Below, piece after piece: positions 1 through 64,000 of a DNA stretch of 64,000 bases. The notes under the pieces are model-generated. The model was given only the letters and a program-made list of their open reading frames with translations, made no database searches and had not been told where the DNA came from. The DNA is from Thermoproteus sp. CP80 (lineage in GTDB: Archaea > Thermoproteota > Thermoprotei > Thermoproteales > Thermoproteaceae), in contig NZ_LCWM02000001.1 in NCBI RefSeq assembly GCF_002077075.2, forward strand, positions 6,724 to 70,723, in the 5' to 3' direction. Positions within the stretch are counted from its first letter, which is position 1. Each line of letters begins with the position of its first letter. Position numbers and translations under genes: made by a program.

Positions 1-1202
1 GCCGCCGCGTCTCTATCCACGGCGTGGCCGCGGGGACAGTATAAAGTATGCCAACCGCCGTTGTCCCTCAGTAGCGCGAAGTGGATGGGGCACACCCGGC
101 TATTGCGATACGGCGAGACGTAAACTACTACAGAGTCAGTCTCCCTCGCCTTGTCCTCTATTGTCTTGAGCAACTTCCTAAACGGCGTCTGCTTGACGCG
201 GTGTCTCAGCTCTCTTTTCTTCACCTTCTTCTCCTCAAGGCCGATCATCTCCTCTTGCGGGTTTTTGCCCAGCTCCTCGGTAATAATCACGGCTGGTCTC
301 TTCGTCATCTCACGGGCGATATGCCTTACCCGGCCCTCCTTCCGCCCCCTCTCGCGGAGTCTCTTCGCGAATTTTCTAAACTCCCTAGTGTCCGTCACGT
401 TCTGTACCTTCTCTTCGCCGTCTCTCCCGGCGTATGGGTATTTCCGCTTCAGCTCCTCCAGCTTTCTGCCTCTAACCGCCTCGTACCTCTTCGCGAGGCG
501 GCCGAAGTCCGTCCTTATGGAGTATACGGCGGGGTCTACGTATTGCCTATTCCACCGCGCCACGGCGTCTACTGTGGCCAAGAGGCTCACCCTGGCGACT
601 GCGACTGTGTTTTCGTTTACGTCGAAGGTAACTACTTCTGCCGGAGGCTCCCCCCTCGGCTGTACGTCGAATACGAATATCGCATACCACCTGCCCCTCC
701 GCCGCTTCAACATCAACGTGGACGCCAGCTCGGCCTCTCCCCTCAGCGCCTTCCACCAGTAGAGCCAGAACCTCCTGTGGGGCTTTATCCAGACCTCCCT
801 CCTCCCGCCGGGGAGCGACAGCGCCAGCCTAACGGGGGCCGCGGAGCCGACGGCCTTCTTGTAGCTCCAGCTGTCCTTGGCGAATCTTATCGAGACCCGC
901 CTCACCTCGGGGCGGGGCTTGCGGACCCGGCCGTCCCTCCTCGCCTCCAGAAACGACCTCCCCACCTCTATGCCTTGGTTCATGGCCTGCTGGATCAGCT
1001 GCGAATGCAACCACGGATACAGCTCCCTAAAACGCCTATACAGCTCGCCGTACTTCTCCCTCTCCAGCCTCCCCCTCTCAGCCACATACACCGCCGTCTC
1101 CTCCACGATGCGGCGGTACGCCTCCGCCACGGCGTATAGCTCAGGCGGCGGATCCTCCAGCTCAACCGCTACCGCCCTCCTCATACTCCTCACGTTCTCC
1201 AT
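1..1202 (-). CDS. tnpB: TnpB (IS605/IS200-family OrfB) RNA-guided nuclease, C-terminus cut by window edge
   Basis: The ATG lies at 1202 and the frame stays open for 400 codons to the window edge, so the end and any omega-RNA region lie outside. TnpB proteins are RuvC-fold nucleases of IS605-type elements. The RuvC motifs appear in order: FDVNENTVAVA (Asp near residue 193), ITEELGKN (Glu near 306) and HAVDRDAA (Asp near 396). Between the last two is a zinc-knuckle-like CPIH...CPRGH (residues 370-392) instead of the usual four-cysteine form. No TnpA is seen upstream; the 5' flank is the divergent M50 gene. All catalytic acids are present, so it looks intact as far as visible. Confidence 0.88.
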   Translation of the reverse strand, partial: MENVRSMRRAVAVELEDPPPELYAVAEAYRRIVEETAVYVAERGRLEREKYGELYRRFRELYPWLHSQLIQQAMNQGIEVGRSFLEARRDGRVRKPRPEVRRVSIRFAKDSWSYKKAVGSAAPVRLALSLPGGRREVWIKPHRRFWLYWWKALRGEAELASTLMLKRRRGRWYAIFVFDVQPRGEPPAEVVTFDVNENTVAVARVSLLATVDAVARWNRQYVDPAVYSIRTDFGRLAKRYEAVRGRKLEELKRKYPYAGRDGEEKVQNVTDTREFRKFAKRLRERGRKEGRVRHIAREMTKRPAVIITEELGKNPQEEMIGLEEKKVKKRELRHRVKQTPFRKLLKTIEDKARETDSVVVYVSPYRNSRVCPIHFALLRDNGGWHTLYCPRGHAVDRDAA

Positions 1203-1300
1203 ACGCTAGCCTCCCACAAAAAAGCTTGACGAACCGGCACCCCGCCCTAAAGGGCGAGGCTTTCCGCTAAACCTTTATAACGCGGCTGCGCGGACCCCCC

Positions 1301-1894
1301 ATGGGGTGGCCCTATAGGCCCTACAGATCCAGCGAGGCTGTGGACTTCCTCCTCGCCATAGCGTCGGTGGCGGTCGCCTACCTCCTCAACTTCAACAACC
1401 CCATAGCGGGCATCCTGTTGCCGACCACCGCGGTGGCTATAGCCATAGTTCCCCACGAGCTTGCGCACAGGCAGATCGCCAGACGCAGGGGCTGTTGGTC
1501 TAGATTTGCCCTCTACCGGCCCGGCTTCCTGGTCACCTTGATAGTCAACGGCCTCGTCGGAATCTTCGCGAGGGGCCCGGTGTTGTTCATATCCGGCTAC
1601 ACCCTCATATCTTGCTACAGCTATACGCGCGAAGACGACGGGCTCATCTCTCTGGCGGGGCCCGCGACGAACATGGCGGTGGCTCTGCTATCGCTGGCCC
1701 TGCTCTCCCTGCCGGTGGAACTCGGCCTTCTGACAGCCCAGTTCCTGATATATCTGATGAGGCTCAACTCCTTCGTGGCCTTCTTCAACCTGCTACCGCT
1801 CGGGCCTCTCGACGGCGCCAAGATATTCAGGTGGAACATACCGATTTGGGCTGTCATGTTCCTCGCCGCGATATACCTCTCGTTCATCATCTAA
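1301..1894 (+). CDS. Site-2 protease family (M50) membrane metalloprotease
   Basis: A 197-residue, strongly hydrophobic protein with about five or six membrane segments. The zinc-binding HELAH motif is at residues 52-56 and the second M50 motif, NLLPLGPLDGAK, lies near 165-176, supplying the third zinc ligand (Asp). Family members cleave substrates inside the membrane, often releasing regulators; no substrate can be named here. A TATA-like ctttataacg sits about 25 nt before the ATG, so the mRNA is probably leaderless. It ends 18 bp before the convergent aminopeptidase gene. Confidence 0.85.
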   Translation: MGWPYRPYRSSEAVDFLLAIASVAVAYLLNFNNPIAGILLPTTAVAIAIVPHELAHRQIARRRGCWSRFALYRPGFLVTLIVNGLVGIFARGPVLFISGYTLISCYSYTREDDGLISLAGPATNMAVALLSLALLSLPVELGLLTAQFLIYLMRLNSFVAFFNLLPLGPLDGAKIFRWNIPIWAVMFLAAIYLSFII

Positions 1895-1912
1895 CGCGCC
1901 CGCGAGGAGGCC

Positions 1913-4384
1913 TCACCTCTCGAGGCGCGACAATCTGTCGAGCAGCTTCCTATATTCGTCGCGCAGCTTCTCCACCTCCTCCCGCAGCCTCTGGTACTCC
2001 GCGCCGCGGTCCATCGCTTTTCTGATCTTCTCAGCGGCCTCGCGGGCCATCCTCCTGATCCTTCCGTCCACGTCCCTCTCAGCCCGCTCCTGTAGATCGG
2101 GCATCAGCCGCGCGTCCATTAGGTCCAGGGCCGCCGTAACGGCGGCAGCCCTTATGCGGTAGTTATCGTCGCGCAACGCCCTGCGCAACGCCTCCAGCAC
2201 CTGCGGCCTGGGGCCGAACTTGGAGAGCGACTGGACTGCGGTCATTCTGATCCAGGTCGGCTTGTCCTCGCCGGCGTGTGCCAGGACCACCTCAAGAGCT
2301 CCGTCGCCCCCAAGCTCGGCGAGCCCCTCTATGGCGCCTCTGGTCACCACGTCCATATGTCCGCCGTACCCTAGAGCCTTTCTGAGGCTATATTCGGCGA
2401 ATTCCCACTTGGTCTTACCCAGGGCCTTCGCCGCCTCGTACCTGACGTAGTAGCTCTCCGAACCGTCGTGCAGCACCCTGTCCAGAAACTCCGCGGCCTC
2501 GCGCCGCCTCGCGTTGCCCAGCGCCTCCATCACCGCGCGCCGGGCCCTCGGGTGGCGTACATCGCGGTAGGCCTCCATCAACGCCTTGACCGAGTCGGCC
2601 GTGCCTATGGCGCCAAGCGCGCGCGCCGCCTCGGCGGCGACGCCCCAGAACTTGTCGCGAAGCGCCTTGGCCAGGAACTCGACGGCTCTGTTGCTCCCGT
2701 TTCTCCGCAGGGCCTCCACGGCCTGCAACCTGCAGTAGAGATTCGCGTCGTCCAACATGGCGCCGAGCGCCTCTACTGGGAAGTTGAGCTCCACCACCTT
2801 GAGCAGCTTGAAGTCCGGGTCTATACAGGCATATCTGGCCTTCTCCCCGAGGGGCACCTCCAGGCGCTTCTCAGAGAAGCTCACCGATATTTTGTCCCGC
2901 CGCCCGTCCTCGTAGGCCACCTCGATCTCCAGCGGCAACGTGTACACGGGAAAGCTGTCGTCCGGCTGGGCTTGTTCCAGCACCAGCCTCACTCCGTTGT
3001 TCTTGCTCCAGGAGGCCTTCACGACGGGGTGGCCGGCCGAGTAGAAGAACTGCCGCCACAGCCACTCGAGATCCATGCCGCTGGCCTCCTCCAGGGCTTT
3101 CCTCAGATCCTCTATATCGGCGTTCCTGTACCTATGGCGCTCCAGAAAGAGCTTGAGCCCCCTTCTGAACGCCTCGTCGCCCAGCAAGCTCCTTATCGTA
3201 TGTAGGACGACGGACCCCTTCTCGTAGGAATGCCTGTCGAAGACCTCCTCAGGTATAGCGTAGAGGTTGGTCACTATGGGCCTGGCGTAGCGCGTGCTGT
3301 ACTCGTTGAGGTACGCCTTGAGGTTTAGGTACATCTCGTAGAGGTACTCGTCTCTGCCCTTAGAGCGCTCCGTCCAGAGGGCCTCTATGAACGTGGCGAA
3401 CGACTCGTTTATGGAGATGTGGCCCCAGTCCTTCGCCGTGACCAAATCGCCGAACCACTGATGGGCCATCTCATGGGCCACGAGGGGATCCGAGGAGAAG
3501 TCCTCCTGGAGGCAGGGGAAGTCCTCGTAGGGGCAGTGCGCGTGCTTGTCGTGAAGGGTCCAGTCTGTGAGGATCGTGAACGTGGTGTTCTCCATCCCTC
3601 CGTAGACGAACTCCTGGACCACCACCTGCGCGTAGCGCTCGTAGGGGTAAGGAACCCCTAGATACTCCTCGAAGAACTTCATTATGTTGCAGGTGTTCCT
3701 GAAGCTGTACTGAGCCACCCCGGCGCGCCCCCTGGGCAACCAGTACTCCAGCTCTACGTTGCCGCATTTGTCCCGAGCTATCTCGAAGTCGCCTGCGGCG
3801 AGCGCTATCAGATAGGGCGACATGGGGTGCCTCATCTCCCAGACGAACGTCTGCTTGTCGCCGCCGTCCCTCACCTCCACCAATACGCCGTTGCTCCCCG
3901 CGACGTAGGGCTTGGGGACCGTTATGGAGAGCCTCCAGGGGAATTTGATGTTTGGCGTATCGGGCAGAGGGATCCAGTATCTATTGTCCTCGCTCTCGCC
4001 CTGCGTCCAGGCCATGGGCACTCTGTAGGGGTGGTGTCTGTCGGGCAGGACGAAGTAGATGCCCTTGCGGGGCTTCGCCCTATACCTTACCTCGAACTCG
4101 GCCTCGCGGCCCGCCGGGAGGTTCAGATCTAGGGATATGCTCTCCCCGTCGTAGGAGTAGCCGGTCGATGCGCCCAGCACCTCGAGCTCGGCGGCGTCGA
4201 GCGCCAGCCTGCGGAGGTCCCTCTTGGCCCTCACCCTGTATCTCGCGACGCCCCTAACCTCGCGGCTCCAGATGTCTAGCTCTACGTCCAAGTCGAGCTT
4301 AACCACGTCGAAGTCGTACTGCCGCGGGAAGCGGGGGACATATTCCGGGAAGGCGAAGTCCCTCCCCACCAGATATCGGGCCAT
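1913..4384 (-). CDS. M1-family aminopeptidase with C-terminal HEAT repeats
   Basis: An 823-residue zinc aminopeptidase of the M1 family (aminopeptidase N/tricorn-interacting-factor type), which trims N-terminal residues from peptides in the cytoplasm. The exopeptidase motif GGMEN is near residue 261 and the zinc motif HEMAHQWFG near 305, followed by the downstream Glu in NESFATF. After the catalytic part (to about residue 530) the protein carries alpha-helical HEAT-like repeats (about 540-770) and ends in a charged coiled coil (about 780-823). The HEAT part and coiled coil are longer than in minimal M1 enzymes and may mediate assembly (inference). A TATA box (tttaaa, 4404-4409) sits about 23 nt upstream of the ATG, supporting a leaderless start. 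Confidence 0.92.
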   Translation of the reverse strand: MARYLVGRDFAFPEYVPRFPRQYDFDVVKLDLDVELDIWSREVRGVARYRVRAKRDLRRLALDAAELEVLGASTGYSYDGESISLDLNLPAGREAEFEVRYRAKPRKGIYFVLPDRHHPYRVPMAWTQGESEDNRYWIPLPDTPNIKFPWRLSITVPKPYVAGSNGVLVEVRDGGDKQTFVWEMRHPMSPYLIALAAGDFEIARDKCGNVELEYWLPRGRAGVAQYSFRNTCNIMKFFEEYLGVPYPYERYAQVVVQEFVYGGMENTTFTILTDWTLHDKHAHCPYEDFPCLQEDFSSDPLVAHEMAHQWFGDLVTAKDWGHISINESFATFIEALWTERSKGRDEYLYEMYLNLKAYLNEYSTRYARPIVTNLYAIPEEVFDRHSYEKGSVVLHTIRSLLGDEAFRRGLKLFLERHRYRNADIEDLRKALEEASGMDLEWLWRQFFYSAGHPVVKASWSKNNGVRLVLEQAQPDDSFPVYTLPLEIEVAYEDGRRDKISVSFSEKRLEVPLGEKARYACIDPDFKLLKVVELNFPVEALGAMLDDANLYCRLQAVEALRRNGSNRAVEFLAKALRDKFWGVAAEAARALGAIGTADSVKALMEAYRDVRHPRARRAVMEALGNARRREAAEFLDRVLHDGSESYYVRYEAAKALGKTKWEFAEYSLRKALGYGGHMDVVTRGAIEGLAELGGDGALEVVLAHAGEDKPTWIRMTAVQSLSKFGPRPQVLEALRRALRDDNYRIRAAAVTAALDLMDARLMPDLQERAERDVDGRIRRMAREAAEKIRKAMDRGAEYQRLREEVEKLRDEYRKLLDRLSRLER

Positions 4385-4525
4385 GGCACACTGAGGGGTC
4401 TGGGTTTAAAGCATTCCGTTTCTCGGTCCTCCCGCCGGCGGGGCGACGGCCTGCGTGGACTGCGGATGCCGCCCCGGCCCAGGCGCGCGGCCGTATAGCT
4501 TTTAAACTGCGCCTCTCGCCAATGC

Positions 4526-5641
4526 GTGATCGACAAGATAAAGCCGCAGACGGTGGGGCAGGAGCGGGCTCTCAACGCGCTGTCAGACTCGGAGAACGAG
4601 ATAGTTGGGCTCTTCGGCCCCACGGGCACCGGCAAGTCGTTGTTGAGCATAGCCTACGGCATATCCTCGGTGCAGAGCGGCAGATACAAGCGGTTCGTGA
4701 TAGCGAGGCCCATCGTCGACGTGTCGACGGGCCGCGCGCTCACGCCTGAGGATCTGGGAGAGATGTACTACAAGCTGGCCGCCGCGTACATCCAAGACAT
4801 CTTGGGCGAATATGCGACGGGCGGCGAGATAGAGAAGCTGTTGAGGGAGGAGGCCGTCGTGGTGACCGACGTGAACTATCTGAGGGGGAGGACCTTCGAC
4901 GATACCGTCATGTTCCTCGACGATGCTCAGAACGTACAGCCGGACAGCGCCGCGGAGGTCCTCATAAGGCTGGGCAGAAACAGCAAGTTGATCGTGGCGG
5001 GCGATCCAGTGTTTCAACGCGGCGAGGACGGCGCAGACGGCGCGACGTTGTTGAGGGAGGCTCTGTTGGGCGAGGAGAAGGCCGTCGTGGTGGATCTGGG
5101 CGTTAAGGACATCGTGAGGCCGGGGGCCAGGAGGGGTATAAAGCTCGCCTTGGAGCTACGCATGCGGAAACGCCGGCTCACCGATTCGGAGAGGTACGTG
5201 GAGGACGCCTTCAAGGTCTACGCCCCGGACGCCGACGTGATAACGGCGATAGAGTTCAAGTCGGACAAGGAGTCTCTGGGCATAAAGGGCGATGTCCCCG
5301 ACGCCTTGGTCTTCGTGAAGGAGGGGCATCTGGGGAGGGCGGTGGGCAGAGGGGGCGAACGAATAAAGAGCATAGAGAACGACGTTGGGCTTAGGCTGAG
5401 GCTCGTCGAGATGACCCTCGACTTCAAGAACTGGATAAGGGCCCTGCACCCCGCCGGCTGGATCGCGAAGCACATACTGGATGTGGATTTCGCAGGCCCC
5501 GAGCTGTTGGTGTCCGTCAGGCGTAGCGAGTTCGGCTCGTTCGTGGGCCATAGAGGCGCCTACGTGAGGCTTATGGACAGGGTCTTCAGGAGGCTTCTGT
5601 CCATAGGAGTCCGCGCGGTGGAGGCGGAGGAGGAAAGGTGA
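4526..5641 (+). CDS. PhoH-like P-loop ATPase with C-terminal KH RNA-binding domain
   Basis: 371 residues starting at GTG 4526, about 24 nt after a cttttaaact TATA box (leaderless). Walker A is GPTGTGKS at residues 31-38 and Walker B VMFLDDAQN is near 128-136, as in PhoH/RNase-associated ATPases. The C-terminal third contains a KH signature, GRGGERIK, near residue 275, like the NusA KH domains, followed by a second KH-like stretch ending in a GHRGAY element. The combination suggests an ATP-dependent RNA-handling protein (inference). It overlaps the next gene by 4 bases, so the two are co-translated. Confidence 0.8.
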   Translation: MIDKIKPQTVGQERALNALSDSENEIVGLFGPTGTGKSLLSIAYGISSVQSGRYKRFVIARPIVDVSTGRALTPEDLGEMYYKLAAAYIQDILGEYATGGEIEKLLREEAVVVTDVNYLRGRTFDDTVMFLDDAQNVQPDSAAEVLIRLGRNSKLIVAGDPVFQRGEDGADGATLLREALLGEEKAVVVDLGVKDIVRPGARRGIKLALELRMRKRRLTDSERYVEDAFKVYAPDADVITAIEFKSDKESLGIKGDVPDALVFVKEGHLGRAVGRGGERIKSIENDVGLRLRLVEMTLDFKNWIRALHPAGWIAKHILDVDFAGPELLVSVRRSEFGSFVGHRGAYVRLMDRVFRRLLSIGVRAVEAEEER

Positions 5642-5916
5642 AGGTCCGTCTCCATATATTCATAAGAGGAGAGCTGAATCTGCCTGGCGTGCCCTTTAGG
5701 CAGATAATGAGGGAGGTGGCGAGGAGGAACAACGTCGTCGGGTGGGTGCGTTTCCTCTCCGACGACGTGGCCGAGGCGGTGCTGGAGGGCGAGGAGAGGG
5801 ACGTAGACGCGGTGCTGAGATGGGCCTACGCCGGTCCGCAGGGCACTAAGGTCAGGGAGGTCGAGATATCCAGGGAGGAGTATAGAGGGGAATATAAGGA
5901 CTTCGGGGTTCTGTAG
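5638..5916 (+). CDS. Acylphosphatase-like small protein, catalytic Asn not conserved
   Basis: 92 residues with GTG start at 5638 overlapping the stop of the PhoH-KH gene. Size and pattern match acylphosphatase (hydrolysis of carboxyl-phosphate bonds): the phosphate-binding GVPFRQ at residues 18-23 includes the essential Arg (R21), and the ferredoxin-like fold ends in a KVREVEISREEY strand. In active acylphosphatases the segment GWVRN provides the catalytic Asn; here it reads GWVRFLSD, with Phe at that place. It may be inactive or have another role linked to the PhoH-KH partner (inference). Confidence 0.72.
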   Translation: MKVRLHIFIRGELNLPGVPFRQIMREVARRNNVVGWVRFLSDDVAEAVLEGEERDVDAVLRWAYAGPQGTKVREVEISREEYRGEYKDFGVL

Positions 5917-5924
5917 CGCCTCCG

Positions 5925-6521
5925 CTACGGAGGTCCGACAAGCCCGTATAGCGCCAAGTACAGGGCAAATCCAAGCGCCATGTGGGCCACGTACGGCACG
6001 CCGTATCTAGCCACCACGTAGTCGCCCTCTATCCTTTCCGGCGGCTTGTACTTCTCGACGTCCCTGACCTCGCCTATAAGATATCTATGGCTCCTCCTGA
6101 GGGCCTCCTCGCGGGTTATGCATATATGCGTGAACTTCTGAGTCAGAGTCATCCTGCACGGCCTCCTGTTGTTGATCAAAAGCAGCCATATGGACGTCCC
6201 CAGCACCGATATGCCGGCGCCCAGCACCACGACCGCCGGAGTGGGCAACGCGGGCGAGAACGGCGGGAATAGGGACAGCGCCGCTATGGCCAACGAATCC
6301 GCGTATCCGCTCCCGGTGAGCCGCATGGCCAGGGCCAGCACGAGGCCCAACATGGGCGACATTATGTACAGAGGCGCGCTCCACGAGAGGTACGCCGCGG
6401 CGAGGGCCGGCGGAAATAGAAGCGCTATAACCCAAGCGTCTATCTCTCTCGTCTTTACGTCCTGGTAGGACGCAAACCCCAGGACGGCCAGCTCGGCCAG
6501 TCCGAGCGCCTCAAGCATCAC
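5925..6521 (-). CDS. A24-family prepilin/pre-archaellin peptidase
   Basis: 198 residues with several membrane helices. The two aspartates of A24 peptidases are visible: D21 in SYQDVKTREI and D75 in GSGYADS, which replaces the usual GxGD. These enzymes remove class III signal peptides from archaellins, pilins and sugar-binding proteins at the cytoplasmic face of the membrane. The stretch after about residue 110 is a less hydrophobic loop before a last membrane helix, as in PibD/FlaK relatives. The ATG overlaps the stop of the isomerase gene by 4 bases, so it is the second gene of that operon; no pilin gene is nearby. Confidence 0.8.
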   Translation of the reverse strand: MMLEALGLAELAVLGFASYQDVKTREIDAWVIALLFPPALAAAYLSWSAPLYIMSPMLGLVLALAMRLTGSGYADSLAIAALSLFPPFSPALPTPAVVVLGAGISVLGTSIWLLLINNRRPCRMTLTQKFTHICITREEALRRSHRYLIGEVRDVEKYKPPERIEGDYVVARYGVPYVAHMALGFALYLALYGLVGPP

Positions 6522-7417
6522 GGAAGCCTTCTCTTCAGCTCGTCTATCCTCGGGGTCTTCAGCGGGTCTATCCCTCTGGCCAACGCGATCTTCACGGTGG
6601 CTATGCCCACGTGTTTTAAGAACGTCAAGATCCCGCCGACGGTCATAGGCACCTCGAAGACCTCGCCGGACAGCAGATCCACGGTGAGCCTCACCCTGGT
6701 TCTGTGCTCGGCAGGTATGTCGGGGCTCGTCATGGCCATTATGGGGCCTGAGGCGCCCTCTATCCAGTTGTGGTGGGCCTCCGGCAGGACCTCGACCGAT
6801 GGATCCAGCTTGGCGTTTTCGTTGGCCTCGTTCTTGACTCTATAGGCCAGGCCCTGCATGGATACGGGCGCCACTATGGTGGGCCTCGCGCCGAGGGTTT
6901 TAACCAGCCTATCGGCCAGCCTCTCGTCGTAGGGCAGTGAGGAAGGCGTGTCGAAGTTCACTCCATAGATCTTCCTCAAGGTCCATAAAGCCGCCGTCAA
7001 CATCTGCGGCAGGGCGGCGCGGGGCGCCGAGGCCTTCGGCACCTTGATCGTCGGGATGCCCATCTCGGCCAGCTTGCCGCCCGTGGTTATGGCGATGACG
7101 GGCATGCCCCGCCTCAGCGCGGCCGCCGCGGCTGTGATGGTCTCGACCGTGTTGCCCGAATAGGACACGGCGAGCATGAGCCCGTCGCCCCCCCTGAAGA
7201 AGTAGTCCTTGACGACGACCGCCTCGAAGGGCCACCCCCAGACGAAGGAGAGGTCCCTTATTAGGTCCCCTACGACGCCGGAGCCCCCCATCCCGGCTAT
7301 ATACAGCCTATCCGCCGGCGCCAGCCTGTAGAGGCGTCCTTGGTACTGATACTCCTCGGGCAGATCCACCTCAGACGTAATCAGGTACCTCTCCCAGTTT
7401 AGGTAGTCGTCCAACAC
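6518..7417 (-). CDS. Bifunctional phosphoglucose/phosphomannose isomerase
   Basis: 299 residues, the typical length of the crenarchaeal PGI/PMI family, which converts fructose 6-phosphate to glucose 6-phosphate or mannose 6-phosphate. The two SIS-domain phosphate motifs are clear: GMGGSG at residues 42-47 and SYSGNT at 85-90. A late segment with EAHHNWIEG carries the conserved His/Glu residues of the family. The start is GTG 7417; TTG at 7414 is an alternative. It is transcribed away from the XPB-like gene across a short region with a 14-bp palindrome, and is coupled to the prepilin peptidase gene. Confidence 0.9.
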   Translation of the reverse strand: MLDDYLNWERYLITSEVDLPEEYQYQGRLYRLAPADRLYIAGMGGSGVVGDLIRDLSFVWGWPFEAVVVKDYFFRGGDGLMLAVSYSGNTVETITAAAAALRRGMPVIAITTGGKLAEMGIPTIKVPKASAPRAALPQMLTAALWTLRKIYGVNFDTPSSLPYDERLADRLVKTLGARPTIVAPVSMQGLAYRVKNEANENAKLDPSVEVLPEAHHNWIEGASGPIMAMTSPDIPAEHRTRVRLTVDLLSGEVFEVPMTVGGILTFLKHVGIATVKIALARGIDPLKTPRIDELKRRLP

Positions 7418-7422
7418 GTGTC

Positions 7423-7436
7423 AATTAGGCCTAATT
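7423..7436. promoter_or_regulatory. Perfect 14-bp palindrome in a divergent promoter
   Basis: AATTAGGCCTAATT reads the same on both strands and fills most of the 24-bp gap between the isomerase (-) and helicase (+) starts. It overlaps the AT-rich stretch that must hold the TATA elements for both genes, so it could be an operator or a two-way core promoter. If TATA is the taattaata at 7431-7439, the best leaderless starts would be GTG 7457 for the helicase and TTG 7414 for the isomerase. Confidence 0.5.
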
Positions 7437-7441
7437 AATAT

Positions 7442-9412
7442 ATGCCACATCCCTCTGTGGAGTTTCGCGTAGTTGTTAACGGCGTGGAGATAGTGAGGGA
7501 GTGGAGCTGGGACAGGGTATCTAGAGTGAAGGAGGAGCTGAAGAGGATGGGGTTTAGGTGGACGGGCGGCGGATGGGTAGGCAGATTGAGGGATCCCGCG
7601 TCTCTATATGCGCTGAAGGCGTTGCTCGACCTCAGCGACGAGGAGCTGGACGAGGTCGCGAAGGCCAGCGGCGTCGGCTCCGGCGACGCGGTGCTGGTGG
7701 TGGGGAACATAGCCGACCGCCTGAGGCCGTACGTGGCGGCTTCCTACGGCTCGTCCCACCTCGTCTCCGTGACTAGGTTCATCAGAGACTTCATAGCGTC
7801 GGATCGAAAGGCCATAGCGGAGGTCTCCTCCTATGAGGAATACGTGCGGCGTGCGGCCGAGGAGTTCAGGTCGCTGGTTAGAGGCCTGGAGATCAGAGGC
7901 GATCTAGAGGCGGCCGTGAGGAGCGCCGTTGAGATAGCCCTCAGCTCGGAGCGCCTCAAGTCCCTCTACGAGCGCCGCGTCGCGTGGAGGCGCGTGGAGC
8001 TCTGGCCGACGAAGGCCGTGCTCAACTTCGCCGGGAGGGAGCTGGCCGCGGAGCTGGGCAACTTCAAGCTGGCCTATAACGTGGTCGAGAAAGACGGCGA
8101 AGTTAAACAGATATTTATAAAACTTGTTAAAATGTCAAGAGAAAATGATAAAATAATTATAAAATATCCAGTATTTATTAGAGAGAAAATTTCGGATGTG
8201 TTAAGGAAATATGGCTATATCGTCCTGAAGAGAGATCTGGAGTATGGACGGGTTGAGTATAGACAGAATATATCTCTCCACGATTTCCAGAGGAGGGCGG
8301 TCGACAGCTGGGAGAAGGCGGGGAGAAGAGGCACTATAGCCGTGCCCACCGGCGGAGGTAAGACGTTCATAGCATTGGCCGCATTGGCGAGGGCGTCAAC
8401 CACGGCGCTCGTGCTGGCCGTCACGCAGGAGCTGGCAACCCAGTGGGCGGAGAGGCTTAGGAGGCATCTGGGAGTGAGCCCCGGCATGTTGGGGGCAGGT
8501 AGACACGACGTGAGGGACGTCACCGTGGCTATCTACAACTCGGCGGTGAAGTACATAGACGAGCTGGTGGGGAGGTTCGGCGTGGTGGTCTTCGACGAGG
8601 CCCACCACGTCCCCGCCGAGACCTTCAAGGAGGTGGCCCTAGCCCTCGACTCGCCCTTCAGGCTGGCCATATCCGCAACGCCTAGGCGCGAAGACGGCAA
8701 CGAGATGTTGATATATGAAGCGGTGGGTCCCCTAGTATATAGAGCTACATATAGCGAGATGATCGAGGCGGGCCTGGTGGTGCCCGTGGAGCATTACAGG
8801 ATATATATCAAGCCTAGCCCCGAGGAGGAGCAGAGCTATAGATCGGCGCAGGCCGCCACAGACAACGCAATAGTCCTTAGAAACATCGCGTCGCAGATCT
8901 CGTCGAAGATCCCGATAGCCGTCGAGGTCGTCAAGAGGGAAGTCGCCCTAGGCCATAAAGTGCTCGTCTTCACCCAGTTCCTGGAACAAGCCAAGGCCGT
9001 ATACAATAGATTGCGCGAGGAGTCCATACGTTCCGAGCTGATAACGTCCGAAGAACGCGACAGGGCCTCTGCTTTTTCGCGGTTCCTGTCGGGAGCCTCC
9101 AAGGTGGTGGTGACCACCACCGTATTGGACGAAGGCGTGGATGTGCCCGACGCCGACGTCGCCGTGGTGGTCAGCGGCAGCGGCTCCAAGCGGCAGATGT
9201 TGCAGCGAGTGGGGAGGGTGGTGAGGAGGGCTCCCGGCAAGACTGTGGCTCGCGTGTACGAGCTAATCGCAAGAGGCACCATAGAGGAGGCTCTGTCGGA
9301 AGCCCGACATATGGATGACGTAATTGAGGAGTCCATATGCAGAAAGTTCTCGGAGCAGACCCTCAGAGAGTTTCTGCGCGCGACGAAGCTCACCGATTTC
9401 AGGAGCTTTTAA
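7442..9412 (+). CDS. XPB/Rad25-like superfamily 2 DNA helicase
   Basis: 656 residues. Motifs in order: PTGGGKT (Walker A, near residue 303), FDEAHH (Walker B, near 384), the XPB-specific RED motif within SATPRRED (near 418), then motif VI in QMLQRVGRVVRR. XPB-type helicases open DNA in nucleotide excision repair and at promoters. The N-terminal 280 residues are longer than in most archaeal XPB proteins; a small unit at residues 8-45 (VNGVEIVREW... GGGWVG) is not one I can name. Codons in 8103-8215 are strikingly AT-rich compared with the rest. The usual neighbour Bax1 is not seen. GTG 7457 is an alternative start. Confidence 0.85.
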   Translation: MPHPSVEFRVVVNGVEIVREWSWDRVSRVKEELKRMGFRWTGGGWVGRLRDPASLYALKALLDLSDEELDEVAKASGVGSGDAVLVVGNIADRLRPYVAASYGSSHLVSVTRFIRDFIASDRKAIAEVSSYEEYVRRAAEEFRSLVRGLEIRGDLEAAVRSAVEIALSSERLKSLYERRVAWRRVELWPTKAVLNFAGRELAAELGNFKLAYNVVEKDGEVKQIFIKLVKMSRENDKIIIKYPVFIREKISDVLRKYGYIVLKRDLEYGRVEYRQNISLHDFQRRAVDSWEKAGRRGTIAVPTGGGKTFIALAALARASTTALVLAVTQELATQWAERLRRHLGVSPGMLGAGRHDVRDVTVAIYNSAVKYIDELVGRFGVVVFDEAHHVPAETFKEVALALDSPFRLAISATPRREDGNEMLIYEAVGPLVYRATYSEMIEAGLVVPVEHYRIYIKPSPEEEQSYRSAQAATDNAIVLRNIASQISSKIPIAVEVVKREVALGHKVLVFTQFLEQAKAVYNRLREESIRSELITSEERDRASAFSRFLSGASKVVVTTTVLDEGVDVPDADVAVVVSGSGSKRQMLQRVGRVVRRAPGKTVARVYELIARGTIEEALSEARHMDDVIEESICRKFSEQTLREFLRATKLTDFRSF

Positions 9413-9426
9413 GGCGCAGTGGGATC

Positions 9427-9606
9427 GTGGAGACGGTTGAGGAATATCTCTATCTGCTTCTGGAGTCCGCCATAGCGGCGGTCCTCATAGCTGTGGCGGT
9501 CGCCATCGGAAGCAACTTGATAAAGGATATATCTTCAATATATGAACAAGGATTTAAAGATATAAAATATATGATAAATATTATAAAATATGCGAATATT
9601 GTATAA
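9427..9606 (+). CDS. Small single-span membrane protein, unknown
   Basis: 59 residues from GTG 9427, which lies about 20 nt after a cttttaagg TATA-like element overlapping the helicase stop codon. An acidic start (VETVEEYLYLLLES) is followed by one hydrophobic helix and an AT-rich, lysine/isoleucine-rich tail. It overlaps the next tiny ORF by 17 bases. I do not recognise it; support comes from the membrane-helix pattern and chaining with the next two ORFs. Confidence 0.4.
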   Translation: METVEEYLYLLLESAIAAVLIAVAVAIGSNLIKDISSIYEQGFKDIKYMINIIKYANIV

Positions 9607-9697
9607 TATAGTTATAATAATATTGCTACTAATGTTGCTGTGGATGGCCGTGGAGGCGGAAAAAATAGCGGCGATGCTCAACATCTTATTTAAATGA
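9590..9697 (+). CDS. Tiny hydrophobic ORF (35 aa), unknown
   Basis: ATG 9590 to TGA 9697. The sequence begins MRILYNIVIIILLLMLLWMA, a single membrane helix, followed by a short polar tail. It overlaps the upstream ORF by 17 bases and the downstream ORF by ATGA, the arrangement used for translational coupling elsewhere in this window. AT-rich DNA readily yields hydrophobic ORFs by chance, so it is only a candidate. Confidence 0.3.
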   Translation: MRILYNIVIIILLLMLLWMAVEAEKIAAMLNILFK

Positions 9698-9963
9698 TAT
9701 CACAGATTGAAGCGATATATATAATTATTATTTTTATATTATCGTTATTTATATTTATATTGTTTATGAATGTTGCTATGTCTTTATCTATAGATAGATA
9801 TCTTTTTCTTCTTTCCGTATACGCCAGGTGTAATCAAACGTATATATATACCTATTATTCCACCAATTATTCCATCAGCTCGCCGCTTATTTGTATCAAC
9901 ATAACATCGAGCCGCGGGAATTTAACTCTCTCTGTGCGATATCTAGTACTGGCGCGGCCCTAG
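9694..9963 (+). CDS. Small hydrophobic ORF (89 aa), unknown
   Basis: ATG 9694 overlaps the stop of the 35-aa ORF as ATGA. The first 45 residues are very hydrophobic (one or two membrane helices, Ile/Phe-rich); the rest is Ser/Thr/Tyr-rich with two Cys. The 3' half (from about 9890) is GC-richer than the 5' half, so the true end is uncertain. No family recognised. Confidence 0.3.
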   Translation: MISQIEAIYIIIIFILSLFIFILFMNVAMSLSIDRYLFLLSVYARCNQTYIYTYYSTNYSISSPLICINITSSRGNLTLSVRYLVLARP

Positions 9964-10218
9964 CGTCGGTTCGTCTAGCTTCTTCATCGGTCGTCCAGGC
10001 CAGACCTCCCCATCCGCCCCTCTCAGGTCATATCTACATAAAGATTGCGAACCTGACGTCTTATCGCTACATTTATTGCATATAAAAATGTTATATAAAT
10101 TAATTATGAATTTTATCTATTAATAAAAAGTTTAGCTTTAATATTAAAATAATATAAACGCTATATTAATAGTTTAAAGAGCAAGTAAGAATTAAAAAGA
10201 GCACCTATGAGGTTGGCC
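9964..10218. other. AT-rich intergenic stretch with ferredoxin promoter
   Basis: 255 bases, very AT-rich from about 10080 on, without a convincing gene. Several TATA-like runs occur; ttaaaa at 10192-10197 is spaced about 24 nt from ATG 10219 and decides the ferredoxin start. Confidence 0.6.
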
Positions 10219-10560
10219 ATGGCCGAGCAGAAAGACCTGTCGCAATACCAGAGAGTGGTGATAGACCAAGACCTCTGCATATCGTGCGGCGCGTGCGTAG
10301 CCGTATGTCCCTGGCAGGCCCTCGAGCTGGACGAGAACGCGAAGGCCCGCCTAATCTGGGAGAAGTGCTACGACGACTTCAGCTGTGTGGCCGCCTGTCC
10401 AGTTAAGTGTATATACAAGACTAGCGAGGCGCCGGACGACGCCAAGAAGAAGCCCAACTGGTATAGGCTTGGCAAGCAGCTGAGCCCCGACGAGCAGAAG
10501 ATATTGAACGACTGGAAGGCGAAATTCGGCATACCGGTGGACCCGTTGCCTCCGTCCTAG
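10219..10560 (+). CDS. Dicluster-type ferredoxin
   Basis: 113 residues counted from ATG 10219 (an in-frame ATG at 10207 is less well placed relative to the TATA box). The first cluster motif is CISCGACVAVCP. The second has altered spacing (C-x5-C-x3-C-x3-C in CYDDFSCVAACPVKC), as in archaeal ferredoxins in which one cluster can be [3Fe-4S] or variant. A charged C-terminal extension of about 45 residues follows. It probably carries electrons for 2-oxoacid oxidoreductases and related enzymes in the cytoplasm. It is monocistronic, followed 38 bp later by the Sir2 gene with its own TATA box. Confidence 0.88.
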   Translation: MAEQKDLSQYQRVVIDQDLCISCGACVAVCPWQALELDENAKARLIWEKCYDDFSCVAACPVKCIYKTSEAPDDAKKKPNWYRLGKQLSPDEQKILNDWKAKFGIPVDPLPPS

Positions 10561-10598
10561 GAGGGTTAATTTATAAAACGTTTTTGTATAGATTGCAG

Positions 10599-11363
10599 AT
10601 GGACAAGGTTTTTCAAGTCGCAGATCTATTGAACAGAGCGAACTGCGCCGTGGCTCTCACGGGCGCGGGCATATCGACAGCCAGCGGCATACCGGACTTC
10701 AGAGGCCCTCAAGGCATCTGGAGGAAGGTAGATCCGTCTAAGTTCGAGATCTCCCATCTCTACCGAAATCCCGACGAGGTCTGGAGACTCTTCGTCTCCA
10801 TCTTTGCGCCGAAGGAGACCATAGCCCCCAACCCCGCACATAAGGCCTTGGCCCAATTGGAGTCAATGGGGAAGCTCTGCGCAGTGATTACACAGAACGT
10901 CGATGGGCTACACCAGGCGGCCGGCTCGGCTAGAGTCGTGGAGCTCCACGGCTCTCTGAGGTACGCCGTATGCACCAAATGCGGCATGAAGTACACCCTC
11001 GGCGAGGTGTTGTCCACGTACAACGGGTCGGCGCCTAGATGCAGGGTCTGCGGCGGCGTCCTGAAGCCCGACGTGGTCTTCTTCGGAGAGCCTCTGCCCC
11101 AGGAGGCGCTCAACGAGGCGGTGTTGCTATCGGAGCTCTCCGAGGTCTTTATGGTCATAGGCTCCTCGCTCGCCGTGGCGCCGGCAAACCGGTTGCCGCT
11201 AATAGCCAAGAGGCATGGGGCCAAGATAGTGATAATAAACTCGGGGCCGACCGAGATGGACGAGATAGCCGACGTGGTGATAGAGGGGAGAGCCGAGGAG
11301 GTGTTGCCCAGAATCGTCGAGGCCCTAAGGGCAGGCTATAGAGAAGGGGCTTTTCGAGACTAG
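10599..11363 (+). CDS. Sir2-family NAD-dependent protein deacylase
   Basis: 254 residues. GAGIS (22-26) and PDFRG (32-36) bind NAD; TQNVDGLH and ELHGS hold the catalytic residues (the His of ELHG near residue 112); two Cys pairs (CTKCG... CRVCG) bind zinc. Archaeal Sir2 is known to deacetylate the chromatin protein Alba and other lysines. ATG 10599 lies about 26 nt after ttataaaa at 10571, so the start is leaderless; TTG 10584 is possible but less likely. The 3' end overlaps the convergent DUF309 gene by 39 bases. Confidence 0.93.
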   Translation: MDKVFQVADLLNRANCAVALTGAGISTASGIPDFRGPQGIWRKVDPSKFEISHLYRNPDEVWRLFVSIFAPKETIAPNPAHKALAQLESMGKLCAVITQNVDGLHQAAGSARVVELHGSLRYAVCTKCGMKYTLGEVLSTYNGSAPRCRVCGGVLKPDVVFFGEPLPQEALNEAVLLSELSEVFMVIGSSLAVAPANRLPLIAKRHGAKIVIINSGPTEMDEIADVVIEGRAEEVLPRIVEALRAGYREGAFRD

Positions 11364-11867
11364 GGACCTCGCGAGCTGTTCCCTCAGCTTCGGGATGTCT
11401 ATACAGCCGATCCTCTCCGGGGCATCCTCGAGAAGTCTAAGCGCCTCCCCGGCCAGGAGGACGAACTTGTCCGGGGCCCCCTCCTGCAGTTTGACGAATG
11501 CGGCCGACATAAGGATTAGGCCCTGCAGAGATCTGTCGCCGCTTCTACGCCAGGCCGGCTCTATCTCGGCATGCGCCTCCCAGAACCTCTCCGAGTTGAA
11601 TAAGGCCACGAATCTGCCTATATCTCCGCTGCCCAGCGCGTCCTCGTTGGTCACGTCTATGGCCGCGTAGACGCGCCCGACCGCCTCCTCCACTCTACGT
11701 CTGGCGTCCTCGACGTCTACGCCTCTCACCAAAATCTCTAGATGGCGCGAGGCCACCCGCACGTTCAACACGGGGAGGAGGCCCCGCAGGTCGCGTAGCA
11801 GCTGAGCCCTCTGAGAAGGCGTATAGCCCGGATTCTCCGCAATCAGAAGATATCTTATATTATTCAT
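11325..11867 (-). CDS. DUF309-domain protein, last gene of a coupled operon
   Basis: 180 residues. The C-terminal half has the DUF309 pattern FNSERFWEAHAEIEPAWR then QGLILMSAAFVKLQEG (residues 90-135), an all-helical domain of unknown function. The N-terminal 85 residues form an alpha/beta unit not typical of bare DUF309 proteins. The ATG directly follows the stop of the upstream gene (TAA-ATG), so translation is coupled. It overlaps the sir2 gene tail to tail. Confidence 0.78.
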   Translation of the reverse strand: MNNIRYLLIAENPGYTPSQRAQLLRDLRGLLPVLNVRVASRHLEILVRGVDVEDARRRVEEAVGRVYAAIDVTNEDALGSGDIGRFVALFNSERFWEAHAEIEPAWRRSGDRSLQGLILMSAAFVKLQEGAPDKFVLLAGEALRLLEDAPERIGCIDIPKLREQLARSLVSKSPFSIACP

Positions 11868-12200
11868 TTATATTTTAACAATTATTTTATTAAGATTAAA
11901 CTGAATATCTACTATCACTTTTAAATCACCATAACTTTGTTTTATGCGCCTTACCGTGGCTAACGCCTTGTTTATGCGCTCCAGAAGCTCCGTGTTGTCG
12001 GGAAGCTCGCCGCCTGTATAAAGCTCGACGCCCTCGGCGAGCTTCAGCTCGACGCCAAACGCCTTGGCGAGCTCGACGAACTTGAGATATCTCTCCTCCA
12101 TGGCCGCAAGGGCCTCCCTTCTGTTTCTATAATGTTCTGCGTGGTCCTTCAGCGATGTAAGGATGTTTTCGAGTTCGCTGAGGGTGAGGAAGAGGGACAT
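11868..12200 (-). CDS. Coiled-coil protein of unknown function (110 aa)
   Basis: The start is ATG 12200, sharing one base with the upstream stop (TAATG); the frame is open further upstream but that part lies inside the preceding gene. The sequence is mostly helical with heptad-like leucines (residues 5-50) and then alternating helix/strand, ending in an AT-rich stretch coding for IVDIQFNLNKIIVKI. No family recognised. It is the fourth gene of the 12971-11325 operon. Confidence 0.65.
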   Translation of the reverse strand: MSLFLTLSELENILTSLKDHAEHYRNRREALAAMEERYLKFVELAKAFGVELKLAEGVELYTGGELPDNTELLERINKALATVRRIKQSYGDLKVIVDIQFNLNKIIVKI

Positions 12201-12631
12201 TATTCCTGTCCTCCGTAGTAGTACGCTATCTCGACGTTGCCTACACAGAACTTTATATAGCCCGGCGTAATGTCGCGGCAACCCCACATATCTAGCTCCA
12301 CCTCGGGCGCCTTCAGGGGCTCAGCGGGCTTCGCCCTGGGGAAGGGCGGAATCACCTCGGGGAGATCTTCCGGCGTTATGTGCGTGCCGGACGAATCGAC
12401 GATTATGGAGTAGCTCGTCAGCCCTAGCTTATCTGCCATGTTGCTGGCGGCCACTATGCGTTCCATCAATTCGCCGACAGCCCCATATAGATGCCCGAGG
12501 GAGCCCAGCTGGACTACATACTGCCCCACCTGTCTACGTCCGAACACTACAGGCGTCGCCTCGATAGAATATTGCACCTCCCTCAAAGTCCATAGTATTT
12601 GATCTATATTTTTGGAATTTATAATAATCAT
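12200..12631 (-). CDS. Conserved-looking hypothetical protein (143 aa)
   Basis: 143 residues, ATG 12631 overlapping the upstream stop by ATGA. It begins with an alpha/beta unit (MIIINSKNIDQILWTLREVQ), then a Gly-rich helix region, a proline-rich linker (residues 88-105) and an aromatic C-terminus (EIAYYYGG). Two Cys occur late (WGCRD... KFCVG). I recognise no family. Codon use is GC-rich in the middle and AT-rich at the 5' end. Confidence 0.65.
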   Translation of the reverse strand: MIIINSKNIDQILWTLREVQYSIEATPVVFGRRQVGQYVVQLGSLGHLYGAVGELMERIVAASNMADKLGLTSYSIIVDSSGTHITPEDLPEVIPPFPRAKPAEPLKAPEVELDMWGCRDITPGYIKFCVGNVEIAYYYGGQE

Positions 12632-12765
12632 AGTATTATTCTAATTTTTTCATAATATTGTTCTATATATACTATTTCATTTTCGCCGAGCACTTCTATC
12701 AGCTTCTGCTTTATCGAGGGGTCTATATTGAGCGAGGAGACCCTCGCCCTTCTTAGGTTCCTCAT
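12628..12765 (-). CDS. Small basic/acidic protein (45 aa), unknown
   Basis: ATG 12765 to TGA 12628-12630. The product starts MRNLRRARVSSLNIDPSIKQ and is helical, ending EKIRIIL. Both ends overlap neighbouring genes by 4 bases (ATGA), which is the main argument that this short frame is translated. Confidence 0.6.
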   Translation of the reverse strand: MRNLRRARVSSLNIDPSIKQKLIEVLGENEIVYIEQYYEKIRIIL

Positions 12766-12971
12766 GGCACAATCGTTATCGTGTTGCCCCGTAGTATGAC
12801 GTACGTGCTGGCGGGCATAATTTCGAGAAGGCTCATCGGCAGATTGGGCGCTCTAGGAGGCCACACGAAGTCGATGCCCTCCCCCCTTATGACCATTTGC
12901 TCGGCCTTCCGCGAGTTTAGCACCTGCACTACTTTTCGTATCAGATCCAACTGGTCCGTATAAATTATCAC
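12762..12971 (-). CDS. Small protein (69 aa) heading a coupled operon, unknown
   Basis: The start is chosen at GTG 12971 because a tattaatatatt TATA element centred near 12996 lies about 25 nt upstream; TTG 12989 is an in-frame alternative. The product is a compact alpha/beta protein (VIIYTDQLDLIRKVVQVLNS ... VILRGNTITIVP). Its TATA box overlaps the end of the PAPS-reductase-like gene, so the small operon can be transcribed separately. No family recognised. Confidence 0.62.
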   Translation of the reverse strand: MIIYTDQLDLIRKVVQVLNSRKAEQMVIRGEGIDFVWPPRAPNLPMSLLEIMPASTYVILRGNTITIVP

Positions 12972-12993
12972 AGCCACGACTATAGGCAATATA

Positions 12994-14802
12994 TTAATAG
13001 TTTGTCCCTCCGTCGCCCCGGCCCCCCTCGTCGAAGACCCTGTAGACCAGATATTGGGCCGAGGGGCATGCCTTGGAGCAGAGGAGACACCCTATGCATC
13101 TGCCCTCATCGACGGCGAAACGCCCATCGGAATCCCTCCTGAGGGCCCCCGTGGGGCACCAGCTTATGCAGAGGTCGCAGTGGCCGCAGATGGAGGCGCG
13201 TACCACGAGCGCCGCCGCATCCAGAGCGCCGCGGCCCTCTATCCTAGAGAGATCGCCGGAGAGCCGCAGGTGGCCGTCTCTCCGCGCCACCCTTACGCCG
13301 TCGCCCTCCAGTCTCACTTCGCCGAGCATCTTCAGCAGCTGTAGGGCGGTCGCCGCGTCGGGCCTTACGCCGATCAGCTCCAGCCCCTCCTCGGTCCGTC
13401 TGATCTTCACCGGGTACTCCGCCTTGATGGACAGCTTGACGAACCTCTTGAGGTCGCCCGGGATATTCCTCCACCGCCATAGCCCATACCTCAGGTAGTT
13501 CTCGTCCCCGTAACGCTCGGAGATCTTCTCCTCAAGCCGCTCGTAGATGTTCGGGTAGCTGATACGCACCAGCTCCAGCTCGGCCATCTCGTTGGCCGGA
13601 CACACCACGCATCCGAGCCTGTCGAACCCTCTCTCGTACGCCTTGTTGTAGGGAAGGCCGTGGAGGAAGATATAGCCCCAGACCTCTAGGGCGGTCCAGT
13701 CCTGGAGGGGCGCCGCCACGATGGTCTTGGCCACCCATCTGCTGGCTGAGATCGGCTTCAGTCTCGCCCTCTGGAACGATTCGGCGGCCCTCTGGCCCAC
13801 AACAGATATAGCCCCCTGGGGGAAGCGCTCGAGCAAGGTCTTCGTTATGGGCGCCATCTTTATCACCTTACAACACCAGCGGTAGTCGCGGGCGGGGGGT
13901 CCGAACTCGTCCAGGGCCCTCCAGAATCTGTCGCCGGCGGACGCGACCAAGAGCTCCGCCCCATACCTCTCGGCCACCTGGCCCACGTTCTGATACGTCT
14001 CGGGCGCCTCGAGGCCAGTGTCGTTGAACAATATAGCGAACTGATGGCCTGTCCTCGCGGTGAGGTCCAGCGCCACCAAGCTGTCCTTGCCTCCCGAGTA
14101 CGAGACCACGACGGGCAGCTTGTATCGAGATATGACGCCGTTCAGGAAATCCACAGCCCTCCTTGCCTTCCTCTCTATGTAGGTCCGGTTGATCTCGGCG
14201 AATAGCTTCAAGTCGCTGGGCCTGCTCGGCGGTAGCCGCGGCCTCGCCCTCCAGGACTTGATTATGTGGAGCCTCCTCCCTCTGAACAGCTTAGCCACGC
14301 CGTGTATCGACCCCCCTCTGGTGGAGACGGCCACGTGGGCGTACCTCCTCTCGGGGAGAGATCCCTCCAGGACTCGATCCCCATGCACGTCGTAGCCCGC
14401 CGGCAGTTCGTCCATGTCGACGACGGCCCACCACCCAGCCCTCCTGGCCAATATCTCGCTCACGCCTTCGAACAACGGCCTGAACCTCCACCTGCCCTCG
14501 ACCACGTCGTAGAACCTATGCCCCAATATCCTTCCACGGACCACCACCTCGTCGGCTTGATCGGCGTACCCCGGTATTTTGTTCAGCAAAACCACCTCGT
14601 CTGCCGGTATCATATCTGCGAGGGAGCTGTCGCCCAGCTCGTACTCGACGGCCCGCCTGGTTATCTCTATATCGACCTTAAAGGCGGGCCTCACGTCGCC
14701 CGGTTTAGTGACATAGACAGGCACCAGTCTGCTGCATCTATCGGCCACGTCGTGGGGATCCAGCACGGGCACGTTGAGGTCGTCGCACCAATACAGCCGC
14801 AC
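12994..14802 (-). CDS. PUA-like / PAPS-reductase-family PP-loop protein fused to 2[4Fe-4S] ferredoxin
   Basis: 602 residues. An N-terminal region with a PUA-like fold pattern (to about 200) is followed by an adenine-alpha-hydrolase domain with the PP-loop SYSGGKDS (near residue 234), then the RWCCK and GCVVCP cysteines seen in archaeal PAPS-reductase-like proteins, and a C-terminal ferredoxin domain (CGHCDLCISWCP ... CIGCLLCSKACP). This architecture is annotated as phosphoadenosine-phosphosulfate reductase, but it could instead be a sulfurtransferase acting on RNA, given the PUA-like part (inference). The start GTG 14802 is favoured over 14811 by symmetry of the palindromic TATA box at 14817-14830. 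Confidence 0.82.
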   Translation of the reverse strand: MRLYWCDDLNVPVLDPHDVADRCSRLVPVYVTKPGDVRPAFKVDIEITRRAVEYELGDSSLADMIPADEVVLLNKIPGYADQADEVVVRGRILGHRFYDVVEGRWRFRPLFEGVSEILARRAGWWAVVDMDELPAGYDVHGDRVLEGSLPERRYAHVAVSTRGGSIHGVAKLFRGRRLHIIKSWRARPRLPPSRPSDLKLFAEINRTYIERKARRAVDFLNGVISRYKLPVVVSYSGGKDSLVALDLTARTGHQFAILFNDTGLEAPETYQNVGQVAERYGAELLVASAGDRFWRALDEFGPPARDYRWCCKVIKMAPITKTLLERFPQGAISVVGQRAAESFQRARLKPISASRWVAKTIVAAPLQDWTALEVWGYIFLHGLPYNKAYERGFDRLGCVVCPANEMAELELVRISYPNIYERLEEKISERYGDENYLRYGLWRWRNIPGDLKRFVKLSIKAEYPVKIRRTEEGLELIGVRPDAATALQLLKMLGEVRLEGDGVRVARRDGHLRLSGDLSRIEGRGALDAAALVVRASICGHCDLCISWCPTGALRRDSDGRFAVDEGRCIGCLLCSKACPSAQYLVYRVFDEGGRGDGGTNY

Positions 14803-14816
14803 GTCAACCACGTTTT

Positions 14817-14830
14817 CCTATTTAAATAGG
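14817..14830. promoter_or_regulatory. Perfectly palindromic bidirectional TATA promoter
   Basis: CCTATTTAAATAGG is a perfect 14-bp palindrome centred at 14823.5. ATG 14846 (+) and GTG 14802 (-) each lie about 22 nt from the centre, the distance expected for leaderless transcripts in both directions. This site decides the start of the minus-strand gene. Confidence 0.65.
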
Positions 14831-14845
14831 GTTGAGAGCATCTAC

Positions 14846-15529
14846 ATGCGCGCCCTGATACTGGCTGGGGGCTTTGGGAAGAGACTTGCGCCGCTGACCA
14901 ACGAGGTGCCTAAGCCGCTTCTGCCGGTGGCGGGGAAGCCCATACTCGTGAGGCAGATAGAGTGGCTCAGGGGGCAGGGCTTCTCGGATTTTGTGCTGGC
15001 GGTGGGCTACCTGCGGCATAAGGTCTTCGAGACTCTCGGCGACGGCAGGAGGCTGGGCGTCAGGATCTTCTACAGCGTGGAGGAGGAGCCCCTCGGGACG
15101 GCGGGGGCCATAAAGAACGCCGAGCCGTTTCTAGAGGACGACGTGTTCGTGGCCACCAACGGCGACGTGGTGACGGATCTCCCCGTCAAGCCTCTGCTGG
15201 AGGCCTTGGCCGACGCCGATGCGGCAGTGGCCCTGGTGCCCCTGAGGAGTCCCTACGGAATTGTGGAGTTCGACGAGTTGGGCCGCGTGGTGAGCTTCCG
15301 CGAGAAGCCGGTCCTAGGGGGCTACTTCATAAACGCCGGGGTCTACGCGATGAGGAGGGAGCTGCTCAAGGTCCTGCCCTCTAGGGGCAACATAGAGGAG
15401 ACGACCTTCCCCCAGCTGGCCGAACGCAAGCGCCTGAAGGCGGTGGTATATAGCGACGTGTTCTGGCGGTCTATAGACACCGTGAAGGATCTGGAGGAGG
15501 TGGAGAGGATTCTTGGAAATGGAAATTGA
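14846..15529 (+). CDS. Sugar-phosphate nucleotidyltransferase
   Basis: 227 residues. It begins with the nucleotide-binding signature [15 protein letters not shown], then [12 protein letters not shown], and has the later [10 protein letters not shown] and NGDVVTD elements that hold the metal and base. The family couples NTP with a sugar 1-phosphate (for example mannose or glucose 1-phosphate) to give the nucleotide sugar used in glycosylation. The short length means no C-terminal beta-helix acyltransferase domain. It overlaps gltX by 17 bases. Confidence 0.9.
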
Positions 15530-17243
15530 GGACTTGGTGCTGAAATACGCCTTGATAAACGCGGTTAGGTACGGAGGAAAGGCCGACCCCAAGGCCGTTA
15601 TGTCGAAGATGATGGCCGAGAGGCCCGATCTGAGGGGACGCGCCAGGGAGGTGAAGGCGTTGGTGGACTCGATCGTGGAGAGGGTCAACTCCATGGCGCT
15701 GGAGGAGCAGAGGGCGTTGCTCGCGTCCAGATGGCCCGAGGCGCTGGAGGAGAGGCGGGAGAGGGAGGAGAGGCGGCCCAGCGTAGAGGCGCTGCCGCCG
15801 TTGCCCGAGGCGGGCGGGGGGAAGGAGGTCGTGGTGCGCTTCGCGCCCAATCCGGACTTCGTCCTGCATCTAGGTAGCGCGCGGCCCGCCGTGCTTAACT
15901 ACGCGTACAAGCTGAAATACGGCGGGAGGTTCATACTTAGGTTCGAGGATACGGATCCCAGGATCAAAAGACCGCTGGTGACGGAGGAGGTGAACGCCTA
16001 CGACGCCATAAGGGAGGATCTGAGGTGGCTCGGCGTCAGGTGGGACGAGGAGTACGTGCAGTCGTCGAGGATGGAGGTGTACTACGAATACGCCAGGAGG
16101 CTGATAGAGCTCGGCGGCGCCTACGTCGATCTGTGCAGTCCTGAGGAGTGGCGCCGGCTTAGGGACGCGGGCAAGGCGTGTCCCCACAGGGATGCCCCCG
16201 TCGAGAGGAACCTGGAGCTCTGGGACCGGATGTTGAGGGGGGATTTCCGCGAGGGCGAGGCGGTGCTGAGGGTCAAGACGGACTTGGCGCATCCAGACCC
16301 CAGCGTGAGGGACTGGGTTGCCTTCAGGGTAATAGATACCGAGAAGACGCCGCATCCTCTCGTCGGGTCGAAGTACAGGGTGTGGCCTACCTACAACTTT
16401 GCCGTGTCCATAGACGACCACCTAATGGGCGTGACGCACGTGTTGAGGGCGCAGGAGCACAGCGTGAATACCGTCAAGCAGTCCTATGTCTTCAAGCACC
16501 TCGGCTGGCGGCAGCCCTTCACGATCCACTTCGGGAGGCTGAAAATAGAGGGCGGCTCGCTGAGCAAATCCAAGCTCAAGGCGCTGAAGGCGAGATTCGA
16601 CGACATAAGCATGCCGACGCTCTCGGGGTTGAGGAACCGCGGAATTCTCCCGGAGGCCGTATGGGAGCTGGTGTTGAGCGTGGGCATAAAGCCCTCCGAC
16701 TCCACGGTGTCCGTGGCGAACCTCTTCGCCATAAACCGGAAGTTGCTGGACCCGACGGCCGATAGATACATGTTCGTGCCGGATCCGGTGAGGCTGACGC
16801 TGGACCTCCCCTCGAAGCTGGTCGCCAGGCTTCCGCAACATCCGAGCTTCCCCGAGCGCGGCCACCGCGTGTACGAGCTGGGGCCTGGACGCACGGCCGT
16901 CTACATATCTAGGAGGGACGCGGAGCTGGGCGAATTCAGACTTATGGAGCTCGTCAACGTGGCGGCGAGCCGGAGGGGGGATGAGTACATCGGCGAGGTG
17001 GTCGGCACGACGATCGAGGAGGCGCGTAGGCGAAAGATGCCCATAGTCCAGTGGGTGCCCGACGGCTCGCCCGAGGCCGTGGTGATAAAGCCGGTGGCCA
17101 TCGGGAGAAAGACCGAGGAGCGGGGCCTCGTCGAGGCCAAGGCGTTGGAGCTCAAGGAGGGCTCCATAGTGCAGTTCCTGCGCTACGGGTTCGTGAAACT
17201 CGCGTCGCGCAGGGATGGGGTCTTCACCTATGTGCACGAATGA
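15513..17243 (+). CDS. gltX: Glutamyl-tRNA synthetase, archaeal type
   Basis: 576 residues. An archaeal N-terminal helical domain (1-100) is followed by the class I core: [13 protein letters not shown] (HIGH equivalent near 112-118) and SLSKSK (KMSKS equivalent near 350), then the beta-barrel anticodon-binding part typical of GlnRS-like archaeal enzymes. It charges tRNA-Glu, one gene of which lies at 34491-34628, and in archaea also tRNA-Gln for later transamidation. The ATG at 15513 lies inside the preceding gene, and a second ATG follows at 15519. The stop overlaps the next gene by ATGA. Confidence 0.95.
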
Positions 17244-18214
17244 GGGCTCTTTTCGACGCGCTCACGCCTAAGCAGGCCAGAATAGCGGCGCTGTTGAGGC
17301 TTGAGGGCGGCTTGGACTTGACCATCACGTGCCGGGAGTACTACCACGTCAGGGACATGCTCGACCGATACGCCGTGGGGTATAGATGTATCGGCAGATA
17401 CGGCGAGACTCCCTACGAGAAGCTTGTCGAGGGCCTGCGGCGCCAGCTGGAGCTCGCCGAGCTGGTTAAAGACCTCGACGGCGTCTTGTCGTTCCCGAGC
17501 CCGGACGCCGTTAGGGTCGCCTTCGGCCTCGGCAAGAAGTCCGTCGTGTTGAACGACACCCCGCACGCCTACCATGCCAACAGCTTGACGATACCGCTGT
17601 CCGAATATCTGATAGCCCCCGCGGCGATACCCGAGGAGGCGTGGAGGCCGTACTGCCCCAGACGCGTGGCGGTTTTCGACGGCCTTTTCGAGTACATGTG
17701 GGTCTCGCGGCACCGCCCGGACGTAGAGACGGTCAGAAGGCTGGGCCTGGAGCCGGGGCGCTACGTGGTCTTTAGGCCGGAGGAGGCCAAGGCGGCGTAC
17801 TATAGGTGGAACAACGTGGAGCTGAGGCGCAGGCTCGTGGATCTGGCTAGAGGTCTGGGGTATACCGTGGTCAACGTGCCTAGATACGACGACCAGATAA
17901 TCGAGGGCGCCATAAATCTGACCAAGGCGGTCGACCACCTGGATCTGGCGTACTACGCAGCCGCGGTGATAACGGGGGGCATGACCATGGCCACGGAGGC
18001 CGCCCTGCTGGGGACGCCCGCTTTGTCGTACTTCCCCGAGGGCCTCTACGTGGATACGTACCTCGAGATGAAGGGCGCCCCGTTGCACAGATGTAGAGAC
18101 GTCGACGGATGCGCCGCCGAGCTCAGAAGGGCTCTCGACGAGGGTAGAAAGCCGGCGATAAGGCTGGAGGACCCCGTCAAGTTGATAGTCGATATAGCTC
18201 GCGCCGTATTTTAA
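17240..18214 (+). CDS. DUF354 protein (glycosyltransferase-like fold)
   Basis: 324 residues starting at ATG 17240 (ATGA overlap with gltX). The pattern [23 protein letters not shown], then [11 protein letters not shown] and [20 protein letters not shown] matches DUF354 proteins, which resemble GT-B glycosyltransferases of the UDP-GlcNAc 2-epimerase type. With the nucleotidyltransferase two genes upstream, a role in sugar-nucleotide or glycan metabolism is likely (inference). Confidence 0.8.
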
Positions 18215-18273
18215 AAGCTACTTATGTCTATATTGAGCCTCAAGCTTTATATGTCCCGAGGATCTAACGGTCG

Positions 18274-18654
18274 ATGGGAGTTCGGTCGGTGGTCCTTCTG
18301 AGAGTCGGCAAGGACTTCGGCGTCGTCATGTTGGAGATGAAGGTCGTGGGCTTGAGGGAGCTCGACGAGGAGCCCAGGGACGTCGTAGGCGATATCCTCG
18401 AGATAGAGCGGGAGGTGCTCCGCATTATGCCCGAGCTGTCGTCAATGTCTCACGCCGACGTCGTCGTTGAGGACGGAGGCAGGAGGTTCTACGTGGCCCG
18501 GCTGTATCTCAACGACGCCCGCGTGGAGTACGTCCTCCTCATATCGCCTAAGAACAGCTTGAGGGGTCTCCTGCGCAGATTCGTGGAGCAGGGATGGTCC
18601 GTCAAGTTCTTGGTGGAGAAGAGGACCGCCGCGAAGAAGTCCTATTGGAGATAG
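18274..18654 (+). CDS. Hypothetical protein (126 aa)
   Basis: ATG 18274 lies about 26 nt after ctttatatgt, consistent with a leaderless gene. The product is an alpha/beta protein with strands VVLLRVGKDFGVVMLEMKV and RRFYVARLYLNDARVEYVLLI around a central helix. No family recognised. Its last 53 bases overlap the 3' end of the convergent kinase-like gene. Confidence 0.65.
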   Translation: MGVRSVVLLRVGKDFGVVMLEMKVVGLRELDEEPRDVVGDILEIEREVLRIMPELSSMSHADVVVEDGGRRFYVARLYLNDARVEYVLLISPKNSLRGLLRRFVEQGWSVKFLVEKRTAAKKSYWR

Positions 18655-19195
18655 ACTCGAGCCGCTCCAGGAATCCGCTCTCCAGCGAATAGCTCAGCCA
18701 GTCGACTCTCTCGTCTATGCATACGCCGCCCTTTAGGCAGTCCACGACCGCGTCGGCGGTCTCCAAGCTGGATCTGTCGGTCACATCTATCTGGTGGACG
18801 CGTCCCCACCTATCCCTGGCCTCGACGTATATGTAGTCGAGGAGCTCGGCCCAGACGTTGTCGAGTATCTTATGTAGAGGCCAATCCCTGCCCGAGAGAT
18901 CTCTGAGAAGCACGTCAGGCCGCTTACGGAGCACGAAGACTCTATCCACATCGCCCACTAGGTCCAGGACGTGCGTATCAAGTATGTAATCGCCAGCTAG
19001 CTCCCTTGAGAGCTCTCTACGGGCGGCGTCCACATCGATTATATCATATGTCAAGGAGTATGGATCCCAGGAGGTGAAGGGCTTGCCGGCGAGCACGGCG
19101 GCCGCCTCGACGCATCTGACGCCGAGTCTCCGCGCCGCTATTCTGCAGACAGTGGTCTTCCCGACCCCAGGCGTGCCCGTTATGAGGACCTTCAA
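18602..19195 (-). CDS. Adenylate kinase-like NTPase (Fap7/AK6 family)
   Basis: 197 residues. Walker A is GTPGVGKTT at residues 7-15; the LID-like and base-binding elements RKRPDVLLRDLSGRDWP fit the broad-specificity nucleoside monophosphate kinase family that includes Fap7/AK6, which also helps mature the small ribosomal subunit. The final 35-40 residues (Ser/Arg-rich) read through the antisense of the convergent gene and may be a non-conserved tail. It is third in an operon with asnS; the ATG follows the asnS stop by one base. Confidence 0.82.
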   Translation of the reverse strand: MKVLITGTPGVGKTTVCRIAARRLGVRCVEAAAVLAGKPFTSWDPYSLTYDIIDVDAARRELSRELAGDYILDTHVLDLVGDVDRVFVLRKRPDVLLRDLSGRDWPLHKILDNVWAELLDYIYVEARDRWGRVHQIDVTDRSSLETADAVVDCLKGGVCIDERVDWLSYSLESGFLERLESISNRTSSRRSSSPPRT

Positions 19196-19196
19196 G

Positions 19197-20492
19197 CTAT
19201 GGGTATTTCCTCCTCATATCCCTCGGAAACGGCACCGCGTCTCTTATGTGGTCAAGGCCCGCTATCCACATGACCACTCTATCCACGCCCAGCCCGAAGC
19301 CCGAGTGGGGAACCGAGCCGTAGCGCCTAAGGTCTATATACCACTGGTAGTCCTTGGGGTCAAGCCCGAAGCGCTCAATCTTGGACACGAGCTCCTTTTC
19401 GTCGTATATCCTCTCGCCGCCTCCTATGATCTCGCCGTATCCCTCGGGCGCCAGCACGTCCACGCTTAAGGTGACTTCAGGCCTCTGCGGGTCGTTTCTG
19501 TGGTAGAACGCCTTGACCTTCTCAGGAAATCCGTAGAGCTGGATCGGCCTATCGAACTGGAGGGTCAACACGCGCTCCTCGTCCGAGCCCAAGTCGTCTC
19601 CCCACTTGATGTCGACGCCCTTGGCCCTCAGGATGTTCAAGGCCTCGTCGTAGGACACCCGATGGAAAGGCGGCTTGACGGCGTCCAGAGGCTCGGTCTT
19701 TCTGCCCAACAGTTTTAGCTCCTCTAGCCGCTCCTCCAGCACCTTGGACACTATATGCGAGACCAGCTCCTCGTTGACCTTCATGAGGTCGTCGAGGTTG
19801 TACCAAGCCATTTCGGCCTCGGCGTGCCAGAACTCGGTCAGATGCCTTCTGGTGCGCGAAGGCTCGGCCCGAAAGCTCGGCGCGATCGTGTACACCTTCT
19901 CAAGGCTAAATATAAAGGCCTCCAGGTAGAACTGCGAGCTCTGGGTCAAGTACACGTGGTCGTCGAAATACGGCACCTTGAAGAGGGTGGCGCCGCCCTC
20001 GACGGCCGCGGTTATGAACATGGGGCCCTGGACCTCGTAATAGCCCCGCGACCTGAAGTACTCGTGTATCGCGCCGAAGACGGTGTGGCGTATCTTCAAG
20101 ACCGCCTGCATCTTCCTGCTCCTCAGCCAGAGGTGCCTGACGTCGAGGAGGTACTCGCTGTCGGCCTGCGCGGCGTCCTCGTTTATGGGGTACGGCGCGC
20201 CCTCGTAGTACCAATCGACCGACTGGACGTGGAGCTCCTTGCCGCCGGGCGCCCTCGGCTCATCTCTGACGAGGCCGGTGGCTACCAGCGACGACTCCAG
20301 GTTCAGCCTCTGCGCCACGTCGAAGGCCTCCGTGTTGCGGGCGAACACAAGCTGGAGGATGCCCGTGGAGTCCCTGAGGACCAGGAATATCTTGTCTTTC
20401 AGCTCCCTTTTCCTGTACACCCACCCCCTCACCGTCACTACGCCGGAGGATTTAAGGGCGTCGGCTATGCTCACAGCGCGTCTATAGGCCAT
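19197..20492 (-). CDS. asnS: Asparaginyl-tRNA synthetase
   Basis: 431 residues from ATG 20492 (the frame is open upstream but overlaps the preceding gene). An OB-fold anticodon-binding domain (1-110) leads into a class II core with motif 2 FRAEPSRTRRHLTEFWHAEA and motif 3 GFGLGVDRVVMW. The TEFWH..E.E pattern is that of archaeal AsnRS rather than AspRS. It sits between the small membrane protein gene and the kinase-like gene with 1-bp gaps. Confidence 0.9.
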   Translation of the reverse strand: MAYRRAVSIADALKSSGVVTVRGWVYRKRELKDKIFLVLRDSTGILQLVFARNTEAFDVAQRLNLESSLVATGLVRDEPRAPGGKELHVQSVDWYYEGAPYPINEDAAQADSEYLLDVRHLWLRSRKMQAVLKIRHTVFGAIHEYFRSRGYYEVQGPMFITAAVEGGATLFKVPYFDDHVYLTQSSQFYLEAFIFSLEKVYTIAPSFRAEPSRTRRHLTEFWHAEAEMAWYNLDDLMKVNEELVSHIVSKVLEERLEELKLLGRKTEPLDAVKPPFHRVSYDEALNILRAKGVDIKWGDDLGSDEERVLTLQFDRPIQLYGFPEKVKAFYHRNDPQRPEVTLSVDVLAPEGYGEIIGGGERIYDEKELVSKIERFGLDPKDYQWYIDLRRYGSVPHSGFGLGVDRVVMWIAGLDHIRDAVPFPRDMRRKYP

Positions 20493-20493
20493 A

Positions 20494-20760
20494 TCACCTC
20501 TCCTGGGAGGTCTCCTTGTAGATGCCCACGACGACTCCATCGGGGCAGTCGTCGGCCCTAGAGCCGACGTAGTCCCCCTCCCTGTAGTCCCTCGTCTTCT
20601 CGTTGCCGTCTCCGCACTTAACCACAGTGACGACGCGCCCCTCCCTCCTCGCCTCCTCCGAGCTGATGCGCTCGCTCGACCTCATAAATAGGTATACCAT
20701 CACGCCCAGCACAGCCACGGCGGTTATGAACATGGCGATTAGGCCGTAGTCTATCGGCAT
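20494..20760 (-). CDS. Small single-span membrane protein (88 aa)
   Basis: An N-terminal membrane helix (residues 6-26) is followed by a charged soluble tail with two Cys (VKCGDGNEKT, DDCPDG). It is the first gene of the operon with asnS and the kinase. Function unknown; the Cys pair could form a disulfide or bind metal outside the membrane (inference). Confidence 0.7.
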   Translation of the reverse strand: MPIDYGLIAMFITAVAVLGVMVYLFMRSSERISSEEARREGRVVTVVKCGDGNEKTRDYREGDYVGSRADDCPDGVVVGIYKETSQER

Positions 20761-20862
20761 AGAGTCCTAGAGTCCTCAATATTTAAAATGAATTCCGTAT
20801 GGCGTACGCTCTATACGGGATAAAATAGCATTGTTTATATATAATGATGATTTCTCTATATA

Positions 20863-21675
20863 TTACTTTCTTTTAGACTCTAGAATACCAGCTCTTATAT
20901 AATAACTATCTCCATAGCCCAGCACCTCGAGCATCTCGTATAGAGACCTCACGGCGGAAAGCACCACTGTGCTCGACCTGCCGGCGGCCGCGGCCGTCGC
21001 GTACCTCACGTCCTTGCCGGCGTGCCTCAAGGCGAATGTGCCCGGCTCGTCGGAGTACATCCTGTCTATATATACGGACCCTATCTCCTTGAATATAGTC
21101 TGCGACAGCAGCTCCTTGAACTGGCTCGGCGGTATTCCGTGGGCAGCCGCCATGGACGCCGCCTCGCCCAAGACGGCGACTGTGCCTATCAGCAGGGAGT
21201 TATACGCCAGTTTCAACACGACGGCCTTCTCGAACTCGCCTACGTGCATGATCCTGCCCAACTCGGCGAATAGTTTGGAATATCTGCTGTAGACCTCGGC
21301 GTCGCCTCCGACTATATATATGGCGTCGCCCCTCTCCACGTTGCCGGGCCCTCCGACTATAGGCGACGCCAGGACCCCGATCCCCCTCGCGGCGAGAGCC
21401 CTACGGGCGGCGGCCGCGCCTGCGAGGGAGTACGTGCCCATCAGGAAGACGGCATCTCCGCCCACCTCGTCCACCAGCGACAGCAACGCCTCGTCGTCGG
21501 CTACAAACACGGCGACAGGCCCCCGAGCCTCGGACGGTCTGGATATCGGCGTGGCGGGGAGCCCCTCGAGCCTCCCGCGCGTTCGATTCCAGGCGTAGAC
21601 CTTATGGCCCAGCTGGGCCGCCCTCTTGACGAAGGCGGCCCCCATCCTCCCCGTTCCGACCACCGTCAGCTCCAT
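20863..21675 (-). CDS. NAD(P)-binding beta-hydroxyacid dehydrogenase family protein
   Basis: 270 residues. The Rossmann start MELTVVGTGRMGAAFVKRAA and the later VVLKLAYNSLLIGTVAVLGE (the conserved Lys-x3-Asn of the family) identify a 3-hydroxyisobutyrate/6-phosphogluconate-type dehydrogenase; the exact substrate is not clear. The last 10-15 codons are AT-rich. It is divergent from the Sua5 gene with 36 bp between starts. Confidence 0.82.
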   Translation of the reverse strand: MELTVVGTGRMGAAFVKRAAQLGHKVYAWNRTRGRLEGLPATPISRPSEARGPVAVFVADDEALLSLVDEVGGDAVFLMGTYSLAGAAAARRALAARGIGVLASPIVGGPGNVERGDAIYIVGGDAEVYSRYSKLFAELGRIMHVGEFEKAVVLKLAYNSLLIGTVAVLGEAASMAAAHGIPPSQFKELLSQTIFKEIGSVYIDRMYSDEPGTFALRHAGKDVRYATAAAAGRSSTVVLSAVRSLYEMLEVLGYGDSYYIRAGILESKRK

Positions 21676-21711
21676 ACAAGGCTTTTAACCGGTCGTAATA
21701 TCTGTTTCGCC

Positions 21712-22752
21712 GTGGTTAGGATATTGAGGGTGGATCCTCTGAACCCGCGGGGCGAGGACGTGGCGGAGGCCGCCGCGGTCATAAGGTCGGGGGGCCTCGT
21801 GGCGTTCCCCACGGAGACGGTGTACGGCCTAGGCGCCGACGCCTTCAACGCCGAGGCCTCCGCGAGGATATTCAAGGCCAAGGGGAGGCCCGCCGACAAT
21901 CCCCTCATAGTCCACGTGTCGTCCCTAGACATGGCCCTGGAGATAGGCGACATGCCGGATAGAGCCGTCGAAGTGGCTAAAAGGGCGTGGCCCGGCCCGA
22001 TAACGTTCGTAGTGAGGAAGAGGGCCGAGTTGCCGGCGGTGGTCACCGCCGGGCTTCCGACGGTGGCCTTGAGGTGCCCCGCCCATCCGGTGGCGTTGAG
22101 GCTGATAGAGGCGGCGGGCACGCCCATAGCGGCCCCGAGCGCGAACAAGGCGGGGAGGCCTAGCCCCACCGAGGCCTCGCACGTGGTCGAGGACCTCGGC
22201 GACTCGGTCGACCTGGTCCTAGACGCAGGCAGGACGTTCTTCGGGGTTGAGTCCACCATCATAGACGTGACGAGGGAGCCTCCGGTTCTGCTGAGGCCCG
22301 GCCCCTTCACCGTCGAGGAGCTCAGGGACATATTGGGCGATGTGGAGATCCCGCCCTTCGCCAGAGGGCTCGGCGAAGCCGACGTGGCGCTCGCGCCGGG
22401 CATGAAGTACAGACACTACGCGCCGGAGGTCCCCCTGATACTTGTCGACTTCGATCTTGCGTCGGCAACCGAGGCCGTCCGCGGGCTCGGCTTGAGGGTC
22501 GCCGTATTGTGCCTCGCCGGGAAATGCGCCGATGCGGACGCAACGATATACGTCGGGTCCGATCCATACGAGATAGCGAAGAATCTCTACGACGCGCTCA
22601 GGCGTCTCGACAAGACCAAGGTAGATATTGCGCTCGTCCCCACAGTGGCCGAGAGGGGGATAGGGCTAGCGGTTATGAACCGGCTGAGAAAGGCCTCGGG
22701 CTTCAAGCTGGCCAAGAACGAGGCCGAGCTGAGGGGGCTGTTGGGGAGATGA
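21712..22752 (+). CDS. sua5: L-threonylcarbamoyladenylate synthase (Sua5)
   Basis: 346 residues from GTG 21712, about 26 nt after cttttaacc. The N-terminal YrdC domain has the KxR...SxN pattern (FKAKGRPADNPLIVH, PIAAPSANKAGRPSPT) and a C-terminal Sua5 domain follows after RHYAPEVPL. It makes threonylcarbamoyl-AMP from Thr, bicarbonate and ATP for t6A37 of ANN-decoding tRNAs. TrmO, which methylates t6A, is encoded 8 kb away. It overlaps the following methyltransferase gene by ATGA. Confidence 0.93.
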   Translation: MVRILRVDPLNPRGEDVAEAAAVIRSGGLVAFPTETVYGLGADAFNAEASARIFKAKGRPADNPLIVHVSSLDMALEIGDMPDRAVEVAKRAWPGPITFVVRKRAELPAVVTAGLPTVALRCPAHPVALRLIEAAGTPIAAPSANKAGRPSPTEASHVVEDLGDSVDLVLDAGRTFFGVESTIIDVTREPPVLLRPGPFTVEELRDILGDVEIPPFARGLGEADVALAPGMKYRHYAPEVPLILVDFDLASATEAVRGLGLRVAVLCLAGKCADADATIYVGSDPYEIAKNLYDALRRLDKTKVDIALVPTVAERGIGLAVMNRLRKASGFKLAKNEAELRGLLGR

Positions 22753-23519
22753 GGTGGGCTGAGGAGTTCTTCGACGATATATATAGGGACTTCATGGAGC
22801 ACTATAGGGGGCCCGAGATCAGCGCCAGGGAGGCGCGGTTCCTGGCCGGGGCGTTGGGCGTGGAGCCGGGCAAGCGCTTCCTCGATGCTGCGTGCGGCCA
22901 CGGGAGGCACATGCGGCATATGCCTTCCGACTCCGTGGTGGGACTCGATATAAACATACGCTACCTCTCCGAGGCCAAGAGGTACGGCGACGTGGTGGCG
23001 GCCGATCTGAGGATGCCGCCGTTCAGACGCCGTGCGTTCGACGGAGCCTACATAATGCACAGCACGTTGGGGATGTTCGGCGACGAGGAGGACCTGGAGA
23101 TCTTGATGTGGCTGTCGGGCTCCATAAAGCCCGGCGGATCTCTGGCGCTGGATCTGGCCAACAGGGCGAAGGTCGACAAGGCGTATGCGGCGCTGGGGGA
23201 GACCTGGAATATGTGGATCTCCGCGGGTCCGTACAAGGTCCTGTCGGTGGCCACCTACAACCCGCTCGCCGGCAGGATAAGGGAAAGCAGGCACATCTAC
23301 AGAAACGGGGAATATATAGGGACGAGGACGCTCGAGCTCAGGCTATACTCGCCGAGCGAGCTAGGCCTGATGCTGCGTAGCGTCGGCATGGCCGTTAAGG
23401 CGGTCTACGGGGATTTCGACGGATCGCCGTATTCTGACAGCTCGGAGAGATATATCGCAGTCGCCGTGAAGATCGGCGGAGCTCCGGAACACCTGAAGAC
23501 GGCCATATCCTGGCCGTAA
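22749..23519 (+). CDS. Class I SAM-dependent methyltransferase
   Basis: 256 residues. Motif I is FLDAACGHGRHMRHM (about residues 42-56), then the acidic VVGLDIN and VAADLRMPPF, and a PGGSLALDL loop. Substrate unknown. Coupling to sua5 by ATGA suggests a link to RNA or protein modification (inference). Confidence 0.85.
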   Translation: MRWAEEFFDDIYRDFMEHYRGPEISAREARFLAGALGVEPGKRFLDAACGHGRHMRHMPSDSVVGLDINIRYLSEAKRYGDVVAADLRMPPFRRRAFDGAYIMHSTLGMFGDEEDLEILMWLSGSIKPGGSLALDLANRAKVDKAYAALGETWNMWISAGPYKVLSVATYNPLAGRIRESRHIYRNGEYIGTRTLELRLYSPSELGLMLRSVGMAVKAVYGDFDGSPYSDSSERYIAVAVKIGGAPEHLKTAISWP

Positions 23520-23550
23520 TGATATATTTGCCCCAAAGCCACCTTCCCCC

Positions 23551-24417
23551 ATGAGGCTCTATTATTTCAAAAACGCCGAAGATCTCGCCAAGCCCATAAC
23601 GGGGGCGCTGGGCCTAGACGCCAGGCCCCTAGAGGAGAGGGATTTCCCCGACGGAGAGGTGTTGGTGAGGGTGGAGCCCGCGAGAGAGGCGGTCTTGTTG
23701 GCCAGGCTCTATCCCGACGTAAATAAGAACTTGGTCAAGTTGCTGCTTGCGCTAGACGCGTTGAGCGACTACGGGGCCGACAGGGTGGTTCTCGTCGTGC
23801 CCTATCTCCCCTACGCCAGACAGGACAGGCGGTTCCGCGAGGGGGAGCCCATAAGCGTGAAGACGATGTTGGCCCATCTGAGGCGGTATCCGGTGTCGCA
23901 TCTCGTGGCCGTGGATCTCCACAAGCCGTATATAGGCGATTATGTGGCCGGCATGCACGTCGTCAACGTGTACCCCGCTGAGAGGTACGCCAACGCCGTG
24001 AGGAGGTGGGGCGTGGACGTCGTCCTCAGCCCCGACGCCGGGTCTCTTCACAGGGCGTCTACGTTGGCCGGACTGCTGGAGGTGCCCTACGACCACTTCG
24101 AGAAGTTCAGAGATAGGGAGACCGGGGAGATATACATGAAGCCCAGCGGGGCCATGAACCTACAGGGCAAGGCTGTGGCGCTGGTGGACGACATATTGGC
24201 CACAGGCGGCACTCTCGTCGATGCCTGCAAGAACGCAAAACTGTTGGGGGCATCTGCGGTATATGCGGTGGTCTCCCACTGCCAGCTGTTGGGCAACGCC
24301 AGGGAGAAGATAAGGGGATGCGTCAACGCCCTCTATTGCACCAACACCATACCGTGTGAGTACTCCAACGTGGACGTATCAGAGGACCTCGCGAGGGCCA
24401 TCTCGGCGGTCCTATAG
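23551..24417 (+). CDS. prs: Ribose-phosphate pyrophosphokinase
   Basis: 288 residues. The PRPP loop VDDILATGGTL (near 210-220), RQDRRFREGEPIS (ATP flexible loop) and DLH...Y elements are typical of archaeal class I/III PRPP synthetases, which convert ribose 5-phosphate and ATP to PRPP for nucleotide, His and Trp synthesis. ATG 23551 lies about 26 nt after gatatatttg. The last 6 bases overlap the convergent deacetylase-family gene. Confidence 0.95.
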   Translation: MRLYYFKNAEDLAKPITGALGLDARPLEERDFPDGEVLVRVEPAREAVLLARLYPDVNKNLVKLLLALDALSDYGADRVVLVVPYLPYARQDRRFREGEPISVKTMLAHLRRYPVSHLVAVDLHKPYIGDYVAGMHVVNVYPAERYANAVRRWGVDVVLSPDAGSLHRASTLAGLLEVPYDHFEKFRDRETGEIYMKPSGAMNLQGKAVALVDDILATGGTLVDACKNAKLLGASAVYAVVSHCQLLGNAREKIRGCVNALYCTNTIPCEYSNVDVSEDLARAISAVL

Positions 24418-25422
24418 CCGCCAGTACTTCGACTGGATAGACCGAACCTCGGCCAGGACCCTCGACATCCTCCCCCAGACGGAGTGGTCGCTGGCGCTGG
24501 GCTCCTCCGGGGGCGCGCGGCCGAGACCTGCCAGCTCCATCGCCAGCATCTTGGACCCCTCACGGATCACCGAGTAGTTGTAGCCGCCTTCGAGCAGAAA
24601 GACGGCGGGCACGTTGAGAGACAGCAGGGACTTGATGGCATATCTATAGCCGTTTAGGGTGAGGCCCATATCGGCGAGCGGATCCTCCTTGTGGGCGTCC
24701 CAGCCGAGCGACACGACCAAGGCCCTCGGGCCGTACTGCCTCAATATGGGCATGACTACGTCGTCGAAGATCTCCTTGAACCCGTCGTCGCCGAGGCCTG
24801 GAGGCATGGGCACATTGACGTTATACCCCTCGCCCCTCCCCCTCCCCACCTCGTCGGGGAAGCCGGTGCCGGGGTACAACGTCAGCGGGTCTTGATGGGT
24901 CGATATATAGAGCACGTCCCTATCGTAGAGTATCTCCTGCGTGCCGTTGCCGTGATGCACGTCTATATCCACCACGGCTACGCCCTCTCCGTAGAGAGCC
25001 CCCACGGCCGCCGTGTTGAATATGCAGAAGCCCTGGGTGGGGGCGGTCAGAGCCCTCCCGGACCTGCCCGCGTGGTGACCTGGAGGCCTCGCCAGTATGT
25101 ACGCGTGTTCCTTTGAATCCAGCGCGTCGAGCATCGCCGATACGGCCGCGAGAGCCGCGGCGCAGGTGCCGGGAGATACCCAAGTGTCGCCGTCCAGCTC
25201 CGTGAGGTTGCCCAAACTACATAGATCCTCTACGTATCTTATGTAGTCTCTGCCGTGGGCCGTCTCGAGACGTTGGGCGACGTCGTCTCTGGCGCGAGGG
25301 GCCGAGAGGGGGACGCCCGCCTCCCTGACCCCCGCCAGGGCGTAGTCGAGACGGCCGGGGTTCTCGGGATGTCCAGGCCCTGTCTCGTGCCCCTTGAAAA
25401 CATCGCCGTAGTACACCTTCAC
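24412..25422 (-). CDS. Histone deacetylase/acetylpolyamine aminohydrolase family enzyme
   Basis: 336 residues. The zinc and charge-relay residues are present: RPPGHHA (tandem His), DIDVHHGNGTQ (Asp/His zinc ligands) and the late SLGWDAHKEDPL Asp, plus a GGYN loop with the Tyr. The substrate could be acetyl-lysine on chromatin proteins or acetylpolyamines, which are plentiful in hyperthermophiles. A Sir2 and the chromatin protein Cren7 are in the same window. Confidence 0.9.
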   Translation of the reverse strand: MKVYYGDVFKGHETGPGHPENPGRLDYALAGVREAGVPLSAPRARDDVAQRLETAHGRDYIRYVEDLCSLGNLTELDGDTWVSPGTCAAALAAVSAMLDALDSKEHAYILARPPGHHAGRSGRALTAPTQGFCIFNTAAVGALYGEGVAVVDIDVHHGNGTQEILYDRDVLYISTHQDPLTLYPGTGFPDEVGRGRGEGYNVNVPMPPGLGDDGFKEIFDDVVMPILRQYGPRALVVSLGWDAHKEDPLADMGLTLNGYRYAIKSLLSLNVPAVFLLEGGYNYSVIREGSKMLAMELAGLGRAPPEEPSASDHSVWGRMSRVLAEVRSIQSKYWRL

Positions 25423-25454
25423 GGATGGATCTGTCCATCTATTAAAGAAAGGGC

Positions 25455-25595
25455 ATGACGAGGAAGCGGTGGGCGTACCGCATGGAGGACGGCACGATGA
25501 TGGTCGTGTGCTACGAAGGGCGTCCGGAGGGCTTCATGAGCTACGCAGAGCTCTACGAGGCTATGGCGAGATGGCTTAAGGAGGCAGGTCGGTGA
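25455..25595 (+). CDS. Small hypothetical protein (46 aa)
   Basis: ATG 25455 to TGA 25595. The product (MTRKRWAYRMEDGTMMVVCY ... AMARWLKEAGR) looks like a small folded alpha/beta unit with a C-terminal amphipathic helix. Purine-rich aaagaaaggg just before the ATG may serve as a ribosome-binding site. The GC pattern by codon position suggests coding, but no family is recognised. Confidence 0.5.
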   Translation: MTRKRWAYRMEDGTMMVVCYEGRPEGFMSYAELYEAMARWLKEAGR

Positions 25596-25645
25596 GCCCT
25601 TACCCTGGAGCTGAGAACAGTAGGTTTTATTTTTGATCAGAGTAC

Positions 25646-25843
25646 ATGATGTTGAAGAAAAAGAAGAAGGAGGAGCTCGACGAAGATGAGGAAATAGAGA
25701 AGTTGCTCCGCGATGCCGACGATGCGCCGGAGAGAGATGACGGGGATAGATATCTCAGGGTCAAGATAGAGGTCGAGGGGCTTAGGGAGCTGGCCCAAGC
25801 GCTGGAGGAGCTGGTTGAGGCTATAAAATCGAAGGAGAAGTAG
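25646..25843 (+). CDS. Small highly charged protein (65 aa)
   Basis: Begins MMLKKKKKEELDEDEEIEKL and is dominated by Lys, Glu and Asp, with a more regular helix/strand C-terminal half (RYLRVKIEVEGLRELAQALE). ATG 25646 lies about 25 nt after gttttatttt, so leaderless. Ends 6 bp before the riboflavin operon, whose TATA box lies within its last codons. Function unknown. Confidence 0.65.
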   Translation: MMLKKKKKEELDEDEEIEKLLRDADDAPERDDGDRYLRVKIEVEGLRELAQALEELVEAIKSKEK

Positions 25844-25849
25844 CTATGC

Positions 25850-26494
25850 ATGTACTGCGTTCTGCCCATAGGCTCGTACGAGCAGCACGGCCCGTACCTC
25901 CCGCCTACTGTGGACGCCGAGGTGGCCATCTACGTGGCGGAGAGGTTGGCCGAAAGACTGGGGGCCCGGGTCCTGGCGCCGATATACTATACCTGTAGCA
26001 AAGAGCATCAAGACCTCGCCCCGACCATCTACGTCGAATGCGAGACGTTTATGTCCTATGTAAAAGAGGTTTTGAGGAGCGCGGCCAGGTGGTGCGACGG
26101 CGTGATAGTGGTCGCGGGCCACGGCGGAATAGCCGACGCCGGCAACGCGGTCGCGTCGCAGCTGGACTACGAGCTGGGGCCAAAGATACTCTGGCTGAAC
26201 ATATGGAGCCTGGCGCCCGTGAGGGACCACGCGGGTTCGGACGAGGCAAGCATATATCTAGCGGTGGGCGGCCGGCTCGTCGATACGCCCAGGGAGAGGA
26301 TATGCGAGGGCGACGTCCACATGATGAGGTATCTACGGACGGCGTGGATGTCCAGATCAGGCGTGGTGGGATGCATAGATCCTGCCGAGATCTCCGCGGA
26401 AAGGGGCTCCGAGCTGCTGGAAACTATAGTTGACAAGGCCTACCAACGGGCTAATGTTTTTTTATCATCAATTCGGGCCGTCTATCGTGCATAG
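25850..26494 (+). CDS. arfB: Creatininase-family amidohydrolase, likely FAPy deformylase ArfB
   Basis: 214 residues. The creatininase metal motifs PIGSYEQHGPYLPP (Glu/His, residues 6-19), VDAE and VAGHGGI are present. In archaea a member of this family (ArfB) removes the formyl group from the product of ArfA in riboflavin/F420 synthesis. The next genes are arfA, arfC and ribB, so this role is assigned from context plus family. ATG 25850 lies about 26 nt after gctataaaatc, which is the promoter of the four-gene operon. Confidence 0.85.
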   Translation: MYCVLPIGSYEQHGPYLPPTVDAEVAIYVAERLAERLGARVLAPIYYTCSKEHQDLAPTIYVECETFMSYVKEVLRSAARWCDGVIVVAGHGGIADAGNAVASQLDYELGPKILWLNIWSLAPVRDHAGSDEASIYLAVGGRLVDTPRERICEGDVHMMRYLRTAWMSRSGVVGCIDPAEISAERGSELLETIVDKAYQRANVFLSSIRAVYRA

Positions 26495-26498
26495 CGTG

Positions 26499-27149
26499 AT
26501 GCAACTAAAGTTGATAGGGTATAGGGAATGGACCGAGACGTTGGGTTCCAGGCGGGAGCATCTAATCCAGCAGGTGCAGGCGGAGCTGCACAAGAGGGCC
26601 TGGGCCGAGTACACATCGGTGGACGCCCTCCCGCACCACATGCGTTACGACTATCTGCTGATATACTCCAACAACGTGCCGCCGAAGGCTCTGGCGGACA
26701 GGGCCAAGTCCCTGGAGGAGATATCGCCGGTGCCGATCGAGTACTGCATAGGGCGCGGCGACACTCCGCTGGAGGCGTACGAGACGTGCGGCGAGGAGGA
26801 TACGACGAGCGGCTCGGCGGTCGTGGGCCACATGGATATAGTCAACAGCACGCGGCAGACGGAGAGGATGGGGCCGTACGACCTATACGTGGTGGTCGGC
26901 GACCTCATAAACAAGGCGAACACCATCTGCAGGGGGCTGGGCTGCCTGGCCTTCTACCTGGGGGGCGACAACATCATGATTTTCCTCCCCGACGTAAAGA
27001 CCGGCTATCTGCTCTACGACCAGATATATATCGACGTTCGGCTGGGCGTAGGCATCGCCGAGAGGCCCTACACGGCGTTCGCCAAGGCCACAGAGGCCCT
27101 CGACTCGATGAGGAGAGACGGCGTTGTTGGAGTCAGAGTTCTGAGATGA
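26499..27149 (+). CDS. arfA: GTP cyclohydrolase III (archaeal, ArfA)
   Basis: 216 residues; ATG 26499, with GTG 26496 just before it as an alternative. The GGDN motif in FYLGGDNIMIF and the earlier GHMDIVNSTRQT match GTP cyclohydrolase III, which opens GTP to the formylated pyrimidine FAPy without releasing formate. Its product feeds the creatininase-family deformylase encoded just upstream. The stop overlaps arfC by ATGA. Confidence 0.93.
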   Translation: MQLKLIGYREWTETLGSRREHLIQQVQAELHKRAWAEYTSVDALPHHMRYDYLLIYSNNVPPKALADRAKSLEEISPVPIEYCIGRGDTPLEAYETCGEEDTTSGSAVVGHMDIVNSTRQTERMGPYDLYVVVGDLINKANTICRGLGCLAFYLGGDNIMIFLPDVKTGYLLYDQIYIDVRLGVGIAERPYTAFAKATEALDSMRRDGVVGVRVLR

Positions 27150-27799
27150 GGCCCTACGTCTATCTGGCCGCCGCGATCACCGTCGACGGCAGAATAGCCA
27201 GCAGGTCCGGCTACTCCCGCCTCTCATGTCCCATAGATCTGAAGAGGCTGCACGCGCTCCGCGCCAAGGTCGACGCCGTGGTGGTCGGGGCGGGGACCGT
27301 CAAGGCGGACAACCCGCGGCTGACCGTTAGATACGTGCAGGGGCGGAACCCCATGCGGGTGGTCGTCGACGGGTCGTTGAGCGTCCCCACGTCTGCCAGG
27401 GTCTTCGACAGCTCGGCGCCGACAGTCGTGCTCACCACCGAGAGAGCTCCAGACGAGAGGGTGGCTGCGCTGAGGGAGCGCGGTGTGGAGGTGATACGGT
27501 TCCCGGGGGACTCGGTGCCGCTACGCGAGGCGTTGGAGAGGCTCTACGCCTCGGGCGTGCGGAGCGTCTTGGTGGAGGGCGGCGGGCACGTCAACTGGCA
27601 GATGTTGAGCCAGTGCCTAGTCGACGAGCTGATAGTGACGGTGACGCCCTACGCGTTCGGGGCGGGCACCTCGTTGCTTGAGGGGCCGGGCTACGACGAC
27701 GCGGAGTCGGCCCCCTTCAAGCTGAGGCTCCTGTCGGCGGAGGTATGCGAATGCGGGCAGGAGGTCGTCCTGAGGTATAGGGTGGAGTGTAAACAATAG
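27146..27799 (+). CDS. arfC: 2,5-diamino-6-ribosylamino-pyrimidinone 5'-phosphate reductase
   Basis: 217 residues from ATG 27146 (ATGA overlap). It has the RibD C-terminal fold of dihydrofolate-reductase type: AAAITVDGRIAS at the start, VVGAGTVKADNPRLTVR, and VLVEGGGHVNWQML for NADPH/substrate binding. It reduces the ribosyl side chain to ribityl, the third step in archaeal riboflavin synthesis. Confidence 0.93.
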   Translation: MRPYVYLAAAITVDGRIASRSGYSRLSCPIDLKRLHALRAKVDAVVVGAGTVKADNPRLTVRYVQGRNPMRVVVDGSLSVPTSARVFDSSAPTVVLTTERAPDERVAALRERGVEVIRFPGDSVPLREALERLYASGVRSVLVEGGGHVNWQMLSQCLVDELIVTVTPYAFGAGTSLLEGPGYDDAESAPFKLRLLSAEVCECGQEVVLRYRVECKQ

Positions 27800-27817
27800 T
27801 TTACATAAGGCATATAT

Positions 27818-28480
27818 ATGGATGAACTTCGGTTTACGATGACGTTGGAGAGGGCGATAGAGGCGCTGAAGGCCGGCCGGCCGGTCCTCATATACGACGG
27901 CGACCACAGGGAGGCCGAGGCCGACTTCGTGGTGAGGGCAGACGCCGTAGGTCCAGGCCTGGTCAGATGGCTGAGGCAAAACGCCGGCGGCCTTCTGTGT
28001 TTCGTGACCACCGAGGAGGTCGGGAGGGCGCTCGGGCTCGAATTCCTCTCTGAGTATTACCGCAGGCTGGGCCTCGCGGCGTTGCCTAGATACGGCGACG
28101 AGCCCGCCTTCATGGGGTACGTCAACCACAAGAAGACTAGGACGGGAGTCAGGGATTCGGACAAGGCGTTGACCATACGGGAGCTCGCGAGGGTCGTGGC
28201 GATCGCCCTACGCGATCCCGACGGCGCCAGGAAGACCTTTATGGACGAGTTCTACGGGCCGGGCCACGTGCCCATCCTCGGGGCGAGGATAGGGAGGAGG
28301 TGGGGCCATACGGAGCTGTCGACGCTGCTCGCCAAGGCCGCCGGCCTGCCCCCCGCCTTGGCGATCGTGGAGGTCCTGGGCCCGAGCGTCGACGCCATGC
28401 CGTACGGCGAGGTCGAGGAGCTTGCGAAATCGCTCGGCGTACCTCTGTTGAGGGGCGAGGAGCTAAAGGCCCTTGCGTAG
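27818..28480 (+). CDS. ribB: 3,4-dihydroxy-2-butanone 4-phosphate synthase
   Basis: 220 residues. The acidic metal/substrate loop [13 protein letters not shown] (near 27-39) and the late GHTELSTLL element are diagnostic. The enzyme turns ribulose 5-phosphate into the four-carbon unit for lumazine synthesis. It is the last gene of the operon and stands alone, with no GTP cyclohydrolase II domain. Its end overlaps the convergent Fe-S protein gene by 18 bases. Lumazine and riboflavin synthases are not in the window. Confidence 0.95.
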
Positions 28481-28888
28481 CTTAACCACTATCCTGGCCC
28501 TCCTCGCGTCGTCCACGAACTTGACGACGTAGGGGGCCAGCCTCTCGAGCTCCCTACGGGACACGGTGTCCCAAGTCGGACATGTCCTGTCCACATACAC
28601 CTCCCGCCCGTCGTAGACCAGCGGATAGAGCCTACAGCCCACGGGCCTGTTCTCGTAGATCTTGCAGCTGGCCGTGGCGGGGTCGTAGAAGACGCAATGT
28701 CCGTCCACGTTCTTAAGCCTCAGCATCTCGCCGTCGGCTACGGCGAAGTCCTCGATCCTATATCCCAGGGCCTCGATGCGCTCCACGTCCTCCGGCAATA
28801 GCTCCATCTCGGTCCCCAGGCAACATATCCCGCACCTTATGCATTTGAACCTCACCTCGAAGAACGAGGGGTTGGACCAGACGCTCAC
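28463..28888 (-). CDS. YkgJ-family cysteine-cluster (Fe-S) protein
   Basis: 141 residues with the zinc/iron-chelating pattern [12 protein letters not shown] (residues 15-26), then [24 protein letters not shown] and TCPTW. The family is UPF0153/YkgJ, thought to bind an Fe-S cluster; role unknown. It is the last gene of the operon starting at 30800 and overlaps the dehydrogenase gene by ATGA. Confidence 0.82.
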
Positions 28889-29859
28889 TCCACCACGTAG
28901 AGCGGCCTTCCCTCTCTGAAGAACCTCACGACGTTCTCCGCGGCGATTTCAGCCATCTTGGCCCTAGTCTCAAGCGCGGCGCTCCCTATATGGGGGGTGA
29001 GGACCACGTTCGGCATCCTCGCCAGCTCGTGGGTATGGGGGAGAGGCTCCACTTCATACACGTCGAGGGCCGCGCCGGCCAGGACGCCCTCCCGCAGAGC
29101 CCTCAGAAGGGCCTCCGTATCCACGACGGGCCCTCTGGACACGTTGACGAGATAGGCGCCGCGCTTCATCCGCGAGAGCCTCTCCCAGTTCATCAGATGC
29201 CGCGTGTCCGGCGTCAGCGCCACCGAGACCACGACGAAGTCGCTGGTGGCGAGGAGCTCCTCAAGCGGCAGATACTTGATGCCTAGGGCGAACTCCACCT
29301 GAGGCTTCCTGGTGCGCGACCAATAGACCACCTCAGCCCCGAAGGCCAGAAGGCGTCTCGCTATCGCGGCGCCGAGGTTCCCCAGCCCCACTACGCCGGC
29401 CCTCTTGCCCCTTATGTCCGAGCCCATGAGGGCGCCCCACACGTCGTACGCCTTGCCCTCTCTGATCAGGCGATCGCCCTCAACTATCCTTCTGGCAAGA
29501 GCCAGCAGAAGGCCCACGGCCAGATCCGCCGTGGCGTCGACCAGCACCTCCGGCGTGTTGGCGACCACGATGCCCCTCCGCCTAGCCTCGGCGACGTCTA
29601 TGTGGTCGTACCCCACCGAAACGGTGGAGATTATCTTCAGATTTACGGCGTTGGAGAGAACCTCCCTGTCCACTACGTCCCCCACAAAGACAACCATGGC
29701 GTCGCACTCTGCGGCGGCCCTCTTAAGGGCCTCCTTAGGGATGCCGGAGGTCAACCAGGCCGGCCGTCCGTAGGGATATGCCCTTACCTCCCCGACCTCG
29801 GCCAACCTCCTGTAGAGAACCTCGGGGAAGGTGTCCCTGCTGACGAATATACAGACCAC
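28885..29859 (-). CDS. D-2-hydroxyacid dehydrogenase (glyoxylate/hydroxypyruvate reductase-like)
   Basis: 324 residues from GTG 29859. NAD(P) motif [16 protein letters not shown] (near 150-165), catalytic Arg in [10 protein letters not shown], Glu in DVYEVEPLP and His in TPHIGSA are all in place. The family reduces glyoxylate or hydroxypyruvate to glycolate or D-glycerate; the exact substrate cannot be read from sequence. Confidence 0.88.
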
Positions 29860-29865
29860 GGAAGA

Positions 29866-30315
29866 TCACTGGTCTATATTAAGAAGTCGCCTAAGCCACT
29901 CGGGCATCCTGGGGCTCGGGACCACGTCGAGTACGTCGTAGGGCTTTATGTCGAGCACGGGGCTTCCGGTCCAAGCGTCCAGGTTCCTCACGCGGAGCCG
30001 AGGCGGCTCCACGGCCACGATCTCGGCGACGGTGAGGCCTATGGGGTTGGGCCGCGGCGGGAATCTCGTCGCAAATATGCCGACCTCCGGCGCGTCCTGG
30101 AGGCGTCTAGGCCTCACCCTAAGCTCGAAGCGCTCAACTCTGTCCATATACCATATGATGAAGACGTGGCTGTACTCCTCAAGGCCCAGCAGGCCGTCGG
30201 CATACTCGTCGAATATCCTGACCGTGGACACCAAGCCCCTCCTGCCCGCCCCGCGCCCCTCCTGCGGAAGCCCCTCCTCGACGTACCCTATGGCCTTAAG
30301 CCTCACCTCCCTCAA
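29866..30315 (-). CDS. trmO: TrmO-type tRNA (t6A37) N6-methyltransferase
   Basis: 149 residues. The TsaA/TrmO barrel is recognised by EEYSHVFIIWYMDR and FATRFPPRPNPIGLT. These enzymes methylate threonylcarbamoyladenosine at tRNA position 37 using SAM. It overlaps the DUF4382 gene by ATGA. The t6A precursor enzyme Sua5 is encoded at 21712-22752. Confidence 0.9.
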   Translation of the reverse strand: MREVRLKAIGYVEEGLPQEGRGAGRRGLVSTVRIFDEYADGLLGLEEYSHVFIIWYMDRVERFELRVRPRRLQDAPEVGIFATRFPPRPNPIGLTVAEIVAVEPPRLRVRNLDAWTGSPVLDIKPYDVLDVVPSPRMPEWLRRLLNIDQ

Positions 30316-30800
30316 GGGATCGCCTGCGCCGTGATCGACGGGCTGATTATTATCTGGCCTCCGGCGTGTGTCACGTGCGGAAACGATATGAGCAGCTTCT
30401 CCGTCGAGCCGCCGCTGAGCCTCATCCCGCCCGTTATATGGACCTTGAAGACGCCGCTGGGGACGCGGGCGGTGACGTTATGTCCCCCTATCTCGACGGT
30501 GGCGCTCGACACCGTGAAGAACACCTCGTCGTACTCGCCGGCAGGCGCCGAGGCCGAGACGAGCAGTTGCGGCGCGCGGCTCAGCGCCACGGTCTTGCTC
30601 CCGTTGAAGATAGCCACCCAGCCGGAGCTGTTGCCGACCCTATGCAGCGCCACAGACGTGAACGTAAGATATATCGCCAGGCCTGGCGCCGGGGGGTCGG
30701 ACACGTAGACGTCCACGCGGCCCTGGGATAGGTGGAAGTAGAGGAGGGCGACCGCGGCGAGGATTACAGCCACAAGCAACGCGACGAGCCAGGACCTCAT
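30312..30800 (-). CDS. DUF4382-like membrane-anchored protein
   Basis: 162 residues with an N-terminal membrane anchor (residues 4-24) and an extracellular beta-rich domain. DVYVSDPPAP...YLTFTSVALHR and LLVSASAPAGEYDEVFFTVSSA fit the DUF4382 pattern. Start ATG 30800 lies about 25 nt from a ttataa box, so it heads the four-gene operon down to 28463. Function unknown. Confidence 0.75.
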   Translation of the reverse strand: MRSWLVALLVAVILAAVALLYFHLSQGRVDVYVSDPPAPGLAIYLTFTSVALHRVGNSSGWVAIFNGSKTVALSRAPQLLVSASAPAGEYDEVFFTVSSATVEIGGHNVTARVPSGVFKVHITGGMRLSGGSTEKLLISFPHVTHAGGQIIISPSITAQAIP

Positions 30801-30839
30801 GAGGGGGACGGATCGGGTTGCTTATAAACCCTTGCCCCC

Positions 30840-31487
30840 CTAGAGGCCGAGGAGCGCGATCCCGGCGAACGCCTTGAGGAATATATTCAGGCCGAAGAGA
30901 GCCAACAGCGCGGCCAGCGCCACCAGAAGATATCCATACCCCCTATTGCTCAAGAGCCGGGACGCGCCTCCGCCCAGCGAGGCCATGAGGGATAGCCACA
31001 GATAGTCCATCCACACGTGTGCGCCGTACATCGCGGCCACGCCGAGAGGACCCAGCCTGAACGCCTCGCCGACCAGGGGAAGGCCGACGGTGGCCCACCA
31101 CATCAAGAAGTAGGGATTCGCCCCCGTGAAGACCACGCCGGCCAGGAAGGGCGGTGGGGAGAACCGGCCGCCGGGCGTCTGCCCCGCGCCGCCTCTCATG
31201 GATCTCAGCCCGCCTCTGGCGGTTAGGTACGCGAAGAAGAGCGAGAACGCCAGCGAGACTGCCGCCAGAGGCTTCTGGAAGGAGGCCAGCGCCGTCGCCA
31301 CAAGCCCGAGCGCCAACACGTAGGGCAGCTCGAAGGCCATGTGGCCCGCGGCCACGGCGAGCCCCGACCTGGCCGCCGAGCTGGGGCGAACGGCGCCCGC
31401 GACGACCGACGCAGTCGTGAGGGGGCCCGGCGAGAAGGCGCCGGACGGCGTTATCATCAAGGTCTGGACGACCAAGTCGGCCAGCAT
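30840..31487 (-). CDS. LysE-type membrane exporter
   Basis: 215 residues from ATG 31487, one base after the Nudix stop. Six hydrophobic segments; the N-terminal MITPSGAFSPGPLTTASVVAG carries the PGP signature of LysE/RhtB exporters and FTGANPYFLMWW the mid-protein NP motif. The substrate is unknown (amino acids or cations in known members). Confidence 0.8.
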   Translation of the reverse strand: MLADLVVQTLMITPSGAFSPGPLTTASVVAGAVRPSSAARSGLAVAAGHMAFELPYVLALGLVATALASFQKPLAAVSLAFSLFFAYLTARGGLRSMRGGAGQTPGGRFSPPPFLAGVVFTGANPYFLMWWATVGLPLVGEAFRLGPLGVAAMYGAHVWMDYLWLSLMASLGGGASRLLSNRGYGYLLVALAALLALFGLNIFLKAFAGIALLGL

Positions 31488-31488
31488 G

Positions 31489-31911
31489 TCACCGCACCGC
31501 CGAGAAGGCGCGTCTGAGCACCTGCCGGACATTGGTGTACGTCTTCAAGCCGTCCAGCTCCGCCTCGGATATCCACATGCCGTTGTTTAAACTCCCCCCC
31601 AGCCGCCTGACCAAGAAGACGAGGTCGTAGTGTATATGCGTCTCATGGGGATAGCGCACGGTCTCCCTCAGGACGGCGAAGGGCAGAGGCTCCTCGACCA
31701 CGCCGTCGCCGGAGATCCCGAGGGTGGTGCCGACCGGCTCAACTACGAGCCCCGTCTCCTCCCGGAACTCCCTCACCACGGCCTCGGACGGCGTCTCGCC
31801 CTGCTCCACGTGGCCGCCGGGATAGAGCCAGACCCCCAGCCTCTCGTGGTAGACCATCAGCGCCCTGCCGCCCTCTATAAGTATGCCCGACGCCACGACG
31901 CATTTCCTCAC
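31489..31911 (-). CDS. Nudix hydrolase
   Basis: 140 residues with the Nudix box GHVEQGETPSEAVVREFREE (residues 33-52), continuing TG. GTG 31911 lies about 26 nt after a cttttttagc element, so leaderless. Family members cleave nucleoside diphosphates linked to other groups. It is first of a two-gene operon with the LysE-type exporter. Confidence 0.88.
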   Translation of the reverse strand: MRKCVVASGILIEGGRALMVYHERLGVWLYPGGHVEQGETPSEAVVREFREETGLVVEPVGTTLGISGDGVVEEPLPFAVLRETVRYPHETHIHYDLVFLVRRLGGSLNNGMWISEAELDGLKTYTNVRQVLRRAFSAVR

Positions 31912-32144
31912 AGACCTCCGCAGTACAGCCAGCTAAAAAAGTTGCCCCGCGCCGCCTCCTCCGGTCCGCGTATTATATAGCCAAGCGGGCGAACTTCGTC
32001 GCCATGGGCGAGCTGCATTTATAGCCGTTGAGGCCCGGGCGGCGCCAGAGGCCGTCTTGCCGAGGCCCTAGGCACGCCTCAGGTTCGAGGTAATATGCAA
32101 TCCCCCCGTCCATTGCCCCTGCAGAAAAATTAATAGGAGCGCCT

Positions 32145-33347
32145 ATGGAGGCCGTGATCGAGCAGATCTTCGAGGAGGGGTTGACTCTGATCAAGGGGCC
32201 GCCGGGATCCGGCAAGACCGCGACGGCCGCGTGGGCCGCCAGCAGGCACAAGAACTCCATCTGGTTCACCTTCTACGAGAGCGAGTCGCGCCTCATCAGA
32301 TTCCTCTCGTCGCTGGCGCTGGAACCGCCGCGCCATATCTTCGACATGTTGTCGACCGGCAACCGCAAGGAGGCGGTCGAGGTCATCCTGAAGAAGATAC
32401 AGGAGGTGAAGCCGGACTTCGTCGTGGTGGACGGGCTCAACGCCCTGACGGCTGAAGGCGAGAGGGAGCTCGTGCACAACCTCTTCTACCACCTGCTCTC
32501 GTCGTTCGTGCCGGTCGTCTTGATACGGGAGGGCGACGAGGTCACGGCAACGGACTACATAGCCGACAACGTCCTCCTCCTGAGCTACAAGCCGTCCGAT
32601 AGGGGGATGGTGCGCTACCTCACCGTGCTCAAGAGCAGGGGGAGGTCGGTGGAGCCCAACGTCTTCCGCATGATCTTGGCGAAGGGAGGCCCCAGGCTCA
32701 TATCGGCGCCGCGCGAGGCCAGGAAGATCCCCTCCCAGCGCCTGACGACAGGCGCGCCCGAGATAGACAGGGAGATCAACGGAGGCGTCATCGCCGGAAG
32801 CTACGCGGTTGTGGCCGGCCCTCCGGACGGGCTGGCCAGCAAGCTGATGGTGCTGACCGCGGCGGCGCTGGCCGGATCGGGCAGAAAAGTCCTCTACCAC
32901 CACCACAAACAGATACCTACGTTCATGAAATTTGCCGAGTCTCTCGGCGTAGACCTCAGCTCCAAGAACTTGCTCTGGTACTACCACCCCGTGGAGGAGC
33001 ACGGAGACGTGGCGTGGTGGTACAGGTCGGCCGAGATGGTCAACGAGATGGGGGTCGATGTGCATTTCGCCGACAACTACGAACAGGTGCTGGCCGTGGC
33101 GGGGCTCGAGAGGGTGGCCGAAGCGGCCCAGATATACCAAGCATCGCTCCGCAAAGAGACGACGACAGTTCTCGTCATCAACTCGCTGACCGTGTGGCGG
33201 AGCGCCTCAAGGCTGTTGGGATCCATCCCCGACTACGTCTTCGTGTTCAAGCGCGGCCTCCTCACGGCATATACGCCGGAGCGCATAGAGCCGCTACGGT
33301 TCAGATACAAGCTGGTCGGACGCAGGGTCGTCTTCGAGAAGATTTAA
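32145..33347 (+). CDS. Two-domain RecA/KaiC-like ATPase, second P-loop degenerate
   Basis: 400 residues. The first domain has a proper Walker A, KGPPGSGKT (residues 17-25), and Walker B FVVVDGLN near 92-99. The second domain begins near residue 195 with TTGAPEIDREINGGVIAGS, the usual entry to a KaiC/RadA fold, but its P-loop reads AGPPDGLAS and lacks the GKT. It may thus be a regulatory or structural repeat. Its upstream region has aaaaattaat and it is followed by tRNA-Asp. Function unknown. Confidence 0.75.
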   Translation: MEAVIEQIFEEGLTLIKGPPGSGKTATAAWAASRHKNSIWFTFYESESRLIRFLSSLALEPPRHIFDMLSTGNRKEAVEVILKKIQEVKPDFVVVDGLNALTAEGERELVHNLFYHLLSSFVPVVLIREGDEVTATDYIADNVLLLSYKPSDRGMVRYLTVLKSRGRSVEPNVFRMILAKGGPRLISAPREARKIPSQRLTTGAPEIDREINGGVIAGSYAVVAGPPDGLASKLMVLTAAALAGSGRKVLYHHHKQIPTFMKFAESLGVDLSSKNLLWYYHPVEEHGDVAWWYRSAEMVNEMGVDVHFADNYEQVLAVAGLERVAEAAQIYQASLRKETTTVLVINSLTVWRSASRLLGSIPDYVFVFKRGLLTAYTPERIEPLRFRYKLVGRRVVFEKI

Positions 33348-33431
33348 CCCCAGGCAGGATGGGCTCCGTCCCTCGGGACGCCAAAGCCGGCAGCAGGAAA
33401 AATTTAAAAACGGTTCGATGGAGTCAGCCGT

Positions 33432-33559
33432 GCCCCGGTCGTATAGTCCGGTCAGCCAGCCGGCCCGGAATAGTATGCGGGCCTGAGCGTCCCTACGCGG
33501 CTAGTCGAGCCCGTGACCCGGGTTCAGGGGAAACCCGCCTAAGAATCCCGGCCGGGGCG
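33432..33559 (+). tRNA. tRNA-Asp (GTC) with three introns
   Basis: Acceptor strands GCCCCGG (33432-33438) and CCGGGGC (33552-33558) pair fully, with G73 at 33559. Removing three short inserts gives a 74-nt cloverleaf: about 18 nt in the D-arm after A21 (33455-33472), 19 nt in the anticodon loop (about 33486-33504, anticodon GTC split) and 17 nt in the T-loop after C56 (about 33526-33542). Anticodon stem CGGGC/GCCCG, loop CTGTCGA, variable TGAC, T-stem CCGGG/CCCGG. The 1-3 nt placement of each junction is uncertain. A tttaaaa box lies about 26 nt upstream. G73 and the short variable loop support Asp over Leu. Confidence 0.88.
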
Positions 33560-34490
33560 TCCAGCGAGCTCTTTCCGGCTGTCGTCGGAGCGGTCCGACC
33601 GAACACCGGCTGATTCCGCATGTCGGCCGTCGTCGGCTCCGTAGCTCCATATGTCATGTTCCTCTCCATATCTAGGCCGGAGGAGGTCGTTTTGTGATCC
33701 GATGCGCCGTCGCCCAGAACCGCGGCGCATGCGGGGCGCCTAGCAGATTTCGAATTGAGCGCCGTCCGGGCTGGCGCCGGCTCGGCCTTTTTGCCGTCTT
33801 TACGGCGGTTCGCCGACTTCTCCGCCGCGACTTGCGCTGCGGCACGTCGACCCCTTACAGGGAGCGCGGAGAGGAGCAACCTGAGGGCGAACCCCATAGG
33901 GGATACCCCCTGTCGAGACTTCCTTCAACGTACTCCCTGTAGGCGACCGTCGGGATGCCCACGTAGGGGATTGGGGATGCGGCGTAGAGACCATTCGAGA
34001 TCCTCCCGCGAATAGGCCGAGGCGGGGCTCAGGCGGGCCTCCGAGGTTCCTACGACATCTTTTTCTCTTCTCTACCTCCTATGTCTGTACCGCCAGATAC
34101 GGCGAACCCCGTTTTTATCGGCGATCGGCCCCCGCCTTCTCCCCGCCGCCTCAGCGACGGGCCGTCCCCTCAAGGCCCGAGGAGAAATCCCGAAGGCGCG
34201 GACGAGGCTAAGGAAATGACGCAGACGGAATCGAGACGGCGGGGGAGGGAGGCCGCGACCGTAAATGGAACCGAAACGTCGACCGTCCGGACGGCGCGAA
34301 GCATTACGGCCGGATCCCGGCCATAACCGTTTCGCTGTTTCCTCGAAGCAGGCATCGCCATGCGCAGAGTTGCCTCACACAACGTGAAGCCGACTCCGTA
34401 TAGAACGCCGTATGAGATCATCGTCTTCGGCTGACGACCATGGAACAGATAGGTGGATGGAGACAACCCAGATAGGAAGAGTTCGGTACA
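33560..34490. other. Hairpin-rich non-coding region between two tRNA genes
   Basis: 931 bases where no frame has the codon bias of neighbouring genes. Structure is dense: atgcgccg/cggcgcat near 33701-33730, cggcggttcgccg, gccgcgacttgcgctgcggc, ccccatagggg near 33892, and a long outer stem ggaa.ccgaaacg/cgtttcgctgtttcc (about 34267-34342) enclosing ccgtccggacgg and ggccggatcccggcc. A T-rich run (ctttttctcttctct, 34059-34073) may end a transcript from the left. A gtttttatcgg box (34110-34120) could start one on either strand. I tested for SRP RNA, RNase P RNA and 5S rRNA signatures by eye and found none. Confidence 0.45.
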
Positions 34491-34628
34491 TGCCCCGGCC
34501 GGGATTTGAACCCGGGTCTTGGGCTCTCTCCGACGCGCGAGGGCGCGTCCCGAGAGGCCCATATCCTTGACCGGACTAGACGACCGGTTGGAGTGGCCGG
34601 CGTGCCACGGCTCCCCGACGTCCGGGGC
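34491..34628 (-). tRNA. tRNA-Glu (CTC) with two introns
   Basis: On the minus strand GCCCCGG (34628-34622) pairs with CCGGGGC (34498-34492) and A73 is at 34491. A 25-nt intron (34550-34526) sits at the canonical 37/38 site, with an internal GACGCG/CGCGTC hairpin; the mature loop is CTCTCGA, giving anticodon CTC. A second, 38-nt insert (34621-34584) separates the 5' acceptor strand from T8 (site 7/8, or 5/6 to 6/7 because GG repeats at both ends). Without both, a 75-nt cloverleaf forms. A gtttaaaa box about 25-28 nt upstream of GCCCCGG on this strand supports the 5' end. Confidence 0.88.
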
Positions 34629-34680
34629 GTCCCCTACACTCTTCGCAATTTTTAAACTTTTTGTCGGCGTCGCGCTAAGC

Positions 34681-35091
34681 CTAGAGGGGCTTGACGGGCG
34701 TGACTGCGCCGCAGGCGGTACACCTCAGCACGTAGATGCGCTCTTCCTTCTGCAGCACCGTGTCTATGGATCCGCATACGGGACATATCACGTAGAACTT
34801 TAGGTATCTCTCGTAGACGGCCTCCACGACCTTCTGGGTCCTCTCGCCTGTGAGGATCAACGCGTCTCCGTCGATCATGCCCGGAGTTGCGAGCTCCTTC
34901 TGGAAGAACTTGGCTATGTGGGTCGGATCTCTGTTGAGCCTCTTGGCTATCTGGCCTAGGTTGGCCACCACGGTCCTGCGCGGGAGGTTCTGCACTTCGA
35001 GCTTGGGTATCTCGGCCCTCCTCTGGGCCTTAGGCGTGACGATCCTGTAGGCCCGCTCAAGGAGATCCATGTATTCCTTTTCCGACGACAC
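34681..35091 (-). CDS. Translation initiation factor aIF2 subunit beta
   Basis: 136 residues from GTG 35091, about 26 nt from a tttttaag box. Central domain [23 protein letters not shown] and a C-terminal zinc ribbon CPVC...CTACG (residues 107-131) are typical of aIF2-beta, which with the alpha and gamma subunits brings Met-tRNAi to the ribosome. The promoter overlaps the end of the thiolase gene upstream. Confidence 0.93.
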
Positions 35092-35119
35092 GCAGCCTCC
35101 TCAGCCTCACTTAAAAATC

Positions 35120-36307
35120 TTATACCCTCTCTATGACCACTGCGGCTCCCTGGCCTCCGCCAACGCAGAGCGTCGCGACCCCTCTGTCCTTGCCCTCCAG
35201 CTGCAACTGCCTCGCAAGCGTGCCTATTATCCTCGCGCCGGTGGCGCCCAGAGGGTGCCCGATGGCTATGGCGCCTCCCCGCCTGTTGACTCTGTCCTCC
35301 TCTATCCCGAGCTCCTTTATGGCGTAGAGCGTCACCACGGCGAAGGCCTCGTTTATCTCCCAGAGGTCTATATCCCTCACGGTAAGCCCGGCCTTCTCGA
35401 GCGCCTTCCTGGAGGCGGGGACAGGGCCTTTGCCCATAACCGCCGGCGGAACTCCGGCGAATCCGTAGCTGACCAGCCTCGCCATGGGCTGGAGGCCGTA
35501 CCTCTTCACGGCCCTTTCCGACATGAGGAGGACGTAGGACGCGCCTGTGTTGAGCGGCGACGAGTTGCCCGCGGTGATCACTCCGTCGGCTCTGAAGGCA
35601 GGGGGTAGCTGGGCCAGCTTCTCGAGGCTGGTGTCGGGCCTCACCGACATGTCTCTATCCACGACGACCTTCCTCCCCTCCTGCTCCGCTTCGACGGGGA
35701 TTATCTCGCCCCTGAAGTACCCCTCTTGCTGGGCCCTGTAGGCCAGCTGGTGGCTCCTCAAGCTCCACCTGTCCATCTCCTCCCTGCCGATCTTAGCCTC
35801 CTCGGCGAGCCTCTCGGCGGTTAGCCCCATGACGTACCCCACGTTCAGCTCGTAGAAGGCGTACTCGTCGGCGAAGAACTTGGGGTTGAGGACTATATGG
35901 GGGTTGTCGTACATGGGCACTCTCGACATATGCTCGACGCCTCCCGCTATCACCACGTCGGCCATGCCGGTGGCTATCTCGTTGGCGCCCATGACGACGG
36001 AGGTTATCGAGGAGGCGCACTGGCGGTCGACCGCCGCCGCGGGCACGGTCACCGGCAGCTTGGCGGCGAACACCACGTGCCTCCCGCCGTAGAGGAAGCC
36101 CTCGCCGGTCTGGAGGGCCATGCCGGTTATGAGGTCGTCCACGTCCTCGGGCCTTATCCCGTTCCTCTCCACGATATCTCTGACCACTATGGCGGCTACC
36201 TCCTCCGGCCTCTTGTCGTAGTAAATATCCTTCTGCGGCTCCTTCCTGGTGAGCCTGCTGAAGGGGACGCGCCGGAAGTCGACTATATAGACGCCTCTGA
36301 GGCTCAT
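35120..36307 (-). CDS. Acetyl-CoA C-acetyltransferase (beta-ketothiolase)
   Basis: 395 residues from ATG 36307, overlapping the upstream fusion gene by ATGA. The active-site residues of classical thiolases are present: DRQCASS (nucleophile Cys near 92), NEAFAVV, AIGHPLGATGAR (His) and LCVGGGQG (second Cys). Coupling to a crotonyl-CoA hydratase/3-hydroxybutyryl-CoA dehydrogenase gene points to cleavage of acetoacetyl-CoA into two acetyl-CoA, the last step of the dicarboxylate/4-hydroxybutyrate cycle; a role in beta-oxidation is also possible. Confidence 0.92.
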   Translation of the reverse strand: MSLRGVYIVDFRRVPFSRLTRKEPQKDIYYDKRPEEVAAIVVRDIVERNGIRPEDVDDLITGMALQTGEGFLYGGRHVVFAAKLPVTVPAAAVDRQCASSITSVVMGANEIATGMADVVIAGGVEHMSRVPMYDNPHIVLNPKFFADEYAFYELNVGYVMGLTAERLAEEAKIGREEMDRWSLRSHQLAYRAQQEGYFRGEIIPVEAEQEGRKVVVDRDMSVRPDTSLEKLAQLPPAFRADGVITAGNSSPLNTGASYVLLMSERAVKRYGLQPMARLVSYGFAGVPPAVMGKGPVPASRKALEKAGLTVRDIDLWEINEAFAVVTLYAIKELGIEEDRVNRRGGAIAIGHPLGATGARIIGTLARQLQLEGKDRGVATLCVGGGQGAAVVIERV

Positions 36308-38295
36308 CTCCCCTTGTACTGCGGCTTTCTCTTCTGCAGGAACGCGCTCACCCCCTCGAACAGATCCTCGGTGGAGAAGACGACGCCGAAATGGGCGGCC
36401 TCCAGATCCAGCGCGGCCCACAGCGGCGCCTCGTAGCCGTAGTTGACGGCGTATTTAGCCATCGCGAGCGCTATGGGCGGCTTCTCCGCCAGCTTCAACG
36501 CGAGGGCCCTGGCCTCCTGCTCCAGCCTCTCCGGCGGCACGACCTTGTTGACCAAGCCCATCCTCTCCGCGTCTCTGGCCGATATGTTGTCGCCCGTGAA
36601 TATGATCTCCTTGGCCCGGGCCAGCCCGACCAGCCTGGCGAGCCGCTGCGTCCCTCCGCCGCCTGGGAACAAGCCGATATTGACCTCGGGTTGCCCCAGT
36701 ACGGCGGTCTCCGAGGCTATCCTCAGGTCGCAGGCCAGCGCCAGCTCCAGGCCGCCGCCGAGCGTGTAGCCGTTAAGGGCGCATATGACAGGCCTGTCGA
36801 GCTTCTCCATCTTCTCGGTCAGCTCGTGGAGCCCTCTGGACAGCTTGTAGGCCAGATGCGGCGTCGTGCCGACGAAGCCGGTGATGTCGGCGCCGGCTGA
36901 GAAGGCTCTGCCCACGCCGGTTATCACCACGGCCCTGACCTTATCGAAGTCCAGCTTGGAGATCTCGTCGAGTGCTGACGACAGCTCCTCGACCATCTTG
37001 GCGTTTATGGCGTTGAGGCGCTCGGGCCTGTTCAGTATTATCCAAGCTATGGGCGGCTCGTAGCGGATTATCAAGGTCTCCAGCCTCTTCTCCTCAGCCT
37101 TTACATATGTATAGAAGCCCTCCCCCGACTTCCTCCCGAGCTTCCCAGACTGGACCATCTGCACCAGGAGCGGATCCGGCGCGAACTCCTCGAAGCCCGT
37201 CTTGTTCCTCCAAGCCTCCAGCGCCTTAACTACCGCGTCTAGGCCGAGCTCGTCGGCGAGCTCCAGCGGGCCCTTAGGCCAATTGAGGCCGAGCTTCACG
37301 GCCTTATCCACGTCCTCCCTAGTCGCTATGCCCTCTCTGACCAGATAGGCGGCCTCGTTCACGGCCGGCGCAAGCAGCGCCGTTATGTCCAGCTTCTCGC
37401 CGGGCTCCTTGGGTATGTCGGGCCACTGGAACTTGCCCGGCGCCGGGTATTTGTAGAAGCCCTCGCCGGTCTTCACGCCGTATTTCCTCTGTTGGCATTT
37501 CTCCACGATCAAGGGACAGGGATGGGTCTTGAAGCCGCGTTTAGCCATGGCGTCCCCTATGAAGCAGATGACGTCTATTCCGGTGTAGTCCATGAGGAGG
37601 AAGGCGCCCATGGGGAGCCCCGCGCGGTATCTCAGAGCTGAGTCGACGGCCACTATGTCGGCCTCGCCTCTCGCCGCCATCCAGCAAGCCGCGTCGTTGA
37701 CCCTTGCCAGAATTCTGTTGACTATGAAGCCGGGCACGTCCTTGTTCACCACGACGGTCTGTTTGCCCAGCTGGGCCGCATACTCGGCGACCCTCTTGAC
37801 GGCCTCGTCGCTGGTGTATCTGCCCTTGATTATCTCCACCAGCGGCATCAACGGCGGCGGGTTGAAGAAATGCATGCCGACGACGAGAGGCCTCCTCTCG
37901 GGCTTGACCGCCTCCGATATCTCGGTTATGGGGAGGCTGGACGTGTTTGTGGCCAGTACGGCGTTGGGCGGGGCGCATCGGTCGGCCTCCGCGAAGACCT
38001 TCCTCTTGGTCTCTATCTCCTCTATGACCGCCTCGACCATTATCTCGGCGCCTTCAACCGCCCTGCAGATGTCGTTGACCACCGGCTTTATTCTGCCCAT
38101 CACGGTCTGGACGTCCTCCTTCAGCTGGCCCTTCTCGGCGAATTTCTTGAGGGACCACTCGATGTTTTGGAGGGCCCTCTTCAGGAAATCCTCGGCGACG
38201 TCGACGAGGCTCACCTCGTAGCCAGCTATGGCGAAGAGCTCGGCTATTCCGTGGCCCATGGTGCCGGCCCCTATGACAGCCGCCTTTTTAGCCAT
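36304..38295 (-). CDS. 3-hydroxyacyl-CoA dehydrogenase/enoyl-CoA hydratase fusion
   Basis: 663 residues. N-terminal dehydrogenase: GAGTMGHGIAELFAIAGY (NAD binding, residues 9-26), catalytic His in GMHFFNPPP. The C-terminal crotonase domain from about 405 has GGGLELALACD and GQPEVNIGLFPGGGGTQRL, with both catalytic Glu. In autotrophic Thermoproteales this fusion converts crotonyl-CoA through (S)-3-hydroxybutyryl-CoA to acetoacetyl-CoA. A tttaaaa box lies about 26 nt upstream of the ATG. Confidence 0.93.
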   Translation of the reverse strand: MAKKAAVIGAGTMGHGIAELFAIAGYEVSLVDVAEDFLKRALQNIEWSLKKFAEKGQLKEDVQTVMGRIKPVVNDICRAVEGAEIMVEAVIEEIETKRKVFAEADRCAPPNAVLATNTSSLPITEISEAVKPERRPLVVGMHFFNPPPLMPLVEIIKGRYTSDEAVKRVAEYAAQLGKQTVVVNKDVPGFIVNRILARVNDAACWMAARGEADIVAVDSALRYRAGLPMGAFLLMDYTGIDVICFIGDAMAKRGFKTHPCPLIVEKCQQRKYGVKTGEGFYKYPAPGKFQWPDIPKEPGEKLDITALLAPAVNEAAYLVREGIATREDVDKAVKLGLNWPKGPLELADELGLDAVVKALEAWRNKTGFEEFAPDPLLVQMVQSGKLGRKSGEGFYTYVKAEEKRLETLIIRYEPPIAWIILNRPERLNAINAKMVEELSSALDEISKLDFDKVRAVVITGVGRAFSAGADITGFVGTTPHLAYKLSRGLHELTEKMEKLDRPVICALNGYTLGGGLELALACDLRIASETAVLGQPEVNIGLFPGGGGTQRLARLVGLARAKEIIFTGDNISARDAERMGLVNKVVPPERLEQEARALALKLAEKPPIALAMAKYAVNYGYEAPLWAALDLEAAHFGVVFSTEDLFEGVSAFLQKRKPQYKGR

Positions 38296-38522
38296 GGCTA
38301 GGGCGGGGGACCTGTTTTTAAAGAAGAACTACGTCTATTGGCTAAATAGAAATATATATCACTATTTAGTTACTCCCCCATAGTGGCCACAAGCCCCGGC
38401 GTCTTTAATCGCCGTTGCGGCCCGCCCGACGCCGACCTTCGGGCCAGGATTTCCGACGGCCGTCCCGACTGACGACGCATTCCGCAGACGGCTGCCCCAA
38501 GACGCTGGGGGCTAGTTGGAGG

Positions 38523-38536
38523 TCGACCTAAAAAAG
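38523..38536 (-). terminator. Oligo-T terminator after acyl-CoA synthetase gene
   Basis: On the minus strand the stop codon is followed at once by ACTTTTTTAGG. T-runs are the usual archaeal termination signal. A stem of the form GCCCCCA/TGGGGC lies a little further on (near 38493-38512), in a 241-bp gap with no gene that I can see. Confidence 0.4.
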
Positions 38537-40192
38537 TTATTGCCTTAGTAGATCTCTATATTTATCTCTCAGTACTTTCTTGTCTATCTTGCCGGTGCCT
38601 GTCATCGGCAGATCGGAGACGACCACGACCTTGTCCGGTAGCCACCACTTGGGTATCTTGCCGGCGTCGACGAACCTCTGCAGGTGGGCAACTATCTCGT
38701 CGGGGCCGACCGACGCGCCGGGCTTCGGCACCACAAAGGCGACCGGCCTCTCGCCCCATTTCTCGTGGGGCAGCCCCACAACCGCCGCTATGCCTACGGC
38801 CGGATGCGTCATGATGAGGTCCTCCAGCTGTAGCGACGAGATCCACTCGCCGCCGGACTTTATGACGTCCTTCAGCCTGTCCACTATCTTTATCCTGCCG
38901 TCGGGGCACCAGACGGCGGCGTCGCCGGTGTGGAACCACCCGTTGCGCCAAGCCACCTTGGTCTTCTCGGGGTCGCCCATGTACTCCGGAGTTATCCAGG
39001 GCGCCCTCAGGGCCAGCTCGCCCGCCGTCTTGCAGTCCCTCGGCACCGGCCTGTCGTTCTCGTCCACCACCGCGAACTCGGCCAGCGGGTTGGGGAGACC
39101 CGTCATGACTATCAAGTCGTAGGCCCTGTCGGGATCCTCCGGCAGCCTCTCGGTGGGCTTGAAGAAGCCGAGGGACACGACGGGCGCCGTCTCGGTCATG
39201 CCGTAGCCTACCCTAGGCACGAAGCCGGCGTCCGCCGCCTTCCTGGCGAGCTCCTTGGGCAACGCGGCGCCGCCGACTATATATATTGGCGCAAGCCGCC
39301 TTATCCCCTCCACGTATTTAGGCAGATCCGGATGGGTCACGAGCATGTAGAGTATCGTGGGCACTCCCGCCATGGCCTTCACCTCCTCCTCGACGATTAG
39401 CCTCAGTATGTGGCCGTAGTCGAACCTACCCGGCATGACCTGCCTCCAGCCCATGAGGGCGTAGACCCAAGGAAGGCCCCAGGCGTGGACGTGGAACATG
39501 GGGACGAGGTAGAGGGCCGTGCAGGGCTTCCCGTCTATGCCGGCGCAGTCGTTTCTGGCCAGGCCTCTGTAGCCGATGGCGGCCAGCGCGACGCTGAAGG
39601 TGTGGAGCACCAGTTGCCTGTGGGTGAAATAAGCCCCCTTGGGCCTCCCGGTGGTGCCCGACGTGTATAGAACCGTCGCGACCGCGTTCTCGTCCAGCTC
39701 GGGCAATTCCCGCTCTTCGCCGGACTTTATCACGTCCTCTATCTCGGGATCCTTCCCCACGGCCCCCATGCCGTCGGATATCTGGACGTACAGCCGAACC
39801 GACTTGAGGTGGGGCCTCAGCTTGTCGACCAGCGGGGCGAAGTCCCTGTGATATATGAGGGCCTTGTCGCCCGCTTGGTTCACCGTATAGGCTATGTCCT
39901 CGGGCGCCAGGCGCACGTTGACCGTATGCAGCGCGGCGCCTATGCCGGGCACGGCCCAGTAGAGGTCCCAGTGCCATATGGTGTTCCAGTCGAGGGTGGC
40001 GACGCGGTCTCCGGGCCCTATCCCCAGCCGCCTCAAGCCGTCGGCCAGCCTCAGGATGCGTCGATACTCCTCCCCGTATGTCGACCGCCTATCGGCGCCG
40101 TGTGGAGGCCTATGCACTATCTGTACATCGCTAAATACATAGTTTATATATCTCAACAAATTATTCAACGTTAGATTGTATTTGTAGGCCAT
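38537..40192 (-). CDS. AMP-forming acyl-CoA synthetase (medium/long-chain type)
   Basis: 551 residues. Adenylate-forming signature YTSGTTGRPKGAYFTHRQ (near 178-195), GYGMTETAPVVSLG, DRLKDVIKSGGEWIS and the catalytic Lys in MTGTGKIDKKVLRDKY. The family activates carboxylic acids with ATP and CoA. In this region possible substrates include fatty acids or 4-hydroxybutyrate (inference). The 5' end is AT-rich. Confidence 0.88.
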   Translation of the reverse strand: MAYKYNLTLNNLLRYINYVFSDVQIVHRPPHGADRRSTYGEEYRRILRLADGLRRLGIGPGDRVATLDWNTIWHWDLYWAVPGIGAALHTVNVRLAPEDIAYTVNQAGDKALIYHRDFAPLVDKLRPHLKSVRLYVQISDGMGAVGKDPEIEDVIKSGEERELPELDENAVATVLYTSGTTGRPKGAYFTHRQLVLHTFSVALAAIGYRGLARNDCAGIDGKPCTALYLVPMFHVHAWGLPWVYALMGWRQVMPGRFDYGHILRLIVEEEVKAMAGVPTILYMLVTHPDLPKYVEGIRRLAPIYIVGGAALPKELARKAADAGFVPRVGYGMTETAPVVSLGFFKPTERLPEDPDRAYDLIVMTGLPNPLAEFAVVDENDRPVPRDCKTAGELALRAPWITPEYMGDPEKTKVAWRNGWFHTGDAAVWCPDGRIKIVDRLKDVIKSGGEWISSLQLEDLIMTHPAVGIAAVVGLPHEKWGERPVAFVVPKPGASVGPDEIVAHLQRFVDAGKIPKWWLPDKVVVVSDLPMTGTGKIDKKVLRDKYRDLLRQ

Positions 40193-40220
40193 AATAGAGA
40201 GGACGGGCCTTCCTTTTAAG

Positions 40221-41168
40221 TTATAGGGGGGAGAGCCTCAGCGCGAGCTCCTGGAGGAATCCCGGGACGTACCTAATCCCGCCCATGCCTACGCCGCCTG
40301 CGATGAAAGGCGCGGTGGCCTCGTCCAGAAGCCTGAGGTCCTCCTCGGGCAGTTGAAGCCGCAGCGCGCCTGCGGCGTCCTCGGCCTGGGCCGCGTTCTT
40401 CACGCCGGGTATGGGCAGGGCCCCCCTGTGCTTAAGCCACGCGAGGACCACCGCGGCGGGCGACGCGCCTCTCCTCTGCGCCACCGACCTCACGGCCTCC
40501 ACGACCCTCCGCCCGGCCTCGGTCGAGGCCTTTTTGAACGAGGGATCCATCCTCCTGGCCCTGTCGGGCCCCCACTTGCCCAGAGCCGCGCCCTTGGCTA
40601 GAGGCGACCACGCTATTATCTTCACCCCAAGCTCGCCTAGGGCCTTCCTGAACTCGTCGGCGTCCGCCGATCTGTTGAAGGGGTTGTACTCCACCTGGTC
40701 CGAAACTATCTCATGGCGTTTTAGGCACTCGGCGGCGCGGCGGAGCAGCCGCGCATCGAAGTTGCTGACGCCTATCTCGGACACAAGCCCCGCCTCCTTC
40801 AGACGCTCGAGGTCTCTGACGACTCTGCATAGAGGCGCATATACAGGCGGCGGCCAGTGCAGCTGGAGGAGGTCTATACGGCCGAGCCGCGCCAGGCTCG
40901 CCCTGGCGGACTTCTCGACCGAGCCCCAGTGGAAGCCCGCCACCTTGGTGGCCACTATGACGTCGTAGCCGCGTATCGCCTCCCCCACCAGCCTCTCGGA
41001 CTCGCCCCACCCATATATCTCGGCCGTATCGACGAAGTTTATGCCGAGCTCGAAGGCCCTTCTGTAGGCCTTGAGGAGCTCAGCCCGGTCCACCGTCCAC
41101 GCCCTGCCCCCTGCCTGCCAGGCGCCCAGGCCTACGTCGCTCGCCTTGAGGCTCCCGAGCTCCATCAT
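40221..41168 (-). CDS. Aldo/keto reductase
   Basis: 315 residues. FVDTAEIYGWGESERLVGEA holds the catalytic Asp and Tyr, the Lys in ATKVAG and the His in LLQLHWPPP complete the tetrad, and IPGVKNAAQAEDAAGAL binds NADP. The substrate is unknown. ATG 41168 overlaps the stop of the acyl-CoA synthetase gene by ATGA, so it belongs to that operon. Confidence 0.9.
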   Translation of the reverse strand: MMELGSLKASDVGLGAWQAGGRAWTVDRAELLKAYRRAFELGINFVDTAEIYGWGESERLVGEAIRGYDVIVATKVAGFHWGSVEKSARASLARLGRIDLLQLHWPPPVYAPLCRVVRDLERLKEAGLVSEIGVSNFDARLLRRAAECLKRHEIVSDQVEYNPFNRSADADEFRKALGELGVKIIAWSPLAKGAALGKWGPDRARRMDPSFKKASTEAGRRVVEAVRSVAQRRGASPAAVVLAWLKHRGALPIPGVKNAAQAEDAAGALRLQLPEEDLRLLDEATAPFIAGGVGMGGIRYVPGFLQELALRLSPL

Positions 41169-42892
41169 GCCCTCCTTGTAGCCTCCTCCCTCAAGGCCTT
41201 CTTCAGCACTTTGCCTACGGCCGTCTTGGGCAGATCGTCTCTGAACTCCACGAGCCTGGGGCGCTTATATGGCGCAAGCCTCTCGGAGGCCCATCTGACG
41301 ATGTCGCCTGCCGAGACCTTGCCCTTGCACTCGTCCTTCAGCACTATGTAGGCCTTGGGTATCTCCCCCGCGTCGGGGTCCGGCACGCCGATCACGGCGG
41401 CCTCCTTGACGCATGGATGTTGGTACAGCACCTCCTCTATTTCTCTGGAGAAGACGCTGTAGCCCTTGTACTTTATCATGTCCTTCTTCCTGTCGACTAT
41501 ATAGAAATAGCCCTCCTCGTCCATGTAGGCCACGTCGCCGGTCCTCAGCCACCGCAGGCCGCAGCAGGGGAAGAACGCCTGGGAGTTCTCCTGGGGGTTG
41601 TTGTGATAGCCCTTCATGACCTGGGGGCCGGATATGACCAGCTCGCCCGTCTCGCCCGGCGGAAGTAGCTCCGGCTCGTCGAGATGGGCTATTGCGGCGT
41701 AGGTGCTGGGTATCGGCAGCCCGATGGAGCCGGGCTTGTGCCTCCCGTTGAACAGAGGGTTCAAGTGCGTCACCACGGCGGTCTCCGTCATCCCGTAGCC
41801 CTCCCTCAGGGGGGCGCCGGTCAGCTCCTCGAACCTCTTGGCCACCTCGACGGGAAGGGGCGCCGAGCCGGATATGCAGAGGACGAGGCTCCGCAGATCG
41901 TGGCGGCGGGCCTCGGGGCTGTGTATCATGGTGTTGTATATGGTGGGCACCCCGTGGAAGACCGAGGCTCTGTATTTAGCCACGTCGGAGAGGATCCTCC
42001 GCATGTCGAACCTCGGATAGACCAACACGGTGTGGCCGTCGAAGATGGCGTAGTGCATAACTGTGATCTGGCCGTATATGTGGTACCAGGGGAGCACCCC
42101 GACGATCACCATGGGCCTGTCGGGCGGCATGCCCTTGGCCTTCCTAGCTATATCGTAGAAGGGCTTCAGCTGCTGTAAATTCGCCGATATGTTGGCGTGG
42201 GTTATCTCGGCGCCCTTAGGGACGCCGGTGGTCCCTCCTGTATACATCAAGGCGGCCAGGTCCTCCTCAGGCCTTATCGAGGCCCTGCCGGCCTCCCGCT
42301 CGTGGCGCAGTAGGTCCGTATATCGCTGGAAGACGCCGCCGTATTTGACCTTAGGCGGCCCTATCTGCCTCCTGGCCAGCGGCTTGAGCCACGTCGGCAT
42401 GTACTCGGTCATCTCGACGACGTAGATCCTCTCGAACCTGTACTCCTCGGCGGCCTTGACCACCTTGTCGTAAAGCACGTCGGCCGTGAAGAGGACTTTC
42501 GCGGAGGAGTCCCTGGCCTGTCTGAGGACCTCGCCGGGCGTGTAGAGCGGATTCATGGGCGTCGCGGCCGCTCCTATCTTCAACGCCGCGTAGAACGCGA
42601 CGGCGTAGGCCGGGTGGTTCGGCATGTATATGGCGACCACGTCGCCCTTGGAGACGCCGGTCTCTCTAAGCGCCTTGGCCACCCTATCGCTGTGGTCCGC
42701 CAGAGTCGCGTATTTGACCTTGCCCCCGAAGTATATATACGCCGGCCTGTCGCCGTACGCCGCGGCGGCTCGGTCCAGATACGCGAAGAGGGGCTCCGGC
42801 CTTATCTCGACCTCCGGCGGCACGCCGTCGTCGTAGTTCTTTGTCCAAGGCCGCGGCCTTATATATTTTTCGAATACCTCTTGGGAATCCAC
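41165..42892 (-). CDS. AMP-forming acyl-CoA synthetase, second copy
   Basis: 575 residues. Signature MYTGGTTGVPKGAEITHAN, GYGMTETAVVTHLN, DRKKDMIKYKGYSVFSREIE and catalytic Lys near the end (TAVGKVLKKAL). The open frame runs far upstream through the antisense of the acyl-CoA dehydrogenase gene; ATG 42913 is possible, but GTG 42892 is preferred because it lies 24-25 nt from the TTTTAAAA box centred at 42916. It is divergent from the dehydrogenase-thiolase operon, which suggests a shared pathway for one class of acids. Confidence 0.85.
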   Translation of the reverse strand: MDSQEVFEKYIRPRPWTKNYDDGVPPEVEIRPEPLFAYLDRAAAAYGDRPAYIYFGGKVKYATLADHSDRVAKALRETGVSKGDVVAIYMPNHPAYAVAFYAALKIGAAATPMNPLYTPGEVLRQARDSSAKVLFTADVLYDKVVKAAEEYRFERIYVVEMTEYMPTWLKPLARRQIGPPKVKYGGVFQRYTDLLRHEREAGRASIRPEEDLAALMYTGGTTGVPKGAEITHANISANLQQLKPFYDIARKAKGMPPDRPMVIVGVLPWYHIYGQITVMHYAIFDGHTVLVYPRFDMRRILSDVAKYRASVFHGVPTIYNTMIHSPEARRHDLRSLVLCISGSAPLPVEVAKRFEELTGAPLREGYGMTETAVVTHLNPLFNGRHKPGSIGLPIPSTYAAIAHLDEPELLPPGETGELVISGPQVMKGYHNNPQENSQAFFPCCGLRWLRTGDVAYMDEEGYFYIVDRKKDMIKYKGYSVFSREIEEVLYQHPCVKEAAVIGVPDPDAGEIPKAYIVLKDECKGKVSAGDIVRWASERLAPYKRPRLVEFRDDLPKTAVGKVLKKALREEATRRA

Positions 42893-42912
42893 CCCAATAC
42901 CTACGTTAAACA

Positions 42913-42957
42913 TTTTAAAAATTGAGTTAGCCGCCCGACGGAACGAACTTTTAAAAG
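42913..42957. promoter_or_regulatory. Two TATA boxes driving divergent acyl-CoA genes
   Basis: TTTTAAAA at 42913-42920 (centre 42916.5) lies 24.5 nt from GTG 42892 on the minus strand. CTTTTAAAAG at 42948-42957 (centre 42952.5) lies 24.5 nt from ATG 42977 on the plus strand. The matching distances support leaderless starts for both genes. Confidence 0.6.
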
Positions 42958-42976
42958 CGGCCTTCGGGGTCGCTCC

Positions 42977-44209
42977 ATGGTATTCCCGCTGGACTCCATA
43001 ACCGACTACTCCATAGCGTTGACGCCTGAACACGAGATGTTCAGAAGGGCCGTGAGGGAATTCGTGGAGAGGGAGATAGCGCCTAAGGCCATGGAGATAG
43101 AGGAGAGGGATCAGCCCCCGCTGGATATAATCAGGAAGATAGCAGAGCAGGGCTTCTACGGAATAGGGATCCCGGAGAAGTACGGGGGACAGGGCGGCGA
43201 CCACCGGATGGCCGCCATAATGAGCGAGGAGTTCTGCAGGGTCCTCCCCGGCCTCAGCGTGTACTTCGGCACCAACGAGCTGTTCCTCACGCCGATCCTG
43301 CTGTTCGGCACAGAGGAGCAGAGGCAGAAGTACGTGCCGCCTATAGCCAGAGGCGAGAAGCTGGGCGCCTTCGCCGTCACCGAGCCCTGTTGCGGCTCGG
43401 ACGTGGCCGGCATCCAGACCAAGGCCGAGAAGAGGGGCAACAGGTGGGTGATCAACGGCAGGAAGGCCTTCATAAGCAGCTCCGACGTGGCCGACTACTT
43501 CATAGTCCTCGCCCGCACCTACCCGCCGCCCGATAGGAAGACCCGCTACCTCGGTCTGACGTACTTCATAGTGGAGAAGGGCACGCCCGGCTTCAAGGTG
43601 GAGCAGTGCTACCACAAGATGGGCCTCCACGGCGACAACGCCTGCGAGCTGGTCTTCGAGAACGTGGAGGTTCCGGACGAGAACAGAGTCGGCGAGGAGG
43701 GGATGGGCTTCATCTACGCCATGGAGACCTTCGACAGGACTAGAATAGGCGTGGCGGCCCAAGCCGTGGGCATGGCCCAAGGCGCCTTCGAGAAGGCGTT
43801 CCAGTACGTCCACCAGAGGCAGGCCTTCGGCGTGCCCGTCGCCTACTTCCAGGCCATACAGTTCTCGCTGATGGACATGGCGGCCAAGCTCATGTCGGCG
43901 AGGCTCCTCACGTACCTCGCGGCGAAGCTGGCGGACGAGGGCAGGAAGGAGTTCACCTTCGTGGCGTCGCTCGCCAAGTTCTACGCCACCGAGGCCGCCG
44001 AGGAGATAATATCTGAGGCCATAAATCTGCACGGCGGCGTCGGCGTGATCGTCGAGACGGGCATAGAGAGGTTCCTCCGCGACGTCAAGATAACCCAAAT
44101 ATACGAAGGCGCCAACAACATCCAGCGCCTGACCGCCTACCGCCAGCTGATCCGCCTCCTCCGCGAGAAGGGCCAGATACCGGAGGAGGTGGCGAAGCTC
44201 GTCACATGA
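42977..44209 (+). CDS. Acyl-CoA dehydrogenase
   Basis: 410 residues. FAVTEPCCGSDVAGIQT and KAFISSSDVADYFIV are the FAD/substrate signatures; QIYEGANNIQR near the C-terminus carries the catalytic base Glu. It oxidises acyl-CoA to trans-2-enoyl-CoA and passes electrons to an ETF, which is not in the window. It is the first gene of a three-gene operon and overlaps the thiolase gene by ATGA. Confidence 0.93.
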   Translation: MVFPLDSITDYSIALTPEHEMFRRAVREFVEREIAPKAMEIEERDQPPLDIIRKIAEQGFYGIGIPEKYGGQGGDHRMAAIMSEEFCRVLPGLSVYFGTNELFLTPILLFGTEEQRQKYVPPIARGEKLGAFAVTEPCCGSDVAGIQTKAEKRGNRWVINGRKAFISSSDVADYFIVLARTYPPPDRKTRYLGLTYFIVEKGTPGFKVEQCYHKMGLHGDNACELVFENVEVPDENRVGEEGMGFIYAMETFDRTRIGVAAQAVGMAQGAFEKAFQYVHQRQAFGVPVAYFQAIQFSLMDMAAKLMSARLLTYLAAKLADEGRKEFTFVASLAKFYATEAAEEIISEAINLHGGVGVIVETGIERFLRDVKITQIYEGANNIQRLTAYRQLIRLLREKGQIPEEVAKLVT

Positions 44210-45378
44210 GGAGGGTCGCAATAGTCGGCGTAGGGGTCTCCAAGTTCGGCTACAGGCCGGACGTATCTCTGCCCGAGCTTGCCTGGGAGGCCGTCAAGGA
44301 GGCCCTGGACGACGCTAGGCTCGACGCGAAGGACGTGGAGGCGTACGTGGTCGGGAACGTGGGCGGCTGGTCCAGCGAGCCTCTGCCCGCGGTGGTCGTG
44401 GGGGAGTACTGCGGCCTGGCGCCCAGCAGCGGCATAAGGGTGGAGGCCGCCTGCGCAAGCGGATCCTCGGCCGTCAGGACGGCGTACCACATGGTGGCCA
44501 GCGGCGAGGCCGATATAGTCATGGCCATGGGCGTGGAGAAGATGAACGAGTCGCCTACGCCGACGGTGGTGGAGTTCATAGGTCGGGCGGGGAACTACTT
44601 CTGGGAGTTCGAGAACTTCGGCCTCACCTTCCCGGGCTACTACGCGCTCCACGCCACGGCCTATATGAACAAGTACGGCGCCACGGAGGCCGACCTCTGC
44701 GAGGTCGCCGTCAAGAACCACTACTACGGCTCGCTCAACCCCAAGGCCCAGTTCCAGAAGCCCATAACGGTCGAGGAATGCCTCAAGTCCAAGTACGTGG
44801 CGTGGCCCCTCAAGCTCTACGACTCCTCGCCCATAACGGACGGCTCGGCCGCGGTCATACTGGCCGGCGAGGAGGTCGCCAAGAAGATCACGGACACCCC
44901 CGTGTGGATAAAGGCCATCGGCGCCGCCAACGGCACCAGCAATCTCAGCAAGAGGGAGGACTTCGCTGGGCTGGAGGCGGCGAGGCTTGCGGCCCAGAGG
45001 GCCTACAGGAGGGCCGGGATAGACCCCAGCGAGCCGGTGAAGCATCTCGACGTGGCCGAGGTACACGACTGCTTCACCATAGCCGAGATAATGGCGTATG
45101 AGGACTTGGGGTTCGCCAAGAGGGGCGAGGGCTACAAGCTCGCCAGAGAGAAGCAGACCTATATCGGCGGCGTGATACCGGTGAACTTAAGCGGCGGCCT
45201 CAAGGCGAAGGGCCACCCCATAGGCGCGACCGGCGTAGCCATGATAGCCGAGCTGACGAGGCAGTTGAGGCAGGAGGTCGAGAGGGGCAGGCAAGCGCCG
45301 ATAAGGAAGGGCATGGCGTTGGCCCATAACGTAGGCGGGACCGGCCACTACGCGTTCGTGACCGTGCTATCGCTATGA
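44206..45378 (+). CDS. SCP2-type thiolase (archaeal acetyl-CoA acetyltransferase family)
   Basis: 390 residues. The nucleophile Cys is in VEAACASGSSAVRTA (near residue 85), a His is in AEVHDCF and another in KGHPIGATG. The C-terminal HNVGGTGHYAFV replaces the CxG loop of bacterial thiolases, as in the archaeal thiolases that pair with DUF35 proteins. The next gene encodes such a DUF35 partner (ATGA overlap), so a thiolase-DUF35 complex is likely. Confidence 0.88.
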   Translation: MRRVAIVGVGVSKFGYRPDVSLPELAWEAVKEALDDARLDAKDVEAYVVGNVGGWSSEPLPAVVVGEYCGLAPSSGIRVEAACASGSSAVRTAYHMVASGEADIVMAMGVEKMNESPTPTVVEFIGRAGNYFWEFENFGLTFPGYYALHATAYMNKYGATEADLCEVAVKNHYYGSLNPKAQFQKPITVEECLKSKYVAWPLKLYDSSPITDGSAAVILAGEEVAKKITDTPVWIKAIGAANGTSNLSKREDFAGLEAARLAAQRAYRRAGIDPSEPVKHLDVAEVHDCFTIAEIMAYEDLGFAKRGEGYKLAREKQTYIGGVIPVNLSGGLKAKGHPIGATGVAMIAELTRQLRQEVERGRQAPIRKGMALAHNVGGTGHYAFVTVLSL

Positions 45379-45920
45379 GCACGGTAGTGGAGAAGCTCAG
45401 GGAATATCTGGACAGAGCGGAGGCGGAGCAGATAAGGCAGCTGGACCAGCTGGTCGCCGCCACCGGCCTCCCGGTGTATAGGGACCCCAAGACCGGCGCG
45501 TTGATCTGGGTGGACGTCAGAGAGCTGAGGCTGAGGTTCCAGCTATCCGTCAACAGGATAGCTAAATTCGTAGAGGGGCTCTCCCAGGAACGGCTTTACT
45601 ACACCGTATGCAGAAGGTGCGGGGCTAAGTACTTCCCGCCGCAGGCCGACTGCCCCAGGTGTAAATCCTCAGACATGGAGTGGAGAGAGGCGTCGAGGGA
45701 GGGCGAGCTGGTCACCTGGACCGTCATAAACGTCAAGCCGGCCAGCTTCGCCCACAACAAGGACTACGTGGTCGGGATCGTCAAGATGCCCGACGGCTTC
45801 AACGTGACCGCCTGGATAGACGCCGACCCATCGACGCTTAGGCCGGGCATGAGGCTGAGGCTTTTCGTGGGTAAGAGGCCCGGCGAGAACTACATAACCT
45901 ATTGGTTTAGGCCGGTCTAG
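45375..45920 (+). CDS. DUF35 OB-fold/zinc-ribbon protein, thiolase partner
   Basis: 181 residues with a rubredoxin-like zinc ribbon CRRCGAKYFPPQADCPRCKS (residues 79-98) followed by an OB-fold (GELVTWTVINVKP, FNVTAWIDAD). DUF35 proteins bind CoA thioesters and shuttle acetoacetyl-CoA between partner enzymes in archaea. The N-terminal 70 residues are a helical extension, longer than in minimal members. Confidence 0.88.
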   Translation: MSTVVEKLREYLDRAEAEQIRQLDQLVAATGLPVYRDPKTGALIWVDVRELRLRFQLSVNRIAKFVEGLSQERLYYTVCRRCGAKYFPPQADCPRCKSSDMEWREASREGELVTWTVINVKPASFAHNKDYVVGIVKMPDGFNVTAWIDADPSTLRPGMRLRLFVGKRPGENYITYWFRPV

Positions 45921-46047
45921 CGAGGTCCGCCTGGCGGTTTGGAGGACCTCCCAGGCTGGCGGACGCGCGCGTCGGCCGCCGGCGCCTACAGTTCGCCGTG
46001 GGGACTAAATAGGGACAATATTTTTAACTGGCGCCTCACGAGGGCCA

Positions 46048-47199
46048 ATGTTGCCGAGGGCGTTCGTAACGAGCGTGGTCGGGTCGTGGCCGAGGCCTAA
46101 ATGGCTTCTAGAGGCCTTCGAGAGAAGGGAGGCGGGCCTCATCGACGACGAGACCCTGAAGATATATATGGACGACGCGGCCCGGCTCGCCATAAAGGAC
46201 CAGGAGGAGGCGGGGATAGACGTGGTGACGGACGGCGAGCAGAGGAGGACCAGCTTCGTGGCGTTCGTGGGCCAGAAGCTCAAGGGCTTCAAGATAGCGA
46301 AGGCCGAGGAGCTCCATCCGGAGGCCCGGGAGATCATGAAGCGACACAAGGCCCCTCTGACCATATGGCGTCCCGTCATATCGGGGTACATAGAGGATAG
46401 CGTCATAGCCGCCGACGAGGCCCGGTTCGCGCGGGCCGTGGCCTCGAGGCCCATCAAGGTCACTCTGCCGTCGCCCTACCTCATCATGTGGGAGAGCTGG
46501 CACTCCAGGATCTCAGCGCCGTACTACCCCAAGCCGGAGGATGCGGCCGAGGCGTACGCCAAGGTGCTCCGGAGGGAGATCGCGAGGCTTGTGGACGCCG
46601 GCGTGGCCTTCATCCAGCTCGACGAGCCGATGCTGGGCGATCTGCTGGAGGCCTCCGAGAACGAGCCCGACCGCTACAAGAAGGTGGCCTCCGAGATATA
46701 CGGCCAGAAGTACAGAGGGCTTCGGGACGAGATCAGGCTCGCCCTGGATCTGGTCAACGAGGTGGTTCAGGGCTACGAGACCTCGGTGCGCATAGGGATG
46801 CACCTAGATAGATGGCCTGCCGAGGACTCGCCCGTGGTGGGCTACGAGAAGCTGGCCCCCGCCATCTTCGACGCGAAGGTGAGGCAGTACGTGGTGGAGT
46901 ACAAGGCGCCGAGGATGGGCGACCCCGTCGAGTTCGCCAAGTTGCTTCCCAGCGACAAGGAGATAGGGCTCGGCTCCGTCGACGTGAGGGACCACAAGAG
47001 GGTGGAGACCCCCGAGGAGATCATGGCCCACGTGGAGAGGATAGTGAGGTACGTGGATCCGACCAGGATCTGGCTCAACCCCGACTGCGGCTTCGCGCCG
47101 GGCCAGTTCAGGGCTTTCCCGAGGGACGTCGCCAGGGCGAAGCTGAAGGCCATGGTCGAGGCGGCCAGGAGGCTCAGAAGATCGTACTGGTGGGCGTGA
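46048..47199 (+). CDS. Cobalamin-independent methionine synthase (MetE C-terminal) family protein
   Basis: 383 residues with the barrel fold of the MetE catalytic half: SVVGSWPRP, VVTDGEQRR, IQLDEPMLGD. The zinc-ligand Glu (VVEYKAP) and the late Cys (NPDCGFAP) are in place, but the usual His-x-Cys pair is not: the local sequence is RIGMHLDRW, with a lone His. It could be a methionine synthase using another methyl donor, as proposed for short archaeal MetE proteins, or a different thiol alkyltransferase. It starts at ATG 46048 after a tttttaac box. Confidence 0.8.
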   Translation: MLPRAFVTSVVGSWPRPKWLLEAFERREAGLIDDETLKIYMDDAARLAIKDQEEAGIDVVTDGEQRRTSFVAFVGQKLKGFKIAKAEELHPEAREIMKRHKAPLTIWRPVISGYIEDSVIAADEARFARAVASRPIKVTLPSPYLIMWESWHSRISAPYYPKPEDAAEAYAKVLRREIARLVDAGVAFIQLDEPMLGDLLEASENEPDRYKKVASEIYGQKYRGLRDEIRLALDLVNEVVQGYETSVRIGMHLDRWPAEDSPVVGYEKLAPAIFDAKVRQYVVEYKAPRMGDPVEFAKLLPSDKEIGLGSVDVRDHKRVETPEEIMAHVERIVRYVDPTRIWLNPDCGFAPGQFRAFPRDVARAKLKAMVEAARRLRRSYWWA

Positions 47200-47511
47200 C
47201 ATGGCCCCGGCCGAACCCTCAAGGCCGACCAATGCCCCTAGGAAAGCCCACTTTTAGTTTTCGCAAAACCTCTATAATGATAAGCTATATTGATACATAG
47301 TTATCAAGTATGCCGAAATCCGTGCAGTTTAAGACGTCGCATCTTAAGTTAAATAAATTATGCAAAGTCCCCGAGGGGTATGCGGTTTAAGCCGCCGTCT
47401 TTTCGGCTTGACGTAAAAGTTTAGCCGAGGCCGGCAGGGGAAAAGAAGGGGAAAAAGAGGGGTTTCATCCCGGCGGGGCCTCGCACGCCCGGCCCTCCCG
47501 ACGCCCGCGCC
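47200..47511. other. Intergenic region with an 18-bp inverted repeat
   Basis: 312 bases, AT-rich in the middle, separating the metE-like gene from the accessory segment. TTGATA-N6-TATCAA at 47290-47307 is a perfect 6-bp-arm inverted repeat. No ORF with good codon use is seen. It marks the left edge of a GC-richer segment carrying the PaRep2 genes. Confidence 0.5.
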
Positions 47512-47961
47512 TCACAGGATCCGTATGTACTCCTTGGCCCTCGCGAATATCGACCGCCTCTTAGGCCTGTAGACCTCCCTCACCCCGCCCTCATGGGGCT
47601 CCAGTCGGCTGAACTCCAGCTCAAGCCTCCTGACGTTGACGCCCCCGTCGGCTGAGCAGTAGGCCCAGCCGAATAACGATATACACGCCTCAGAGCCGTC
47701 CCTGGCGACGTAGGCCTCCACGGAGTACGGGTTCACGAGGCCCACCGGCCCCTGCCCTATCAGCTCCGCCATCCACGGAAACCTCCGCAGAACCTTGGCT
47801 ATCCCCACGATCTGCTTCTCCGCGCGGGGGGCCCACGTCCTAAGCCAATCGACGCCTAAGGCGCCCAGCTCCGGATACTCCTTTAGGAGCCGTTCGACTG
47901 GGTCGGCCGGCTCGGGAGGCCTCCTCACCGCGCCCGCGTCCACGCCGTCGCCCGAGCTCAT
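47512..47961 (-). CDS. Hypothetical protein (149 aa) in PaRep2 locus
   Basis: 149 residues; mixed alpha/beta, with a proline/charged N-terminus and a basic C-terminus (YRPKRRSIFARAKEYIRIL). Two Cys occur in EACISLFGWAYC. No family recognised. Its ATG overlaps the stop of the cyclin-repeat gene by ATGA, so the two are coupled. Confidence 0.6.
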   Translation of the reverse strand: MSSGDGVDAGAVRRPPEPADPVERLLKEYPELGALGVDWLRTWAPRAEKQIVGIAKVLRRFPWMAELIGQGPVGLVNPYSVEAYVARDGSEACISLFGWAYCSADGGVNVRRLELEFSRLEPHEGGVREVYRPKRRSIFARAKEYIRIL

Positions 47962-48404
47962 GCCCTGATGCGCCTAGCGGCGCCCTTGACGCCCACGACG
48001 GCCGCTCCCGCCGCCTCCGCCAGGCGCATCAGCATCCCGTGCTTCCTGTGGGTAGCGAGCCATAGGGACGCCGCGGCCAGGACCCAGGGGTTCCTGCCCA
48101 CGACGGCTTTCCTGTTACCCTCAAGGATCTCAAGGGCCCTCCTCACCACGGGAGCCGGCAGTCTGGCCCTCGCGGCCACTATCTTGACGTAGTCCTCAAT
48201 TGGCGGCCTCCTCCCCCTAACGAGCTCATCGAGCCTCCAGGCCGCCCTCTTGACGGCCGACCTGTCCGCCTTACTGCATTTGAGGAAGTCGCCCAACGGC
48301 CTCGGCCCGCCCAGATCCCTCGCCGCGAGCCAGAGGGCCGCCACAGCGACGGCCCCGGCAGAAAGGCCCTCCAGCTCGTATATGTGCCTCCTCACCAGCG
48401 CCAT
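47958..48404 (-). CDS. TFB-like protein with cyclin repeats only, 5' end uncertain
   Basis: 148 residues from the only ATG (48404). Two helical repeats match the TFIIB/TFB cyclin fold: GLSAGAVAVAALWLAAR then PRPLGDFLKCSKADRSAVKR, and VVGRNPWVLAAASLWLATHR then MLMRLAEAAGAAVVGVK. There is no N-terminal zinc ribbon or B-reader. The frame remains open and cyclin-like for 30 more codons upstream (to 48494, including RLLGAEVSRVRECAGAPHRV) with no standard start codon, so the gene may be 5'-truncated or use an unusual start. It could bind TBP-DNA or act as a regulator (inference). Confidence 0.6.
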   Translation of the reverse strand: MALVRRHIYELEGLSAGAVAVAALWLAARDLGGPRPLGDFLKCSKADRSAVKRAAWRLDELVRGRRPPIEDYVKIVAARARLPAPVVRRALEILEGNRKAVVGRNPWVLAAASLWLATHRKHGMLMRLAEAAGAAVVGVKGAARRIRA

Positions 48405-48457
48405 CGCCGCCTCGGCTACGCGGTGCGGCGCGCCTGCGCACTCCCTGACCCTGCTGA

Positions 48458-48690
48458 CCTCCGCCCCTAGGAGGCGAGCCGCACCTCCCTCCAGTTAAGG
48501 GTGTCCCTGTCGAAGCCGGCGAGAGCCACCGGGGGCCGTGCTCCGCCTTCACGCCGATCTCCGTCTTGTTCACGAGCCTTGAGGGGAGCCGCGCGGATGC
48601 GCGCAAGCTGGACGCGCCGCTCCGGCCCCGTATCGACCACGCTATCAGCCGCACGGCGAAGGAGCTTTTCGAGGGGGCCAGGAGCCGTGG
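48458..48690 (+). pseudogene. Out-of-frame 5' piece likely belonging to the PaRep2b gene
   Basis: In the frame offset from the main PaRep2b frame, 48458-48690 is open and reads like protein: PVEAGESHRGP, PISVLFTSLEGSRADARKLD and ISRTAKELFEGAR. The main frame upstream of 48687 is instead Arg/Ser-rich and unconvincing. A frameshift near 48680 would join KELFEGAR to GPAELFVEAITRVL. There is no good start codon in this piece, which also overlaps the 5' region of the divergent cyclin-repeat gene. Confidence 0.4.
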
Positions 48691-51600
48691 AGGGGCCGGC
48701 GGAGCTCTTCGTCGAAGCAATAACGAGGGTTCTGGCTTGGATCGACGCCCACAAGGCCCACCTCTTCCTGGCCGCCGCGGTTGCGGCCGGGCTTATCGCG
48801 CTGTCAGCCGCCATGAACCTCTGGGGCCTTATCGAGCTGGGCAGGCTCGCCTACGCGGCGGCCGGCCTGCCGCTCTTCGCCGGGCTCGCCGACGCGGGAG
48901 AGAGGGCGGCGGAGAGGTTCAGGGCCCTGGCCGAGAGGTACATGAGGTGGAGGATCGACGAGGGGGCCGTCGACGGGGTCCTCAAGGCCCCTCTGAATAA
49001 CGGAAGGCCGTACACGGCGCTTTCGAGGCTGGCCGAATCCAAAAGCCTGCCCAGGCCCCTCGCGGAGCTGAGGGAGGCGCTGAGATCGGTGGAGGGCGAG
49101 GCGGAGAAGGACGCCGCAGTTGTCGCCGCCCTCGTGCTCTACAAGGCGCTCGTGAAGAACGCAGAGGCGTATAAGGAGTGGGCCGAGCTGTACCGCTGGG
49201 CGAGGGGCCTGGCCGGGAGGCGGGAGTTCGCGGTGGCGGCCGGCGAGATCGGGAGGCTCCGCGGGGCGCATGGGAGGCTTGAGGAGGCGGCTGAGGAGTT
49301 GAGGAGGGAGCTGAACGTCGTGCTGGCGTCCTACTCGCAGAGGCGCGACGTATACGAGAGGCTCAGGCCCCTCCTGGAGGTTGACCTGAAGAGGGCTGAG
49401 GGGCTGGCGGAGGCCAGCCACAGGGGGCTTTCGGACTACTCCGACGCCAGCATGGGGACCAAGGCCTACGCCGCCCTTCTCTCGATCGCCAGGGGCGGGA
49501 TATACGGCCATGTCGCCATGCTGCTCGCCGTGGAGGGCGCTCTGGCCGACATAGTGATTTCGGCGCCTGGAGGCGCCTACGAGAAGGCCAGTGGCATCGC
49601 CGGCAACCGCGGCGAGGCGGTCGATCCGTCCCGCTCGCCTAAGGGGGCCGCGGTCTGGGAGGACAAGGCCGCCTCCGCCCTCCTCCGCTACCTCCTCGGC
49701 AGAGCGGATGAGGCCGACCTCAAGTTCAAGCGCGTTGAGGGAGGCTTCGAGGTGTTCAAGGCCTACGGCGGCGTCGAGTCGTATTTAGACGCTCTGAAGG
49801 TGGGAAAGACGGTGGCCAGCTCCAAGGCCGGCGAGGAGGAGGTGAGGCGCTTCGTGGAGGAGGCAAAAGAGCGTAAGCCCGACCTCTCGGGGCTCAGCAA
49901 GATATGGCAGGCGTTGCCGTGGCTTGCCACGGACGTGTCGTTTTCCAAAGGGCGGATAGTGGCCGGCACCGCCCATCCTTGGCAGCTGGCCTGGTACGTC
50001 GCCCTCTTCGGCGAGCCGGAGTCGATCAGGGGCGGGGCCAGCGTCACTGAGGAGGGCATCAAGCCCAACGTCACTGCGTACTGGCCCAGGGAGGTCCTCG
50101 ACCGAATCATCGCCGAGGAGAGCAAGGAGCTGGAGCCCCTCCTCGGCCGCCCGGTCAAGAGCTGGCGGGAGCTGGTGGACTCGATAGGCTGGAGCCAAGT
50201 CCTGGAGAGGGTCGGGGAGCTGGCCGATGCGTTGAAGCCATGGATAGGCCGCAAGGATGCGAAGGACGCGGAGAGGGAGGGCCTCATGAGGAGGATGCTC
50301 AGCGAGCTGGCGCTGTTCGCCCACTTCGCCGAGGCGAGGAGGGGGCTGGGCGACGGCGAGTGGCGTAAGGAGCGGGCGGTGAGGCTGTCGAGGGCCATGG
50401 AGGCGCTCAGCGGCGGGAGGATAGGGGGCGAGTACGCCGAGAGGCTGGCCAGGCTGATCATCTACTACGCCGAAGGGCAGAAGAAATATGCAGAGGAGCG
50501 CATCGAAAACCTGGCCGAGGAGCTCGCCGGCGTCCTCAAGGAGGATGTGGAGAGGGCTAGGGGAGAGGTCTGGGGCGTCGTGGACTTCGCCCTAAGCGAT
50601 ATGTACTGCCTGGCGAGGGACTGCGCCAGGGATGAGGTCGCTAGGAAGTTCGTCGCCCCCGCCCTTGAGCTCATCATGCTGGACAAGGCGGCGAGGGGCG
50701 GGTTCGATAGGAGGGAGGCGTTGCTGCGGTTCGGCGAGATGTACGCCACCGCGATAGCGGGGGACGGCACGGTGGAGTCGAGGAGGGTCGAGCCGGCCTT
50801 CGGGGAAGGGCTGGGCGGCGCAACGGAGGTCGTGCTGGTCGTAGGGGGCGAGCTGGGCGGCGGCGCCGCGCTCCTGCGGCTGGCGGCCCTTCGCCAGCTC
50901 AACGAGCTCCTGTCCAAGGACTTGAAGTTCGGCGTGAGGGCGTACGTGAAGAGGGGCAGATACTACGACATAGCCGCCTACGGCGAAGATGCCGCCAGGC
51001 TGATGCGCCTTCTTGCCGTGTCTGCGCCCTCCGCCGGCGGTGGGTACTTAAGCCCCAAGTTCGATGGTTTCGTGGGGGAGGCCCGGGCGGAGGTGCGGCT
51101 CGACGAGGGGAGCATAAGGCGGACCGAGCGCGGCGTCGCCGCCGATCTGATAATATCGGAGGGCGGCGTCGAGGTGAAGTACAACGTCTATCTGCGTGGG
51201 GATCACATCATGCTCCAGTTCCGCTCGAAGGATCGCGGCCGCGCAGAGCTCGCGGCTCGCCTCCTCAAGCTTGCGGGCGTCAACGCAGAGGTGAGGAGGG
51301 AGGGCGGCAGGGACGTATGGTACGTCGAAGCCACCACAGACAAGCTGGCGGCTGGGCGTAAGGAGCTTAGGGACGCCATCGCCGAGTTCGTCAGAGCGGC
51401 GCGCGGCAACGACCTGGTGGACGCCGGCAAGGCGGAGCGCTGGCTGGAGAAGCTGGAGAGGGGCCTCACGCTGAGGGAGGGCTGGCCGAAGTACCTCGTG
51501 AGGCTGGCCAAGGGCGCGCTGGTGATCAGATACATGTCCACCAACCCCGGCAACATAGAGCGCGAAGTCCAGCGGCTTGAGGCAATGGGCCTTGAGGAGG

Positions 51601-51830
51601 ACAGACACTTCACGGTGAAGAAGCCGGAGGGCGGGAAGGCGGGCTACGTTTCAATACTCAAGGAGGGCCTTGAGCGCGCCGCTTGGCTTTCAGTCCACGG
51701 CTCCGGCGACCAACAGGAACTTGCGGCGGACTTCGTAGACCTCATATTGGAGAGGGCCAGGAAGAGGGGCGGCGCCGTGTACAAAAAGGCCCTGGAGGTC
51801 GTGGAGAGAGGTAAACAGTGGGCTCCCTGA
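48687..51830 (+). CDS. PaRep2b-family large protein
   Basis: 1047 residues from GTG 48687 (the frame is open back to 48501). The sequence matches my memory of the PaRep2b family described from Pyrobaculum aerophilum: AALLSIARGGIYGHVAMLL in the middle and, near the C-terminus, AARLLKLAGVNAEV, VWYVEATTDKLAAGRKEL and ILKEGLERAAWLSVHGSGDQ. A hydrophobic segment at about residues 18-46 could span the membrane; the rest is long helical repeats. Most family members are reported as frameshifted; this one is open for over 3.1 kb. Function unknown. Confidence 0.75.
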   Translation: MEGPAELFVEAITRVLAWIDAHKAHLFLAAAVAAGLIALSAAMNLWGLIELGRLAYAAAGLPLFAGLADAGERAAERFRALAERYMRWRIDEGAVDGVLKAPLNNGRPYTALSRLAESKSLPRPLAELREALRSVEGEAEKDAAVVAALVLYKALVKNAEAYKEWAELYRWARGLAGRREFAVAAGEIGRLRGAHGRLEEAAEELRRELNVVLASYSQRRDVYERLRPLLEVDLKRAEGLAEASHRGLSDYSDASMGTKAYAALLSIARGGIYGHVAMLLAVEGALADIVISAPGGAYEKASGIAGNRGEAVDPSRSPKGAAVWEDKAASALLRYLLGRADEADLKFKRVEGGFEVFKAYGGVESYLDALKVGKTVASSKAGEEEVRRFVEEAKERKPDLSGLSKIWQALPWLATDVSFSKGRIVAGTAHPWQLAWYVALFGEPESIRGGASVTEEGIKPNVTAYWPREVLDRIIAEESKELEPLLGRPVKSWRELVDSIGWSQVLERVGELADALKPWIGRKDAKDAEREGLMRRMLSELALFAHFAEARRGLGDGEWRKERAVRLSRAMEALSGGRIGGEYAERLARLIIYYAEGQKKYAEERIENLAEELAGVLKEDVERARGEVWGVVDFALSDMYCLARDCARDEVARKFVAPALELIMLDKAARGGFDRREALLRFGEMYATAIAGDGTVESRRVEPAFGEGLGGATEVVLVVGGELGGGAALLRLAALRQLNELLSKDLKFGVRAYVKRGRYYDIAAYGEDAARLMRLLAVSAPSAGGGYLSPKFDGFVGEARAEVRLDEGSIRRTERGVAADLIISEGGVEVKYNVYLRGDHIMLQFRSKDRGRAELAARLLKLAGVNAEVRREGGRDVWYVEATTDKLAAGRKELRDAIAEFVRAARGNDLVDAGKAERWLEKLERGLTLREGWPKYLVRLAKGALVIRYMSTNPGNIEREVQRLEAMGLEEDRHFTVKKPEGGKAGYVSILKEGLERAAWLSVHGSGDQQELAADFVDLILERARKRGGAVYKKALEVVERGKQWAP

Positions 51831-52282
51831 GGCTTATAGACGTAAGGGGAGTTGAGGTTGACGTCGGGGACAGGAGGCACGTGGTGGACGTCCTCGGCGG
51901 AGGGGCCCAATCCGAGGAGGGCAGGAGCGGCAGGACCCTCCTGAGGATCACGATAGCCGCCGAGGTGGACGGCGTAAGGCGCGACTACATAATGACCTTC
52001 GGCAGGTATGGCAGAAACAACGCGGCCGTGGGCTACGCCGTAGCGAGGGCCGACGCGCCGGGAGGCAGGGAGGCAGACGCCGAGAGGCTCTCGGCGCTGA
52101 TCAAGGCCCTCACGGGGAGGGAGCCGAGGATACGCCGAATGAAGGACGGCACAATAATGATAGAATGCGGCAGAGAGCATCTGGAGGGCTTCATGCGCTA
52201 CGCCGAGCTCGCAGAGGCCATAGCGAGGTGGCTGGAGGAGACGGGCCGCCGAGGTGGCCGGAGAGCGGGTGCAGATAGATGA
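51818..52282 (+). CDS. PaRep2-associated module (154 aa)
   Basis: GTG 51818 overlaps the PaRep2b stop by 13 bases. The segment HVVDVLGGGAQSEEGRSGRT, NNAAVGYAVARADAPGG and EHLEGFMRYAELAEAIARWL resembles a unit that I associate with PaRep2 proteins, here as a separate downstream ORF. The last 12 residues (GRRGGRRAGADR) are not native-looking: they read through an inverted copy of part of the primase gene. Confidence 0.6.
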   Translation: MGSLRLIDVRGVEVDVGDRRHVVDVLGGGAQSEEGRSGRTLLRITIAAEVDGVRRDYIMTFGRYGRNNAAVGYAVARADAPGGREADAERLSALIKALTGREPRIRRMKDGTIMIECGREHLEGFMRYAELAEAIARWLEETGRRGGRRAGADR

Positions 52283-52295
52283 AGATACCGGCCTC
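52248..52295 (+). repeat. 48-bp inverted duplicate of a primase gene segment, left arm
   Basis: The first 34 bases (52248-52281) are identical to the reverse complement of 52574-52607; the next 14 continue the match with three mismatches. The arm forms the 3' end of the PaRep2 module ORF in a different reading frame from the primase. Confidence 0.9.
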
Positions 52296-52328
52296 CGCCG
52301 ACGGGGGCGCGTCGGGCGTAGCAAACCT

Positions 52329-53594
52329 CTACAGAAGGCCTCTTTTCCTCCTCAACACCACGTCCAGGAAGTCATCCCTGACGGGCTCGTAGACCCTTTT
52401 GTAGAAGCGCTGCTGGCTTTCGAGGACCTCTCTGGGGAACGACGAGACGTACTCGACGGCCGCCTCCCAGGCTCTCTGGTACGGCACCACGACGTCTATC
52501 TTCCACGCGACCTCCCTGTCGTAGTCCTGCGGCCTCTGGGGCTTGCCGCCTATCGTGAAGAGGCCGGTGTCCCCATCTATCTGCACCCGCTCTCCGGCCA
52601 CCTCGGCGAATTCCCTCCTCGCCTCGCCCCCGCCTGCGGGAGGCGCCGCCCCTCCTCCGGCGCCCTTCCTAACGACGGAGGGGCCGTAGTGTTTAGCCCA
52701 GGCGTAGAATATGGCCCTGTTGAGGCCGAAGGACTTGGCCTTGTCGAGATCGCCGTAGAGGACGAAGTAGCGCGCCGCCTGGAGCAACGCCATGACTTGA
52801 AACCGCCCGATCCTCGCGGAGACCTCCCGCCCGCCGACGGAGGCGCGTCCGCCGGCCGGCTCGTACTCGGCCAGGGCCGTCTCGACGAGCGTGGCCGCCT
52901 CGCCGGGCTCCACGCGATTGTAGCACCCCTCCTCGTGCCTCGGGCTGTCTGGATTCGCCCAGTCAGGGGAGAAGGCCGGGAGCTTGTCCACGGGTATGCA
53001 GACCGCGGCGTAGTTCAGCGCCCTATGCAGCGAGAGCGGCGCGGTGAAGACCCTCTTGGGGTCTATCAAGTCCTCCACCTTGAGGACGCCGCCCGAACGC
53101 TCGGAGAGGTCCTTGAGGGCGGGCCCGGCCCTCCTGAGGACGTATCTCACCAGCGCGCGGGCCTCCTCGAAGGGCCTCCTCCCGGGCAGAGCGCCTTCGT
53201 TTATCCTGACGTGTATCCCCTCGCCGGACCAGAGGACGTACACGGATCTGGATACGCCGAGTCTATCCAGCTCCGAGATGACGATCTCGGCGGCCCTCAC
53301 GGCGAATTCCCACCTGTCTATGGTCGCGTCTATGTCGAAGAAGGGCGTGTACGCCTTTATCCTCGCGTCGTCCACGTCCTCTCTGCCCTCCACCTTTCCG
53401 TAGAGGGCCGCAGTCGCGTAGAAGGACCTGGCCCCCAGCTCCCCGGCCAATCTGGCTACGTCGTCCGGCGACTTAATCGAGAGAGGTCTCCCCGACTTGT
53501 CGTAGCGGGTGAACGCCTTGCCGTAGACGGCGGCCCAGCGGCCCCGCGAGAAGTTGAAGATCTCCCTCTTGACCGTCTCCCTTGCGTAGTACAT
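52329..53594 (-). CDS. Archaeo-eukaryotic primase (PriS-like) protein
   Basis: 421 residues. AEP motifs in order: PFFDIDAT (metal-binding DxD near residue 90), SGEGIHVRI (near 126) and the late APLSLHRALNY (near 188). The C-terminal half (after about 230) has a helical region, an Ala/Gly/Pro linker (KGAGGGAAPPAGGG) and a final helical domain. The core matches the primase small subunit, but its location next to PaRep2 genes and its extra C-terminal domain fit a non-housekeeping copy (inference). ATG 53594 lies about 25 nt from an aataaa box inside the marC 3' end. Confidence 0.8.
   Translation of the reverse strand: MYYARETVKREIFNFSRGRWAAVYGKAFTRYDKSGRPLSIKSPDDVARLAGELGARSFYATAALYGKVEGREDVDDARIKAYTPFFDIDATIDRWEFAVRAAEIVISELDRLGVSRSVYVLWSGEGIHVRINEGALPGRRPFEEARALVRYVLRRAGPALKDLSERSGGVLKVEDLIDPKRVFTAPLSLHRALNYAAVCIPVDKLPAFSPDWANPDSPRHEEGCYNRVEPGEAATLVETALAEYEPAGGRASVGGREVSARIGRFQVMALLQAARYFVLYGDLDKAKSFGLNRAIFYAWAKHYGPSVVRKGAGGGAAPPAGGGEARREFAEVAGERVQIDGDTGLFTIGGKPQRPQDYDREVAWKIDVVVPYQRAWEAAVEYVSSFPREVLESQQRFYKRVYEPVRDDFLDVVLRRKRGLL
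52560..52607 (-). repeat. 48-bp inverted duplicate, right arm (inside primase gene)
   Basis: Codes for AEVAGERVQIDGDTGL in the primase C-terminal region. The 264 bp between the arms holds the last part of the primase gene and its stop. Confidence 0.9.
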
Positions 53595-53606
53595 GTATGT
53601 GCCGGC

Positions 53607-54197
53607 CTAGGCCTTTATTAGGCCGAGGAAGCCGTCTGCGATCAGCTGGACGGCCCAGGCGGCCACTATGAGGCTGAAAAACCTCGAGAATATCTTGAGG
53701 GTATTACTTCCCACAAGCTTGATCAGCAGGAGGGAGTACCTCATCGTGGCGTAGGTCAGCGCGGAGGCCACCGCTATGGCCAGCACCAGCGAGAAGAGGT
53801 TGTAGTAGGTGGCCATCACTATCACCGAGGTTATGGCGCCCGGCCCCACCAACATGGGGGTGATTATGGGCACGACCACGTAGTCCTCGGGGTTTATGCC
53901 CATGGTGCGCGGCGCCCCCTCCCTCAATATGTCCACGGCTATGACGAGCAGGAGTATGCCGCCCGCCGCCCTGAAGCCGTTGATGTTTATATTGAAGACG
54001 TAGAATATGTAGGGGCCGGCCAACGCGAAGAGCAGGAGCAGCGCCGGCACCGTCGCCGCGACGAGCTTGAGGAAACGCCCGTAGAGCCTCTCGTAGTTGG
54101 GGATCACGGCCAGCAGAGGCACGGCGCCGAGAGGGTCTATTATGGCGTAGAGCTGTGCCGCGCCGATAAGCGCATCCGCCAGCGAGAACGGCTCCAC
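53607..54197 (-). CDS. MarC-family integral membrane protein
   Basis: 196 residues, six hydrophobic helices, with the family landmarks IDPLGAVPLLAV near the start and ITPMLVGPGAITSVIVMA in the middle. The role of MarC proteins is unclear despite the name. GTG 54197 lies about 24 nt from a ttaaata box, so it has its own promoter after cren7. Confidence 0.88.
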   Translation of the reverse strand: MEPFSLADALIGAAQLYAIIDPLGAVPLLAVIPNYERLYGRFLKLVAATVPALLLLFALAGPYIFYVFNININGFRAAGGILLLVIAVDILREGAPRTMGINPEDYVVVPIITPMLVGPGAITSVIVMATYYNLFSLVLAIAVASALTYATMRYSLLLIKLVGSNTLKIFSRFFSLIVAAWAVQLIADGFLGLIKA

Positions 54198-54226
54198 GCG
54201 AGGGGCGGCGCCCGCCTATTTAAGCC

Positions 54227-54403
54227 TCACGGCGGCAGCCTCGCCACGACCTTCCTCACCCTCCTCCCGTCGGGGGTTTTGAACGACGCTATGACGACGC
54301 CCGGCTTCCCGGGGGGCTGGAGCACCCAGACCTTTTCGGGCTTGAGGAGGTACTTCTTGCCTCCCACCTCCACCTCGAACTCCCTATCCAGGAGCTCGGA
54401 CAT
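54227..54403 (-). CDS. cren7: Cren7-type chromatin protein (58 aa)
   Basis: ATG 54403 to TGA 54227. The product has the Cren7 layout: a charged first strand ([20 protein letters not shown]), [20 protein letters not shown] and a final [18 protein letters not shown]. Cren7 is a small SH3-like protein that binds and bends double-stranded DNA throughout Crenarchaeota. The [10 protein letters not shown] core and length match Thermoproteales members. A cttttaaat box lies about 28 nt upstream. Confidence 0.9.
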
Positions 54404-54474
54404 ATGGAGTATTGTGGAGAGGATTTAAAAGCTAGATCCGGCGGCCGAGGCGGAAGGCCGGCTGAAGACCTCGC

Positions 54475-55587
54475 TCAATCTTCGGACAGCAGCCGCCTCA
54501 CCACGGCGTAGTAGAACGCTGTGCTGAACAGCGCCGTGAAGAATAGAGTGGAGGCGAGCGCCGTGTAGATGGTTGCTGGAGGCATCTCGATCAGCTGGTT
54601 GACCAACTGCGCCACGGGGATCCCGCCGCCTCCGGACACGAACATGTAGGGGTATCTAGCCCCGTCGTTGACGTACTCCATGAGGACCATGACAGCCTCG
54701 GCCAACACTCCCGCTACAACTGTCGCCAGCTTGGCTACTCTGCCCCTCAGGGCCTCGTAGAAGGCGTAGAGGGCGACCGCGCCGAGCGCCACGACCAGCG
54801 CCAACGCGGCGTAGAAGGCGGGGTAGAAAAGAGCGCTGGGCGGATCGTAGCCCAGGAGAGGGCCGGCGATGTTGGCCGCTATGTAGGGGTCGTATCTCTC
54901 CAGCACCGCGAAGTAGTAGCCGCCGGCAACGGCTTGAGGCACCAGCAGGGCGAGCCCCACGCCAAGCGACATCTTTATCCCCTCTAGGCCGGCCTCCTTC
55001 CTGGCGACCAACACGGCGGCTAGGACGAAGGCGCCTATATCGACCGCGCCTATTATGGTGTGGGCTATTAGGGGCGGGTACAAGGGGTTCGCGAAGGCGT
55101 CTATGGGCTCGAAGCCGGGGTTTAGGAACTGGGGGTTGTTCAGCTCGGCGAATAGGTACCTAAAGCCTATGGGCACCAGCAACACGGAGGCCGCCAGGGG
55201 GATGCCCAACGCGCTGTGCGCCCTAGGCCCTATCCTGCCCCAGAGGTGCCAGTAGGCCGCTATAAGCGGTATGCTCGCAACTATCCCCACCAACGCTATG
55301 GCTATGGGGTAGAAGTCGGCCCTCGTGAATATGGCGGTCATGGAGGGGAAGGCAGAAGCCATATATACCGTGAGTATGGTGGCCCAGACGCCGGCGAAGA
55401 GGTCCGTGGCCACCATCAGTCTGAACATGTCGCGGGCCAGGCCGTCGAGCCTCTCGTCGTTGCGCCTATAGGCCAGATATCTAACTACGACCGTCAGAAT
55501 CGCGGCGCCTATTATCACGTTGACGAAGACCAGATGCATCTCGAGGAAGAAGCCGAGCAGGACGAAGGAGAGATAGGCGCTATTCAT
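54475..55587 (-). CDS. cydB: Cytochrome bd-type oxidase subunit II (CydB-like)
   Basis: 370 residues with about nine hydrophobic segments, following cydA with an 8-base overlap. Sequence similarity by eye to subunit II is weak, as usual for archaea; the call rests on position, size and the repeated membrane-helix pattern starting YLSFVLLGFFLEMHLVFVNV. Subunit II packs against CydA in the membrane quinol oxidase. Confidence 0.8.
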   Translation of the reverse strand: MNSAYLSFVLLGFFLEMHLVFVNVIIGAAILTVVVRYLAYRRNDERLDGLARDMFRLMVATDLFAGVWATILTVYMASAFPSMTAIFTRADFYPIAIALVGIVASIPLIAAYWHLWGRIGPRAHSALGIPLAASVLLVPIGFRYLFAELNNPQFLNPGFEPIDAFANPLYPPLIAHTIIGAVDIGAFVLAAVLVARKEAGLEGIKMSLGVGLALLVPQAVAGGYYFAVLERYDPYIAANIAGPLLGYDPPSALFYPAFYAALALVVALGAVALYAFYEALRGRVAKLATVVAGVLAEAVMVLMEYVNDGARYPYMFVSGGGGIPVAQLVNQLIEMPPATIYTALASTLFFTALFSTAFYYAVVRRLLSED

Positions 55588-57226
55588 GGCTCCCCCTCAG
55601 CCTATCTATCAAGCCGGGCCTGGTGGCCGTGTAGTACATGGCCGCGATGCCTAGAGCGGCTATGGCGGCCAGCACCGCCGCGACGAACGCGGCAAAACCC
55701 GGCGTCACGTCGACGCTCGTCACGACCTCGTTTGTGGTGAACAGCCCGTAGACGGTCCAAGGCTGTCTTCCGACCTCTCTCGCCGCCCAGCCCGCAACGG
55801 CGGCCACGGCGGACAGGACGGCCATCGCCGAGGCGAGGAACGGAAGGACGTTGTTCTTGCCCACAACGGGCCCGAGCAATTTGAAGTTTATGAAGTCGGC
55901 CGCCGCAGAGAGCACGGGCACCCTTATCAAGTATGTGAATAGGGTAAGCAACGCGGCGACGGCAAGCAGTATGCCGGATCCCACCATGGTGTAGTACATG
56001 GCGCTCACCAGCGGCGCCAGCGGCTCCAGCGAGGCGACGGCGGCCCTGCAGTTGCTCGCCAAGGCGGCGTTCGCCAGAGGCCCGAGATAGCTGAGCGCCT
56101 GGGGGTCGAGCTGCCCGTACAGCTGGCCGAACGTCGTGTTGCCCAACGCGCCGCACTGCTGGAGGTAGTACTGGAACCCGTATATGGGGTGGCTGGGGTT
56201 GCCGTAGGCGAAGAGGGCCTCAACGGGGTCGTTGAAGGAGTAGCCGTATACCTCCTGGCCTCCGGTGAGCGCCACCAACGCGGTGAACTTGAGGGGCTGG
56301 TACCTCACCACGTCGTCGCCCATGAAGTGGCCCGCCACGGGCTGAGCTATGAGCACGACGACCATCACCCATAGGAGGGGCTTGAGGAGCTTTACGTATT
56401 TCTCGTCCCTAGTCTTCAGATACCTCGCCGACAGGGCCAGCGCCACTGCTCCGACGCCTACGGCATACGCCGCGAGCAGGGTGTGGACGGTGGTGCTTAT
56501 CGCGTCGGGGTTGGCCAGCGGCAGCCAAGGATCCGCGAAGAAGGGCCCGACCGACTGCGTGAAGTTGACGCTCGTCAGAGCGGCCGAGCCCGCGCCAGCC
56601 AGCGTGTGGTTCATGACAAGCGCGGCGAGGGTCAACGCGGTCGTGAGGTTCGCCGCGTCGGGGCCGTATGTAGGCAGGAAGGGATAGAGGGCCTTCGGTA
56701 TCCCGCCGGCGCCCCACGGGACGTTCATCCAGGCGTTTACGGTCAGGATGAAGTAGCCCGAGAGAGATCCCAGGGCCCAGGCGGCCAACAATATCGACAG
56801 GGTATATCTAGCCCGCCACCTCCCGATAGCCAGGACGAAGAGACCTAGGAGCACCGCCTCGCCTATGAAGGCTATCGTGGCCTCGTAGAACAGAGGGACG
56901 AAGCCGGACGACGAGAACAGCAATATGCTGGTAGGCCATATTTCCAGAAGGCCGAACTCGACCACCGTGCCGGTCACGACGCCCAGCGCGAAGTTGACGG
57001 CCCAGACCGCGGTCATCATCTTGGCGTACTTCAGATACAGCCCGTCCCCCGTTCTGTGCCATTTGACGAGCCACGCCAAGATGGCAAGAGGAAGGCCCAA
57101 CGTCAGCGAGACGAAAACCGCGTGTAGGTATATGCCGAAGGACGAGATAGCCAAGGCGTTGTTGGCGCTCGCAGTATGCGAATACAAGATGTCCAGACCC
57201 GATCCGCCTCCGATGGAGGGGGTCAT
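55580..57226 (-). CDS. cydA: Cytochrome bd-type quinol oxidase subunit I
   Basis: 548 residues, about nine to ten membrane helices. IYLHAVFVSLTLGLP places the high-spin haem ligand His (H35), GVVTGTVVEFGLLEIW is a core element, and AAREVGRQPWTVYG is the GRQPW landmark after the Q-loop. The enzyme oxidises quinol and reduces oxygen to water, often at low oxygen. A tttttaaag box about 27 nt upstream of ATG 57226 drives the cydAB operon. Confidence 0.9.
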   Translation of the reverse strand: MTPSIGGGSGLDILYSHTASANNALAISSFGIYLHAVFVSLTLGLPLAILAWLVKWHRTGDGLYLKYAKMMTAVWAVNFALGVVTGTVVEFGLLEIWPTSILLFSSSGFVPLFYEATIAFIGEAVLLGLFVLAIGRWRARYTLSILLAAWALGSLSGYFILTVNAWMNVPWGAGGIPKALYPFLPTYGPDAANLTTALTLAALVMNHTLAGAGSAALTSVNFTQSVGPFFADPWLPLANPDAISTTVHTLLAAYAVGVGAVALALSARYLKTRDEKYVKLLKPLLWVMVVVLIAQPVAGHFMGDDVVRYQPLKFTALVALTGGQEVYGYSFNDPVEALFAYGNPSHPIYGFQYYLQQCGALGNTTFGQLYGQLDPQALSYLGPLANAALASNCRAAVASLEPLAPLVSAMYYTMVGSGILLAVAALLTLFTYLIRVPVLSAAADFINFKLLGPVVGKNNVLPFLASAMAVLSAVAAVAGWAAREVGRQPWTVYGLFTTNEVVTSVDVTPGFAAFVAAVLAAIAALGIAAMYYTATRPGLIDRLRGSHE

Positions 57227-57611
57227 GTGGAGATTTACGTTATAACCTTTAAAAATTAAATCTATATAGAATAGAGCAGTAATAAATATATATTAAAATT
57301 AACTTAACTTATGCAACCTGGAGATATCGTGGAGACTATATAGTTATATTGAAATCGAATCTAAAACTAGTTCATTAACATAATGATTTTGAGATCGCAG
57401 GAGTTGCGGCCTTGGGTCCGATAAGCCCATGATTAGGTCCGGCGAATGTGTAGAGAATTGCCAACGACATTAATGTACGCTTGGCCAAAGCCCGTAGGAG
57501 AGTCGCTGAACAGAATGCCGGTAATCCGTATAATATACAATTTCAACCGATCGGTGAGATCCGCCCCATCTCGATGGCCCACGTGCGCCTAAGCCCCATC
57601 TGACGCGTCCG
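57227..57611. other. AT-rich intergenic region upstream of cydA
   Basis: 385 bases holding the cydA promoter (near 57250) and then AT-rich DNA to about 57390, followed by mixed sequence. No ORF with coding character and no clear tRNA or box C/D pattern was found. Confidence 0.6.
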
Positions 57612-59075
57612 CTACGCGGCCATGTACTTTCTCCATATATCGATGGCGTATCCCGGCGTCGGCTTTCCTCTCACCAGTCTGAACGTCCTCGTCCCGTCCT
57701 GCCGGACCTCGGGCACCAGCAACACCGCTCTCTCCCTATAGCGGTCTAGGAATCTATTTAGGAAGTCCTGTAGGAAGGTCACATAGAAGACGTTCACACC
57801 AGAATCCACTAGCGCCGCGATGACCTCCTCGGCGACTACAGACGCCTCAACTTGGTTTGTGGATGAGAACGTCTCGTCCATCAGGACGTAGTCGCCCCGC
57901 CTTAGGCCCTCGACTATGGCGCTGAGCCTCTTGACCTCCTCCTCGAATTTGCCATACGAGAGCGTTCTATCCTCCCGACGCGGGAAGTGCGTATAGACCG
58001 CGCCTGTAGAGGGCAGCGCGAATTCGTCCGCGGGGACGAACAGCCCGGCCCTCGCGAGGACCAACGACTGGCCTACCGCCTTCAGGAAGGTGGTCTTGCC
58101 TCCCCTATTCGCGCCGGTCACCACCACGGCGAATCCTCCCTCAGCCTTCACGTCCAGGTCGTAGGGCACGGGCCTAGACCCGGCGGAAATCGACAGCGAT
58201 AGGCAGTGCATGCCGCTGAACTTCAGCGCGCCCTTGGACAGCCGCGGGTACGCCGCGGGCAGGCCCAGCTTCTCGAAATAACCGCTGAGGTTTATTGCGC
58301 CTACGTAAAACGCCAGTTGCCTCCGCAGGTCCTGGAAGAAGGAGTCCAGATGCTTGAACGCCTTGAAGATCGTGGAGGCGGCGTTCGCCAGGACCCACTT
58401 CCTTATGTCGTCAAGTATGTAGGCGCCCGCCTCATCTCTCGGGTCCAGCCGATATACATATTCGTCCCTCCTCAGCACCTTCGAGAGGATATTGCTCTCC
58501 CCTTTCCTGGGCACCAGCAGGACGGGGTCTTCGAGGCTGTTTAGCTCGCCTATCCTGACCGAGAACTGGACTCCGTTTTCGAACCGCAGTACTTTGACGA
58601 GCTCTTGCGCCGAGGCTAGGAACTCGTCGTTTATATTGTCCAAGACGGACTTGGACATCTGCCTGAAGGCCTCCGAGGAGAAGGCGGTTGATTTCAAGAC
58701 CGCCAGCACGTCGCGCAGAGACGCCACCATTACCTCCAGCCCGTTGACAGCCTCGTGCACCACGACCGCGGGGTCGTGTGGCCTGAACAGAAAGACCCTC
58801 CTCCGCACCGCGTCAACCGTCTCGTTGGCGATCCTGTAGAGGCCCAACACTGCGTCTCTATTCCTCAAGGCGTCCCTGACGGCGTCCTGCCTGTAGCTGA
58901 TGGAGTCAGGCGAGGCGTCGGCGAGGAGGAGGACCTCCCTCCAGACCTCGGCCACCAGCTCGTCGCCTCCCGACGCAGCGGCCACTATCTTGTCCAGCTC
59001 GAGATCCCTCCGGAGGTCATCCGCGCCGGCCGCCGGCCGCGCGGCCCCCGTTCTGAGCAAGTCGAACTCTATCAT
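57612..59075 (-). CDS. MutS-like ATPase, partner A
   Basis: 487 residues. The C-terminal ABC-type ATPase has Walker A TGANRGGKTTFLKAVG (near 320), the SYGKFEEEVKRL signature, Walker B YVLMDETFSSTNQVEA and a late FVTFLQDF switch. The N-terminal 310 residues are helical and resemble the MutS core/clamp rather than the mismatch-binding domain, which is absent. No SMR nuclease domain (so not MutS2). Its start overlaps the partner gene by ATGA, suggesting a heterodimer. DNA or RNA junction binding is possible; function unproven. Confidence 0.82.
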   Translation of the reverse strand: MIEFDLLRTGAARPAAGADDLRRDLELDKIVAAASGGDELVAEVWREVLLLADASPDSISYRQDAVRDALRNRDAVLGLYRIANETVDAVRRRVFLFRPHDPAVVVHEAVNGLEVMVASLRDVLAVLKSTAFSSEAFRQMSKSVLDNINDEFLASAQELVKVLRFENGVQFSVRIGELNSLEDPVLLVPRKGESNILSKVLRRDEYVYRLDPRDEAGAYILDDIRKWVLANAASTIFKAFKHLDSFFQDLRRQLAFYVGAINLSGYFEKLGLPAAYPRLSKGALKFSGMHCLSLSISAGSRPVPYDLDVKAEGGFAVVVTGANRGGKTTFLKAVGQSLVLARAGLFVPADEFALPSTGAVYTHFPRREDRTLSYGKFEEEVKRLSAIVEGLRRGDYVLMDETFSSTNQVEASVVAEEVIAALVDSGVNVFYVTFLQDFLNRFLDRYRERAVLLVPEVRQDGTRTFRLVRGKPTPGYAIDIWRKYMAA

Positions 59076-60556
59076 TTGACCACCTCCCTTATCTTTCCGT
59101 AGGTGAGCTGGTACCGCCTAGCGATCCTAGCGGCCATGTACTCCGCCGGCGGCCGTCCCGGCGCTATCACGTATGAGGGTCTCTCGGGATCCTCCGGGGA
59201 GGGCTGCGCCACGAGGGTTATGACGCCGTCGAGGTCGGCGGCTTTGTGCAGAAACGTGACGAAAAGGCAGTACGAGCCTCTTTTCGCCAGCTCCTCGAAG
59301 AAGAGCCTCGTCAAGAGGAGCCCCTCGTCTGAGGTCGTGTTTGAAAACAGCTCGTTCGTTATGACCAGAGAGCGGCTGTCGGCCCTCTCTATAATCGCCT
59401 TAGCCCGCGCGACGTCCAGCTCGAGTCTGCTCAAGCTCTCCTCCACGTCCTCCTCCACGGGATATGCCGTCATTATGGAGGAGAAGAACGGAATCTTCGC
59501 CTCGACGGCGGGCACTGGGAGTCCCAGCTTGGAGAGGAAAGCGATCTGCCCGAAGGACGTGGCAAACGTCGTCTTGCCTCCGCTGTTCATCCCAGTTATG
59601 ACGAAGATCCTCCTAGAGCCGTCGGTCTGTATGTCGTTCGGAACGGCGGACCCTCTTTTCGCCAGAAGCAGATTGTAGAACTTCCGCACGTAGATGCCGC
59701 CGTCGGTGAATGACGGTATGGTGAATCGGTATCCCATCTGCTCGAGGCTCTTCATGTAGTTTATATATATCAAATAGAACTCGGCCTCTTTTGCGAAACT
59801 GGCAATTCCACCATCTATAAAGCTTGGAAAATCCTCCGAGAATCTTCTCAGTATATCGTATTGGGTCCTATACATTTTAAAGGCACCTCTGAGAATCGCC
59901 GCGTGTATGTGGGAGGCATCGCCCGTGGTTTTTATGTACTTAACTTCGGCGCCCTGCCCATCCCCCTTGAACCTGGAGAATAGGCTGTCCACCAGCGCCG
60001 AGAGGTCCTCGCCGTGTTCCTCCCTGGTGACCCTAATTCTATCGCCCTCTATCCACACTCTGATCTTAATCTGGTCCCTGGCCTCGGCGGCCTCGCGGGC
60101 CCTTCGCCCCAGCTCGCGGAATTTCTCGCTCCCCGCGACCTCGCCTAGATATCTGGTGAAGCTCGCCAGGCCCTCGGACTCTATAGGGAGACCTCTGAGG
60201 CGGCTCCACGCGGTCTCCACCGCCTCCGTATATATCAGAGCCGCGTCCACGTGCATCCCGATCCTGTGCTCCTCGTACGCGTCCTTCTCCGTCTCGAGAA
60301 TCCTCGCGGCCTTATTGACGTGCTCCACGAACTCGGCAACTGCATCGAGGACCTCGCCCTTCAGCAAATCTCTGAATACGTTAAGCCTGAACACGGCAAC
60401 CTCCTCGTTGTCGAGCTGCTCGAGGTAGAGACTCCTCAGGAAGTCGTCGTTGCGTTTGCCGAAGATATCGCCGAGAAGCTCGTGGATTCTGAGATCGTGC
60501 GCAATCTGCTCGTCGATGCGCCTTCCCCTTCCGCCGAGAATACTAAGGTACTCCAC
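59072..60556 (-). CDS. MutS-like ATPase, partner B
   Basis: 494 residues from GTG 60556, about 22 nt from a tttaaa box. Walker A is TGMNSGGKTTFATSFGQ (near 323); Walker B reads LVITNELFSNTTSDEG, with Asn in place of the usual Asp before the Glu. Helical N-terminal part without a mismatch-recognition domain. The layout mirrors partner A, so the two probably arose by duplication and assemble together (inference). Confidence 0.82.
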   Translation of the reverse strand: MEYLSILGGRGRRIDEQIAHDLRIHELLGDIFGKRNDDFLRSLYLEQLDNEEVAVFRLNVFRDLLKGEVLDAVAEFVEHVNKAARILETEKDAYEEHRIGMHVDAALIYTEAVETAWSRLRGLPIESEGLASFTRYLGEVAGSEKFRELGRRAREAAEARDQIKIRVWIEGDRIRVTREEHGEDLSALVDSLFSRFKGDGQGAEVKYIKTTGDASHIHAAILRGAFKMYRTQYDILRRFSEDFPSFIDGGIASFAKEAEFYLIYINYMKSLEQMGYRFTIPSFTDGGIYVRKFYNLLLAKRGSAVPNDIQTDGSRRIFVITGMNSGGKTTFATSFGQIAFLSKLGLPVPAVEAKIPFFSSIMTAYPVEEDVEESLSRLELDVARAKAIIERADSRSLVITNELFSNTTSDEGLLLTRLFFEELAKRGSYCLFVTFLHKAADLDGVITLVAQPSPEDPERPSYVIAPGRPPAEYMAARIARRYQLTYGKIREVVK

Positions 60557-60836
60557 AGCCCGGCTGTAGCTGAGGTTTAAACACTTTGCGCATTAGCGTG
60601 CGACCTAACAGTATATATATCACGACGGGCCGTTGTGCTGGATGAGCCGAGGGACTTTTAACCCATGGCGAGCTCGTAGATTTTCTGACAACGGTATTGG
60701 ACGCGGCGGCGCTCCGCCAGGAGCAGTGGGCGTTGTGGAGCGCGCCGTTAGGCAATAGCCGCGGCGGCCTCAGACAGATCGGCCTACCCTGCCGATATGC
60801 GCCACTGGCCGCTGTGTTGCGCTCTACATAGTTAGG
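60557..60836. other. Intergenic region, no confident gene
   Basis: 280 bases. A gacttttaaccc box at 60653-60664 could drive a + strand transcript. A 50-codon open stretch from about 60676 to 60831 (VDFLTTVLDAAALRQEQWAL...) has no standard start codon and may be a gene remnant. Confidence 0.35.
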
Positions 60837-61526
60837 CTACGAAAAGAAGACGTAGACGGCCGCCCCTATCATGGTTGCCGCCATTATGCGCGTCGCCAAC
60901 AGAGACCTCCCGCACGACACGGAGCGTTGCCCAAGGAAGGCCCCCAGGCCCGCCAAGATTCCCCCCACGATGAGCCTATGCTTCAACGCCACGGAGGACG
61001 CCGCCTCCACCGTCCGCAGTATGGGCGTCAACGCCTCCAGCTCGCCCATGAGGACCCGCGCAACGGCAAAAGACGCCGACGTGCCCAAAAGGGCGTCCGC
61101 AAAACCGACAAGCGCGTTGAGGACCGGCCTAAGCCTGCCGCCCCGGACCCTCCAGCCTCTCCCGAGCAGGAGCTGGACGCCGGTTATGGCGAGGGCCGCC
61201 GCCACGAGGATCCTCAATACGTCCCACGTCAAGAACAGCCAGACGACGACGCCGAGAACTACACCGAGGAGGACCGGAACGCTCTTCATCGTCTCGAAGT
61301 GTATGACGGGACCGCCTACGGTAAGCCTTTGATATAAGAGATTCAGGAAGCCGGAGACGCCGGTGGCCAACGTGAAGCCTAAGACCACCACCGGAGGGGG
61401 TTCGCCGACGGCGAACAGCAACGGGAACACGAAAAGCGTGGAATACGCCGGCTCCTCGACCACGCTCGACAGGACTCCTGCGAGGAAGCCAGCGTACAGC
61501 CACACCATCACGTCGATGTCCACCAT
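60837..61526 (-). CDS. TauE/SafE-family permease-like membrane protein
   Basis: 229 residues from ATG 61526, about 26 nt from a cttttttaac box (the open frame extends further upstream without support). Seven or eight hydrophobic segments in two halves, each with a conserved glycine-rich entry (LYAGFLAGVLSSVVEEPAYS; LNALVGFADALLGTS), as in TauE/SafE anion permeases. Substrate unknown; sulfonate or sulfite transport is known for relatives. Confidence 0.72.
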   Translation of the reverse strand: MVDIDVMVWLYAGFLAGVLSSVVEEPAYSTLFVFPLLFAVGEPPPVVVLGFTLATGVSGFLNLLYQRLTVGGPVIHFETMKSVPVLLGVVLGVVVWLFLTWDVLRILVAAALAITGVQLLLGRGWRVRGGRLRPVLNALVGFADALLGTSASFAVARVLMGELEALTPILRTVEAASSVALKHRLIVGGILAGLGAFLGQRSVSCGRSLLATRIMAATMIGAAVYVFFS

Positions 61527-61771
61527 GCAATCCAGCGGCGCAGGCCCCGTTAAAAAAGTTTTTGGGCGACGACGCCGACGGCTTCTCCGGCATGCGCGAT
61601 CGTGTTCCCCTACGGACAGCCCCGAGGACTTCCGTCGGAGGTTCTGTTGCGGCCTGCTCCGCGATGCCGTGGCGAGGCCGGGCTCCGGCCGCCGCATCGA
61701 CGCGGATCGACCCGGCCTAGGGGCCGGCGGCCCGCGGAGGCCTCATTATATATAATCCCCCTTGGTTCTGC

Positions 61772-62825
61772 GTGTTTTCCGTCGAGGTCCCGCCCGGGCG
61801 TGCGGCCTTGGTCAGAGGACCCGCCGAGGTGGAGTGCGCCGACGGTTGCAGAGTGTTCGGCGGCATCTTCAGGAGGTTCTCTGTGCCTCCGTTCAGGCAG
61901 TATCCCGTGGAGGGGCCCGCGGCCTTCAAGATCGACGGCGGCTCGGCGGCGTTCGTCGAAGGGCCCGCGGTGCCGCAGGACTGGGATCTGCGGCTCGAGG
62001 GCGTCGTGGCGCTGGTCGGCCCGGCCGACTCGGGCAAAAGCAGTTTGTCGACCTATGCTGAACGCCAACGTGGAGGCGGGCGAGGTCTGCGTGATAGACG
62101 CCGACGTGGGCCAGTCCGACGTAGGGCCTCCGGGCTTCGTGTCGTGTGCCTGCTCGCGGAGGCAGGTCCCCCACATATCGGAGCTGGATCCCGCAGACGG
62201 CTACTACGTGGGCTCCGTCAATCTGCAGGGAGTGGAGGAGATGCTGGTGGCTGGCGTCGCGCGGTGCCTCAGGAGGCTGGGGGCGCAGAGGCTCGTCGTG
62301 ATAAACACGCCGGGCTGGACGTCGGGGCGCGGCGTGCAGATGCTCAGAGCCTTGGCCGACGCGGCCGACGCCGCGGTGGTGAACCTGGGCGACCGCGTGT
62401 TGCCGGGCCTGTCGGTGACCAGGCCTAGGTACGTCCTCCCGCGGAGCCCGCAGGACCGCAGAGCCTCGCGAAACCTCTCGTACAGAAGGCACGTGAGGTT
62501 GACCGCCAGGCTGACGGCGCCCGCAGATGCGCTGTCGGTATGTGGCTGGGACGGCGCGCTGTCCTGTCCCTGGGGCAGATACAGGCCCGGGGACGTCGAG
62601 GGGCCGGAGGGCAGGGGACGCGACTACGTCGTCCCCCGGGATTACCTGCGGCACATATTCGCCGGCCTCTACAGAGGGGGCAGGCTCGCGGGATACGGCG
62701 TGGTGGAGAAGATCGGCCGCGAGGGGGTCGAGCTATACGCGTCCACGGAGAACTTCGACGAGATACGTATAGGCAAGATCAGGCTCGACCCAGACGCCCT
62801 GGAGGAGCTGGAGCCGCTCCCTTAA
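61772..62825 (+). pseudogene. Clp1/Grc3-type polynucleotide kinase, frame broken near 62054
   Basis: GTG 61772 lies about 26 nt after tcattatatataat. The first frame encodes an N-terminal beta domain and Walker A VGPADSGKSSLSTY (near residues 82-95). The matching continuation MLNANVEAGEVCVIDADVGQSDVGPPGF lies in the +1 frame from 62055. The two meet at ctatgctg; a TATATG reduced to TATG would explain it. Clp1/Grc3 kinases phosphorylate RNA 5'-OH ends in tRNA/rRNA processing. Either a real frameshift, a programmed +1 shift or a sequencing error. Confidence 0.8.
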
Positions 62826-62845
62826 ATATGGGAAACGTATTCTAC

Positions 62846-63076
62846 ATGCGGCGGTATGAGGTCAAGGGGCCCTGTCCCGAGCTCGGGATGGTGCTGTCCA
62901 GGCTGGCGGTCGAGATCTCCCCGGGCGAAAGCGCCGTGGTGGCCAGCAGATGGCGCTACGTCCTTGAGGATATCAAGAACTCGGCCGGGCTCCTCGGGCT
63001 GGAGGTGGTGTCCGCCGGCGAGGGGCCGGACGGCGTGGAGGTGGTGTTGAGGAGGCCGTCAGAACGTGAGCACTAG
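62846..63076 (+). CDS. TusA/SirA-like sulfur carrier protein
   Basis: 76 residues from ATG 62846, which fits the cttaaata box centred at 62824; ATG 62828 is also in frame. YEVKGPCPELGMVLSRLAVE matches the TusA sulfur-carrier motif, with CPEL in place of the usual CPxP, and the end EDIKNSAGLLGLEVVS follows the family. The Cys carries persulfide sulfur. Its 3' end overlaps the convergent DsrE-like gene. Confidence 0.75.
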   Translation: MRRYEVKGPCPELGMVLSRLAVEISPGESAVVASRWRYVLEDIKNSAGLLGLEVVSAGEGPDGVEVVLRRPSEREH

Positions 63077-63448
63077 GTCGGCGTCTTTGCTGAGGGCGAG
63101 GAAGCTGAGGGCGCCGGCGTACTTGACCCCCTCTATCGGCTCTACGCCGAGCATCTTGGCCACCGGCTCATCGACGTAGACCACGATGCCCATCTTCAAC
63201 GCGTCGCGAGCCAGCTCCTCCAGCGGCTTGGCCCCCAGCCTCTTGAGGCTCCTCGCAACGTACCATCTGGCTAACGCCGGGATTCCGATCAGCCTCGTCC
63301 TCGGCTTGCGCGAAAATATGTATATCCCCAGGCCAGTTGTGAATAGATATACGTCGTAGCCGGCCGACCTGGCCGTTATGGCCACCGTGAGCGCGTGATA
63401 CGCCCTGGCGAGATCGTTGTCAGACAGCAGAAAGACCGCCTTGGGCAC
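63059..63448 (-). CDS. DsrE/F-like protein
   Basis: 129 residues. MPKAVFLLSDNDLARAYHAL, AGYDVYLFTTGLGI, a central basic helix region and MGIVVYVDEPVAKMLG form the DsrE/F flavodoxin-like layout. No Cys is present at the usual active-site position (the protein has none), so it may be a structural rather than catalytic sulfur-relay subunit. It follows rtcB by one base and is convergent with the TusA-like gene. Confidence 0.7.
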   Translation of the reverse strand: MPKAVFLLSDNDLARAYHALTVAITARSAGYDVYLFTTGLGIYIFSRKPRTRLIGIPALARWYVARSLKRLGAKPLEELARDALKMGIVVYVDEPVAKMLGVEPIEGVKYAGALSFLALSKDADLVLTF

Positions 63449-63449
63449 G

Positions 63450-64000
63450 TCAGCCCTTGACGACGCCTATGGGCCTCTGCCTGACGACCTTCTTGGCGAA
63501 GCCGACCTGATGGGCGGTCTCGACGACGAGGTCGACGTTCTTGTAGGCCTCGGGGGCCTCCTCGCTTATGACCTCCGTCTCGGCGCTTCTGACTATTATC
63601 CCTCTCTTCTCCAGCTCGGACCTCACCCTCTGCGGCGGGAAGGACCTTATGGCGGCCTCTCTGCTGAGCATGCGGCCGGCGCCGTGAGGCGCAGTGCCGA
63701 AGGTTATCTTCATCGCGTCGTGGGTGCCCACCAAGATCCAGGAGGCGCTGCCCATGGAGCCCGGTATCAACACGGGCTGCCCCACCTCTCTGTACTTAGC
63801 CGGTATCTCCGGATGGCCCGGCGGGAAGGCGCGGGTGGCGCCCTTGCGGTGAACCCAGACCTTTCTCACGGTCCCCTTGTCGTCCACCTCGTGGCTCTCG
63901 AGCTTGGCTATGTTGTGGGCCACGTCGTAGACTATCTCGAGGCCCACCTTCTCGATGGAGCCGAAGACCCTCCTGAAGGCCTCCCTCACCCAGTGCATGA
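63450..64000 (-). CDS. rtcB: RtcB RNA ligase, C-terminal part (start outside window)
   Basis: About 183 residues are visible; the gene continues past 64000. Conserved elements: DVAHNIAKLE, HRKGATRAFPPG, GSMGSASWILVG and PHGAGRMLSREAA, where the His of HGAGR is the guanylylated residue. RtcB joins 2',3'-cyclic phosphate and 5'-OH ends and is the archaeal tRNA exon ligase. The intron-bearing tRNAs in this window are its natural substrates. Confidence 0.93.
   Translation of the reverse strand, partial: MHWVREAFRRVFGSIEKVGLEIVYDVAHNIAKLESHEVDDKGTVRKVWVHRKGATRAFPPGHPEIPAKYREVGQPVLIPGSMGSASWILVGTHDAMKITFGTAPHGAGRMLSREAAIRSFPPQRVRSELEKRGIIVRSAETEVISEEAPEAYKNVDLVVETAHQVGFAKKVVRQRPIGVVKG

Follow-up and report, generated by a model that had tools for sequence, protein, structure and literature searches.

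A three-intron tRNA-Asp gene with a split anticodon in Thermoproteus sp. CP80, read as a functional gene spliced at BHB motifs

The question raised by this locus

Does a 128-nt stretch (33432..33559, + strand) in the genome of Thermoproteus sp. CP80 (hereafter the host) encode a working tRNA-Asp, and if so, where exactly do the interruptions begin and end? The locus was studied within a window of 64 kb, which denotes the whole stretch of DNA that was analysed. A first-pass annotation had read it as an interrupted tRNA-Asp gene with three inserts, one dividing the anticodon, and both points are borne out by a unique three-intron solution. We put at about 95% the probability that a functional tRNA-Asp(GUC) gene lies here, one whose single precursor, judging from sequence, would lose three bulge-helix-bulge (BHB) introns to EndA and RtcB and yield a 75-nt tRNA.

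Anatomy of the tRNA-Asp gene

Excision of three strict-BHB introns from the 128 nt leaves a single flawless cloverleaf. Exon 1 (33432..33453, +) provides the acceptor 5' strand, the D-stem 5' strand and the D-loop up to position 20a, while exon 2 (33471..33485, +) holds the remainder of the D-arm and the anticodon stem 5' strand and ends with G34. Exon 3 (33505..33525, +) runs from U35 to C56, and exon 4 (33543..33559, +) from G57 to the discriminator G73. The four exons are collinear, on one strand and within 128 nt, which sets the locus apart from split or permuted tRNA genes. Once joined, they form a tRNA of 75 nt with the D-loop ...GGUCUA, the T-loop UUCGAAU, all nine conserved positions and a GTC anticodon; all 21 stem pairs (7+4+5+5) are present together with G73, as had been expected for the product with its inserts removed. 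CCA is not encoded immediately 3' of G73.

Upstream, a TATA-box-like element, TTTAAAAA (33403..33410, +), is centred ~26 nt 5' of the tRNA 5' end; it was judged by consensus only, and similar A+T-rich boxes precede other tRNA genes in the genome. A scan for promoters and terminators returned nothing, the model being bacterial and unsuited to archaea. A KaiC/RecA-like ATPase gene (400 aa, 32145-33347, +) lies just 5' of the tRNA gene.

Neither ARAGORN nor Rfam at its gathering threshold detected the tRNA-Asp gene, and neither reports any tRNA in the window; such a miss is expected for a gene with many non-canonical introns. Across the whole assembly, the Rfam tRNA model marks just 14 places, one of them in the window, just over 1 kb from tRNA-Asp, and so low a number implies that standard models miss interrupted genes here. 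Hence, when tRNAs seem to be missing from a Thermoproteales metagenome-assembled genome, this may be an artefact. The silence of both programs is also what would be seen if the tRNA-like sequence had arisen by chance or through faulty assembly and the locus held no tRNA gene. Genes with several non-canonical introns commonly escape these tools, however, and the 75-nt body matches the tRNA-Asp of relatives over its full length in a flawless cloverleaf, a comparison that already contradicts this idea and leaves it with a negligible probability.

The window also contains a tRNA-Glu(CUC) gene (34491-34611, -) with two strict-BHB introns, one of 21 nt at 3/4 (34588-34608) and one of 25 nt at 37/38 (34526-34550). 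The former resembles the 3/4 intron of tRNA-Asp in one of the relatives described below (G005).

BHB geometry of the three introns

The junctions were sought with a purpose-written solver, which required every intron to be 12-44 nt long, with 4/4 central BHB pairs and no fewer than 3 bp in the inner helix, a BHB being defined by 3-nt bulges flanking a 4-bp central helix. An exhaustive search of the locus gave six strict-BHB intron candidates, of which only one combination restores the full cloverleaf (score 30, against 19 for the next best). The same search gave no solution with more than three introns.

Intron 1 (AGCCAGCCGGCCCGGAA, 33454..33470, +) is 17 nt long and interrupts the D-loop at 20a/20b; its central helix is CCGG:CCGG and its inner helix GCC:GGC, closed by an AGCC loop (4 central, 3 inner and 1 outer pair). 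Intron 2 (AGCGTCCCTACGCGGCTAG, 33486..33504, +), of 19 nt, lies at 34/35 and thereby splits the anticodon (G34|U35C36), with GGCC:GGCT as central helix, GCGT:ACGC as inner helix and a CCCT loop (4 central, 4 inner and 2 outer pairs). Intron 3 (AGGGGAAACCCGCCTAA, 33526..33542, +), again of 17 nt, is placed at 56/57 and combines a GGGT:GCCT central helix with a GGG:CCC inner helix and a GAAA loop (4 central, 3 inner and no outer pairs). Lengths of about 18, 19 and 17 nt had been proposed; the second and third stand, whereas the BHB fixes the first at 17 nt.

The outer helices are weak throughout (1, 2 and 0 pairs), which corresponds to the relaxed BHB form that the crenarchaeal enzyme is able to handle (PMC4090602, PMC4731332). 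Introns 1 and 3, with one and no outer pairs, would therefore depend on this relaxed enzyme.

Could the locus be a decayed tRNA-Asp pseudogene with random inserts, its working counterpart lying in the unassembled part of the genome? The host assembly (1.56 Mb in 80 contigs) is only 77% complete, leaving 23% of the genome missing, and decayed tRNA pieces do exist in it, in the form of intronless 3' fragments at C2:21846 and C67:4588. Against this, the exon pairs and conserved positions are all intact, and every insert forms a strict BHB, which random inserts do not. Indeed, when the inserts were base-shuffled at constant composition (2000 trials, shifts of up to 2 nt tolerated), a strict BHB arose in 0.2%, 0.95% and 0% of cases for introns 1, 2 and 3, respectively, and never in all three together. 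Two findings had been named beforehand as fatal to the gene: junctions unable to form a BHB-like structure, or a second, uninterrupted tRNA-Asp gene combined with no spliced product from this locus. All three junctions form BHBs, and no other tRNA-Asp gene, interrupted or not, is detectable in the 77%-complete assembly. We consider a pseudogene very unlikely; the locus is probably the sole tRNA-Asp gene of the genome.

tRNA-Asp in related genomes

The tRNA-Asp gene was solved in 20 relatives, partly on the basis of an exact-pattern survey of 81 genomes of the class. The relatives include two genus mates of the host, Thermoproteus sp. UBA157 (G001) and T. tenax (G002), as well as Pyrobaculum sp. 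WP30 (G013) and P. oguniense (G014) from the same family. The mature host tRNA, which has the GUC anticodon and G73 of a tRNA-Asp, is ~91-97% identical to theirs.

This comparison bears on the junctions, which the first-pass annotation had placed differently, with an 18-nt first intron, a 74-nt mature tRNA and the T-loop UUCAAAU. Because the junction sequences repeat (AG...AG; A...A), several cuts are possible on paper, these among them, and UUCAAAU is the T-loop of tRNA-Asp in most relatives. The exhaustive scan, however, yielded a strict BHB for none of the alternative cuts, and the tRNA-Asp of relatives is mostly 75 nt long, with a D-loop reading ...GGUCUA or ...GGACUA, while UUCGAAU itself occurs in one of them (G033). 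Those earlier junctions are thus highly improbable: the mature tRNA has 75 nt rather than 74, as set by the BHBs and shared with the relatives, and the BHB-fixed 56/57 junction gives UUCGAAU in place of UUCAAAU.

The relatives' genes differ widely in their interruptions. Five have no intron (G001, G023, G026, G033 and G075), and eight have one at 3/4 (G002, G005, G007, G012, G013, G014, G016 and G018), so that T. tenax, unlike the host, carries a single intron at that site. The 3/4 intron is joined by one at 25/26 in G010; the 25/26 intron stands alone in G011 and G015 and is combined with one at 56/57 in G017. The anticodon-splitting 34/35 site recurs in three relatives: as the only intron in G003 and in Vulcanisaeta (G034), and in G009 together with a 59/60 intron that has 3/4 central pairs. 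G003, G009, G010, G017 and G034 share the tRNA body of the host, and the 34/35 and 56/57 sites recur among them, but they carry at most two introns each. Within this set, only the host tRNA-Asp has three; a further (fourth) intron in the relatives' tRNA-Asp was considered and rejected, two being the maximum found.

The varied combinations at 3/4, 25/26, 34/35, 56/57 and 59/60 fit, as far as sequence comparison can suggest, with repeated gain and loss. On this basis, the three host introns would be recent, separate insertions of a type known in Thermoproteales. With the host included, the set offers a clean comparative case, in which one conserved tRNA body is interrupted at six sites.

Other interrupted tRNA genes and the 56/57 intron family

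When the solver was applied to the other tRNAs of the host, most proved to have one or two introns; several had no solution, and low scores (26-27) were not trusted. Two genes equal tRNA-Asp in number, namely tRNA-Thr(CGU) (L098, C6:12919) and tRNA-Thr(UGU) (L102, C38:19429), each with introns at 29/30, 30/31 and 56/57. In both, the 30/31 intron, 1 nt from the 29/30 site, has 3/4 central pairs with one mismatch. Like tRNA-Asp, these two genes thus possess three introns including one at 56/57; unlike it, they have the other two at 29/30 and 30/31.

Intron 3 belongs to a 56/57 family common to other tRNA genes of the host. By motif, this family occupies ~13 tRNA loci, seven of which were solved with strict BHBs, and its sequences include AGGGGAAACCCGCCTAA in Asp, AGGGGAACCCCGCCCAA in Thr, AGGGGAACCCGCCTAA in Val, AGGGGAAACCCGCCCAC in Tyr and AGGCGAAGCCGCCCAA in Trp, besides others. 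A near-identical intron is present in Thr(CGU), Thr(UGU), Val, Trp, Ala and others. This likeness is partly forced by pairing with exon positions 51-54; what remains of it agrees with the transposition of introns reported in Thermoproteales (Fujishima et al. 2010, as cited in PMC4390854 and PMC4090602).

Splicing machinery and precursor folding

The host encodes one EndA catalytic subunit (182 aa, contig C32; E 6e-83 to 2zyz_B, a tRNA-splicing endonuclease chain of solved structure) and an RtcB ligase (591 bits; C77:70176-71486). The 3' part of the RtcB gene falls within the window (63450-64000, -), with its 3' end at ~63450, and the gene continues past the window end. A PF01974 search of the 77%-complete assembly brought up no structural EndA subunit. 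In T. tenax, recombinant EndA composed of catalytic and structural subunits cuts BHB substrates in vitro (PMC4731332).

From these elements, we infer that the locus would be transcribed as a single precursor, interrupted at 20a/20b, 34/35 and 56/57 by short BHB introns. The crenarchaeal heterotetrameric EndA would cleave at every BHB bulge and RtcB would join the exons into the 75-nt tRNA; whatever the order of splicing, the anticodon would be complete only afterwards.

Folding predictions do not by themselves favour the required structure. At 37 °C, the minimum-free-energy fold of the precursor reaches -63.7 kcal/mol, whereas constraining it to form the BHB pairs gives -47.3 kcal/mol, and the all-BHB fold is less stable than the minimum at 37, 60 and 85 °C. 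This is weak evidence, because the mature cloverleaf likewise lies above its own predicted minimum (-31.5 vs -42.8, same parameters). Folding order or chaperones may matter for BHB formation in the precursor, as these models suggest.

Relation to published multi-intron tRNA genes

Archaeal tRNA genes with as many as three introns are on record (PMC8450103, PMC4033280, PMC4390854), and our literature search found no paper on an archaeal tRNA with four. The intron number of tRNA-Asp had been called extreme, which is apt for a single gene, three being the maximum in the literature (PMC4033280, PMC8450103), and overstated for the lineage, since the same genome holds two more three-intron tRNAs. 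In T. tenax, 48 introns have been counted across 46 tRNAs (PMC4731332), and PMC3189178 gives non-canonical introns for 28 genes, with two introns in ten tRNAs and three in one. That three-intron tRNA, from strain Kra1, resembles the host gene in coming from the same genus and in combining three non-canonical BHB introns in one gene. Three BHB introns per gene are likewise found in Pyrobaculum islandicum tRNA-Pro(UGG) and P. calidifontis tRNA-Glu(UUC) (PMC4390854, PMC4090602). The 56/57 site is common to the former and the host gene, while the other introns of P. islandicum tRNA-Pro(UGG) are at 25/26 and the canonical site; in the host gene they are at 20a/20b and 34/35, with the anticodon itself split.

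With three-intron tRNAs published for T. tenax and two Pyrobaculum species, this kind of gene is already known, as is the concept of multiple transposable BHB introns in Thermoproteales. The 34/35 and 20a/20b sites were not found named in the literature covered, of which Sugahara 2007, Sugahara 2008 and Fujishima 2010 are not part, and we make no claim of a new site. The present locus adds a well-supported three-intron, anticodon-splitting gene to a short published list.

A repeat abutting tRNA 3' ends

An automated check of 25 host tRNA genes showed that in 15 of them, tRNA-Asp included, the 3' end is immediately followed by a repeat starting TCCANCGARCTCTTYCCGGCTRTCGTCGG. This repeat occupies 33560-33655 of the window and is further found at C6:12221, C14:1240, C31:118, C38:19250, C62:2738/3500/4079, C65:32271, C67:2826, C34:36149 and C13:2265. 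The host contains 18 pieces that match it, Pyrobaculum sp. WP30 five (where the repeat adjoins tRNA 3' ends in all three cases checked) and G018 one; T. tenax and the remaining members of the genus have none. Next to tRNA-Asp, the repeat is a short version that runs into a segment at ~33656-33693, other copies of which are not adjacent to tRNA genes (C65:33938, C45:946).

At C38, C62, C67 and C65, a convergent open frame of ~460-570 codons follows the repeat within 80-230 nt; the two examples tested have no Pfam or NCBIfam match. PaRep2b (PF07775) was considered as a repeat-linked protein and rejected, the PF07775 matches of the genome lying elsewhere. Ten loci were checked for direct repeats of the tRNA 3' end at the distal end of the repeat unit, and a same-strand copy was seen only at tRNA-Tyr (C67).

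It might be supposed that the 56/57 introns and the 3' repeat both stem from recent mobility aimed at tRNA genes, the introns persisting by breaking integration targets. T-loop introns show no association with the repeat, being present in 7 of 15 repeat-bearing genes and 6 of 10 others, and we regard this proposal as unlikely. The repeat leaves the verdict on the tRNA-Asp gene unchanged.

Three tRNA 3' fragments, at C2:21846, C67:4588 and C16:65525, consist of the T-arm and acceptor 3' strand only (Thr-like, Tyr-like and another) and could be integration scars. They lack T-loop introns, even though the 56/57 intron is present in the complete Thr and Tyr genes.

Follow-up and report, generated by a model that had tools for sequence, protein, structure and literature searches.

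Introduction

Non-canonical archaeal tRNA introns of the bulge-helix-bulge (BHB) type are excised by the splicing endonuclease and the flanking exons are joined by the RtcB ligase. The motif is built from a 4-bp central helix between 3-nt bulges, and the cuts fall inside the bulges. Introns that separate base 3 of a tRNA from base 4 (3/4) are described for certain Thermoproteales in a review that cites Sugahara et al. 2008 (PMC4090602). The split and tri-split tRNA genes of Nanoarchaeum, Caldivirga and Staphylothermus rely on the same principle of an endonuclease acting on a BHB, with the reported split sites at 37/38, 25/26, 29/30 and 30/31, none of them in the acceptor stem. A further related case is the permuted SRP RNA of Thermoproteus tenax, which has a TATA box 26 nt upstream of its start and a BHB built partly from the 5′ leader, and whose motif is cut by the recombinant T. 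tenax splicing endonuclease (PMC4731332).

Here we analyzed a tRNA-Glu(CUC) gene in a 64,000-nt stretch of the Thermoproteus sp. CP80 genome (the window), in which a sequence-only reading had placed a 38-nt intron just after the 5′ acceptor strand. The locus is a new instance of the known 3/4-intron class: its intron lies between bases 3 and 4 of a Thermoproteales tRNA, as the class is defined in PMC4090602, and it shares with the published introns the lineage, the position and the acceptor-stem location, with a BHB around it. Calling such a site rare was fair, although it had already been reported as 3/4 in the Thermoproteales (PMC4090602), and the intron itself is one more case of a class that is extreme but known. 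The resemblance to split points that had been proposed is not borne out by the reported split sites; split tRNA genes are separate transcription units, whereas the exons of this tRNA-Glu are contiguous over 138 nt with a single TATA box, in one gene and one transcript. The permuted SRP RNA is like tRNA-Glu in that its BHB is formed partly by the 5′ leader, but its leader pairs with the trailer and a circular RNA results, whereas in tRNA-Glu an intron inside the tRNA is removed (PMC4731332). The second intron of the gene matches the canonical archaeal 37/38 introns and is ordinary (25 nt, canonical BHB). The locus differs from the published account of 3/4 introns in carrying a copy of the acceptor strand in its leader, which is not mentioned in the papers examined.

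Results

The acceptor-stem intron is placed at position 3/4 by comparison

The gene and its parts are arranged as follows (window coordinates).

34628 to 34491, minus strand: tRNA-Glu(CUC) gene, anticodon CTC
34649 to 34656, minus strand: TATA-like box TTTAAAAA, 28 nt upstream of the leader copy and 45 nt upstream of the mature 5′ end
34622 to 34628, minus strand: leader heptamer GCCCCGG, which repeats the 5′ acceptor strand where transcription is predicted to start (proposed decoy acceptor strand)
34612 to 34621, minus strand: variable leader spacer ACGTCGGGGA, whose terminal GGA with G1 makes up the 5′ strand of the BHB central helix
34609 to 34611, minus strand: exon 1, G1-C2-C3 of tRNA-Glu, invariant in 30/30 genes of the comparison and completing GCC+CCGG
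34588 to 34608, minus strand: predicted 21-nt intron at 3/4, GTGGCACGCCGGCCACTCCAA, placed by its BHB and covariation
34551 to 34587, minus strand: exon 2, C4 to G37, starting CCGGTCGTC and ending CTCTCG, with the anticodon CTC at 34554-34552
34526 to 34550, minus strand: 25-nt canonical intron at 37/38, GGACGCGCCCTCGCGCGTCGGAGAG, with a BHB read from the sequence
34491 to 34525, minus strand: exon 3, A38 to the discriminator A73, AGCCC...CCGGGGCA

The mature 5′ end is G34611, within the second GCC, and the first GCCCCGG belongs to a 5′ leader of 17 nt that includes the acceptor-strand copy. With both introns out, a standard 75-nt tRNA-Glu(CUC) with a 7-bp acceptor is obtained, and ARAGORN finds the full cloverleaf in this spliced sequence. 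The raw gene gave no ARAGORN prediction, nor did it give a match when the window was run through cmscan at gathering cut-offs; in a whole-genome run, the match of the Rfam tRNA model begins at window 34587, at model position 4, which is the base after the 3/4 intron. The sequence-only reading had recognized the tRNA-Glu(CTC) and its classic 25-nt intron correctly, as this intron follows G37 (34550-34526) and has a good BHB (central helix CUCU/GGAG, intron stem GACGCG/CGCGUC). It was also right about a TATA box ahead of GCCCCGG that puts the parts in one transcript, and it did not give the strand (minus).

To place the first intron, we compared 30 distinct Glu and Asp genes of the same arrangement, including the one in the window. 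They come from relatives of the same family, named Pyrobaculum genomes among them, and from one Thermoprotei genome outside it (L064 in G048, family f7). In the window's gene the splice signals read ...GGAG-CC^GTGGCACGCCGGCCACTCCAA^CCGGTC, giving a BHB with the 5′ bulge CC^G, the central helix GGAG/CUCC, the 3′ bulge AA^C and the intron stem UGGC/GCCA. A BHB with cuts GCC^N and NN^CCGG forms in 30/30 genes, its 4-bp central helix being paired 4/4 in each of the 30. Over 25 distinct sequences, 97.5% of cells are paired, compared with 26-58% once the partners are slid, and 27 cells are doubly changed, against 9.3 ± 3.0 in shuffles. Covariation is found in the central helix, where one pair is A-U, G-C or G-U, and in the intron stem, where U-A alternates with C-G and G-C with A-U. 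GCC on the 5′ side of the intron and CCGGT on the 3′ side are invariant, which makes GCCCCGG the mature strand in all of these genes. The window's genome has a gene for the splicing endonuclease. Both the splice motif and its position at 3/4 are shown here by comparison between genes, and the acceptor-stem intron predicted from it is 21 nt long and not the 38 nt at 7/8.

Both placements lead to an identical mature tRNA in the window's gene, so that a single sequence misleads, and annotation that takes the first GCCCCGG as the 5′ end will arrive at the correct mature tRNA with the wrong intron. If the first GCCCCGG were exon 1, the 38 nt between G7 and T8 would have to leave as one 7/8 intron or be removed in two steps; the TATA spacing suits a leaderless tRNA beginning at that point, and such an arrangement would directly explain why the heptamer is conserved. 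We consider it very improbable, however, because hand inspection found no BHB for a cut at 7/8, whereas a complete, covarying one exists at 3/4, and with CCGG/CCGG as the central helix the cuts would fall 2 nt beyond this site and U8 would be lost. What follows the heptamer is also near random and of variable length, and exon status for the heptamer would produce a C-C mismatch at 7-66 in two tRNA-Asp (GCCCCGC; L031 and L038) and U-G pairs in several Glu tRNAs. The mature strand does not equal the first heptamer in every homologue, as the upstream copy varies in some genes while GCC+CCGG is perfect in all, and the first GCCCCGG is accordingly read as leader and not exon.

A second, rare intron in the acceptor region was thus rightly suspected, and a position 1-2 nt inside the acceptor strand had even been allowed for, but the site is 3/4 and the length 21 nt. 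The 38-nt stretch that separates the first GCCCCGG (34628-34622) from T8 (34583) is present as described; its reading as one intron is not supported, and it comprises the leader spacer, GCC, the predicted 21-nt intron at 3/4 and CCGG. The comparison with related tRNA genes that had been recommended found the same arrangement in 33 genes, so it is not a product of chance, with the intron again at 3/4 instead of 7/8. Separately, a first cut after the GCC of the first heptamer was ruled out, because this heptamer is at the predicted transcription start and nothing upstream is left for a central helix.

A copy of the acceptor strand is conserved at the start of the leader

A leader copy of the 5′ acceptor strand is found in 33/33 intact 3/4-intron genes, Glu and Asp, from three families. 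Three of the 33 were added by a covariance search (model R1) of 81 genomes of the class, namely an Asp gene from G012 and two Glu genes, from G051 and G054 (family f4). Bases agree with GCCCCGG at 224/231 heptamer positions of the 33 genes, and the mean pairwise identity is 0.94 in the heptamer, 0.30 in the 10 nt that precede it and 0.33 in the 7 nt that follow. The conserved block is exactly 7 nt, the length of the acceptor strand, and a 6/7 match at a suitable place would be expected in ~1% of genes. Variants in the 30-gene dataset are GCCCTGG (four genes), GCTCCGG (one) and GCCCCGC (two). The spacers of the f7 (G048) and f4 (G051, G054) genes are unrelated, with the leader copy kept.

In nearly all 3/4-intron genes the copy lies 25-30 nt from the TATA box and the mature 5′ end 42-62 nt from it. 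tRNA genes that start with GCCCCGGT and have an uninterrupted acceptor show a TATA distance of 26-36 nt (median 28, 36 genes with a measurable TATA), and the remaining tRNA genes of G005 and G012 have a similar distance with two clear exceptions. Since the uninterrupted homologues begin at the same place, the comparison locates the copy at the original 5′ end, and from an evolutionary viewpoint the 38 nt may be regarded as an insertion.

Using model R1 on the 81 genomes, no isotype other than Glu and Asp was found with a 3/4 intron above noise, and tRNA-match starts in G005 and G012 gave no additional case. Glu and Asp have the GCCCCGG acceptor in common, so all 3/4-intron genes found represent one acceptor sequence. 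The leader copy is not mentioned in the literature on 3/4 introns that we examined, and its presence in every 3/4-intron gene seems to be unreported; the original work of Sugahara et al. 2008 was outside this scope and may describe more.

The leader copy is predicted to pair with the 3′ acceptor strand

In silico, the leader heptamer pairs with the 3′ acceptor strand, with C66-C72 as its partner, at a mean probability of 0.93 (37 °C) and 0.94 (85 °C), in an energy model that is crude for these GC-rich RNAs, as the T stem is rare in the precursors and the mature tRNA is not folded as a cloverleaf. When the heptamer is shuffled, the predicted pairing drops to 0.08. Most natural substitutions in the heptamer leave it able to pair, by way of G-U. 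Shuffling the heptamer has little effect on the predicted formation of the central helix, which goes from 0.13 to 0.07 at 37 °C and from 0.14 to 0.13 at 85 °C. After splicing, the model still prefers the leader copy over the true strand (0.81 versus 0.16), so an exchange of strands would have to be assisted, by RNase P for instance. A two-state switch, with the heptamer moving into a hairpin of its own after splicing, was also considered and found no support, since in the model pairing with the 3′ strand remains the preferred state of the spliced leader.

These observations suggest the following sequence of events. A single transcript would begin at or near the first GCCCCGG (34628). In the unspliced RNA, the intron would keep GCC apart from CCGG and prevent a full acceptor stem with C66-C72; the leader copy would pair with C66-C72 in its place and close the precursor like a leaderless tRNA, from which the splice motif would project as an extra arm. 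The splicing endonuclease would then recognize the two BHBs and excise 21 nt at 3/4 and 25 nt at 37/38, and the ligase would join GCC to CCGGUCG. As the 5′ half of the acceptor BHB (-3 to -1 plus G1) is mostly in the leader, the leader must stay attached for cutting at 3/4, and splicing would come first and trimming of the 5′ end by RNase P second. Once spliced, the true strand would displace the copy, and the leader would be removed, presumably by RNase P. We infer in this way the role of the copy, its pairing in the cell, the order of the steps, the strand exchange and the part of RNase P.

Splicing at 3/4, closure by the leader copy and later trimming are together the best explanation overall, to which we give a probability of roughly 60%. 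The more general proposal is that 3/4-intron tRNA genes depend on a decoy strand that closes the precursor, keeps the leader needed for the splice motif and is swapped out after splicing, an intramolecular swap that would be conserved across several Thermoproteota families; this proposal is tentative, and we place it just short of even odds. The leader copy suggests how a tRNA may cope with an intron only three bases into the molecule, where the acceptor stem and the splice motif would both depend on the leader to form, and it would imply a fixed order, splicing and then trimming, along with an exchange of strands. The genome of the window has a sub-threshold match to the archaeal RNase P RNA model (L192, G000:C16:57158-57296, minus strand, 13 bits, E 0.1), perhaps a reduced form of this RNA.

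The heptamer could also be conserved for reasons unrelated to the 3′ acceptor strand, in an otherwise ordinary leader ahead of the 3/4 intron: through a hairpin with a run of GGGG, through a requirement at the start of transcription, or through recopying by intron movement or gene conversion. We regard this as plausible but not probable. In many genes the CCCC(G) of the heptamer is able to pair with a GGGG run before G1, but such a CCCC/GGGG hairpin has no need of heptamer positions 1, 6 and 7, which are conserved in 30/30, 30/30 and 28/30 genes. The heptamer is moreover predicted to pair within the leader at only 0.01, and the spacers of L050 and L063 are able to form hairpins of their own. 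With those positions unexplained and the folding unfavorable, a CCCCG/CGGGG leader hairpin is not favored as the main cause. A requirement at the transcription start agrees poorly with the other tRNA genes (G005, G012), which begin with many different sequences at the same TATA distance. Recopying does have a precedent in L024 (G005), where Glu and Asp genes ~250 bp apart, both of the 3/4-intron type, share the identical spacer ACGTCGGGGA, pointing to a gene conversion or a duplication across isotypes; identical copies beside near-random spacers in three families argue, however, against simple recency. The decoy-strand reading, with closure by the copy before splicing and trimming after it, is the one that we prefer.

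Related and neighboring loci

Several other loci were noted. L152, an Asp gene in G011, has a 26-nt leader that starts with GCCGCGG (a 6/7 copy) and is without a 3/4 intron; the intron may have been lost precisely here and the leader retained. This gene speaks, if ambiguously, against the decoy-strand reading. L193 (G010:C1:1202100-1202500) is the 5′ fragment of a 3/4-intron tRNA-Glu, with the leader GCCCTGG, the 3/4 intron and the first part of exon 2 followed by no recognizable 3′ part, and is a pseudogene or recombination remnant.

In the window itself, the other strand encodes a tRNA-Asp(GTC) gene (33432-33559, plus strand) at a distance of ~0.9 kb from tRNA-Glu. It was missed by ARAGORN and by cmscan of the window at gathering cut-offs; its acceptor is uninterrupted, and it apparently has three other introns, in the D-arm region, at 37/38 and in the T-loop. 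Finally, the tRNA genes L241 and L277, with TATA boxes 47 and ~66 nt upstream, have long, GC-rich predicted leaders with neither an acceptor intron nor an acceptor-strand copy, and L277 resembles an initiator tRNA.
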